Virus record (IMG/VR): IMGVR_UViG_3300036792_000536
Coordinates: 1-34,673 of that record
Length of the DNA: 34,673 bases
Direction: 5' to 3' (one strand)
Origin: a virus
The notes beneath the pieces are model-generated. The model had not been told where the DNA came from and did not search any database. It saw nothing but the letters and a program-made list of their open reading frames with translations. Position numbers and translations under genes: made by a program. This document shows positions 1 to 34,673 of this stretch, one piece after another (position 1 is the stretch's first letter; the number at the start of each line of letters is the position of its first letter).

Positions 1-990
1 CTAGTCATTTAGTAGCAGCCCGCTGGAAAGAGGGTTCAGTCTGACGGCATCGTTAAGATAGTCCGGCGCAAAATGGGCATAAACCATCGTTTGCATAATT
101 GTCGCGTGACCCAAAATTTTTTGCAGGGTCAAAATGTTCCCGCCGTTCATCATAAAGTGGCTGGCAAACGAGTGCCGCATAACGTGCGTTGCTTGACCTT
201 CGGGGAGATCAGGGAACAGAGTTTTAAGCAGTTTGCGGACAGCACTGTAGTTAACGTCAGGAAACAACCGACGGTTATCACCTTCCGTGATCAGTTCGTG
301 CATTTCCTCCGAGATCGGCACGGTTCTGTCCTTGCCGTTCTTAGTGTCCGTGAACGTGCATTTAAATTTGATCACCGCATCGCGGGTGAGATCAGCAGCT
401 TCTCCCCAGCGAGCACCGGTTGAGAGGCAAAGTTTCGCAACTTTCAGGTCATCACCAGACAGGTGTTCTAGAAGTATTTTGATCCGGGCTTTATCCAACC
501 AGGCCATTTCCGGCGTGTTGTCCTTCAGCTTAGCCAGCCCCTTCAGCGGGTGAGGGTTGTGGAAGTGCCCCAGTTTAATCAGCTTTGTGAATACGCCACT
601 TAGCATCATATGCCGCCGGTTGATGGAGCCAATTTTTAAACCAGCCTCCAAGCGCTCAGCCCGATAACTTGAGAACGTTGCAATACTGATTTGGTCGGCA
701 CGCGGAGAACCCAGGTTGCTGGCAATATTCAGCAGCTCATTGCGGTTATTTTCGCCAGACTTTTGCGTACACCCGTAATGTTTCCACCACAGCTCGATCA
801 GCTCGGTAAGAAGGCGACGGTCTGGGGGCTTCTCGATCCAGTCTTTGCTATTTTGTGTCGCGATTACCCAACGTTCAAATTTCTGTGCCTCACCTTTGGT
901 ATCGAAGCGCTTTCTGATGCGTTTTCCGCTGCGGCCTTGCGGTCGAACGTCCACCAAGTATTGTCCGTTATCTTGTTTTGCTATTGTCAT
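1..990 (-). CDS. int: P2-type tyrosine integrase
   Basis: Tyrosine recombinase that integrates and, with Cox, excises the phage genome. The 329-residue protein is full length for P2 Int-type enzymes. An N-terminal arm-binding part is followed by a SAM-like core-binding domain (about residues 55-150) and a catalytic domain (about 165-310). The catalytic set is visible: R194 in TGARWGE, a lysine at 217 or 220 in the beta-hairpin, H269 and R272 in HVMRH, H295 in LGHA and the nucleophile Y304 in VYAH. It starts 64 bp downstream of the repressor stop on the same strand, as in P2, so the two are probably cotranscribed from the lysogenic promoter. The stop codon occupies bases 1-3; attL should lie just beyond. 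Confidence 0.96.
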   Translation of the reverse strand: MTIAKQDNGQYLVDVRPQGRSGKRIRKRFDTKGEAQKFERWVIATQNSKDWIEKPPDRRLLTELIELWWKHYGCTQKSGENNRNELLNIASNLGSPRADQISIATFSSYRAERLEAGLKIGSINRRHMMLSGVFTKLIKLGHFHNPHPLKGLAKLKDNTPEMAWLDKARIKILLEHLSGDDLKVAKLCLSTGARWGEAADLTRDAVIKFKCTFTDTKNGKDRTVPISEEMHELITEGDNRRLFPDVNYSAVRKLLKTLFPDLPEGQATHVMRHSFASHFMMNGGNILTLQKILGHATIMQTMVYAHFAPDYLNDAVRLNPLSSGLLLND

Positions 991-1054
991 TCAAAGTAAT
1001 TCCGTTCGTAGCAAATCCCGCCTCTAGACCATTTCCTCATGATTTTCAATGCGA

Positions 1055-1357
1055 TTAGCCAACCTTTTGGTCTTTTTGGTGGTCGGATGTGTCGTCGTGC
1101 CCATCAGGGGAGAGAGACGGGGAGATTTGCCCCGCTGCTTCTGCCGTCTTATCACTCATTAACCACATCATGTATTTTTCAAACTGTGGGTGCTGAGTGA
1201 TTTTTAGCAATATATCGCTTCCTATACTCTCGACCCTCCCTGTTTCGTAATACTTCTGAGTCCCTGCTGGAATGCCCGTTAATTCAAAGAATTGGATGCG
1301 AGTTAGCCCTTCAGCCTCCCTCACAGCCCTAATTTTTTTTCCGATGTTCGTTGACAT
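1055..1357 (-). CDS. C: P2 C-type lysogeny repressor
   Basis: Immunity repressor that should keep the early promoter silent in the lysogen. The 100-residue protein has the size and pattern of P2 C: an N-terminal helix-turn-helix (about residues 5-45, with LTRIQFFELTGIPAGTQKYY covering the recognition region), then PQFEKYMMWLM and a polar tail, collinear with the P2 protein as I remember it. The start at 1357 is preferred over the longer upstream frame because it aligns with P2 C and because the upstream extension would run through the operators. It is divergent from cox with about 100 bp between, a classic transcriptional switch. P2 C acts without RecA-cleavage motifs, and none are visible here, so SOS induction by autocleavage is not expected. 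Confidence 0.92.
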   Translation of the reverse strand: MSTNIGKKIRAVREAEGLTRIQFFELTGIPAGTQKYYETGRVESIGSDILLKITQHPQFEKYMMWLMSDKTAEAAGQISPSLSPDGHDDTSDHQKDQKVG

Positions 1358-1380
1358 GGTAGAGATCACCACCCTAAACT
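1351..1380 (+). promoter_or_regulatory. Early promoter (Pe-like) driving cox and the early operon
   Basis: A perfect -35 box TTGACA (1351-1356) is followed after 18 bp by TAAACT (1375-1380, 4 of 6 to consensus), giving a start near 1387 that reads into cox. The -35 box overlaps the first codons of the repressor gene on the other strand, and operator O1 fills the -35/-10 spacer. That is the geometry expected for repression by C. The call is from sequence alone. Confidence 0.6.
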
Positions 1381-1408
1381 GTGCGTCAAAGGTAGAGATT
1401 ACTACCCT
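1358..1408. promoter_or_regulatory. Two direct-repeat operators for the C repressor
   Basis: Two 18-bp copies, GGTAGAGATCACCACCCT (1358-1375) and GGTAGAGATTACTACCCT (1391-1408), differ at only two positions and have the same orientation. Their start-to-start distance is 33 bp, about three helical turns. P2 C is known to bind two directly repeated operators in its early promoter. These copies sit in the matching place between C and cox, one inside the -35/-10 spacer and one just after the predicted start. Confidence 0.82.
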
Positions 1409-1420
1409 TGAGTCCAAAGA

Positions 1421-1440
1421 AATCCGGTTGAATCCGGTTG
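1421..1440. repeat. Tandem decamer AATCCGGTTG x2
   Basis: Two perfect, adjacent copies of AATCCGGTTG lie between operator O2 and the cox ribosome binding site. The 10-bp period puts both copies on the same DNA face. This could be a Cox or repressor auxiliary site in the early leader, but the sequence does not match the P2 Cox box as I recall it. The role is unproven. Confidence 0.55.
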
Positions 1441-1459
1441 TGATCTGGAAGGATAAACG

Positions 1460-1720
1460 ATGACAGTCAAAAGACCCAAGCCCGCTATGGTGAAAATGCC
1501 TGATTGCCCGGTAGTTTTTTGTTTGCCATACCCAAAATTGACCCTTTCCGCCTATGCGGAAATTACCGGGCAAACAATTCGCACCGTCCAACAGCAAGCC
1601 AACGAAAATAAGCTGACGCTGACCAAAAAGAAAAAGGGTAGGGAACGTGAAGTAAACATGATTTACGAGTTTCTTGAAGCCTATGAAGAGGCGCAGGAAG
1701 CGCTACGAATGAAGGTTTAA
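1460..1720 (+). CDS. cox: Cox-like excisionase / early regulator
   Basis: First gene of the early operon (86 residues), in the place where P2 carries cox, divergent from the repressor. The start ATG follows AAGGAT at good spacing. The middle of the protein, about residues 27-60 (LTLSAYAEITGQTIRTVQQQ followed by a lysine-rich wing), looks like a small winged-helix or MerR-type DNA-binding fold of the excisionase class. The C-terminal 25 residues form a glutamate-rich helix that could mediate oligomerisation, as P2 Cox does. P2 Cox represses the lysogenic promoter and directs Int to excision. Position and fold support the same role here, but sequence identity to P2 Cox is low by eye. Confidence 0.65.
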   Translation: MTVKRPKPAMVKMPDCPVVFCLPYPKLTLSAYAEITGQTIRTVQQQANENKLTLTKKKKGREREVNMIYEFLEAYEEAQEALRMKV

Positions 1721-1733
1721 TGGGAGTGACGGC

Positions 1734-1946
1734 ATGAGCCAGCTAGCGCATGTGCTGATCAAGGTCAGCGAGCACACCAGTATCTACCGGGGTTTCAGCA
1801 TAACCAGAATTCCCCGAAAAAAAATGAATCCGGTAACCCGCTATCACGTCAGTCAGGGCGACCAGTCTTATGGCAAGTTTGATGCTCAAGCTGAAGCTAC
1901 GGGTTATATCGATGAACTGTATTGCCAGCGCAGGAATGCAGCATGA
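1734..1946 (+). CDS. Small early phage protein, function unknown
   Basis: A 70-residue protein starting 13 bp after cox, with GGAG upstream of the ATG. It is moderately basic with a mixed alpha/beta pattern (YRGFSITRIP, then RYHVSQG and an acidic C-terminal helix) and no cysteine pair or membrane segment. It overlaps the next gene by four bases (ATGA), so translation is probably coupled. It occupies the spot of P2 orf78, but I do not recognise the family. The real coding nature is supported by the ribosome binding site and by tight packing in the operon. Confidence 0.7.
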   Translation: MSQLAHVLIKVSEHTSIYRGFSITRIPRKKMNPVTRYHVSQGDQSYGKFDAQAEATGYIDELYCQRRNAA

Positions 1947-2074
1947 AAGAATGGGAAATATTCATGATGTTAATAGTTCTGGCCGTATTGTTGATTGATT
2001 CTGCGCGGTTTTTAATTCGTAGTTATTGCCGAAGAGTAAAAGCCAAACGGAACATTGAAAAGCACCGCGACTAA
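1943..2074 (+). CDS. Tiny membrane protein (43 aa)
   Basis: A 43-residue reading frame with ATG overlapping the previous stop (ATGA) and AGGA seven bases upstream. Residues 6-25 (IFMMLIVLAVLLIDSARFLI) are a single hydrophobic helix, followed by a strongly basic tail rich in arginine and lysine, so the tail should stay in the cytoplasm. It resembles two other one-helix proteins in this operon (2335-2529 and 3296-3436) in plan but not in sequence. Function unknown. Small phage membrane proteins often affect superinfection or membrane physiology, but nothing here proves that. Confidence 0.6.
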   Translation: MKEWEIFMMLIVLAVLLIDSARFLIRSYCRRVKAKRNIEKHRD

Positions 2075-2093
2075 CATAATAAGGGGCCTAAAA

Positions 2094-2351
2094 GTGAGTA
2101 ATCCATTTTATGCTGCTGCAAATTTGGTTCTCGCGCTTCATGCCGAACGTGCTGGGTATACCAATCCGAAATATGCAACCGCTGAGGTTAATTGGTTGGC
2201 GGGTAAATTGCAGGATCTGGCCGGTGTGGCTCTCTGCGTCGGTGATGATAGTGCCGGGATGACTATTGATCGCGCTGCGCAAATGTGGATAAAGACAGGT
2301 CGGAAACCTGATCCATTCCCTGGTGGAGGTGGTGATGTTCAATTTTATTAA
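2094..2351 (+). CDS. Small early phage protein, function unknown
   Basis: An 85-residue protein. GTG at 2094 is chosen as the start because AAGGGG lies seven bases upstream; an in-frame TTG at 2055 has no such site. The sequence (MSNPFYAAANLVLALHAERA, then NPKYATAEVNWLAGKL) suggests a mainly helical soluble protein with a glycine-rich C-terminus that overlaps the next gene by 17 bp. I do not recognise the family. It sits in the early operon between two membrane miniproteins. Confidence 0.68.
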   Translation: MSNPFYAAANLVLALHAERAGYTNPKYATAEVNWLAGKLQDLAGVALCVGDDSAGMTIDRAAQMWIKTGRKPDPFPGGGGDVQFY

Positions 2352-2529
2352 TTCTCTCTCGATTGAGGCTATTAAATACTTGGCTATCTTGGCGGTAATT
2401 GCTGTGTTTTCTGGCTTGTTTATTGTTCGCGATTGCCGCAACCGTCGTGAAGCAAAATGTGCTGCCTATCGTCGCGAATATAAAGAACGAAAAGAAGCCA
2501 TTGAATGCAAAGCGCGCCAACAGCTTTAA
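2335..2529 (+). CDS. Tiny membrane protein (64 aa)
   Basis: A 64-residue protein starting at ATG 2335 behind a strong GGAGGTG. The N-terminal 12 residues are followed by one membrane helix (about 13-34, IKYLAILAVIAVFSGLFIV). A 30-residue highly charged tail follows, rich in arginine, lysine and glutamate with three cysteines. The topology is likely N-out or hairpin-free with a cytoplasmic basic tail. Overlap with the preceding gene indicates coupled translation. Function unknown. Confidence 0.62.
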   Translation: MFNFINSLSIEAIKYLAILAVIAVFSGLFIVRDCRNRREAKCAAYRREYKERKEAIECKARQQL

Positions 2530-2542
2530 GGGACATAAAATA

Positions 2543-2818
2543 ATGAAACAGGCTTATATCATCTTGGTTGAAGAGTTGCTGCATCAATACCATAGCAAAG
2601 CAGCCAACCTGCGCGATGCATCTGCTGTTGCTTCAGGCGTTCGCCAGGTATCGCTGAATGATTACGCTTTCCGCTTGAGTGTGGGCCTTACTGGTCTACT
2701 GAGCACCGCCGAGGCTGCTGGGGATGGCGTCGCTGCTGCTGTGATCGATGCGCTGCTGCTGCGTTGTAACAACGGCGACATTCCACTACCAGCATCGCAA
2801 CCGAAGTTTTCAGCGTAG
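2543..2818 (+). CDS. Small early phage protein (91 aa), function unknown
   Basis: The start at ATG 2543 is supported by AAGGGA 9 bases upstream; the longer in-frame version would overlap the previous gene deeply. The protein is alanine- and leucine-rich and predicted helical (LLHQYHSKAANLRDASAVAS, LSVGLTGLLSTAEAAGDG), without a clear membrane span. It is the last gene before a 283-bp structured gap. No family is recognised. Confidence 0.65.
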   Translation: MKQAYIILVEELLHQYHSKAANLRDASAVASGVRQVSLNDYAFRLSVGLTGLLSTAEAAGDGVAAAVIDALLLRCNNGDIPLPASQPKFSA

Positions 2819-2836
2819 CCGGGCAAGAACCCCGGC
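2818..2836 (+). other. GC-rich hairpin after the 91-aa gene
   Basis: GCCGGG (2818-2823) and CCCGGC (2831-2836) form a 6-bp stem with a 7-base loop, starting inside the stop codon of the preceding gene. No U-run follows, so it is not a standard terminator. The same stem sequence recurs at 2969-2991, flanking the large stem-loop between them. Confidence 0.5.
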
Positions 2837-2906
2837 CCTATCTGAGAGCGCACCCTCCCATTTACGTGTGGGGGATTGGCGTCTCGGGGTGTGCTCCCAG
2901 ATAGGG
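2836..2906 (+). ncRNA. Large stem-loop, possible structured RNA element
   Basis: A 20-base arm (2836-2855) and its partner (2887-2906) pair at 19 of 20 positions, counting one G-U, with a single A-C mismatch. They enclose a 31-base loop that can itself form a short CCC/GGG hairpin. Two of the imperfections are confined to the middle of the helix. The arm begins CCCTATCTG and ends ACCC. No ribosome binding site plus open frame explains the stretch. As RNA this would be a very stable 71-nt structure inside the early transcript. It may act as an attenuator, a processed small RNA or a stability element. It does not end in a U-tract. Confidence 0.5.
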
Positions 2907-2968
2907 CTTTAAATAATCCTGTCTGCGCCCTTTCAAAAGTGGGCTGCGTTATACGGGGTAAATCCATG

Positions 2969-2991
2969 GCCGGGCATGGTTAAAACCCGGC
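2969..2991 (+). other. Second GCCGGG/CCCGGC hairpin
   Basis: GCCGGG (2969-2974) and CCCGGC (2986-2991) form a 6-bp stem with an 11-base loop containing TTAAAA, followed by ATTTATTCC. The stem is identical to that at 2818-2836. It may be a weak terminator, a protein-binding hairpin, or part of one folded RNA together with the large stem-loop. The remaining bases up to 3101 are AT-rich and show no gene. No convincing promoter was found there. Confidence 0.4.
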
Positions 2992-3101
2992 ATTTATTCC
3001 AGGTGTTACTTGCGAGTGGCATCTGAAATAAATAGCAGAAATTAAAAATAATGGTGTCACTTGTGCACCGGGCTTCGCTCATCCTGAATTCAGGAGGTTA
3101 T

Positions 3102-3299
3102 ATGACCCACACAGTCGAAAATAACGAGTTAGTAAAAATGCTGACAGACGCGCGATGCTCCGCGCGTTTGCAGTTGCTCGAACTGCTGGATAACAAGCTG
3201 GAGCGCCTGAAGGCAGATGGTGCCAATGCTGACCAAATCATCTTAACGTTGAAACGTTGGATCTCTGTTCGTCAACCTGACGGTGGAACAGTGAAATGA
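3102..3299 (+). CDS. Small early phage protein (65 aa), function unknown
   Basis: A 65-residue, helix-rich protein starting at ATG 3102 behind a perfect AGGAGG. The sequence reads as one long amphipathic helix (LVKMLTDARCSARLQLLELL, then NKLERLKADG) followed by a second helix (DQIILTLKRWI), suggesting a small coiled-coil dimer. It restarts translation after the structured gap and overlaps the next gene by four bases. The family is not recognised. Confidence 0.7.
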   Translation: MTHTVENNELVKMLTDARCSARLQLLELLDNKLERLKADGANADQIILTLKRWISVRQPDGGTVK

Positions 3300-3436
3300 C
3301 AGTCTTTTTCTCCACTGCCGCCGTAGGGCTCGTAATTTTTATAGGCCTATATCTGCGGCTTTTATATCAGCACTGCAAATGTTGCCGGGCAATCAATAAG
3401 CAGGATTTGCCGTATGAACTTCGAAATTACGATTAA
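3296..3436 (+). CDS. Tiny membrane protein (46 aa)
   Basis: ATG at 3296 overlaps the previous stop (ATGA) and has GTGGA upstream. Residues 4-24 (FFSTAAVGLVIFIGLYLRLL) form one membrane helix. A short tail follows with three clustered cysteines (HCKCCRA), which could bind metal or be acylated. Translation stops 20 bp before the next gene. This is the third one-helix miniprotein in the early operon. Function unknown. Confidence 0.58.
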   Translation: MTVFFSTAAVGLVIFIGLYLRLLYQHCKCCRAINKQDLPYELRNYD

Positions 3437-3455
3437 TTACATTAAAGGTGAAATC

Positions 3456-4199
3456 ATGAGCAATAAAAATGAAGCAATCAACGGTATAAATCGCGCTATC
3501 GGTTATGTTCGTGCCACTGCGCCTTATAACGTCCGTGGGGTTATTGTTGATGAATTAAATTCGAGCGCTGAGTTTATAGAAAATATGGGGCAGCATGAAG
3601 AATTTAAGGCTGCTTGGTTAAATATCGTTAATACCCTTCACTGCATAGATCCAAACTGGCAGGAAAACGTCCAGGGCGAGAGCGAGTGGGAAAAGGCAGT
3701 AGCATTTATTAGCCAACTGAATCAGGAGTTAAAAAAGACTACTGACACCATCGATAGCTTGAAGCACACATATATCGGCGTAGATTTCGCAGCATCAGTC
3801 TGTGACAACATAGACCGTCAGATTTTGGAAGATGGCTTGTTTAAAGCCGGTCACCATACCCTCAACTTTTTCTCACCGGCCCCACGCCCTAAGGCAGTGT
3901 ATTTCCGCGACCTGCTGCGAAGCGTTGCCCTCACCCAAATAAAAGAAGAACTGGCCGCAGCAGAGAAGAAGCACCCGACCTGGCCGAAGGATACCGTTCA
4001 CGCGAGCGCCATTCTCAACGAAGAAGCCGGCAAGCTGACCCAAGCAGCGATCGATTACCACTACCACAACGGCTCACTTGAAAAAGTACGCAGCTACGCT
4101 GCCCGTGTCGGCGCAATGGCAATTCGTGTGCTGATCAACCTGCCTTATGCCGAACGCCCAGCAGCATCTGAAAAGAATGTCACTGGAGCCGCACGGTAA
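3456..4199 (+). CDS. Early phage protein with possible MazG-like helical C-terminus
   Basis: A 247-residue soluble protein. ATG 3456 is preferred over the upstream in-frame start because AAAGGTG lies just before it. The N-terminal 100 residues are helical and unrecognised. The C-terminal third (from about residue 175: WPKDTVHASAILNEEAGKLT, then AAIDYHYHNG) resembles a short phage family with an EExGEL-like motif (E189, E190), as in all-alpha NTP pyrophosphohydrolases of the MazG type. The second acidic motif of true MazG enzymes is not clear, so catalytic activity is doubtful. It lies just upstream of a zinc-finger gene with a one-base overlap. P2 has its helicase loader B in this general region, but I see no convincing match to B. 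Confidence 0.6.
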   Translation: MSNKNEAINGINRAIGYVRATAPYNVRGVIVDELNSSAEFIENMGQHEEFKAAWLNIVNTLHCIDPNWQENVQGESEWEKAVAFISQLNQELKKTTDTIDSLKHTYIGVDFAASVCDNIDRQILEDGLFKAGHHTLNFFSPAPRPKAVYFRDLLRSVALTQIKEELAAAEKKHPTWPKDTVHASAILNEEAGKLTQAAIDYHYHNGSLEKVRSYAARVGAMAIRVLINLPYAERPAASEKNVTGAAR

Positions 4200-4417
4200 T
4201 GGCTGACCAAATCGATATTGCGCAGGAACAGATTGAACTGACCCTTGCTGCCCAAATCGCCAACGCCCGCCCGCAGCAATGCGGGCCTTCTGCATTCATC
4301 TGTGAAGCCTGCGACGCGCCGATACCTGAAGCGCGCCGCACTGCTATCTATGGCGTAACGCGCTGCGTTACCTGCCAAGAAATCCACGAAGCCAAATCAC
4401 GTCATATCAAGGGGTAA
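4199..4417 (+). CDS. TraR/DksA-family C4 zinc-finger protein
   Basis: A 72-residue protein with four cysteines in the TraR/DksA arrangement, C35-x2-C38 and C56-x2-C59 (FICEACDAPIPEARR then CVTCQEIHE). P2 carries a comparable small protein (orf82 class) in the same early region. Members such as TraR bind in the RNA polymerase secondary channel and mimic DksA plus ppGpp. The short N-terminal helix here (about 25 residues, with D5 and D/E around 5-12) fits TraR size rather than DksA. It overlaps the previous gene by one base, so translation is coupled. Effects on host transcription are inferred from the family. Confidence 0.85.
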   Translation: MADQIDIAQEQIELTLAAQIANARPQQCGPSAFICEACDAPIPEARRTAIYGVTRCVTCQEIHEAKSRHIKG

Positions 4418-4420
4418 ACC

Positions 4421-5287
4421 ATGACGCCACAACAACAAGCGCAGCAATGTTTGAATAGAAATTGCCTGATTCTGGACAGCGAAACGACTGGTTTGGGTGA
4501 AGACGACGAGATAGTGGAAATCACTATCATCGACACTGCCGGCAAACCGCTGCTGAACACGCTGGTGAAACCATCAAAGCCCATCCCAGCAGGAGCGACA
4601 GCGATACATGGCATCACTAATGAAATGGTAAAAGATGCTCCAACCTGGCCGGAAATTAGCCCCCAGCTGTGCAGCTTGATCAGTGGGAAAAATATAGCCA
4701 TTTACAATGCTGACTATGACATTCGTCTGCTTGAGCAAACAGATCGCATCTGGAAGGTAACACCCAACTTAAGTGCCCCTACACAGACTGTATGCGTCAT
4801 GCAGGAGTACGCCGAGTTTTTCGGTCAGAAAAGCGACCGTGGCGGTTACAGGTGGCAAAAGCTGACTGCCGCAGCAGAGCAGCAGAGCGTCACCATTCAG
4901 GGGTCGCCACACCGTGCGCTTTCGGACTGCCTAACCACCCTGGGCGTCATTAAGGCAATGGCTGCCGGCGGTCGTCGTTACGTATCGCAGGATCTTAACG
5001 CGCAGAAGGCTGTCGATATCCTTCACCAATTATTCATAGCCGACCAAAGAGCCATTACCAAACTGGTCGATCATCGTGTTGAATGTAGCGCTTACTTTGC
5101 CGGATTGACTGTGGCGACTGTGGGTAAACGTGCCAATGGCGATTATATCGTCGGCATGATTGGCATCATTAATGCGCTGATTTTCCCTGAAGTTATTGCC
5201 GCCGAATACGATGGTAAGGAACTGATCGGCTTCACTGTTGCTGACATTTCTGAAGAAGGGGCGTTGTATGAACCGCTCCGCCCTTAA
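4421..5287 (+). CDS. DEDDh 3'-5' exonuclease with C-terminal extension
   Basis: An exonuclease of the DnaQ/RNase T fold, 288 residues. Motif Exo I is LILDSETTGLG (D19, E21), Exo II lies in YNADYDIRLL (D98 or D100) and Exo III in HRALSDC (H164, D169), which makes it the DEDDh subtype. An IHGIT segment near residue 62 is typical of DnaQ-like enzymes. The exonuclease core ends near residue 185. Another 100 residues follow that I do not recognise (DLNAQKAVDILHQLF onward), so the protein is a possible two-domain fusion. It may trim DNA or RNA during phage replication or act against host or rival nucleic acid. The methylase gene begins 20 bp before its end. Confidence 0.9.
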   Translation: MTPQQQAQQCLNRNCLILDSETTGLGEDDEIVEITIIDTAGKPLLNTLVKPSKPIPAGATAIHGITNEMVKDAPTWPEISPQLCSLISGKNIAIYNADYDIRLLEQTDRIWKVTPNLSAPTQTVCVMQEYAEFFGQKSDRGGYRWQKLTAAAEQQSVTIQGSPHRALSDCLTTLGVIKAMAAGGRRYVSQDLNAQKAVDILHQLFIADQRAITKLVDHRVECSAYFAGLTVATVGKRANGDYIVGMIGIINALIFPEVIAAEYDGKELIGFTVADISEEGALYEPLRP

Positions 5288-6089
5288 ATGGCTCGGCAGT
5301 AAAGCCAGTGTCATCGACACGCTGCGCCAGCACCTACCAAAAGGTAAGCGCTTGGTTGAACCGTTCGTCGGTTCCGGCGCTGTTTTCCTCAATACCGATT
5401 ACGACAGCTATCTGTTGTGCGATATCAACAGCGATTTGATCAACTTCCACAACGTCGCTAAAAACCTGCCAGATCAGCTTATCCGAGAGACCCGCAATCT
5501 CTTTAATCAGCAGGCCGACGAGGTGGGTTATTACGCAGTCCGTGCTGATTTCAACCTGCGCTGTGACAGCAACTTCCTGTACCGCGCGGCGCAGTTCCTG
5601 TACCTGAACCGCCACGGCTTTAACGGCGTGTGCCGGTATAACCTGAGCGGCGATTTCAATGTGCCATTCGGCCACAGGAAAGCGCCATATTTCCCCGAGG
5701 ACGAGATCCGTTTCTTCTCTGAGAAAGCTCAGGCAAAGAAAGCCGTTTTCCTGTGTTGTACCTTCCAGGAAGCGATCAGGATGGCGGCACCTGGCGATGT
5801 GATTTATTGCGATCCGCCCTATATCCCAGCATCGACAACTGCCAATTTCACCAGTTACCACACTGACGGATTCACCAGCCACCAACAGCGGAAGCTGGCG
5901 TGCATGCTGCGCATCGCCGCCAAACGTGGCCGCCACGTTGTGGCCTCCAACAGCGAAACCCCAGCAGCGCTGGAGCTGTACTCCGATTTCAACATCACGA
6001 CTATCACCGCCCGCCGTTCTGTCAGTGCTAACGCAGCTGGCCGGGCGCGTGCTGGCGAAATTATCGCAACCATGAGGGCGACAGCATGA
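5268..6089 (+). CDS. dam: Dam-type DNA adenine methyltransferase (first)
   Basis: A D12-class N6-adenine methyltransferase, 273 residues, close to the length of E. coli Dam. It shows the N-terminal KWLGSK motif, the SAM-binding motif EPFVGSGAVF (31-40), the Dam signature LYLNRHGFNGVCRYN (111-125) and the catalytic DPPY (182-185). The RHGFNG.CRYN block is typical of GATC-type Dam enzymes, so GATC methylation is likely, though not shown. It may protect phage DNA from restriction or alter host methyl-dependent regulation. The start at ATG 5268 follows GAAGGGG and overlaps the exonuclease gene by 20 bp. No cognate restriction gene is adjacent, so it is an orphan methylase. Confidence 0.93.
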   Translation: MNRSALKWLGSKASVIDTLRQHLPKGKRLVEPFVGSGAVFLNTDYDSYLLCDINSDLINFHNVAKNLPDQLIRETRNLFNQQADEVGYYAVRADFNLRCDSNFLYRAAQFLYLNRHGFNGVCRYNLSGDFNVPFGHRKAPYFPEDEIRFFSEKAQAKKAVFLCCTFQEAIRMAAPGDVIYCDPPYIPASTTANFTSYHTDGFTSHQQRKLACMLRIAAKRGRHVVASNSETPAALELYSDFNITTITARRSVSANAAGRARAGEIIATMRATA

Positions 6090-6373
6090 ACACTGAAGAA
6101 CTGAAACAGCATATCGACGAAAGCGGTGATTCTGCATACGGGGTACTGCTTGACGCTATCCCACAGGCTAGCCGTAGATTCGAACGCCTGACCCGCGGTT
6201 TGTATGATCTGATACAAGACGTCCGCAAAGAGTTCCCGGATGCTTGTTATTACAGTGCAAACGGCACAGTTAACCTTCTGCTAACTGAATCACACGACAG
6301 GAAGGGGCGCACTCAACAGTTCGGTATCGCGCTTGTCGCCCTCAGGTTGGATATCGGCGGGGGTGATTGGTGA
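6086..6373 (+). CDS. Small early phage protein (95 aa), function unknown
   Basis: A 95-residue protein overlapping the methylase stop by ATGA and the next gene by one base. It is acidic at the N-terminus (MNTEELKQHIDESGDSAYGV), then helical, and ends in beta-type sequence (VNLLLTESHD, GIALVALRLDIGGG). The fold could be a small alpha/beta scaffold, but I do not recognise it. Its tight placement between a methylase and a PP-loop enzyme indicates a shared transcript rather than a shared function. Confidence 0.7.
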   Translation: MNTEELKQHIDESGDSAYGVLLDAIPQASRRFERLTRGLYDLIQDVRKEFPDACYYSANGTVNLLLTESHDRKGRTQQFGIALVALRLDIGGGDW

Positions 6374-7416
6374 TGCCATCGAGCGCTATCTCCTACCCAA
6401 CCGGAACAGCTCATATCGATGATCGCATCTTTGCGGAGGATGCCGTCAACGTGATCAGCATTTCCGGGGGGAAAGACAGCCTGGCGCAGTGGCTGCTGGC
6501 GCTTGATGCTGGCGTGCGGGTTATTCCTGCATTTGCTGATACCGGGCACGAACACCCGTTAACAATGGAATATTTGGATTATCTGGAATCCAAGTTAGGG
6601 CCAGTCCGTCGAGTTAAAGCCGATTTTACCGCGCGTATTGAGGGGAAGCGCCAGTTTATTGCTGAGCACTGGCCCGTGTCGCTGGTTGCAGAGTGTGGAT
6701 TAACCGAGCAGGAGGCGCAAAAGACCGTTGCTTTAGCACTTGAAACCCTTCACCCAACCGGTGTGCCATTTCTTGATCTCTGTATGTGGAAGGGCCGGTT
6801 TCCATCAACAATGGCCCGGTTTTGTACATTCGAACTCAAGCACATTCCAATTCGCGATCAACTGGTAATGCCTCTGCTGGATGAGAATGACGAAGTGATC
6901 AGTTGGCAAGGAGTACGGGCAGAGGAATCACCACAGCGCGCTGGCTTACCTATGTGGGAAACGGACGCGGATAAAACCCCAGGGCTAAATATTTACCGGC
7001 CAATTCTGGATTGGAAACATGCCGACGTTTTTGCCATCGCCAAACACCACGGTATAAAACCAAATCCGCTCTATACACAAGGCTGTAGCCGCGTTGGCTG
7101 CATGCCATGCATTCATGCCCGTAAGTCGGAGCTTGCCGAGATTTTCACCCGTTGGCCGGATGAGATCGCCCGCGTTTCTCGTTGGGAAAAACTGGTTGCT
7201 GCCTGTTCTCGGCGTCAGAACAGCACCTTCTTTCCTTCCACTCAGGATCCGAAAAAGGCAGAGCGCCGGATCGAATGTATCACTGTTGAATCACATGGCA
7301 TTGAAACCTATCGCGATTGGGCGCTAACCACCAGAGGGGGGCAGCAATTCGATTTACTGGCCGCAATGAACGATCACACCGCTTGCAGCAGCATTTATGC
7401 GGGGGTGTGTGAATGA
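6373..7416 (+). CDS. PAPS reductase / DndC-like PP-loop protein
   Basis: A PP-loop ATP-pyrophosphatase fold protein, 347 residues from ATG 6373 (TGATG overlap with the upstream gene). The nucleotide-binding motif is ISISGGKDSLAQW (SGGKDS 31-36). The family signature VRAEESPQR lies at 181-189. Four cysteines, C151 (RFCTFELK) and C238, C243, C246 (QGCSRVGCMPC), look suited to an iron-sulfur cluster, as in DndC and APS-reductase relatives. Phages carry such proteins widely under the label phosphoadenosine phosphosulfate reductase family, and their true reaction is unknown. Sulfur transfer to DNA, RNA or a small molecule is possible. DndC works with DndA/D/E, none of which is visible here. The next gene overlaps by four bases, so the two products may act together. 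Confidence 0.88.
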   Translation: MPSSAISYPTGTAHIDDRIFAEDAVNVISISGGKDSLAQWLLALDAGVRVIPAFADTGHEHPLTMEYLDYLESKLGPVRRVKADFTARIEGKRQFIAEHWPVSLVAECGLTEQEAQKTVALALETLHPTGVPFLDLCMWKGRFPSTMARFCTFELKHIPIRDQLVMPLLDENDEVISWQGVRAEESPQRAGLPMWETDADKTPGLNIYRPILDWKHADVFAIAKHHGIKPNPLYTQGCSRVGCMPCIHARKSELAEIFTRWPDEIARVSRWEKLVAACSRRQNSTFFPSTQDPKKAERRIECITVESHGIETYRDWALTTRGGQQFDLLAAMNDHTACSSIYAGVCE

Positions 7417-7820
7417 TGCGCAAAACACAGGCCGCTCTTACCATTGCAACCCTCTATAGCCGCTACGAGCACATCCAGGATTTTCACGTGCTGACGCGCC
7501 TCAATCGAGAGCGTGCCTTCAACTGGGGGGGCCGTCGTTGCGGGAAAACCTACGCAGCTCGCCAACGGGAACTGATCCGCGCAGCGTTCCAGCTTTCTGC
7601 GGGCGCGACGCTAAAACTTCTTCCTCTCAGTAGAAAGCTACCGCTTATAGAGCGGATAGTCGGTTATGACCCAGGCGACGGCGAAGAAAAGGCCGCTGAG
7701 TGCGTATTTCTGCGCGATCCTATCACTGGTGTATTCACGCTGCTGTCAGCAAATACGGTTGAACGTAGGCCCGACTCCCAACCATGGATTAGCTTTGATG
7801 GGTGGGTTTTTCGGGAATGA
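7413..7820 (+). CDS. Small P-loop protein, function unknown
   Basis: A 135-residue protein sandwiched with ATGA overlaps between the PP-loop protein and replication gene A. It carries a textbook Walker A sequence, WGGRRCGKTYAA (GxxxxGKT, about residues 39-46), reminiscent of the GGRRxGKT loops of phage packaging or DNA-mimic ATPases. It is far too short for a terminase. A hydrophobic-D Walker B candidate appears only weakly near the end (PWISFDGW). It may be a minimal nucleotide-binding protein or a truncated ATPase. Frame integrity and coupled spacing argue that it is a real gene and not debris. Confidence 0.68.
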   Translation: MMRKTQAALTIATLYSRYEHIQDFHVLTRLNRERAFNWGGRRCGKTYAARQRELIRAAFQLSAGATLKLLPLSRKLPLIERIVGYDPGDGEEKAAECVFLRDPITGVFTLLSANTVERRPDSQPWISFDGWVFRE

Positions 7821-10300
7821 GTAAAGAGGCCCGCGGACGTTACGCACCATCACCGCCGTTGCCATACCCAGGTAGCGGCGTTGTGCTGTCTGACTATCCA
7901 CATGACTGGAACAAGCCTAAAGCCGCGATATTTGTAGATAAAACTCCTGCTGTTGATCTCGTTGAACTGGGTCAAGAGCAAGAGTTTTTAGGCTGGGTGA
8001 GCATTACCCTCAAACCATATCCGCGCTTCATCCGTCAGCGCCTGACCTCGCGTATTGACAGCATTCACACCATGAAGGGACGGCATATTGCCCGCTTGGC
8101 TTTGCGGGATATTATTCGCAGAGATCTGCCTTTTATTGACAAGGTGACTGACCAGCACGGCATCCAACAAGACTTTAGCGAAACGTCTGACATTCGGGGT
8201 ATGGCTTTCGAACACCTTGACCCGCTGTATCACACCTTTGCCAATTTAAACGCCTTGATCGAGCGGTTTAACCGCCTGCCTGACTTCACACGCGAAGATA
8301 TCGATCTGTTGGCCAAAGATATCGCCATCTACATGACGGGTGTGCTCTGTGAAGTAAACGAAAACAGCGCGCAGTTGAGTGACAGGAAGGCAGCACTTTG
8401 CCTGTATCAGGAAGCGGCCAACCTTGCCCAGGTGTTAAATATCCTGCCCCCGCATTGGGGGAAGTTCTGCCGGGGCAGGCTGTGGATTGATGAAGCGGCA
8501 ACAGCTATCAGCAAGATGAAGGATGAGCGGTATTGGGGGCGCAATTTACGCAAGTATGCTACCCGCTGGCGTGAGCATCTGCATATTGCTTTCGGGGATG
8601 TTAAGCGAGGCGCTGCACCGTATTGCAGCAAGCATCATGTTGATGAGTGGGACGCCCGCCGCAAGCGCAGCCGCGCGATCATGAGTCGGCTTGAGCTTGA
8701 GGACGAGGAGACCAAAGAGCGGATTTCTCTCATCGATCAGATTGATAAGAGCATATCGAATCCGGCGTTGCGTCGTGTTGAACTCATGACCCGCATCGGT
8801 GGCTTTGAAAAAGTTGCCACTGATACCGGCTTTGTCGGCAATTTCTTCACGTTGACCGCACCGTCGAAATACCATGCTTACACGATGTTCGGGCATCGCA
8901 ATCCCAAATGGAACGGCGCCAGCCCGCGTAAAACTCAGCAGTACCTTAACCGTGTATGGCAGCAAATTCGTGCGGAGTTGGCCCGCCGGGAGATCGAAGT
9001 GTTCGGGCTGCGCGTAGCTGAGTCTCACCATGACGGAACACCTCACTGGCACGGCCTACTGTTTGCTGCACCAGAGCATACTGCTGAGTTGCTTGAAGTC
9101 ATGACAGAATACGCTACCCGTGAGAATGCCGAAGAATTACGCAGCGAGCATGGGACACAGCCGCGTTTCAAAATGAAGCCGATCGATGAGAGCATCGGCA
9201 GTGCCACCGGCTATGTGGTGAAGTACATTTCAAAGAATATCGACGGCTATGCGCTCGACGGTGAAACCGACGATGAAAGCGGTAAACCTCTGAAGGAAAC
9301 CGCCAAGCACGCAACTGCCTGGGCATCCTGCTGGGGCATTCGTCAATTCCAGTTTTTAGGCGGCGCCCCGGTTTCTGTCTGGCGCGAGCTTCGTCGCATG
9401 CGCAATCAGGCGCTGGCCGACAAAATCAATCCGTTGTTTGCTCAACTGCATCATGCTGCTGACGGCGGTGACTGGCGCGAATATACCCATTTGCAGGGGG
9501 GCGCGATTGTTTCCCGTAAAGATTTGCCGCTCCGGGTCTGGTACCAGAAAGAAGGCCAGCCAAACAGTTACGGCGAATACGCTCCCATTATCAAAGGGCT
9601 CTACATGCCAGCGGTGGATATACCGCCGGTGGTCACCCGTCTTCACAGTTATCGGATTGTGAAGATGAAAGCAGAATCTGCCAACGACGCAGGGCAGGCA
9701 GTTGACCTTCCGGGCGCGTCTGCGCCCCCTAGGACTCGTGTCATTAACTGTACTGAGAACAAAAATTGTACAGATATGGGTGGGTTATCTCCGCCAGATA
9801 CTGAGCCGGAACAGCTTGAAATCGGCCAAAAATCGGCAAGCAGGCGAAAACAGCTTGCCGATAGCCTTCGAAACCACAAACCGGAGCGGAAAAAGTCCCC
9901 AGCCGAAGAGTTTGAGGCGCTGGCGCACGCCATTACTACAGGCGAATGCACTGAGCAGGAACGCCTGCGGGCAGAAAGTTACATGCGTGCTGCACAGTCG
10001 CTCAGGCAAATGGACGAAAAGGTCACTCCATTGGTCGCCAGCGTTGCAGAACAGGTGAAGCGCTGGGCGAAAATCCGAAAAGTCACCGTGAGCGAGCACC
10101 AGGCTATTCAGTTGGCTATGGGGAAAGAAGTCACCGTGCTGGATACGGTTTATCAGGCAAATCTGGTTACCGGTGAACTGATCGTTGCCGGCATGGATAA
10201 GCAGTGGCGGAAATCCATTGCAAAACACAAGGCTACAGACTTGGTATCGCGCTGGCAGTCTCTGGTGAAAGGCCGGGTAAATTCCAGCACCGCCGCATAA
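7817..10300 (+). CDS. A: Rolling-circle replication initiator, P2 gpA type
   Basis: Phage replication endonuclease that nicks the origin and stays linked to the 5' end, starting rolling-circle replication. It is 827 residues, somewhat longer than P2 gpA (about 760). The HUH metal motif is PHWHGLLF (H410, H412). The two-tyrosine motif is YVVKYISKN (Y466 and Y470), with the same four-residue spacing as the paired catalytic tyrosines of P2 gpA. The linker around 630-665 is low in conservation-type residues and overlaps the candidate origin. ATG 7817 overlaps the previous stop (ATGA). A needs the host Rep helicase in P2. The final gene of the early operon, it is followed by a 158-bp gap before the accessory genes. 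Confidence 0.95.
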   Translation: MSKEARGRYAPSPPLPYPGSGVVLSDYPHDWNKPKAAIFVDKTPAVDLVELGQEQEFLGWVSITLKPYPRFIRQRLTSRIDSIHTMKGRHIARLALRDIIRRDLPFIDKVTDQHGIQQDFSETSDIRGMAFEHLDPLYHTFANLNALIERFNRLPDFTREDIDLLAKDIAIYMTGVLCEVNENSAQLSDRKAALCLYQEAANLAQVLNILPPHWGKFCRGRLWIDEAATAISKMKDERYWGRNLRKYATRWREHLHIAFGDVKRGAAPYCSKHHVDEWDARRKRSRAIMSRLELEDEETKERISLIDQIDKSISNPALRRVELMTRIGGFEKVATDTGFVGNFFTLTAPSKYHAYTMFGHRNPKWNGASPRKTQQYLNRVWQQIRAELARREIEVFGLRVAESHHDGTPHWHGLLFAAPEHTAELLEVMTEYATRENAEELRSEHGTQPRFKMKPIDESIGSATGYVVKYISKNIDGYALDGETDDESGKPLKETAKHATAWASCWGIRQFQFLGGAPVSVWRELRRMRNQALADKINPLFAQLHHAADGGDWREYTHLQGGAIVSRKDLPLRVWYQKEGQPNSYGEYAPIIKGLYMPAVDIPPVVTRLHSYRIVKMKAESANDAGQAVDLPGASAPPRTRVINCTENKNCTDMGGLSPPDTEPEQLEIGQKSASRRKQLADSLRNHKPERKKSPAEEFEALAHAITTGECTEQERLRAESYMRAAQSLRQMDEKVTPLVASVAEQVKRWAKIRKVTVSEHQAIQLAMGKEVTVLDTVYQANLVTGELIVAGMDKQWRKSIAKHKATDLVSRWQSLVKGRVNSSTAA
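9712..9756 (+). other. ori: Candidate replication origin inside gene A
   Basis: P2 ori lies inside its A gene. Here a perfect GGGCGC-GTCT-GCGCCC hairpin (9712-9727) is followed by the palindrome CCTAGG (9728-9733) and ACTCGTGTCATTAA. This loosely resembles the P2 nick region as I recall it (GCGCC, then GGAGTCCTGTCA). It falls in a proline-, serine- and threonine-rich linker of gpA after the catalytic domain, where the protein is free to vary. The exact nick is not determinable by eye. Confidence 0.38.
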
Positions 10301-10458
10301 AGATTTTTCGGCAATCGTATCGAGCACAGACAGGAATATCTGTTCTGGCCATACCGGCAAATATAGACAGCACCATCTGTACCACCTGGTGCCGGTACCA
10401 CACAGACATAAATAGCTGTTCTGCAGCACCGTCATTTTTAACTATGGAGTACCGCGAA
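10301..10458 (+). other. Intergenic leader of the accessory module
   Basis: This gap between A and the second methylase has two copies of CTGTTCTG (10340-10347 and 10416-10423, 76 bp apart). It also has an inverted pair, GTACC (10379-10383) and GGTAC (10394-10398). I find no convincing -35/-10 pair and no U-tailed terminator. It may hold a weak promoter or operator for the methylase. GGAG at 10447-10450 is the ribosome binding site for ATG 10459. Confidence 0.35.
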
Positions 10459-11151
10459 ATGGGATACCTGGGAAGCAAAGCCGCCAGTGGCGCATACCAA
10501 GCGATCATCAGTCAGATGCCGCCGCATGACACGTACATCGAAACACACTTGGGCGGCGGCGCTATCATGCTGCGCAAGCCTCCAGCGGCACGTTCTATTG
10601 GCTGGGATATCGACCCGGAAACCGTCGAGGCGTTTTGCCAGGGTAACCCGAATTTTCTGGACGAACAGGCGGAACGTCTCAGGATCGAAGTTGGCAGCGC
10701 AGTAGATTTACTGAGTGGCATACCGTTCGAACAGTACGGCCGCACACTGATTTATGCCGATCCGCCCTATCTGCCGGCAACTCGCACCAGTCGTGCGCGG
10801 TATCGCCATGAATACACCGTCAATGATCACCGCAGTCTGATCGACGTGCTGCGCACTGTGCCGGCTAACGTGATGATCTCCGGCTATCCCTCGGCGCTCT
10901 ATGACGAGCTGCTCGCTGGTTGGCGCTCTATTCAGTTCCAGGTGATGACACGCGGAGGCCCGCGTACTGAGCAACTGTGGATGAACTTTGACGAAGGGAA
11001 GGCGTATAGCCATGCCTTTGCCGGTGCGAATTATATCGACCGCCAGCGCATTAAGCGCAAAGCCGAACGCTGGGCCGCGAATTACAAGGAACTGCCGTCA
11101 GCCGAGCAAACGGCCATATTGGCGGCCATGTTGGAAGTACATGCAAAATAG
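10459..11151 (+). CDS. DNA adenine methyltransferase (second, short type)
   Basis: A D12-type adenine methyltransferase of 230 residues. It has N-terminal MGYLGSKAASGAY, a SAM motif HLGGGAIML (about 30-38), IGWDID (47-52) and the catalytic DPPYLPATR (101-109). It lacks the RHGFNG.CRYN block of true Dam, so it belongs to a different, shorter lineage with an unknown target. ATG 10459 is chosen because GGAG lies eight bases upstream; an in-frame ATG at 10444 has no such site. It sits in the A-cos slot where P2 has its tin/old cargo, immediately upstream of HicAB. It may be an anti-restriction orphan methylase. Confidence 0.88.
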   Translation: MGYLGSKAASGAYQAIISQMPPHDTYIETHLGGGAIMLRKPPAARSIGWDIDPETVEAFCQGNPNFLDEQAERLRIEVGSAVDLLSGIPFEQYGRTLIYADPPYLPATRTSRARYRHEYTVNDHRSLIDVLRTVPANVMISGYPSALYDELLAGWRSIQFQVMTRGGPRTEQLWMNFDEGKAYSHAFAGANYIDRQRIKRKAERWAANYKELPSAEQTAILAAMLEVHAK

Positions 11152-11212
11152 TGACTTCATAAGTTGACTTCACATATCGAAACTCACATAATGACTTCAT
11201 AAAGTGACTTCA
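11152..11212. repeat. TGACTTCA repeat array upstream of hicA
   Basis: Four exact copies of TGACTTCA start at 11152, 11165, 11192 and 11205. They form two pairs, each with 13-bp internal spacing, repeated with a 40-bp period (four helical turns). The first copy abuts the methylase stop codon; the last ends 11 bp before hicA. The copies overlap the -35 region and lie over the -10/start region of the predicted promoter. This is the pattern expected of an operator bound cooperatively by HicB or by the HicAB complex. Confidence 0.8.
11164..11192 (+). promoter_or_regulatory. Promoter of the hicAB pair
   Basis: TTGACT (11164-11169, 5 of 6 to the -35 consensus) and CATAAT (11187-11192, 5 of 6 to the -10 consensus) are separated by exactly 17 bp, with a start near 11199. 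This gives hicAB its own transcription in the lysogen, independent of the early operon, as expected for an accessory gene pair that must be expressed from the prophage. The repeat copies cover both boxes. Confidence 0.65.
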
Positions 11213-11223
11213 CAGGATGCGAA

Positions 11224-11499
11224 ATGACAGATCAGGTTTCAGCGTTAAGGAAGAGACAAAAAAACACGTTAGAACAGATATTTAAAATGCCCGTTCTATC
11301 CGGGATCAAATGGTCTGACGTGGAATCACTGATAAAGGCGCTGGGCGGGGAAGTTAAAGAGGGGCGCGGTTCGCGATGCAAGTTTTTGTTAAACGGCAGT
11401 ATCGCAAACTTTCACCGTCCTCACCCGTCGCCAGATACGGATAAAGGCGCAGTGGTCAGCCTGCGCGAGTGGTTAGAGAGCATAGGAGTAAAACCATGA
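11224..11499 (+). CDS. hicA: HicA-family toxin
   Basis: A 91-residue small toxin of the HicA family (double-stranded-RNA-binding fold, mRNA interferase in studied members). The body is WSDVESLIKALGGEVKEGRG followed by SRCKFLLNG, FHRPHPS and VVSLREWLESIGVKP, matching the HicA subfamily that carries FHRPHP. It has an N-terminal extension of about 28 residues compared with the shortest HicA proteins. The usual GSxH catalytic histidine is absent here (GSRC, R51 and C52); H64 and H67 of FHRPHP are the only conserved histidines. ATG 11224 follows AGGA. It overlaps hicB by four bases, toxin first, as is usual for hicAB. Confidence 0.88.
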   Translation: MTDQVSALRKRQKNTLEQIFKMPVLSGIKWSDVESLIKALGGEVKEGRGSRCKFLLNGSIANFHRPHPSPDTDKGAVVSLREWLESIGVKP

Positions 11500-11855
11500 C
11501 GAAAGTAGCAACGCCGAACACCATGGAAATCGCCGGGCAACCGGCGTTAATCAGCTATGTGCCGGAGATCGGCGCGTTTCGCGGTAAGTTCCTCGGCCTG
11601 TCCGGTTACTGTGATTTTGTTTCTGACAGCATTCAAGGGCTGCATAAAGAGGGCGAATTGTCGCTGCGTGAGTACCTGGAAGATTGCAGCGCGGCCGGGA
11701 TCGAACCTTATGCCAGGCAGGAAAAAATTAAAACGTTCACGCTGCGCTACCCTGAGTCATTCGGGGAACGGCTGAACCAGGCGGCGGCGGAGAATGAAGT
11801 CTCTGTGAATGCCTTTATCGTTGAAACATTGAATGAGCGCATGAAACACGCCTAA
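11496..11855 (+). CDS. hicB: HicB-family antitoxin with ribbon-helix-helix end
   Basis: A 119-residue antitoxin. The N-terminal part (about 15-70: ALISYVPEIGAFRGKFLGLS, then a short helix) is the degraded RNase-H-like HicB fold that covers HicA. The C-terminal part (about 82-117: IKTFTLRYPESFGERLNQAA, then AFIVETLNERM) is a ribbon-helix-helix DNA-binding module. That module makes it the likely repressor acting on the TGACTTCA array. The start ATG 11496 overlaps hicA (ATGA), with GGAG upstream. A strong terminator follows 20 bp after its stop. Confidence 0.9.
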   Translation: MTKVATPNTMEIAGQPALISYVPEIGAFRGKFLGLSGYCDFVSDSIQGLHKEGELSLREYLEDCSAAGIEPYARQEKIKTFTLRYPESFGERLNQAAAENEVSVNAFIVETLNERMKHA

Positions 11856-11875
11856 AGCGTAAAACACCCCATTTT

Positions 11876-11898
11876 GCCCGTTTTTGCGGGCTTTTTTT
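11876..11898 (+). terminator. Terminator after hicB
   Basis: GCCCG (11876-11880) and CGGGC (11887-11891) form a short GC stem with a T-rich loop, followed directly by seven T residues (11892-11898). This is a standard intrinsic terminator. It closes hicAB and keeps transcription out of the cos region. Confidence 0.82.
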
Positions 11899-11912
11899 CG
11901 CTTAAAAATCGC

Positions 11913-12010
11913 TGCACAACCCCGCCCAAATTTGCACAATTTTTCACCCCGCCTAAAACCCCGCTCAAACCAGTGCCGGCGCGGCGTTGCACACCCTGCA
12001 CAACTGCACA
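11913..12010. repeat. Cluster of five TGCACA repeats left of cos
   Basis: TGCACA occurs at 11913, 11933, 11988, 11997 and 12005, all in the same orientation and mostly followed by A or C. The last three are packed at 8-9 bp spacing. The cluster ends 24 bp before the cohesive end. No gene reads through the stretch. Such repeats beside a cos site are likely to be terminase-binding sites, comparable in role to the R sites of lambda. Confidence 0.55.
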
Positions 12011-12029
12011 AAAAGGCACCCTTTTTGTG
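12007..12029. other. Perfect 10-bp inverted repeat beside cos
   Basis: CACAAAAAGG (12007-12016) and CCTTTTTGTG (12020-12029) are perfect inverted repeats around a 3-base centre, ending 4 bp before the cohesive end. The inner GGCACCC (12015-12021) also has an inverted partner, GGGTGCC (12064-12070), on the other side of cos. The DNA could be a terminase or host-factor site. Confidence 0.6.
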
Positions 12030-12033
12030 TGCG

Positions 12034-12052
12034 GGCGAGGCGGGGGAGCAAT
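12034..12052. other. cos: cos site (P2-type 19-base cohesive end)
   Basis: GGCGAGGCGGGGGAGCAAT matches the 19-base P2 cohesive end (GGCGAGGCGGGGAAAGCAC as I recall it) at most positions, and it lies in the P2 location between the replication/accessory genes and portal gene Q. Terminase P/M should cut here to give linear virion DNA. GGCACCC and GGGTGCC arms are placed almost symmetrically 25 bp either side. The rest of the gap from 11899 to 12208 contains no credible gene. Confidence 0.85.
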
Positions 12053-12162
12053 CGCGCGCTGAGGGGTGCCAGAGAGGTCACTTTCCTTTGCGGCGCCTGC
12101 TGCTTGTGGTGTGCGATGTTCGTCGCGTCTGTTGTGGGTGGTGTACGGGCGTGCGAAAGCAT

Positions 12163-12183
12163 AGCGCCCCATGACGGGGCGCT
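12163..12183 (-). terminator. Hairpin after portal gene Q
   Basis: AGCGCCCC (12163-12170) and GGGGCGCT (12176-12183) form a perfect 8-bp stem with a 5-base loop, 25 bp downstream of the Q stop in the direction of Q transcription. There is only a weak T-rich stretch after it on the minus strand, so it may be an inefficient terminator or an RNA 3'-end stabiliser for the Q-P transcript. Confidence 0.5.
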
Positions 12184-12208
12184 GAGGGCGTTCAGCGGGT
12201 GGTGGGGC

Positions 12209-13300
12209 TTACTGCGGGGTGGTCTGGGCCAGGGCGTATGGGTTGAAGCGGAACACTTCGAACCCCAGCCACTCGTTGAGTTGTTTGAGGTTCTCCATGA
12301 TCGGATACAGCTCATTGATTGCGAACACCTTCGCGGCTTTTTCGATATCACCGAAGCCGCCGGTGTTGTTCGGCAGCATCCCCATCAGTTGGGGCGGTAC
12401 GCGGTGTGCTGCGAGCATGTCGTCGCGGGTGGCATCCTTGATGCCGGTAAACTCATCCTTCGCGGCTATCTGACTGAATGGCATGATTTGCAGCCCGTCC
12501 TTCTTACCGCCGGCAGCGTAGACAAACAGGTTTTTGAATGCACCGCCGCCGCGGGCATCTTTCAACGATGATTTCAGCTTCTCGACGTCCTTGTTGTTGG
12601 CAACGGGATCGGTCAGGTAAACAATCACGCCGGCATGGCTGCCGTTGATAAAATAGTTACGACGAAATAGCGTGGCCTCACTGTTCAACAGCGCGGAATG
12701 CAATACCGCCATGTATTCAGGGGTGCCGTAGATCTCCTGGTGAATGCTGGGCGTGCGCAGGTGGAATACAGACCCCGGTTTAAACGCATGGTCTTCTTCG
12801 TAGTACGTAACAAACCAGTATTGATCCAGATCCTCACCGCGGCGCGTGTACTTCGCCAGAGAGTGTTTTAGCTTCAGCGGTTTGCCGAGCATATTGTCTA
12901 TCTGCTCAAGGTAGGCATTACCGAACACCAGATAATCCAGAACAAACGCGGCGGCGTCTTGGCGTGACAGCATTGGGTGCGGCACAAAGCAGCTCATGAT
13001 CACATTGCGCTTGAATATGATGGGGGACTGGTGGTGCACGGCAATATCGAACATGCGCGCCAGGCCGTAAGGGCTGATGGGCGGTTCATAGTAGCGGCCG
13101 TTTTTGGCGCATTCCATACAATCCAGCAGGTCACGGTGATCGAGTACCGGTGAGGCTTCGCCGAAAGAAAATGACTCGACACCCTCGAGCGGCGTCTGTT
13201 CTGCAGCAACGTCAGTGGTGACTGTGTTGGCCGCCTGATCTGCCATCCATTCAGGACGGCTGCTGTTTTGGCGGGTGTGGTTGGTGCGTTTGCGGCCCAT
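12209..13300 (-). CDS. Q: Portal protein, gpQ
   Basis: The capsid portal vertex protein of P2 type, 363 residues against about 344 in P2. It forms the dodecameric ring through which DNA is packaged and to which the tail joins. Family-typical blocks are visible: FSFGEASPVL, YYEPPISPYGLARMF near residue 72, YLVFGNAYLEQ, VFHLRTPSIHQEIYGTPEY and DDMLAAHRVPPQLMGMLPNN. It is the second gene of the leftward late operon, starting three bases downstream of the P stop, so P and Q are translated together. An N-terminal basic stretch of about 15 residues is extra to the core. Confidence 0.96.
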   Translation of the reverse strand: MGRKRTNHTRQNSSRPEWMADQAANTVTTDVAAEQTPLEGVESFSFGEASPVLDHRDLLDCMECAKNGRYYEPPISPYGLARMFDIAVHHQSPIIFKRNVIMSCFVPHPMLSRQDAAAFVLDYLVFGNAYLEQIDNMLGKPLKLKHSLAKYTRRGEDLDQYWFVTYYEEDHAFKPGSVFHLRTPSIHQEIYGTPEYMAVLHSALLNSEATLFRRNYFINGSHAGVIVYLTDPVANNKDVEKLKSSLKDARGGGAFKNLFVYAAGGKKDGLQIMPFSQIAAKDEFTGIKDATRDDMLAAHRVPPQLMGMLPNNTGGFGDIEKAAKVFAINELYPIMENLKQLNEWLGFEVFRFNPYALAQTTPQ

Positions 13301-13303
13301 GGG

Positions 13304-15025
13304 TTAAAACTCCTCAACAAAACTGTCTTCAGTACCGCCGGCATCACTGCCGATCGGTTCGTTAATCAGGGCATGCATACAAGCCCATGCAAGGTCGCCG
13401 TGGTTGCTGCCGTTGGTGCGGTCGGACTCATAGGAGATCTGACCGCCCTGGGTGACGAATTTCCGTACCGTCATGAATGAACGGACGAGCTCTTGACCGA
13501 GCCCCGCGTCGTATTCCAGTCGGCCGGCGCGGATCACCATTTGCGCCTTCATCACCAGAGCGCGCTTAAGTGCCGTTGAATAAAGCAGTTTCTCAGCGGC
13601 GGGGAAGAACTTCACAACCAACTGATGCACCACGTCACCGATGCCGGTGCCGTCAATGCCAACGTACTGCACGTTGTAGCGGCTGAGCAGTGCCTTGATC
13701 ACCTCGGCTTGCTCCTCGTACTCCATGCCGCGTAGCTGGATGGTTTCGACCACGCGGAACTTGCCGCCGGGAACGGCTGGCGGTGCGACGATGGTCAGAC
13801 CGGCGCTGTCGCCTTTTCCGCTGCTGCCATTGGGATCGTAGCCGACCCATACCGGCCGGTTGCCGAGCGGGCGCGGGGCGTACGGGTTCCAGTCAGACCA
13901 GACATCCCGGTTGTAACCGTCGACGCCACAGCCAATCAGGGCGTTGTAATCAAATGCGCGTTCGCCTTTGGCAACGAAGCGGCAACGGTAAAGGTTATCT
14001 AAATCCTCAGGGCTGTTTTCGTCCTGGATCTCCTGAAGGTTGATTTTGTCAAAGCCCAGCGCCAGTACGTCATCAATGGTGACAATCTGGCGCCACATGT
14101 TGTCGCCGCACAGCTTGCCGTTCTTCAGTGCCTTATGCGTGGTGTCAAATTCGACCCGCTGCTCTTTCGGTCGCGATTTGTTGTAAAACGTCCCCATCCA
14201 GAAGGGGTAGGCTTCATGCTCTTCACTGGACGGTGTGGAGAAGTAAGTGCGGCGCAGGCCGATATGGCTTGCCATCCCGGCGGCAACCTTGCGCAGGTTC
14301 AGGAAGTTTGAAACCCAGAAGGCCTCATCGAAATACAGGTTGCCGGTGTAGGACTGCGCGGTTGCGGCCGACGTGCCGAGGAAATACAGCGTTGCGCCAT
14401 TGCTCAGGATGATGGAATCACCGCCTTTCAGCTCAATCCCAATCTGGCGTGCCAGGAACTGGATAAAGTGTTTGAAGTTCATCGCCTGCGCGCGGCTTGC
14501 TGACAGGAATATCTGGTTGGTACCGGTCTCCAGAGCATCAAGTAATGCCTCACGCGCAAAGTACCAACTGGCACCGATTTGGCGGGATTTCAGGATAAAA
14601 CGGTTACGTCGCCTGCGTTGCTTATACCAGCGGGTCTGGTGCTCATACAGCGAGCCCAGAACCAGTGCGCGCAGCTCCTCCACCTGTTCGGGGGTAAAAT
14701 GATTCTTCGGCGTTTTCTTCCGGGTGGCACGTTCCTGCGCCTTTCGATCATCGCGGGAAAATCGCTCCAGTTGCCGGCCGAACAGGTCGATCAGTTTGAC
14801 GTCATGGCTGTTGATGGATTCGCCTTTTTCCACCAGGCGCAGCAGTTGTACGTCCAGACGTTCCTGCACGCGTTTGAGTAGTGGCGTGTTGTCCCATTCA
14901 TCTCGTCGGCGCCAGGAATAGAGCGTGTTGGGGCTCACCCCTAAGCGTTCGGCTATTTGAGGGATGCTATAGGCCTGCCAATACAGGCTTTTGGCTTCGT
15001 CGCGGTGGTCGATAATCAGCTTCAT
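13304..15025 (-). CDS. P: Terminase large ATPase subunit, gpP
   Basis: DNA packaging motor and nuclease partner, 573 residues (P2 gpP about 590). An N-terminal helix-turn-helix (about 16-45, IPQIAERLGVSPNTLYSWRR) is followed by the ATPase. Its Walker A-like loop is KSRQIGAS (146-153), Walker B is YFDEAFW (D233, E234) and the coupling motif is STPSS (263-267). The C-terminal part has an RNase-H-like nuclease core with acidic residues in VGYDPNGSS (D397) and VGIDGTG (D458). It is the first gene of the leftward P-Q operon, divergent from O. In P2 the ATPase is P and the cutting subunit is M. Confidence 0.96.
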   Translation of the reverse strand: MKLIIDHRDEAKSLYWQAYSIPQIAERLGVSPNTLYSWRRRDEWDNTPLLKRVQERLDVQLLRLVEKGESINSHDVKLIDLFGRQLERFSRDDRKAQERATRKKTPKNHFTPEQVEELRALVLGSLYEHQTRWYKQRRRRNRFILKSRQIGASWYFAREALLDALETGTNQIFLSASRAQAMNFKHFIQFLARQIGIELKGGDSIILSNGATLYFLGTSAATAQSYTGNLYFDEAFWVSNFLNLRKVAAGMASHIGLRRTYFSTPSSEEHEAYPFWMGTFYNKSRPKEQRVEFDTTHKALKNGKLCGDNMWRQIVTIDDVLALGFDKINLQEIQDENSPEDLDNLYRCRFVAKGERAFDYNALIGCGVDGYNRDVWSDWNPYAPRPLGNRPVWVGYDPNGSSGKGDSAGLTIVAPPAVPGGKFRVVETIQLRGMEYEEQAEVIKALLSRYNVQYVGIDGTGIGDVVHQLVVKFFPAAEKLLYSTALKRALVMKAQMVIRAGRLEYDAGLGQELVRSFMTVRKFVTQGGQISYESDRTNGSNHGDLAWACMHALINEPIGSDAGGTEDSFVEEF

Positions 15026-15070
15026 GACAACAGGCTATCGCGCCCGCGTACGCCAAAATATCTCTGCTAA

Positions 15071-15090
15071 TTGTCGCAAGCCCGCGACAA
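15071..15090. promoter_or_regulatory. Ogr-type activator box of the O late promoter
   Basis: TTGTCGCAAGCCCGCGACAA contains the complete P2 late-activator pattern TTGT-N12-ACAA and is a near-perfect dyad with 7-base arms TTGTCGC/GCGACAA. In P2 late promoters the box is centred about 55 bp before the start. Here that predicts a rightward start near 15135, 39 bp ahead of gene O. The same box read leftward would place the start at the P start codon, so P probably uses another site. Confidence 0.78.
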
Positions 15091-15100
15091 ATCGAACGTT

Positions 15101-15119
15101 TTGCGCCGTTAGGCGGCAA
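15101..15119. promoter_or_regulatory. Degenerate activator box, possible P promoter
   Basis: TTGCGCCGTTAGGCGGCAA is an imperfect dyad resembling the neighbouring Ogr box. Its centre at 15110 would put a leftward start near 15055, about 30 bp before gene P. GATATT at the expected -10 position on the minus strand has 4 of 6 consensus bases. The divergent P/O layout makes a second box likely, but this one lacks the TGT/ACA core, so the call is tentative. Confidence 0.35.
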
Positions 15120-15173
15120 CGGGAATGATGGGGGCACAGGTAAATAACACCTTCACTACCCGGAGTTTTCCGC

Positions 15174-16013
15174 ATGCCTATTACTAAATTTTTCCGCGTG
15201 GCGGTCGAAGGGGCAACGTGCGATGGCCGCACGCTGGAGCGCAAGCATATCGTGCAGATGGCTAAACGCTACAACCCGACGGTCTACGGCGCCCGCATCA
15301 ACCTTGAACACATCAGCGGCTGGTCACCGGAAAGTGTATTCCGTGCCTATGGCGATGTGTTAGAGGCGCAAACCGAGGAAATCACTGACGGTGATCTCAA
15401 AGGCAAGCTGGCGCTGCTGGTTAAAGCCGACGCCACCGATGAGTTGGTTGAGCTGAAGAAGAAACGCCAGAAGGTCTACCACAGCATTGAGGTGCATCCT
15501 TCTTTCGCCGATACCGGTGAAGCCTATTTGATGGGGCTGGCCTGCACCGATAACCCGGCGAGTCTGGGCGGTGAGTTCATGAAGTTCTGCGCCGGCAGTG
15601 AAGTCAATCCGTTAAGTTCCCGCAAGCATGACCCCGCCTGTTTCTTTACTGAAACCATTGAATCCTCGCTGGAGTTCGAGCAGGAAGCGCCTGCGCCGGA
15701 AGCCGGCAAGAAATTCCTCAGCAAAATCACCGAACTCATTACCGGTAACAAGCAAAAATTCAGCCAAGAAACCGATGATCTGAGAGGCGCGGTGACGCTG
15801 CTTGCCGAAAGTCAGCGGGATGCCATCGACCGGATGGAAAAATTCAGCGCGCTGGAAACGCAGCATAAGACGCTGAAACAGGACTTCGCATCGTTGCTGG
15901 GCGATTTCACGACGTTGAAGGAGCAGCTTGAAGCCAAGCCTGACAACTATAAGCAGCGACCGCCAGCCAGTGGTGGCGACGGCAAAACCACCGCCGAGTT
16001 AGCTGACTGCTAA
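15174..16013 (+). CDS. O: Capsid scaffold and maturation protease, gpO
   Basis: A dual-function protein. The N-terminal half is a serine protease that trims capsid, portal and scaffold; the C-terminal half is a helical scaffold. It is 279 residues, as in P2 (about 284). The catalytic triad aligns with P2 D19-H48-S107: D17 in TCDGR, H46 in INLEHIS and S104 in VYHSIEVHP. The scaffold coiled-coil runs from about residue 190 to 260 (DDLRGAVTLLAESQRDAIDR onward). ATG 15174 follows CGGAG. First gene of the long rightward late operon. Confidence 0.96.
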   Translation: MPITKFFRVAVEGATCDGRTLERKHIVQMAKRYNPTVYGARINLEHISGWSPESVFRAYGDVLEAQTEEITDGDLKGKLALLVKADATDELVELKKKRQKVYHSIEVHPSFADTGEAYLMGLACTDNPASLGGEFMKFCAGSEVNPLSSRKHDPACFFTETIESSLEFEQEAPAPEAGKKFLSKITELITGNKQKFSQETDDLRGAVTLLAESQRDAIDRMEKFSALETQHKTLKQDFASLLGDFTTLKEQLEAKPDNYKQRPPASGGDGKTTAELADC

Positions 16014-16043
16014 CAGTGCGATAACCAATAGCAGGACAATCAC

Positions 16044-17096
16044 ATGAAAAACGAAACCCGTGAGTTGTGGGACAGCTACATCGAACGCCAAGCGGAACTG
16101 AACGGCGTGACCGTCGGTGCTGTGACCAAAAACTTCAACGTTGCGCCGTCCGTTGCGCAGACGCTTGAAGACAAGGCCCAGCAATCAAGCGATTTTCTCC
16201 AGAAAATCAATATTGTCAGTGTGCCGGAGCAGGAAAGCGAAAAAATCGGCCTGGGTATTAATGGCCCGCTGGCGTCGACCAACGACTCCACCACGGATCG
16301 CCGTGTTCCGCGTTCTGTTAACACGCTGGAAAATAACGACTATCGCTGTGAGAAGACCAACACCGATACGTTTATCAAATATGCGCAACTGGATATGTGG
16401 GCGAAGTTCAAAGACTTCCAGACCCGCATCACCAACCAGATCGTCAAGCGCCGGGCATTGGATCGCATCACTGTCGGTTTTAACGGCACGAGCCGTGCGG
16501 CGAAATCGGATCTGGCGGCCAACCCCCTGCTGCAAGATGTGAACATCGGGTGGTTGCAGCAGTACCGACTGCATGCGCCGCAGCGCGTGATGAAGGATGT
16601 CACGATCACCAGCCGTGATGACGAAAACAAGGTCATTGCCAAAGGCATGTATGGCAACGTCGACTCCCTGGTTTATGACGCCAAAAACAACCTGCTGGAT
16701 GAGTGGAATAAGCGCTCGACTGAGCTGGTTGTCATCTGCGGCGGCAACATCGTGACCAGTAAAGAGTTTGCGATCCTGAATGCCATCAGCGCCAGTAACC
16801 CGAACTCGGAAGCGTTGGCCGGGCAGTTGCTGGTTGCCAGTAAGAAAATTGCCGGTCTGGACAGCTACATCGCGCCGTTCTTCCCGGATGGGACGCTGTT
16901 TATTACGCCGTTCCAGAACCTCTCCGTCTACTGGCAGGAAGGTAAACACCGCCGGACAGTCCGTGAAGAGGCCCACTATAACCGCGTGGCGACCTATGAA
17001 TCGTCCAACGATGCCTATGTCGTTGAAGACTTCGGTTTTGGTTGCCTGGTTGAGGGGATCACTTTCGCCAAAGCTGAAACTGGCGGCGGCGCATAA
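16044..17096 (+). CDS. N: Major capsid protein precursor, gpN
   Basis: The main HK97-fold shell protein, 350 residues (P2 gpN 357). Typical P2 capsid segments are visible: the N-terminal MKNETRELWDSYIERQAELN that gpO removes during maturation, TTDRRVPRSV, the E-loop and P-domain region MWAKFKDFQTRI, and IAPFFPDGTLFITPFQNLSV with VYWQEGKHRRTVRE near the C-terminus. It begins 30 bp after gpO with its own ribosome binding site. It needs the highest expression of the operon, and a hairpin follows the gene. Confidence 0.97.
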   Translation: MKNETRELWDSYIERQAELNGVTVGAVTKNFNVAPSVAQTLEDKAQQSSDFLQKINIVSVPEQESEKIGLGINGPLASTNDSTTDRRVPRSVNTLENNDYRCEKTNTDTFIKYAQLDMWAKFKDFQTRITNQIVKRRALDRITVGFNGTSRAAKSDLAANPLLQDVNIGWLQQYRLHAPQRVMKDVTITSRDDENKVIAKGMYGNVDSLVYDAKNNLLDEWNKRSTELVVICGGNIVTSKEFAILNAISASNPNSEALAGQLLVASKKIAGLDSYIAPFFPDGTLFITPFQNLSVYWQEGKHRRTVREEAHYNRVATYESSNDAYVVEDFGFGCLVEGITFAKAETGGGA

Positions 17097-17108
17097 GCCA
17101 GGTTACAG

Positions 17109-17126
17109 CCGGGGCATTAGCCCCGG
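17109..17126 (+). other. Hairpin after the capsid gene
   Basis: CCGGGGC (17109-17115) and GCCCCGG (17120-17126) form a perfect 7-bp stem with an ATTA loop, just after the N stop. The sequence after it is TCATTAGGGGG with no U-run, so transcription should continue into M. It may protect the 3' end of capsid mRNA after processing, raising N over M. Confidence 0.55.
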
Positions 17127-17145
17127 TCATTAGGGGGCAAACACC

Positions 17146-18072
17146 ATGCTGACACCAGCGCAAAAGCATTTTCAAGAAACCATGGCAGCCCGCCGTGGCG
17201 AACAAAACACATTCGGTGACTTCACCGCTTACGAGCAGATGCTGCATCGGCTGCGCATCGATAAGGTGAAACTCCATAACATTCAGTCAGACACGGCGAA
17301 AGCGGCAGTAAAGCGCAATTTGATCGGCAGCTATCAGGGTTGGGTTGACGGTGCGCTTAACGCAGATACCGGCCAGGCAGATGATGTACTGACCACCGTC
17401 ATGATTTGGAATATTGACTCCGGCAACCTTGACGAAGCGCTGCGCATTGGTGAGTACGCTCTGCGCCATGGCCTATCGATGCCGGATAAGTTCAAGCGCA
17501 CCACCGCGACCGCCATGGTAGACGAGATTTGTGATCCCGTTCTGACAGCCTTCAACCGTGATCCACGTATCGCACCGGTAGATCCGGAGCTGTTGCTGCG
17601 CCTGGATGCCATGACCACCGATGAGGACATGCCAGACCAGGTGCGCGCCAAGCTGTTCAAGGCCATCGGCTATTGCCAACGCTTGCAGCCGGCGACCTGT
17701 GAATCGGCACTCGCCTACCTTCAACAGGCCATTACCTTGTTCAACGGGATCGGCGTGAAGCGCGACATCGAGAACCTGATGCGTGCCATGAAAAAAGCCT
17801 CCGGAACTGACGGACAAAACGACGACGGCACAGGTGGTGATGCTGATAACGCGGGCGGCACCGGTTCAGCCGATACCAATACCGGCCCTGACAGCGGCGC
17901 GGGCAATGCTTTGCCGAACCCGGAGCCAACGGCGAAACCCGCGACAGCGAAAAAAACTGCGGCGCCGAAAAAACCGGCAGCAGCGAAAAAGCCTGCGGTG
18001 TCGACCCGGACGCGCACCGGCAGCCGGGCCGCCGCCAACCAGAATTCACGCTCGGTGAGAGCCAAGCAGTAA
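17146..18072 (+). CDS. M: Terminase small (endonuclease) subunit, gpM
   Basis: In P2 gpM acts with gpP to cut cos. It has 308 residues against about 247 in P2. The core (about 1-215) carries P2 M blocks: LTPAQKHFQETMAARRGEQN, TVMIWNIDSGNLDEALRIGEYALRHGLSMP and DMPDQVRAKLFKAIGYCQR. The extra length is the C-terminal tail: a glycine/aspartate linker (about 220-255), then a lysine/alanine/proline-rich stretch like histone H1 (AKKTAAPKKPAAAKKPA), then an arginine-rich end. P2 M also ends in a basic tail, but this one is longer and repeat-like, likely for DNA binding. Confidence 0.93.
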   Translation: MLTPAQKHFQETMAARRGEQNTFGDFTAYEQMLHRLRIDKVKLHNIQSDTAKAAVKRNLIGSYQGWVDGALNADTGQADDVLTTVMIWNIDSGNLDEALRIGEYALRHGLSMPDKFKRTTATAMVDEICDPVLTAFNRDPRIAPVDPELLLRLDAMTTDEDMPDQVRAKLFKAIGYCQRLQPATCESALAYLQQAITLFNGIGVKRDIENLMRAMKKASGTDGQNDDGTGGDADNAGGTGSADTNTGPDSGAGNALPNPEPTAKPATAKKTAAPKKPAAAKKPAVSTRTRTGSRAAANQNSRSVRAKQ

Positions 18073-18095
18073 CCCAATGTGCCCCCGCGCACCCA

Positions 18096-18151
18096 GGCGG
18101 CACGATGTGGCAGCATCAGCGTTGCTGTTTTCTGTCACATCGTCCACCGCC
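18096..18151 (+). other. Long inverted repeat between M and L
   Basis: GGCGGCACGATGTG (18096-18109) pairs with CACATCGTCCACCGCC (18136-18151) through 13 base pairs with one small bulge, enclosing 26 bases. It lies in the 99-bp gap between M and L, just before the AGGAGG of L. It could be an RNA processing or translational control element. No U-run follows. Confidence 0.5.
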
Positions 18152-18171
18152 TGACCCATTAGGAGGATGCG

Positions 18172-18666
18172 ATGAGTCTTGTCGCCCCCAAAGAGATCAA
18201 CCCGATTGAAGGGGATGCCCCCGACCTTGATGACGGCGGCGCCGTCGTCAACTCCGGGGCGTTTTGGCCTGAAATTAAGTTGCTCGATCTGCGTACCAGC
18301 ATGCGTATCAACGGGAAAGTCACGACTGACCGATTGATGCATGCCGCCATCGAGGCCGTATTGCACACCAACGATCAGTTGGCAGAGTACCGAAGCCAAC
18401 AGGAAGCGGAAGGCCATGCGTCACTTGAGTCTGTGCCGGCTGAGTTGATCAATAAGGTTTCTCCGTTGGTTTATCGCTATCGCCGCGCCGTGTACAGCTT
18501 TACAAAAGCTTCGCTGACCGAGAGCTATCGCGATATTGACACCACCCGCGACGGGGAGAAGCACGCTGAGGCACTCAGCACGCAGATCGACATGCTATGG
18601 CGTGATTCGCGCTGGGCTATTCGCGACATCCTCAATGAGGATCGTGGTCTGGCGGAGTTGGTCTGA
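18172..18666 (+). CDS. L: Head completion protein, gpL
   Basis: P2 gpL-type protein of 164 residues that stabilises the filled head at the portal connector. The family core is clear: NSGAFWPEIKLLDLRTSMRI, then VTTDRLMHAAIEAV, LVYRYRRAVYSFTKASLTE and DIDTTRDGEKHAEAL. It starts behind AGGAGG and ends one base into gene X (TGATG). Confidence 0.95.
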   Translation: MSLVAPKEINPIEGDAPDLDDGGAVVNSGAFWPEIKLLDLRTSMRINGKVTTDRLMHAAIEAVLHTNDQLAEYRSQQEAEGHASLESVPAELINKVSPLVYRYRRAVYSFTKASLTESYRDIDTTRDGEKHAEALSTQIDMLWRDSRWAIRDILNEDRGLAELV

Positions 18667-18869
18667 TGGATGTGAAGGCATTGCAGGGCGATACCGTTGA
18701 TCAGCTGTGTTACCGCTACTACGGAAAAACGCAGGGCGTCACTGAGTCGGTATTAGAAGCGAATCCGGGATTGTGTGAGGGCGGGCCATTTTTGTCCGCC
18801 GGCCAGGTGGTCACGTTGCCTGACGCCACTCAGTCGGCACAGGAAGACATCATACAGTTATGGGATTGA
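18666..18869 (+). CDS. X: Tail protein X
   Basis: A 67-residue LysM-like tail protein (P2 gpX type). The pattern DTVDQLCYRYYGKTQGVTES, then VLEANPGL and GQVVTLPD is the short LysM-related fold, about full length. P2 X is essential for tail assembly, probably at the baseplate or tail tip; its exact place is not settled. Coupled to L by a one-base overlap. Confidence 0.93.
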   Translation: MDVKALQGDTVDQLCYRYYGKTQGVTESVLEANPGLCEGGPFLSAGQVVTLPDATQSAQEDIIQLWD

Positions 18870-18885
18870 ACCGTAAGGGGCTGAC

Positions 18886-19281
18886 ATGGCCGAACCATTA
18901 ACTATCAGCACAGGGGTTGCTACCAGTGCGGTCACAGGGATCGCGATTGCAGGCATGGTACCCGGCGCTGACCCCGGCGTCATGATTGGTGCCTTTGCCG
19001 GCGCCGTGATTTTCGTGCTTTCGGCGGCTGATTTCCCGTTGTGGAAGCGGGCCATGCTGTTTGTGGTCTCCATGCTGGTCGGTATGTTCGCGGCTGAGCT
19101 GGCCGCCACGGTGGTGACATCGTTGCTCAGCACGTTATTACGTGAGCCTATCGCAGTGCAAAAACCGGTTGGGGCAGTCATGGCAGCCGCTGCGGCGGTG
19201 CGCGTCCTGATGATGCTCAGTGCCAAGCCCAATAGCACCGGATCGATATTCGACCGCTTTCGCGGTGGGGGTGAAAAGTGA
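18886..19281 (+). CDS. Putative holin, multi-pass membrane protein
   Basis: A 131-residue hydrophobic protein in the holin position. At least three membrane segments are evident: about 15-35 (AVTGIAIAGMVPGADPG), 32-52 (VMIGAFAGAVIFVLSAADF) and 55-80 (AMLFVVSMLVGMFAAELAAT), with a basic C-terminus. The MAEPLT start is typical of a putative holin family seen in P2-like prophages, different from P2 Y itself. It would form the membrane lesion that releases endolysin. It overlaps the next gene by four bases. Confidence 0.8.
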   Translation: MAEPLTISTGVATSAVTGIAIAGMVPGADPGVMIGAFAGAVIFVLSAADFPLWKRAMLFVVSMLVGMFAAELAATVVTSLLSTLLREPIAVQKPVGAVMAAAAAVRVLMMLSAKPNSTGSIFDRFRGGGEK

Positions 19282-19562
19282 GCTATCAGACAGTTCTGTT
19301 AAGTATCAACGCCGTAGCCTGCGGACTGATTGCTGTCAGGCTGTTGATGTATCGCCGCCATGGGGCTGTTCATCGGATGGTCGGCGCCTGGTTCGCCTAC
19401 GCGTTGATCGTCGCCTGTGCGGCTGTCGTGATCCGGGTGGTGACCGGTCATTACCCGTTTGCTGATTGGGCGGAGACGCTGATTAATCTGACATTATGCG
19501 CCGCCGTTTATACCGCGCGCGGCAACGTTATGCACCTGTTCCGGAGGAAGGTTGATGAGTAA
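19278..19562 (+). CDS. Second small membrane protein, holin/antiholin candidate
   Basis: A 94-residue protein with GTG start (19278, GTGA overlap) and three membrane helices (about 3-22, 36-55, 64-84), ending RRKVDE. It resembles the three-helix phage holin 3 class. Two adjacent holin-like genes usually form a holin/antiholin pair. Here either protein could be the effector, and the sequence does not say which. It overlaps the endolysin start by 8 bp. Confidence 0.72.
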   Translation: MSYQTVLLSINAVACGLIAVRLLMYRRHGAVHRMVGAWFAYALIVACAAVVIRVVTGHYPFADWAETLINLTLCAAVYTARGNVMHLFRRKVDE

Positions 19563-19944
19563 CTTTTGTTTTAGCCAACGCAGCGAGAACAACCTTCATG
19601 GTGTTCATCCTGACCTGGTGCGTGTGGTTCGCCGTGCGCTGGCTTTGTCCGATGTTGACTTCGGTATTACTGAAGGGCTGCGTACGCCGGAACGGCAGCG
19701 CCAGTTGGTTGCGGCCGGCAAGTCGCAGACCCAGAACAGTCGCCATATCACCGGCCACGCGGTGGATGTCTTTGCCTACCCGACGTCGGGCGGATCATGG
19801 GAATGGAAATATTACGCGCAGATCTCGACCGTGTTCAAACAGGCTGCGCGTGAGCTCAATATCCCGATCGAGTGGGGTGGTGACTGGAAGACGTTAAAAG
19901 ATGGCCCGCATTTCCAGTTACCACACCGGGATTACCCCGCGTGA
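19555..19944 (+). CDS. Endolysin, M15-type peptidoglycan peptidase
   Basis: A 129-residue zinc peptidase of the VanY/CwlK (M15) group, replacing the lysozyme-type endolysin K of P2. Zinc ligands are visible: H64 and D71 in SRHITGHAVDVFAY and H119 in GPHFQLPH. The ITEGLRTPERQRQLVAAGKS block is also typical. It has no signal peptide, so release depends on the holin. ATG 19555 follows GGAGGAAGG and overlaps the upstream gene by 8 bp. It would cleave the peptide cross-links of peptidoglycan. Confidence 0.93.
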   Translation: MSNFCFSQRSENNLHGVHPDLVRVVRRALALSDVDFGITEGLRTPERQRQLVAAGKSQTQNSRHITGHAVDVFAYPTSGGSWEWKYYAQISTVFKQAARELNIPIEWGGDWKTLKDGPHFQLPHRDYPA

Positions 19945-20303
19945 CGGGCTGGTTGTCGTGGGTAAAAAACGGCGGAATTCTGGCGCTGTTGGTTACCGCT
20001 GTTTGCCTGGGTGGATACAGCTCGATGCTGTCTCATCGGTTGGCGCTGGTGCGACAGCAATCGGCAGAGCAGCAAAAGACGCTGGCGCAGCAGGCAGGAT
20101 TGATTGCCACATTACAGACCCAGGATGCGCAGAACCGTGCGTTGATGGCTGCCCAGCAGCAACAGGAACAGCAATTGCGCCAGCAAAGTGACGTTTATCA
20201 GAGGAAATACCGTGAAGCGATCAAAGGGAGTCGCTGTGCTGCTGAGCGCATGCCTGACGCTGTGCTTGAGCTCTTGCGCCCAGCCGCCGCCGGCAGTCGC
20301 TGA
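19941..20303 (+). CDS. lysB: Inner-membrane spanin (Rz/LysB type)
   Basis: A 120-residue i-spanin with GTG start overlapping the endolysin stop (GTGA). The N-terminal membrane anchor (about 10-30, GGILALLVTAVCLGGYSSML) is followed by a glutamine/alanine-rich coiled coil (35-95) and an ending RCAAERMPDAVLELL. It spans the periplasm and, with the nested outer-membrane lipoprotein, destroys the outer membrane in the last step of lysis. P2 LysB is the positional equivalent. Confidence 0.85.
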   Translation: MTGWLSWVKNGGILALLVTAVCLGGYSSMLSHRLALVRQQSAEQQKTLAQQAGLIATLQTQDAQNRALMAAQQQQEQQLRQQSDVYQRKYREAIKGSRCAAERMPDAVLELLRPAAAGSR

Positions 20304-20481
20304 ACCGGTGATGTTGTTGCCTCCTGAGTCGGTTTTTATACCCTGCGTAACACCTGTGTTGCCGGGGGATACCTGGGGCGATGCGGTGAGTTATACGCTG
20401 GCGCTTCAGACAGCATTAGGTATCTGTGCCGTGCGGGTGCAGACAGTGATCCAATGGCGGCAAGGGCTCAGGGGGGAATAG
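20212..20481 (+). CDS. lysC: Outer-membrane spanin lipoprotein (Rz1/LysC type)
   Basis: An 89-residue o-spanin whose first 92 bp overlap the i-spanin gene in a different frame. GTG 20212 is the start because AGAGGA lies just upstream. The signal peptide ends with the lipobox LSSC (C22), followed by the proline-rich AQPPPAVAEP that is typical of Rz1-like proteins. The C-terminal part (IPCVTPVLPGDTWGDAVSYT onward) is longer than in lambda Rz1 but usual in P2-like phages. Confidence 0.85.
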   Translation: MKRSKGVAVLLSACLTLCLSSCAQPPPAVAEPVMLLPPESVFIPCVTPVLPGDTWGDAVSYTLALQTALGICAVRVQTVIQWRQGLRGE

Positions 20482-20483
20482 AT

Positions 20484-20807
20484 ATGCATAAACCGTATGA
20501 GTGTGAGCTTGTCACTGAAATCGGGATCACCGGGAAGACACGAGGCCGCCGGCAGTGGTTCACCGGCAAGCCGATTATGCAGGTGGAGGTGGTGCTGGAA
20601 GTGAAAAAAATAGCCGGCACGCAGATTGCCGGGCGTCGCTATAAAACAATGTGGCGTGATGCCACCTTGGCGGAATCTTTCCAGGTACAGCACAACGTCG
20701 GTTTTATTGTGAAGCCTGATGATGAGGTCTATGAGGTCAGGAGACCATCTCCGCCGCCATCGCCGCCTTGCGCATCGCGGGTACATGACAGGGGAACCCC
20801 ATGCTGA
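20484..20807 (+). CDS. Small late phage protein, function unknown
   Basis: A 107-residue protein between the spanins and tail gene R, starting at ATG 20484 behind GGGGG. It has mixed beta/alpha content (IGITGKTRGRRQWFTGKPIM, QVEVVLEVKKIAG) and a proline-rich C-terminus (PSPPPSPPCAS) that overlaps the start of R by 7 bp. A gene sits here in several P2-like phages without known function. It may help tail completion or be a small structural protein. The sequence gives no domain. Confidence 0.65.
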   Translation: MHKPYECELVTEIGITGKTRGRRQWFTGKPIMQVEVVLEVKKIAGTQIAGRRYKTMWRDATLAESFQVQHNVGFIVKPDDEVYEVRRPSPPPSPPCASRVHDRGTPC

Positions 20808-21295
20808 AAGCCAAACTAATGCGGGACATCATCACGGATTATACGCCGTGGTTTAAGAAGAACCCCGACGCCCTGGAGGCGTATGTCACCCGCGGCAAAA
20901 TCATTGCCACCGGTACGCCGTCGCTGTCCTTCATGTATCAGTACGAGCTGAACGTGTTGGCGATGGACTTTCCGGGGAGTCTGGACGATCTGGCGCTCCC
21001 AATTTTGAGCTGGGCCCGGCAACATCAGCCTGACCTGCTGTTTAACCCGGAACGTCGCCGCGATGGTATTGATTTTGATGCCGACATTCTTAATGACGAC
21101 ACCATCGACGTCTTGTTTGTGATCAAGGCCACAGAGCGGGTGATTGTCAATATGGTGGAGGGCAAGCTGGTCATTGAGCATCTTGCTGAGCCACCGGTAT
21201 ACCAGGAAAGTCTGAAGGCCTGGGATGTGTTGATCGGCGGCCCAACGGATGCGCTTAGCCTGAAAATTAAAGGGAAGGTGCCTGATGTCCAGTAA
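20801..21295 (+). CDS. R: Tail completion protein, gpR
   Basis: A P2 gpR-type protein of 164 residues needed to finish the tail before joining the head. Family blocks: MLKAKLMRDIITDYTPWFKK, NPDALEAYVTRGKI, YELNVLAMDFPGSLDDLALP, LPILSWARQHQPDLLFNPER and TLDVLFVIKATERV-like text near residue 107. ATG 20801 follows GGGGAACC. It overlaps S by 11 bp. Confidence 0.94.
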   Translation: MLKAKLMRDIITDYTPWFKKNPDALEAYVTRGKIIATGTPSLSFMYQYELNVLAMDFPGSLDDLALPILSWARQHQPDLLFNPERRRDGIDFDADILNDDTIDVLFVIKATERVIVNMVEGKLVIEHLAEPPVYQESLKAWDVLIGGPTDALSLKIKGKVPDVQ

Positions 21296-21926
21296 CAACA
21301 GTCTGTTCATGGCACTGGAGCAAGAGCTTCAGCGGCTGGTTGCAACGGCGAAGCCGAGCTACCGACGCGGGATGGCGCGCAAGTTGTCGCGTGTGATCCT
21401 GCTTGATCAGCAGAAGCGTATCCGTAGCCAGAAAAACCCGAACGGTTCGGACTATGTTGCCCGCCGGCGTAAGGTGTTGCGAGCTCAGTTGGGGATCCGC
21501 TTTATCTGGAATGGCGAAGAGCGCGTGCTGAAAAACTGGCGCGCCACCCGCGGCCGTCGTGGTCGCATGATCACCGGATTTGATGAAGAGCGCGGCGCTG
21601 TCCGCTCCTTTTTCCGCAAGGACATTGAGCGCTATCTGGAAATCAATCGCAGCGAAACCCGTAAAAGTACCCAGCGTAATGATCCTATGTTCAAGCGCTT
21701 GCGCGCTGCCCGGTTCCTGAGAGCGACGGCAACGCCGTCGGCTGCCGTGGTCGGTTTTCAGGGGCGCGCTGCTGCCATTGCACGTCAGCACCAGTATGGT
21801 TTGACCGGCAGCATTAATGCATTAGCTAAAACCCGATATCCACAGCGTGAACTGCTGGGATTATCGCCGTACGAACGTATGCAACTGATTGATGTGATTT
21901 ACCGGGATTTGTTGGGGGGGTTATGA
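21285..21926 (+). CDS. S: Tail completion / sheath terminator protein, gpS
   Basis: A 213-residue protein, P2 gpS type but longer than P2 S (about 150). Family text: LEQELQRLVATAKPSYRRGM, ARKLSRVILLDQQKRIRSQK and PNGSDYVARR, with an RGRMI-type basic centre. The C-terminal half (FRGRAAAIARQHQYGLTG, YPQRELLGLSPYERMQLID) is the conserved virion morphogenesis end. Gene V overlaps by four bases, so no separate V promoter fits between. Confidence 0.93.
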   Translation: MSSNNSLFMALEQELQRLVATAKPSYRRGMARKLSRVILLDQQKRIRSQKNPNGSDYVARRRKVLRAQLGIRFIWNGEERVLKNWRATRGRRGRMITGFDEERGAVRSFFRKDIERYLEINRSETRKSTQRNDPMFKRLRAARFLRATATPSAAVVGFQGRAAAIARQHQYGLTGSINALAKTRYPQRELLGLSPYERMQLIDVIYRDLLGGL

Positions 21927-22552
21927 CGATTGCCGAGCTGTATCGCCTGTTGTGCAACCTGGTGCGTACCGGGGTGGTGGCTGAAATTGACCTCGCCAGG
22001 CAGCGTTGCCGTGTCACGTCGGGGAAATTGACTACCGATTGGATACCCTGGCTGGCTTCCCGCGCAGGGAAAAGCCGAACCTGGTGGGCACCGTCCGTGG
22101 GTGAGCAGGTCATTCTCCTGGCGATCGGGGGCGAACTGGATACCGCATTTGTCCTGCCAGCAGTCTATAGCGACGATTTTCCGGCGCCGTCGGCGTCGGC
22201 TGAGGCTTTGCATATGACCTTTTCGGACGGTGCCGTGATTGAGTATGAGCCGGAAACCGGTGCATTGAGTGCGACGGGCATCAAAAGCGCCGATATCCAG
22301 GCCAGCGACAGTATCACCGCAGAAAGCAAGCAGGTCACGGTGAAGGCTGAGGTCAAGATTTTGCTGGATACACCCGAAGTGGCGTGTACCGCTCACCTGA
22401 GTGCCAAAACGTTTAGCGTGACCGAAGGCGGCAAGATGTCCGGAGACATCGAGCACAGCGGCGGAAGATTCTCTTCCAATGGGATCGTTGTTGATACCCA
22501 TATACACAGCGGCGTGCAAACCGGCGGCGGTCAGACAGGAAAACCCGTATGA
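21923..22552 (+). CDS. V: Baseplate spike protein, gpV
   Basis: The membrane-piercing central spike of the contractile tail, 209 residues (P2 gpV 211). An N-terminal OB-fold (about 10-100, VVAEIDLARQRCRVTSGKLT onward, with WWAPSVGEQVILLAIGG) is followed by a triple-stranded beta-helix. The HxH apex motif is THIHSGV (H193, H195), which in P2 binds iron at the spike tip. Start overlaps S (ATGA); the end overlaps W. Confidence 0.96.
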   Translation: MTIAELYRLLCNLVRTGVVAEIDLARQRCRVTSGKLTTDWIPWLASRAGKSRTWWAPSVGEQVILLAIGGELDTAFVLPAVYSDDFPAPSASAEALHMTFSDGAVIEYEPETGALSATGIKSADIQASDSITAESKQVTVKAEVKILLDTPEVACTAHLSAKTFSVTEGGKMSGDIEHSGGRFSSNGIVVDTHIHSGVQTGGGQTGKPV

Positions 22553-22899
22553 GCAATGTGAAATATCTCGATATGGATATGCAGGCTGGCGGCAGACTGG
22601 AGGACGGGCAGCAACTGCGCCAGTCTATCCACGACATTCTGCTGACGCCGCTGGGTAGCCGGGTGATGCGCCGGCAATATGGCTCCGCCTTGTTTGCGTT
22701 GCTGGATAAACCCAATAACCCGGCTATTGAGTTGCAGATTATTTCCGCTGCCTGCATCGCGTTATACCAGTGGGAGCCCCGTCTGACGCCCACCCAGATC
22801 ACGTTAAGCCAGTCGAGCGACAGCGGGCGCCGGCTGACGATTACCGGCCAGCAGAAAGAGGTCATGACGGCCTTTACCACAGAGGTGCCGCTATCATGA
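22549..22899 (+). CDS. W: Baseplate wedge protein, gpW (T4 gp25-like)
   Basis: A 116-residue protein of the gp25 / lysozyme-like baseplate family. Typical segments: LEDGQQLRQSIHDILLTPLG, SRVMRRQYGSALFALLDKP and IISAACIALYQWEPRLTPTQ, almost identical in plan to P2 W. It joins the sheath base to the wedge. Overlap with V and J of four bases. Confidence 0.96.
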   Translation: MSNVKYLDMDMQAGGRLEDGQQLRQSIHDILLTPLGSRVMRRQYGSALFALLDKPNNPAIELQIISAACIALYQWEPRLTPTQITLSQSSDSGRRLTITGQQKEVMTAFTTEVPLS

Positions 22900-23807
22900 G
22901 TGGAACCATTGACCTGTCGCAACTGCCGCCGCCGGATGTGATCGAAACCGTGGATTTTGAGGTGCTGCTGACTGACATCAAGCAGTATCTGATCGCATGT
23001 TTCCCAGAGGAAGATCAGCAGGCAGTACGCCGAGCGCTGGCGCTGGAATCCAGTATGTTGAGCATCACCTGCCAGGCTCTGGCCTACCGTGAAATGCTCT
23101 TGCGTCAGCGCGTGAATGAAGCCGCGCGGGCCAATATGCTGGCCTTCGCGTTGGGCACGGATCTGGAGCATCTGGGGGCGTTGTTCAACGTCGAACGGCT
23201 GACCATCGTGCCAGCAGATGACAGCGCGACACCACCCACAGTGGCCGTGATGGAGTCTGACAGCCAGTTTCGTCAGCGTATCCCTCAGGCCATGGAGGGG
23301 ATGAGCGTTGCTGGCCCCATGGCGGCTTATGAGTTTCATGCGCGCAGCGCCGACGGACGGGTCGCAGATGCCAGCGCTATCAGTCCGGCGCCGGCGATGG
23401 TCACCATTTCCGTACTGTCCACCGAAGGGAACGGCACGGCGGATGATACGGTGATCGCCGCGGTAGCCAAGGCACTTAACGATGAAGAGGTGCGGCCGGT
23501 TGCCGATCGCGTCACCGTTCAAAGCGCGCAGGTGATCGAGTATCTGGTCGATGCCGTGGTGTACGTCTATCCGGGCCCGGAAATCGAGCCCATATTGGAA
23601 GCCGCCACGCAGAGCCTGAATCAGTACGCCCGAGAACAGCGCCGCTTAGGGCGCGACATCCGGCTATCGGCCATCTATGCCGCTTTGCATGTCGAGGGGA
23701 TCCAGCGCGTGGAGCTGAAAAGCCCGTTAAAAGACATCGTGTTGGATCAGACTCAGGCGGGGTACTGCACCGAACAGTTGATTACTTTCGGGGGCTACGA
23801 TGCGTAA
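22896..23807 (+). CDS. J: Baseplate wedge protein, gpJ
   Basis: The T4 gp6-like wedge protein, 303 residues (P2 gpJ 302). ATG 22896 overlaps the W stop by four bases; a longer in-frame version would run inside W. Family blocks: IDLSQLPPPDVIETVDFEVL, ALALESSMLSITCQALAYRE, LLRQRVNEAARANMLAFALG and RVTVQSAQVIEYLVDAVVYV. Confidence 0.96.
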   Translation: MSGTIDLSQLPPPDVIETVDFEVLLTDIKQYLIACFPEEDQQAVRRALALESSMLSITCQALAYREMLLRQRVNEAARANMLAFALGTDLEHLGALFNVERLTIVPADDSATPPTVAVMESDSQFRQRIPQAMEGMSVAGPMAAYEFHARSADGRVADASAISPAPAMVTISVLSTEGNGTADDTVIAAVAKALNDEEVRPVADRVTVQSAQVIEYLVDAVVYVYPGPEIEPILEAATQSLNQYAREQRRLGRDIRLSAIYAALHVEGIQRVELKSPLKDIVLDQTQAGYCTEQLITFGGYDA

Positions 23808-24327
23808 TAGTTTGTTGCCGCCGCATGCGACACCATTAATGCAGCGCATCGAGCTGGCGTGCGAGAAGGCGACGACGTTGCCTGTGCCATTACGAACCTT
23901 GTGGGATCCAGATTCTTGTCCGCCGTCTTTGCTGCCTTATCTGGCCTGGGCGATATCGGTTGATCGTTGGGATGCGGGTTGGAGCACTGAAGCAAAACGC
24001 GATGCTATTCGGCAGGCCTACTTTATTCACCGGCACAAGGGAACCGTCGCGGCACTGCGTCGGGCGGTTGAGCCGTTGGGCTATCTGATACAAGTGATCG
24101 AATGGTGGCAAGAGGGTGAACAGCCGGGCACTTTTCGTGCTGATATTGGTGTGCATGAGGAGGGGATTACGGAAGAGATGTATCAGGAGTTGGAACGGGT
24201 GATTGCCGATGCAAAACCAGTCAGCCGGCACCTGATAGGGCTGACGTTGATCCAGGACGTGCCCGGAACTTTATTTATCGGCGCCGCGGCTATTGACGGT
24301 GACGTCATTACGGTTTACCCCGGATAA
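23800..24327 (+). CDS. I: Baseplate protein, gpI
   Basis: A tail protein of P2 gpI type, 175 residues, joining baseplate wedge to fibre. Key text: LLPPHATPLMQRIELACEKA, RTLWDPDSCPPSLLPYLAWA, ISVDRWDAGWSTEAKRDAIR and HRHKGTVAALRRAVEPLGY. It overlaps J by 8 bp and ends 9 bp before the fibre gene. Confidence 0.95.
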   Translation: MRNSLLPPHATPLMQRIELACEKATTLPVPLRTLWDPDSCPPSLLPYLAWAISVDRWDAGWSTEAKRDAIRQAYFIHRHKGTVAALRRAVEPLGYLIQVIEWWQEGEQPGTFRADIGVHEEGITEEMYQELERVIADAKPVSRHLIGLTLIQDVPGTLFIGAAAIDGDVITVYPG

Positions 24328-24336
24328 GGAATGAAC

Positions 24337-26142
24337 ATGAGTAAATATAAGGCGTTAGTAACTACCGCCGGCGCCGCAAAAATTGCAGCGGCATCAGCAG
24401 GTGGCACGCAACTGAAAATTACACATATGGCTGTTGGTGACGGCAATGGCGCATTACCGGTACCGAACCCAGAGCAGGTCAGTCTGGTTAATGAGAAATA
24501 CCGTGCTGCGTTGAACTCGCTGACGGTCGATAAATCTATTGATAACCATATTATTGCCGAGTTTATTGTCCCGGCCGATATTGGCGGATTTTGGTTGCGG
24601 GAAATGGGGTTGTTTGATGAGGGCGGAACGCTGATTGCAGTCAGCAATATGGCCGAAAGCTACAAGCCTGAATTAGCTGAAGGCAGCGGTCGTACTCAAA
24701 CTTTGCGTATGGTGCTGATTGTAAGCAGTACAGAAGCCATTCAAATCGTTGTCAGCGGAGATACCGTGCTGGCAACTCGGGATTTTGTCGAAGATGCAAT
24801 CAACGATCATGAGAAAACTCGCAATCATCCGGATGCAAGTACGACAGCGAAGGGGATGGTGCAACTGAGTAGCGGCACAACCAGCGCAGATGAAACCAAG
24901 GCGGCTACACCAAAGGCGGTTAAAGAGGTTAGTGATGCCAGTGCCAAAAAATCAGCCAACCTGTCAGACCTGAGTGATAAGGCTGCTGCTCGTAAAAATT
25001 TGGAGCTGGGTACGGCAGCGACAAAAAATGTGGGTATCGAAGGCGGCAATGTCATGACGGTTGGCGCATTTGGCCTGGGTGGCGGCTCAAACCATAAAGC
25101 GGATGCCTATAACAACGCCGGTGAAATCTACAGAGTCAATAATACCTCTTCAAACGCCCCAACAACGGGTGTTGCCGGTGTGGTTAGCTTGCCCTGTGAT
25201 GGAGGCCCTTCGTCGGCATATGTTGCTGTCAGTAATGCTGGTGCTGCATGGGTAGGCAGTTCAAATACTCCGGCGAATGGCGTCCGATGGAATCGCGTTT
25301 ATACCACTGCATATAAACCCACTGCTGCTGATGTTGATGCTGTTGCGAAGACCGGTGATCGAATGAGTGGCCCACTGGGCTCAACGTATTCTGATACGTA
25401 TCGCATTGCTGCCGGTCGATATGGCACTTTCTGGCGTAATGACGGCAACAACCTGTATTTAATGCTCACAAATGCTGATGACCAGTGGGGAGGATTTAAC
25501 GACCTAAGGCCGCTAACTGTTAACACTGGCTCGGGGTCGGTGACGATAGGCACCCAATTATCATTCGACAACCCGAATTTTATCAAGAAAACAGGGATAA
25601 GCAGCTATCAGAGCAGTGGTGTTAACCATAACCAAACAAACGGCTTCATTCTTCAAGGCGCTGGCGACCAATCCGCCGAGTCTCATTTTCTTGAAACCGT
25701 GGGGGTGCGTACGGCCCTGCGCTGGCGGATTCGCGGCGGTGGCCTGGATGCCTGGCCTGAGTTTCGAAATGATGGTTCTTTATATCTGGCGGGCAATTGG
25801 CCGGTTATACAAACCAGCTCTGGGGCAACCTTCCACCCTGACGCGAATATTGAAGGCACATTGTGGGGTGGCTATCTCAGTAACTGGTTAAACAGGGAAC
25901 TTACCGCACGCGACAACAATATTAATACCCGCGCCACGTGGGATTACGTAAACCAAAACTGCATTCAAAACGTCAGGTATACCGCCGAAACGCAACACGG
26001 TGCTACAGGTATTTATACATATCACGAAAACACCGTATTAACAGGATTTAACAACTGGGATGGTGATTATTCCGCTGAAGAGTTGTTCTGGAGCTACATT
26101 CAGATTTACAAAAACGGTCAATGGCTCACGATAGGACGTTAA
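24337..26142 (+). CDS. H: Tail fibre protein, gpH
   Basis: The receptor-binding fibre, 601 residues (P2 H 669). The N-terminal 150 residues are the conserved P2-type fibre attachment domain (MSKYKALVTTAGAAKIAAAS, LKITHMAVGDGNG, FWLREMGLFDEGG). A helical/repeat zone follows (SANLSDLSDKAAARKNLELG), then a variable C-terminus of about 340 residues that should decide host range (YRIAAGRYGTFWRNDGNNLY, LETVGVRTALRWRIRGGGLD). ATG 24337 is chosen over ATG 24331 because AAGGA then lies at proper spacing. Base composition in the distal part is more AT-rich than in the baseplate genes, as usual for exchanged fibre tips. Confidence 0.94.
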   Translation: MSKYKALVTTAGAAKIAAASAGGTQLKITHMAVGDGNGALPVPNPEQVSLVNEKYRAALNSLTVDKSIDNHIIAEFIVPADIGGFWLREMGLFDEGGTLIAVSNMAESYKPELAEGSGRTQTLRMVLIVSSTEAIQIVVSGDTVLATRDFVEDAINDHEKTRNHPDASTTAKGMVQLSSGTTSADETKAATPKAVKEVSDASAKKSANLSDLSDKAAARKNLELGTAATKNVGIEGGNVMTVGAFGLGGGSNHKADAYNNAGEIYRVNNTSSNAPTTGVAGVVSLPCDGGPSSAYVAVSNAGAAWVGSSNTPANGVRWNRVYTTAYKPTAADVDAVAKTGDRMSGPLGSTYSDTYRIAAGRYGTFWRNDGNNLYLMLTNADDQWGGFNDLRPLTVNTGSGSVTIGTQLSFDNPNFIKKTGISSYQSSGVNHNQTNGFILQGAGDQSAESHFLETVGVRTALRWRIRGGGLDAWPEFRNDGSLYLAGNWPVIQTSSGATFHPDANIEGTLWGGYLSNWLNRELTARDNNINTRATWDYVNQNCIQNVRYTAETQHGATGIYTYHENTVLTGFNNWDGDYSAEELFWSYIQIYKNGQWLTIGR

Positions 26143-26145
26143 TCA

Positions 26146-26688
26146 ATGAAAATATTTAAGAATTTCACGTTAGGCGAACCAAAAACTGCCGAGCATCTTA
26201 AATTGCGTAATCAACACAACACGATGTTTCTCTACGATGAGAACGGTACGGAATGGTATGGCTGTCAGAAGGATTTTTCACCAGACACGATAAAATTTGC
26301 ATTCGATGACAAAGGCATTATCCGCAGCATTGCAGATAACAATGATGTCTCGACCCTGTGGCCAGTGGGCTTTAGCGTTGCCGAAGTGCTGGATACTACG
26401 GCTAACCGCCGCGCGGATATATCTGGTGCATGGGTATTTGACGGTGAAAGCATCGTCAAACGCGTTTACACTGCCGATGAGTTACATGCTCAGGCTGAAT
26501 CGCGAAAAGAAAAGCTACTCGCTATCGCCAACCAAAAAACGCAGGCATGGCAAACGCAATTGATGCTGGGGATGATTAGTGAAAAGGATAAAAAATCATT
26601 GATCGCGTGGATGGAGTTTGTGCAGGACGTTCAAGCCATTGATGTAAGGCTCGGAGATAAAATCATATGGCCTGAGTTACCGGCCTAG
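26146..26688 (+). CDS. G: Tail fibre assembly protein, gpG
   Basis: A 180-residue fibre chaperone of the Caudovirales tail-fibre assembly family, starting 3 bp after H. The N-terminus (MKIFKNFTLGEPKTAEHLKL) is P2-like. The C-terminal helical region (AESRKEKLLAIANQKTQAWQ, TQLMLGMISEKDKKSLIAWM) is the conserved assembly domain. It is normally matched to the fibre tip, so H and G exchange together. Last gene of the rightward late operon. Confidence 0.94.
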   Translation: MKIFKNFTLGEPKTAEHLKLRNQHNTMFLYDENGTEWYGCQKDFSPDTIKFAFDDKGIIRSIADNNDVSTLWPVGFSVAEVLDTTANRRADISGAWVFDGESIVKRVYTADELHAQAESRKEKLLAIANQKTQAWQTQLMLGMISEKDKKSLIAWMEFVQDVQAIDVRLGDKIIWPELPA

Positions 26689-26695
26689 GATAGTT

Positions 26696-26716
26696 CGGAT
26701 GCACTGTATGCATCCG
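26696..26716. terminator. Hairpin between convergent G and U
   Basis: CGGATGCA (26696-26703) and TGCATCCG (26709-26716) form a perfect 8-bp stem with a CTGTA loop, 8 bp after G and 93 bp beyond the stop of the minus-strand U gene. It is followed by AGTTATTT, a weak T-rich tail. It probably terminates the long rightward late transcript and perhaps also the leftward tail operon. The rest of the 121-bp gap holds no gene; P2 has its Z/fun cargo site here. Confidence 0.6.
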
Positions 26717-26809
26717 AGTTATTTAATGTTACTGCCGGGCAAACATCGTCAGTACCGTCTGTGTTGGCCATCGTCCTGCAGTACAGTCAAAAATGGCTGT
26801 GCTCGATAC

Positions 26810-27247
26810 CTAGCCGGGGATCATGCCCAGCAGATCATCCGCAGTAATATCCGCTAATCCTTCGCGAACATCTTCACTGACCTTTTTCAGCGACAGCGTG
26901 AACTCAATTTTCTTGGCTTTGCCATCGGAGAAAAACTCGGTGCGGGTTTCGGTGATGCTGTCGATCACAAACATGCCGTAAATGATGCCAGTCCCTTCAA
27001 TCAGCGGCCAGGGGCGGGCGGTATACGCCATGGTGCGTAGTACCTCCAGCGAGACATCACCGCCGGTGACTTCCGGGTAAAGTGAACCGCTCAGTGTGAT
27101 CGCATCTTCGCCGGCGCCAATGTATTGCCACTTCGCGGATTTGCCTATGCGCTCGTTTTTGACGTGTCGAAATCCAGAGGTGCGGGCCAATGACTGATAG
27201 GGGGCCGTGTTCAGCGTAAACACGAACATGCCATAAACCATCATCAT
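26810..27247 (-). CDS. U: Tail terminator / assembly protein, gpU
   Basis: A P2 gpU-type tail protein, 145 residues (P2 U 159). Collinear blocks: MMVYGMFVFTLNTAPYQSLA, RIGKSAKWQYIGAGEDAITL, GSLYPEVTGGDVSLEVLRTM, WPLIEGTGIIYGMFVIDSIT and KKIEFTLSLKKVSED. Three ATG codons in a row give a slightly uncertain start; the first at 27247 follows AAGGA. It is the last gene of the minus-strand tail operon, four bases after T. Confidence 0.95.
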   Translation of the reverse strand: MMMVYGMFVFTLNTAPYQSLARTSGFRHVKNERIGKSAKWQYIGAGEDAITLSGSLYPEVTGGDVSLEVLRTMAYTARPWPLIEGTGIIYGMFVIDSITETRTEFFSDGKAKKIEFTLSLKKVSEDVREGLADITADDLLGMIPG

Positions 27248-27251
27248 GTTA

Positions 27252-30200
27252 TTATTCCTTATCGCTCAGGCGGGAACGTCGGCGCGTATCGTTTTCGCGC
27301 ATCAGCTCCCGTATCTTGTCTTTCACCAGCGCGCCAAGCGCCCGCTGATCCCCCATATCCACCCCATGGAAATGCACCTCAAACGTGTAATTATCGCGGC
27401 TGACAGCCTGGCGGCCAGTGCTCAGAGAACGGGTAGGTGCCTCTGGGATGGGGATCCCTGCCAGTGCAGGCTGTATTGATGACGGTAGCACGCTATCCGC
27501 CAGGCTCACCGCTGAGCGTTTCAGGCGTGCCAACAGGGATTCACGTTGCACCTGCATGCGCGGCTCCTGGTAAGCGCCATCGATGGCCGTCACTGGCGGG
27601 CGATTTTTGAAGACGATATCACCCAGTTTTTTGACATCGGCCGCAGATGTTCCCGCAGCGGATGCTCCACCGCCACCGGCCCCCGTAGACTTTTTGGCCT
27701 TGCGGTCTGCTGCGCTGCCGTAGACTGCCGACCCGTAAACCTGATCTACTGTTTCGCCGGTCTTTTTGACCGCCTTCTGCTTGGTATCCTCGGCCTCTTT
27801 GGTTTTTTGTCCGGCTTTGGTGATGCTGTTAACATCTTGCAGCAGCAAATTGGCCCGGCCTGCCAGTTTCTTCGCGTCGTCGGGGCTCATGGCTGCGACT
27901 GCCTGCTGAGCGGCTTCGGCAGCACTCGGTATTGCGCCCAGTTTTTCCAGCAACCAGCCGATCCCTTTGGCAATTTGGGCAATCGGCCACAGCAGGCCAG
28001 AAATCGCGGCGCCGACAACCTTACCGAAGGTTTCACCAGCGGAGGTGCATTTTTCCAGCGACTCTTTTGACGACTCCACCGGAGCAAGCAGGCTTTTAAA
28101 CCAGTTCCACACCTTGCTGATAGCGCTGCCAATACCGTCAAATATCGGTGCCAGTGGTGCAAAGACTGACTGGAACGCCAGTTTTATCGGAGCTAACCCT
28201 TCAATCAGGCCGGTGAAAAAACCGGAGAAGAAGGCTTTGATCGGCTCCCAAAACTTCCAGATCAGCAGGCCAGCGCCAACAATGGCCATAACCAACAAGC
28301 CGATAGGACTCAGCAGCAGCGAAAAGCCGCCACCCAACATCGTCAGACCGGTACGGACAACGTTGAACAGCATCCCAAAGCCGCCCGTTGCCAGCTTCCG
28401 CAGGCCATTGCCCAGTACTGCCAATGCAGCGCCTGGTTGAGTAAATGCCATGAATAAACCACGGCCGGCGGTAGCCGCCCCGCGTGACAACCCCATAAGC
28501 ATGTTGTTGCCGAGTAGCGCCACCCGGCTGCGCAAGTTGCCCAGCGCAGTCATACCGCCGCGGAACACTCCCGGCCAATCCTTGATGCTACGTCCAACGC
28601 CAGACAGCGAAGGGATCAGCCGGCCGAGTGCCCCGGTCAACCCTTTGGTTGAGGGGATCAGCGCGCCCATACCACGTCCGCCGGTCAGCATAAACAAACT
28701 CAAGCGCATAAGGGCGAAGGGGACAATGAGCGCGGCAGCGGCCAGTGCCAGCGCGCCGAGTGCGGTGACCATCACGCCAATCACCAGGCCGGCCGTGATC
28801 AGTCCCGAGGTCAATTGAGGGTGGGCTTTCATCCATTTGCCGACGCTGGCGATCAGATTGGTAAAACCCTGAGTCAGCCGGCGTAATGGGGAATCGACAC
28901 TTTCTTCCATCTGGATGCCCAGATCTTCCCAAGCCGAAACCAGTTGTTTGACATCGCCTTTCAGGTTATCGATTTTCACTTTGGCGACTTTATCGGCTTC
29001 GCCTTTGGCGTGCTCCAGGGCGTCATTCAGTTCATCATAGCGGCCATTCATTGCTGCTTTGAGCACGGCGCCCATGCCGACCATGGCCTCTTCACCAAAA
29101 ATGTCTTTTTTGATGCGCGCTTGGCTAGCCTGGTCAAACTTTTGAATATTTTTAGCAACGTCTTTCAGGATGTCCGGCATAGCGCGAAGGCGGCCCTGCG
29201 CATCATTCACTTTGACGCCGAGAGCGCCCAGCGCATCCTGTCCCGCTTTGGCCGGCGCAACCAAGCGTGTCAGACCTGCACGCAGTGCGGTACCAGCCAT
29301 ACTGCCGCGGATGCCGTTATCGGCCATGGTACCTGCCATCGCCGCCATGCTTTCCAGACTGATCCCCAGGTCGGCAGCAACTGGCCCGGCATAGGTCATG
29401 GTTTCACCCAACATGCGCAGGTCGGTATTGCTACGGGTAAATGCGGCGGTCAATACGTCAGACACGCGATCCATCTGATCGGCCTGCATACCAAATTGCG
29501 TCAGAACGTTGGAGCCGATATCTGAGGCTTCGCCCAGTCCCATATCACCGGCTAAACCCATATTCAGCACACCAGGTAGAGCCTGCTTGATGGATTCAGG
29601 GGTGAAACCGGCCATTGCCAGGAATTTTTGCCCGGATGCTGCATCCGTGGCGGTGTAGGCGGTTGAGGCACCAAGCGAGCGGGCTTGCTCGCGGAGCATT
29701 TTCAAACGGGGATCGCTTTTATCTATGCGCGTCAGTGCCTGCACGCCGGACATGCCTTCGTCAAATTCGAAGCCAGGCGTCATGATGCGCGATGCGCCAT
29801 ACAATGCGCCAGCGCCGCCGGCAGTTGCCATCGCTCCACCGGCCGCCAGTTTGCCGCGCATTTCCTTGGCGCGGGCAACGTTGGCCTGCATGCGAGTTAC
29901 CGCACTGAGGCGGCGCTGCTGTTCAGCCAACTGGCGGTTGTAGCCTTCGGTACGGCGGGTTATTTGAGCTGTGGCATTGTCGCTCTGGCGCACTGAAACG
30001 CCATGGCGGTACATCTGCGCGGTTACAGCATTGAGCTTTTGCTTCTCTTTATCGAGGGAGCGACCCAGGCGATCACGTTCGAGGCGGGAGGCCGCAAGTG
30101 ATTTTCGCTGATCGTCTGTCTGCTGCTTCAGTGGGCCGAACTCGGCGCGAAGGCTTTTAGCCTTGGCTTTGGCCGCCTCATAGGCAGCCGCATTTTTGTT

Positions 30201-30380
30201 GATGGAGGCGTTAAGGCGATCGAAGGTTTTCGCCTGCCCATCAAGGTTCTTGATGCTGCCCTGGGTGGCTTTGATCTGAGAGGCCAGTCCGGCCGCACTG
30301 CGTTGAGCAGCACTGACCGGCCCGGAGAGTTTATTAGCGGCGCTGAGCGCCACTCGAATATTGAGGTTGCGGTCTGTCAT
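27252..30380 (-). CDS. T: Tape measure protein, gpT
   Basis: The tail length ruler, 1042 residues (P2 T 815; a longer tail is predicted). The N-terminal 200 residues are a long coiled coil (INKNAAAYEAAKAKAKSLRA, SAANKLSGPVSAAQRSAAGL). The conserved TP901-type core (about 210-460) includes SLGASTAYTATDAASGQKFL, GMQADQMDRVSDVLTAAFTR and MAGTMADNGIRGSMAGTALR. Hydrophobic membrane-type helices occur at about 525-560 (LITAGLVIGVMVTALGALAL) and 680-710 (PIGLLVMAIVGAGLLIWKFW), expected for infection-time insertion into the host membrane. Its start overlaps the E' stop by four bases. Confidence 0.96.
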   Translation of the reverse strand: MTDRNLNIRVALSAANKLSGPVSAAQRSAAGLASQIKATQGSIKNLDGQAKTFDRLNASINKNAAAYEAAKAKAKSLRAEFGPLKQQTDDQRKSLAASRLERDRLGRSLDKEKQKLNAVTAQMYRHGVSVRQSDNATAQITRRTEGYNRQLAEQQRRLSAVTRMQANVARAKEMRGKLAAGGAMATAGGAGALYGASRIMTPGFEFDEGMSGVQALTRIDKSDPRLKMLREQARSLGASTAYTATDAASGQKFLAMAGFTPESIKQALPGVLNMGLAGDMGLGEASDIGSNVLTQFGMQADQMDRVSDVLTAAFTRSNTDLRMLGETMTYAGPVAADLGISLESMAAMAGTMADNGIRGSMAGTALRAGLTRLVAPAKAGQDALGALGVKVNDAQGRLRAMPDILKDVAKNIQKFDQASQARIKKDIFGEEAMVGMGAVLKAAMNGRYDELNDALEHAKGEADKVAKVKIDNLKGDVKQLVSAWEDLGIQMEESVDSPLRRLTQGFTNLIASVGKWMKAHPQLTSGLITAGLVIGVMVTALGALALAAAALIVPFALMRLSLFMLTGGRGMGALIPSTKGLTGALGRLIPSLSGVGRSIKDWPGVFRGGMTALGNLRSRVALLGNNMLMGLSRGAATAGRGLFMAFTQPGAALAVLGNGLRKLATGGFGMLFNVVRTGLTMLGGGFSLLLSPIGLLVMAIVGAGLLIWKFWEPIKAFFSGFFTGLIEGLAPIKLAFQSVFAPLAPIFDGIGSAISKVWNWFKSLLAPVESSKESLEKCTSAGETFGKVVGAAISGLLWPIAQIAKGIGWLLEKLGAIPSAAEAAQQAVAAMSPDDAKKLAGRANLLLQDVNSITKAGQKTKEAEDTKQKAVKKTGETVDQVYGSAVYGSAADRKAKKSTGAGGGGASAAGTSAADVKKLGDIVFKNRPPVTAIDGAYQEPRMQVQRESLLARLKRSAVSLADSVLPSSIQPALAGIPIPEAPTRSLSTGRQAVSRDNYTFEVHFHGVDMGDQRALGALVKDKIRELMRENDTRRRSRLSDKE

Positions 30381-30828
30381 GATTCACTTCCGTTACGGAC
30401 AGCCGCACGTTCACGCCATTTCAGCAACTCAGGCACTGACATGGCGTCGTACTCCGACGGTGCCCAATGAAAGACGGTGGCTATGTCGGCGATGATCTCA
30501 TCTGTTTCTACGCTTGGGCACCGGATGACTCGTCGTCCAAGGGGATCGCTTCCTGTTCCGAGCTCGGCGCCAAAAAATCTGCCACACCGGCCGCCAGCAA
30601 TGAGAAGTCCTGAATGTTCATGGTCGACAGTTCGACTTCGGTCAGGCGTGGGGAGGTGACGCGCGGTAATAACGTGATCAGGGAATTCACATCGCTGGTC
30701 ATGACGTCGTAAAGTTTCAGGCCGCGCAGTGCTCCAACTTGCTTCATGGTGTCGGTGATGGTGACTTCAGTGATCTCTTCACCGCTGTTACGTTTGATGG
30801 CCGCGGAAAGTGTAATTAATTTAGGCAT
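30377..30828 (-). CDS. E': Tail assembly chaperone E + E' by -1 frameshift
   Basis: In P2 the chaperone E is also made as a longer E+E' by a -1 frameshift. Here E (30508-30828) contains the slip sequence T TTT TTG at 30577-30571. The -1 frame is then open without a stop through VETDEIIADIATVFHWAP and SVPELLKWRERAAVRNG, to a TGA at 30379-30377 that overlaps the T start. The fusion would be 150 residues (P2 E+E' 142). The HWAPSEYDAMSVPELLKWRE text matches the P2 E' class. Coordinates do not represent one continuous frame. Confidence 0.9.
30508..30828 (-). CDS. E: Tail assembly protein E
   Basis: A tail chaperone of 106 residues made without frameshift. P2-type text: SAAIKRNSGEEITEVTITDT, VGALRGLKLYDVMTSDVNSL and LLPRVTSPRLTEVELSTMNI. 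It lies 78 bp after FII and before T on the minus strand. It coats the tape measure during tube growth by family analogy with lambda gpG/gpGT. It ends in a short acidic tail (PLDDESSGAQA) that is replaced in E+E'. Confidence 0.93.
   Translation of the reverse strand: MPKLITLSAAIKRNSGEEITEVTITDTMKQVGALRGLKLYDVMTSDVNSLITLLPRVTSPRLTEVELSTMNIQDFSLLAAGVADFLAPSSEQEAIPLDDESSGAQA
30571..30577 (-). promoter_or_regulatory. Programmed -1 frameshift slip site
   Basis: On the minus strand the heptamer reads T TTT TTG in the E frame (GAT TTT TTG). It is the same heptamer reported for the P2 E/E' frameshift. The -1 frame opens into E' with no stop before 30377. The downstream GC-rich sequence (GGCGCCGAGCTCGG) could fold as a stimulator. 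Frequency cannot be told from sequence. Confidence 0.85.
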
Positions 30829-30906
30829 GGTGTCAGACTCCGATTGTGCCTGGCGATAGTCTGCCAGGCATAACGTGATAGGTTGCTAGCTTATTAAGCT
30901 AATAAT

Positions 30907-31419
30907 TTAGTGACCGATATTCTTGCGGTGCTGCTCCAGCAGATCTTTGCCGTCGACCTTCCAGATCAGGTTGAGCAGGTCAACCTCAAAGATTTCAGCG
31001 TTATCGATCGTGACCTTGCAGTAGGCATTTTTCAGCGTGTACTTGTGCTGGGTATTATCTCCGGCCTTGGCAGACCCCCAATCCAGTTCGGTGAACCGTC
31101 CGCGGGTTTGAATTTCACAGGCCACTGTCTGGCCGGTAGCATCGTCGTAATATGACCCCGCGAAGCGCAGTTGCAGACTGTCGAGCGTACCGCCGAAGGT
31201 CTTTAGCAAAGAAGACTCCAGTCCACCCATAGTGACCTCCATGTCGAGCGCGCCGCCGTCCAACCCCATGAGAACGGCAACGGATCCTGGCATTCCTGCA
31301 CCCTGGTAATCCTCGGTTTTTAATGTGAGCTTGGGCACGGTAGTTTCTTCAACCTGGCCGAGATACGTTTGTCCGTTAATAAACACGTCAAACATAAAGA
31401 GTTTTTTAGGCATCCCCAT
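30907..31419 (-). CDS. FII: Tail tube protein, gpFII
   Basis: The inner tail tube protein, 170 residues (P2 FII 172). Blocks in P2 order: MPKKLFMFDVFINGQTYLGQ, VPKLTLKTEDYQGAGMPGSV, MTMGGLESSL-like text, QLRFAGSYYDDATGQTVACE and the ending LLEQHRKNIGH, almost the P2 C-terminus. Starts at 31419 behind AAGGGG. Lies 13 bp after FI. Confidence 0.97.
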   Translation of the reverse strand: MGMPKKLFMFDVFINGQTYLGQVEETTVPKLTLKTEDYQGAGMPGSVAVLMGLDGGALDMEVTMGGLESSLLKTFGGTLDSLQLRFAGSYYDDATGQTVACEIQTRGRFTELDWGSAKAGDNTQHKYTLKNAYCKVTIDNAEIFEVDLLNLIWKVDGKDLLEQHRKNIGH

Positions 31420-31432
31420 GACTTATTACCCC

Positions 31433-32644
31433 TTATCCCAGCTGGTTGAAGACGGCGAAATACTCATCGGTGAAGGTCTGAGTCAGTTCCAGATTCTCCA
31501 GCGGCGGTACCGGCGTGTATTTGTAGCGGATGTGCGCTTTACCGTCGCGCAGGTTTTCTTTCGGGTTGTCCGCCGGGTCATACCAGCAGTCGAACCCCAG
31601 AAGCCGACCGGCAGTGACTAACTGCTTACCTTTGCGGTTGATGCCGTCCACGATGTCTTTAACAAGCGACGGTGTGAGCGTTTTATCAATGTAGCCAAAA
31701 TGGGCTTCTACGATCATGTCAGCCAGGATCTGCGCTGTACGGGTGTAGACCTCGAAGAAGTAGGTTTCAGCATCGCAGGTGCGGTTGCCCCAAAAGCGGA
31801 ATCCGTCACGCTTGATCAGCGTGGTGACGTTATGGCTGTTGAGATCATCAGCATCGGTATCTTTACCCTGGAGTGACCACCAGATATCGGCAGAAATCCC
31901 CAGCACACCATCCAGTGGCACGTTAGACAGCGACTTATGCCAGCCTTGCTCATCGTCAATTTTGGCACGTAACCCCAGTGCATAGGCTGTTGCCGGCACG
32001 GTTTCATTTTCCCCTGACTGGGTGTTATAGGCGATGAAGTCGGGGTAAATAATCATCAGCTCGCGCTGGCTGAATGTCTCGCGGTAGGTTTTTACCTCGG
32101 CGATGGTTTTCTGCCCGTGTGCGCCGATGTAGGCAAAAGCCCGGAGCTTTTCAGCAAACACGCCAATCTGGGCCGCTACGGCCTCGGAGTCCAGTCCCGG
32201 CGCCCCCAGCAAGCGTGGATGAGCACCCGTATGAGTTTCGGCGGTCAGCAACGCGTACAGGCCGGTATAGCGCCCTTCAGGGCTTACACCCCCAATGACT
32301 AACTGGTCTTGCGTCTGTGCGGCAGCGTCGCCGCCTGGTGCTGACTCTTTCGCTTCGGCAACCCGCACGACAACCACTTTCGGGCTGCACTGGTCGGAAA
32401 TTGCTTTCAGCGTGCTGTATAGCGTGCCGGTTTTCCCTGCTTTACCCAGTACGCTATTAACGCGGGTAATCAGGGTTGGCGTGTCGAGAGGAAACGTAGT
32501 GGCGTCTGCATCATCCGCAGTACATACCACGCCAATCACGGAAGTATCAATATCGCGGATAAGCGTACCGAGTTCCGTGGTTTCTGTGACCGACGCGCCA
32601 TGATGAAAAGCGGAAGCTGTTGCCATTGATAACAATGCAAACAT
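31433..32644 (-). CDS. FI: Tail sheath protein, gpFI
   Basis: The contractile sheath subunit, 403 residues (P2 FI 396). The start at 32644 is chosen because GAGGT lies seven bases upstream on the minus strand; an in-frame ATG at 32677 has no good site. Family text: HHGASVTETTELGTLIRDID, TSVIGVVCTADDADATTFPL, TYRETFSQRELMIIYPDFIA, LGLRAKIDDEQGWHKSLSNV, DGFRFWGNRTCDAETYFFEV and YKYTPVPPLENLELTQTFTD. It is the first gene of the minus-strand tail operon, divergent from D, whereas in P2 FI and D are in one operon. Confidence 0.97.
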   Translation of the reverse strand: MFALLSMATASAFHHGASVTETTELGTLIRDIDTSVIGVVCTADDADATTFPLDTPTLITRVNSVLGKAGKTGTLYSTLKAISDQCSPKVVVVRVAEAKESAPGGDAAAQTQDQLVIGGVSPEGRYTGLYALLTAETHTGAHPRLLGAPGLDSEAVAAQIGVFAEKLRAFAYIGAHGQKTIAEVKTYRETFSQRELMIIYPDFIAYNTQSGENETVPATAYALGLRAKIDDEQGWHKSLSNVPLDGVLGISADIWWSLQGKDTDADDLNSHNVTTLIKRDGFRFWGNRTCDAETYFFEVYTRTAQILADMIVEAHFGYIDKTLTPSLVKDIVDGINRKGKQLVTAGRLLGFDCWYDPADNPKENLRDGKAHIRYKYTPVPPLENLELTQTFTDEYFAVFNQLG

Positions 32645-32800
32645 GACTTTTACCTCATGGGTTAAACATGCTGCCAATATGGTTCAGCCTTCGATAAAAA
32701 GCATTCCATAGGCCTTGTCGCAGGCGTCCCAGAAGTTCGGCGGGTTGTCTACGCACGCGCACGCGGCAATCCTGTTAAAAACAGCGGCTAAGGTGCAGGC
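32645..32800. promoter_or_regulatory. Divergent FI / D late promoter region
   Basis: This 156-bp gap must serve two opposite late transcripts. Two imperfect Ogr-like boxes are present. TTGT-N12-AGAA at 32715-32734 is one mismatch from consensus; its centre predicts a rightward start near 32780, just before D. TTGT-N12-ACGC at 32745-32764 has two mismatches; it predicts a leftward start near 32700, with TATGGA at the -10 position for FI. The boxes are weaker than the P/O box, so confidence is moderate to low. Confidence 0.42.
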
Positions 32801-33922
32801 ATGGAATTTATCGACAACCTGGTCAGTGACGACTACGTCAAGCGTCCGGGCTTTGATTTACTTATCGGGGGTGAGACTGTCACTGAAGTGAATCGCCGGC
32901 TGATTTCGTTGACGGTCACGGACAATCGGGGATTTGAAGCGGACACTGTGGAGCTGGTGATCGATGATGCCGACGGGAAGGTAGATTTACCCCGCCGCGG
33001 TGTTGATGTGTCCGTGTCAATCGGCTGGGAAGGGGAAGCTTTGGTGCATAAGGGCATCTTCACCGTTGACGAAGTCAGCCACAGCGGCCCGCCGGATCAG
33101 TTGACAGTGACCGCGCGCAGTGCTGATTTTCGTGAGGATTTCAACGTCAAACGTGAATACAGTTGGCACGATGTGAGTGTGAGGGATGTCGTCAGCGCAA
33201 TCGCCGGTCGTTACAACCTGAAACCGGGTGTCAGCAGCAGCCTGAAGGATGTGGAGATCGACCACGCAGACCAGACCAGTGAAAGTGATATCAGCTTCTT
33301 GACCCGCATGGCGGAGCTGCTGGGCGCAATTGCCACCATCAAGAACGGCATGCTGCTGTTCATTGTGCCAGGGCAAAGCGTGAGCCGAAGCGGAAAACCA
33401 TTACCCGGCATCACCATCACGCGCGCCAGTGGTGACAGGCACAGTTTCCGCGTGGCGGATCGGGATGCTTATACCGGCGTGCAGGCCAACTGGCTGGATC
33501 TGAATTTTGGTAAAAAACCGGCGACAACCATCAAGCGTCGGCGCAAGGCGGTGAAGCCTAAAACGCCAGCATCCAGTTCTAAAGACGGTGAATATCTGGA
33601 AGGGGCCGAAGGGAATGTATTCGTGATGCGCCAGACATTTAAAACCGAGCGGGCAGCCCGTAGAGCAGCCGCCGCAAAATGGCTGAAGCTTCAACGCGGT
33701 GCCGCCGAGTTTGGGATCACGCTGGCGCGAGGCCGTGCCGATATTTACCCTGAGCTGCATGCTAAAGTGACGGGGTTTAAGTCGGTGATCGATAATGCTG
33801 ATTGGGTGATTGCCAGGGTAGTGCATACTGTGGGGGAGCAAGGCTACCAGACCGCGCTTGAGCTGGAGGTCAAAGTCAAAGGCACGGAAATGGAGTCTGC
33901 CGACAAAACAGCCGACGAGTGA
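32801..33922 (+). CDS. D: Late tail protein D (baseplate hub)
   Basis: P2 gpD-type hub protein, 373 residues (P2 D 387), comparable with T4 gp27 in the baseplate hub. Family text: RRLISLTVTDNRGFEADTVE, DADGKVDLPRRGVDVSVSIG, SDISFLTRMAELLGAIATIK and a C-terminal domain with VFVMRQTFKTERAARRAAAA. ATG 32801 follows AAGGT. It is separated from FI-U, which read on the other strand, and probably cotranscribed with ogr. Confidence 0.95.
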   Translation: MEFIDNLVSDDYVKRPGFDLLIGGETVTEVNRRLISLTVTDNRGFEADTVELVIDDADGKVDLPRRGVDVSVSIGWEGEALVHKGIFTVDEVSHSGPPDQLTVTARSADFREDFNVKREYSWHDVSVRDVVSAIAGRYNLKPGVSSSLKDVEIDHADQTSESDISFLTRMAELLGAIATIKNGMLLFIVPGQSVSRSGKPLPGITITRASGDRHSFRVADRDAYTGVQANWLDLNFGKKPATTIKRRRKAVKPKTPASSSKDGEYLEGAEGNVFVMRQTFKTERAARRAAAAKWLKLQRGAAEFGITLARGRADIYPELHAKVTGFKSVIDNADWVIARVVHTVGEQGYQTALELEVKVKGTEMESADKTADE

Positions 33923-33928
33923 TATAGT
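33900..33928 (+). promoter_or_regulatory. Possible ogr promoter
   Basis: CCGACA (33900-33905, 4 of 6 to -35) and TATAGT (33923-33928, 5 of 6 to -10) are separated by exactly 17 bp, with a start near 33935, 30 bp before ogr. In P2 ogr has its own promoter besides late readthrough. It overlaps the end of D. Confidence 0.42.
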
Positions 33929-33964
33929 TACAACAGGCAAACCCCAAAACCAAGGCAGTTCCCC

Positions 33965-34216
33965 ATGGCGTTCAGATGTCCGCGTTGTGGCGCAGTAGCA
34001 AAAACCCGCACTAGTGAAGAGATGAGCAACATCACCCGGCGCAGTTACCACCAGTGCAACAACATGTTGTGTGGCTGCACCTTCACCACGACGACAACGT
34101 TGGAGCGGTATATTTGTACCCCGAATCCGCCCGATCTGTCCGATGGCTTTAGACTTCCCCGGCAAGCTTTCCCCAACAGTCATTACGGCACTGACCAACT
34201 ACCCCTGAACCTGTAA
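33965..34216 (+). CDS. ogr: Late transcription activator Ogr
   Basis: A small zinc-finger activator of phage late promoters, 83 residues (P2 Ogr 72). The cysteine pattern C5-x2-C8-x22-C31-x4-C36 is exactly that of P2 Ogr/Delta. The text MAFRCPRCGAVAKTRTSEEM and RRSYHQCNNMLCGCTFTTTT matches the family, followed by LERYICTPN. Ogr binds TTGT-N12-ACAA boxes near -55 and contacts the RNA polymerase alpha subunit. Located right of D as in P2, next to the attachment site. Confidence 0.96.
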   Translation: MAFRCPRCGAVAKTRTSEEMSNITRRSYHQCNNMLCGCTFTTTTTLERYICTPNPPDLSDGFRLPRQAFPNSHYGTDQLPLNL

Positions 34217-34220
34217 AGAA

Positions 34221-34241
34221 AACCCGCCGTGAAGGCGGGTT
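34221..34241. terminator. Terminator between ogr and the secreted-protein gene
   Basis: AACCCGCC (34221-34228) and GGCGGGTT (34234-34241) form a perfect 8-bp stem with a 5-base loop, 4 bp after ogr. Read on the minus strand it is followed by TTCTTT, so it suits leftward transcription from the gene at 34275 better than rightward, and may be bidirectional. A second AT-rich inverted pair, AATAATT and AATTATT, lies at 34264-34282 over the minus-strand stop. Confidence 0.72.
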
Positions 34242-34274
34242 GATCATGCTCTTGATATTAGATTAATAATTGGT

Positions 34275-34673
34275 CTAATTATTTGAATGCATTCGGGTGT
34301 GGGTCATAAGCAAAATCTTGTCGTTGCCGTCTTTGGCTTTCCCTATTTCATCGCATGAGGCTTTTGGTTTTTCAAAAACCAAACCTGCCCAGCTATGCTT
34401 ATTCAGAACATGAATTTCTTTTGTGCTTTTAAGATAAGGGCTTTTTTTGTCTTCAAGCCAGAGCGGGGCACATATGCCATCTTTAACAATGTTTTCATAG
34501 ATAGGGTTAGAGATACTATCTTCATCCATGGTCAGCGTGATTACCCCTCCAGTATCTTCAATTGACAATGGCTGCCATGGCTTAAGTGATTTCTCTAAGA
34601 TAACTTGGTTCGCTGTTTGGGCAAAAACGCTAAAAGAAGACAATAGAAGCAGCGCACATGTTATTTTTTTCAT
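34275..34673 (-). CDS. Small secreted protein, phage cargo or host gene
   Basis: A 132-residue protein with a clear signal peptide (MKKITCALLLLSSFSVFAQ, cleavage likely after VFA at residue 18). The mature part has about 114 residues with two cysteines (in KDGICAPLW and KASCDEIG) that could form a disulfide, so it should act in the periplasm or outside the cell. The sequence is noticeably AT-rich next to ogr and D. No family is recognised. It converges on ogr across a bidirectional hairpin. It ends exactly at the window edge, so its upstream region and promoter are unseen. It may be a lysogenic conversion gene inside attR, or the first host gene. Confidence 0.75.
   Translation of the reverse strand: MKKITCALLLLSSFSVFAQTANQVILEKSLKPWQPLSIEDTGGVITLTMDEDSISNPIYENIVKDGICAPLWLEDKKSPYLKSTKEIHVLNKHSWAGLVFEKPKASCDEIGKAKDGNDKILLMTHTRMHSNN

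Follow-up and report, generated by a model that had tools for sequence, protein, structure and literature searches.

Temperate phages keep their accessory genes at fixed slots. How can an operon tolerate cargo of any kind, on either strand, at such a place? The early operon of a P2-like virus raises this question. A first-pass annotation had noticed a very stable 71-nt stem-loop there, in a gap between two early genes, and had suggested a phage small RNA, an attenuator or an antisense-type regulator. We describe the element, its relatives and the exchange of modules beside it, and present this conserved seam RNA as a candidate answer.

A three-way junction between two early genes

The window, meaning the whole stretch of 34,673 nucleotides that was analysed (IMG/VR record IMGVR_UViG_3300036792_000536), is an entire virus contig with a P2-like layout. 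Its − strand carries an integrase and a C-type repressor, after which a Cox-like gene and small early genes follow on the + strand. We take the large ORF at 7802-10300 to encode the replication A protein; ORFs resembling portal, terminase and tail genes, assigned by eye, lie farther downstream. The ORF ahead of the replication gene (6367-7416) looks, again by eye, like PAPS-reductase or DndC-type proteins. The gap and its surroundings contain the following features:

2543..2818, + strand, upstream early gene of the phrog_2549 family (PHROGs 1.9e-12), the left anchor in P2-like relatives
2818..2836, + strand, H1, a GCCGGG-loop-CCCGGC hairpin adjoining the 5' side of H2 with zero spacer
2837..2905, + strand, H2, the main element, a three-way junction
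2907..3101, no strand assigned, accessory-gene slot, cargo-free here; in relatives it is filled by several unrelated modules, which reach about 1 kb and can lie on either strand
2969..2991, + strand, H3, a second GCCGGG-loop-CCCGGC hairpin, retained at the distal edge of the slot in many relatives
2992..3033, + strand, H4, a hairpin of 17-18 bp with covarying pairs, directly 3' of H3 with no gap
3102..3299, + strand, downstream early gene, phrog_12723-like, the right anchor of the slot

The first base of H1 is also the last base of the stop codon of the upstream gene. The gap consists of two units of one design, each a small GC hairpin followed by a long hairpin (H1-H2 and H3-H4); H1 and H3, which share the GCCGGG/CCCGGC stem, are the two flanking hairpins with identical stems that had been claimed. 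In H4, six pairs were changed on both sides with pairing kept over eight relatives, and this hairpin has its own variable mismatch adjoining a CAG/CTG step.

As the annotation had stated, the two 20-base arms of H2 (2836-2855 with 2887-2906) form 19 pairs out of 20, one of them a G-U. The sole unpaired position is an A2845-C2897 mismatch within the basal stem. The claimed high stability was confirmed by folding: the 71-nt element reached −43.4 kcal/mol (z −6.4), an energy matched by none of 200 dinucleotide shuffles (mean −24.6, s.d. 3.0), and its 181-nt neighbourhood gave a z of −3.9. The annotated location and stem thus stood, but the plain loop did not. The long loop is itself folded into two apical hairpins (2857-2861 with 2868-2872, and 2873-2876 with 2881-2884), and the resulting three-way junction is the shape that relatives keep.

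The stem of H2 is not followed by a U-tract. Its tail reads GCUUUAAAU in the window and UAAUGAAA or similar in relatives, and H2 is absent from the predicted intrinsic terminators. Consensus scans revealed no promoter-like site upstream within the operon, no terminator directly after the hairpin and no convincing + strand intrinsic terminator in the P2-like slot. Since a nearby promoter, a U-tract and a terminator of its own are all missing, H2 is read as a cis element of the early mRNA and not as the separate small RNA gene first suggested. The other two readings fared no better: for an attenuator, the + strand offered no terminator that came with an alternative structure, and for an antisense regulator, no target was found. 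A scan of the whole window with 4227 Rfam models gave nothing at the gathering threshold, with chance matches far below it.

Pairing is conserved, with the + strand favoured

A check for compensatory changes in relatives had been proposed, and such changes are present. In 29 distinct P2-like sequences, pairing was kept in 96.4% of cells, compared with 34-57% when partners were slid, and six pairs were changed on both sides, compared with 2.8 in shuffles; both controls account for relatedness only partially. Across all hairpin types, 12 of the 20 stem positions showed at least two Watson-Crick types in an ungapped count anchored on invariant bases. Hairpin length ranged from 68 to 70 nt, and this variation, together with the covariation of pairs, led us to reject protein coding across the hairpin.

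Stem wobbles on the + strand comprised 60 G-U as against 38 A-C, and both apical helices close with a near-invariant U-G. This pattern favours the + strand, in agreement with the way the early operon is oriented. The interpretation we prefer is an RNA structure under selection on that strand, with folded single-stranded + DNA being compatible with the wobble argument taken alone. P2-like and lambdoid types share a constant weak spot at stem position 9: its A stands opposite C in 22 of 40 sequences and opposite U in 16 of 40. Sequence is conserved in the stem core, CUGARAGYGCA / UGYGCUYYCAG, and in the apical part, GUGGGnGAYUGGCGUC.

Stability alone would be sufficient for a passive stabiliser or barrier that protects mRNA ends or halts Rho or ribosomes and has no dedicated partner. 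We give this reading very little probability, as it does not account for a stem core and apical sequences that stay constant from one phage family to another.

H2 occupies one site in P2-like relatives

Three queries were run against IMG/VR: a pattern for 17 bases of the arm, the protein of the upstream gene and a more permissive pattern for the hairpin. H2 was found at the same site in at least 36 contigs, and all 36 contigs encoding a relative of the upstream gene have the hairpin 3' of that gene, a few with one extra small ORF between; the contigs overlap in origin, so these locus counts do not equal independent events. Almost every P2-like relative also has H1 in this position. In a P2-type phage of Yersinia, a less elaborate hairpin shares the CTGAAAG arm and likewise follows a GCCGGG/CCCGGC hairpin.

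An apparent inverted orientation at four loci (L004, L010, L013 and L018) was rejected because the symmetric arm pattern had merely matched the opposite strand. We also rejected five Burkholderiales matches to the DNA pattern (L055-L059), which form no hairpin and apparently represent one shared coding sequence.

Eight of 30 Serratia genomes had a hairpin match; two of the eight, G415 and G400, had weaker and more distant ones. The order and family genome samples yielded only one further genome, with a weak match in a lambdoid prophage, and the hairpin is rare outside the Serratia genus sample. No match to the hairpin of the window was obtained in 50,697 phage records, in keeping with its claimed absence from known P2 phages, and none to this same hairpin in 5,426 E. 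coli genomes. The stem-core pattern occurred in none of 394 sampled genomes of the order, and it is therefore not a host repeat.

The hairpin pair marks the seam of an exchangeable module

In the P2-like set, about 260-280 bp separate the hairpin from the next constant gene when the slot is empty, and 465 to about 1,220 bp when it is occupied. Several unrelated modules start about 1-40 bp past the hairpin end, and some of them contain − strand genes with their 3' end about 12 nt away. Pairs of relatives that keep the left side showed left/hairpin/right identities of 92/97/54, 97/96/52, 94/96/48 and 90/90/53%, while in the reverse case, with the right side kept, identities were 54/94/97 and 55/91/97%; the shuffled expectation for flank identity is 54. 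At the level of sequence comparison, these alignments place the H1-H2 pair right at the seam where the constant early genes give way to a swappable accessory module. Even where two E. coli prophages encode the same repressor protein, they diverge by an entire ORF immediately after it. The hairpin offers a sequence marker for locating accessory-gene slots in temperate phages.

Modules that switch exactly at the hairpin, on either side, would fit a DNA-level element, in which a recombinase takes a folded single strand as the entry point for cargo, in the manner of integron attC or REP sequences. G-T wobbles fit single-stranded + DNA too. However, we saw no recombinase gene in the slot of P2-like relatives, there are only one or two copies per genome, the stem core is missing from the order genomes just mentioned, and the hairpin is constant in strand and position. 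Integron attC boxes (RYYYAAC/GTTRRRY) were not present at the ends of the aligned hairpins. The recombinant hairpin of L047 (4291-4360), which joins a 5' arm of the CCTAT type to a 3' arm of the ATGGG type, also speaks against such an element. Its arms pair, including a U-G, except at one C-A step that recurs in its parent type, and ordinary homologous recombination by way of the conserved arms accounts for it. We consider a DNA-level role to have little probability.

Cargo proteins of the slot had no Pfam match and no convincing PADLOC match, and for this reason we refrain from labelling the slot as a defence island. Convergent − strand genes encoding small, two-helix-membrane-like proteins were noted 3' of the hairpin in L022, L029, L047 and L050 and at 2960-3445 of L106. 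Two of these two-helix-like proteins were searched and had no Pfam match.

A wider family in the leaders of lambdoid phages

A search with the stem-core pattern revealed related hairpins with different apical sequences in other phages, and a covariance model trained on the P2-like set alone scored the lambdoid hairpins at 25-38 bits. Carriers include mEp390 and Klebsiella phage Kp4866-6, and two lambdoid subtypes were found in prophages of 7 and 24 of the 5,426 E. coli genomes, in overlapping sets. The stem core, including the A·C position, is common to lambdoid prophages of E. coli, Klebsiella and Serratia; the types in L097, L109, L110, L126 and L151 are placed in the family by the shared stem core alone. 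No description of the hairpin was found in the literature by motif or by topic. It turns out to be a previously undescribed phage RNA structure family, wider than P2-like phages.

Lambdoid copies lie past the repressor gene, in the leader that precedes the leftward early genes. In L128 and L134 the hairpin starts about 10 nt past a promoter-like sequence, and other copies stand flush 3' of an intrinsic terminator. An H1-like GCCGGG..CCGG(C) hairpin again precedes the main hairpin in mEp390, L127, L148 and L150. A tRNA-Arg starts right at the hairpin end in L148 (8232-8308) and L155 (3570-3646). In mEp390 (L153, 5090-5180), the leader-terminator loop CAGTTGTGAA is complementary to TTCACAACTG, the start of the adjoining hairpin, and an alternative pairing of the two is possible.

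We further noticed that a stretch almost identical to the 3' end region of the host small RNA RprA (AUUGCUGUGUGUAGUCUUUGCCC plus terminator), a motif recognised via PMC7311995, adjoins the hairpin in leaders of lambdoid early operons. It is present in an E. coli EC09 prophage (L160, 3621-3758) and also in L097, L098, L148, L153 and L155. The Rfam RprA score of this phage module was 41.5 bits, less than the gathering score of 70, and a phage mimic or sponge of RprA is possible.

The RprA-like module with its terminator, together with constant apical sequences that could act as seeds, might suggest that the hairpin is a discrete trans-acting small RNA or an antisense regulator. This is improbable given the missing operon-internal promoter-like site, terminator and Rfam family, as well as the fixed cis position in P2-like relatives.

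H2 as a candidate processing site of the early mRNA

Bacterial RNase III substrates have stems of about 20 bp, and in enterobacterial transcripts a stem of this length is expected to serve as one. The early mRNA of T7 carries intercistronic hairpins of this kind. H2 is double-stranded over such a length: its stem in the window counts 20 pairs including a single A-C mismatch, and most types have about 20. It lies between operon genes on the same strand (2543-2818 and 3102-3299) or, in lambdoid phages, in a leader. Lambdoid hairpins stand flush with terminators, H1 or a tRNA and near the promoter, and for this reason we read them as punctuation.

We tentatively propose, at somewhat less than even probability, that H2 acts in cis within the polycistronic early message, working as intercistronic punctuation via RNase III-type cutting. 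Host RNase III, or a similar double-strand nuclease, would cut the 20-bp stem. The upstream message would then end in H1 as a protective 3' end, while the downstream message, with any inserted module, would gain a 5' end of its own. Processing at H2 would in this way insulate the neighbouring genes from the cargo. The role of the stem core and of the constant apical bases would be to fix the cutting position or to bind the host factor. We infer this biochemical action from the structure, cis position, shared core and coincidence with the seam, all of which the comparisons above show.

RNase III does not require strong sequence conservation of the stem core or apical bases. Their strong conservation here suggests a more specific binder and argues against a plain RNase III site. 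It is conceivable, although we lean towards doubt, that H2 belongs to a portable family of cis RNAs, which in both phage groups would bind a specific host factor, such as RNA polymerase or an RNA-processing enzyme, through the stem core. If so, P2-like and lambdoid temperate phages would keep their early operons working during module exchange at the element. The H1-H2 unit could also be kept for another cis function, and homologous recombination between conserved functional sites can give rise to a module seam whatever the role of those sites.

A close rival to punctuation, in itself rather unlikely, is factor-independent antitermination like that of HK022 put, in which the nascent two-hairpin RNA would act on RNA polymerase and let it pass antisense cargo or leader terminators. 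The size of about 70-90 nt, the abutting hairpin pair on the + strand and the specific core across phage families in related hosts agree with this, and the copies in L128 and L134 occupy the position of putL. Several prophage leaders hold intrinsic terminators between promoter and first gene. In some P2-like relatives, − strand cargo in mid-operon creates long untranslated antisense stretches that antitermination would ease. However, positions 24000-33000 of HK022 yielded neither a model match nor a shared motif, many lambdoid copies stand just 3' of the nearest terminator and not 5' of it, and the P2-like slot has no convincing + strand terminator to pass. The put RNA, with two stems, bulges and a triplex (PMC9378689), differs from H2 in shape.

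Comparison with known systems

The P4 CI RNA and the P1/P7 C4 RNA are, like H2, small structured RNAs of phage early regions. Rfam scans gave no C4 match, and the hairpin model had no match in the P4 genome. Identity of H2 with HK022 put or with a P4 RNA was rejected, as comparison gave no match.

HK022 putL and putR are likewise abutting stem-loop pairs of about 70 nt in an early transcript, and lambdoid copies of our hairpin can sit right past the early promoter. H2, in contrast, is a long, near-perfect stem with a three-way junction and without detectable sequence relation to put, and it also occurs inside the P2-like operon, far from the operon start. By analogy, a relation to put is possible in behaviour only.

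The RNase III sites between T7 genes and in the lambda N leader are also stems of about 20 bp between co-transcribed early genes or in a leader. Unlike H2, for which cleavage is a prediction, they have no known shared core, three-way junction or association with a slot. Finally, the boundary sequences of lambdoid mosaics resemble H2 in being short conserved sequences where unrelated modules meet, whereas the seam at H2 is a structured RNA with compensatory changes and is found in P2-like phages as well.
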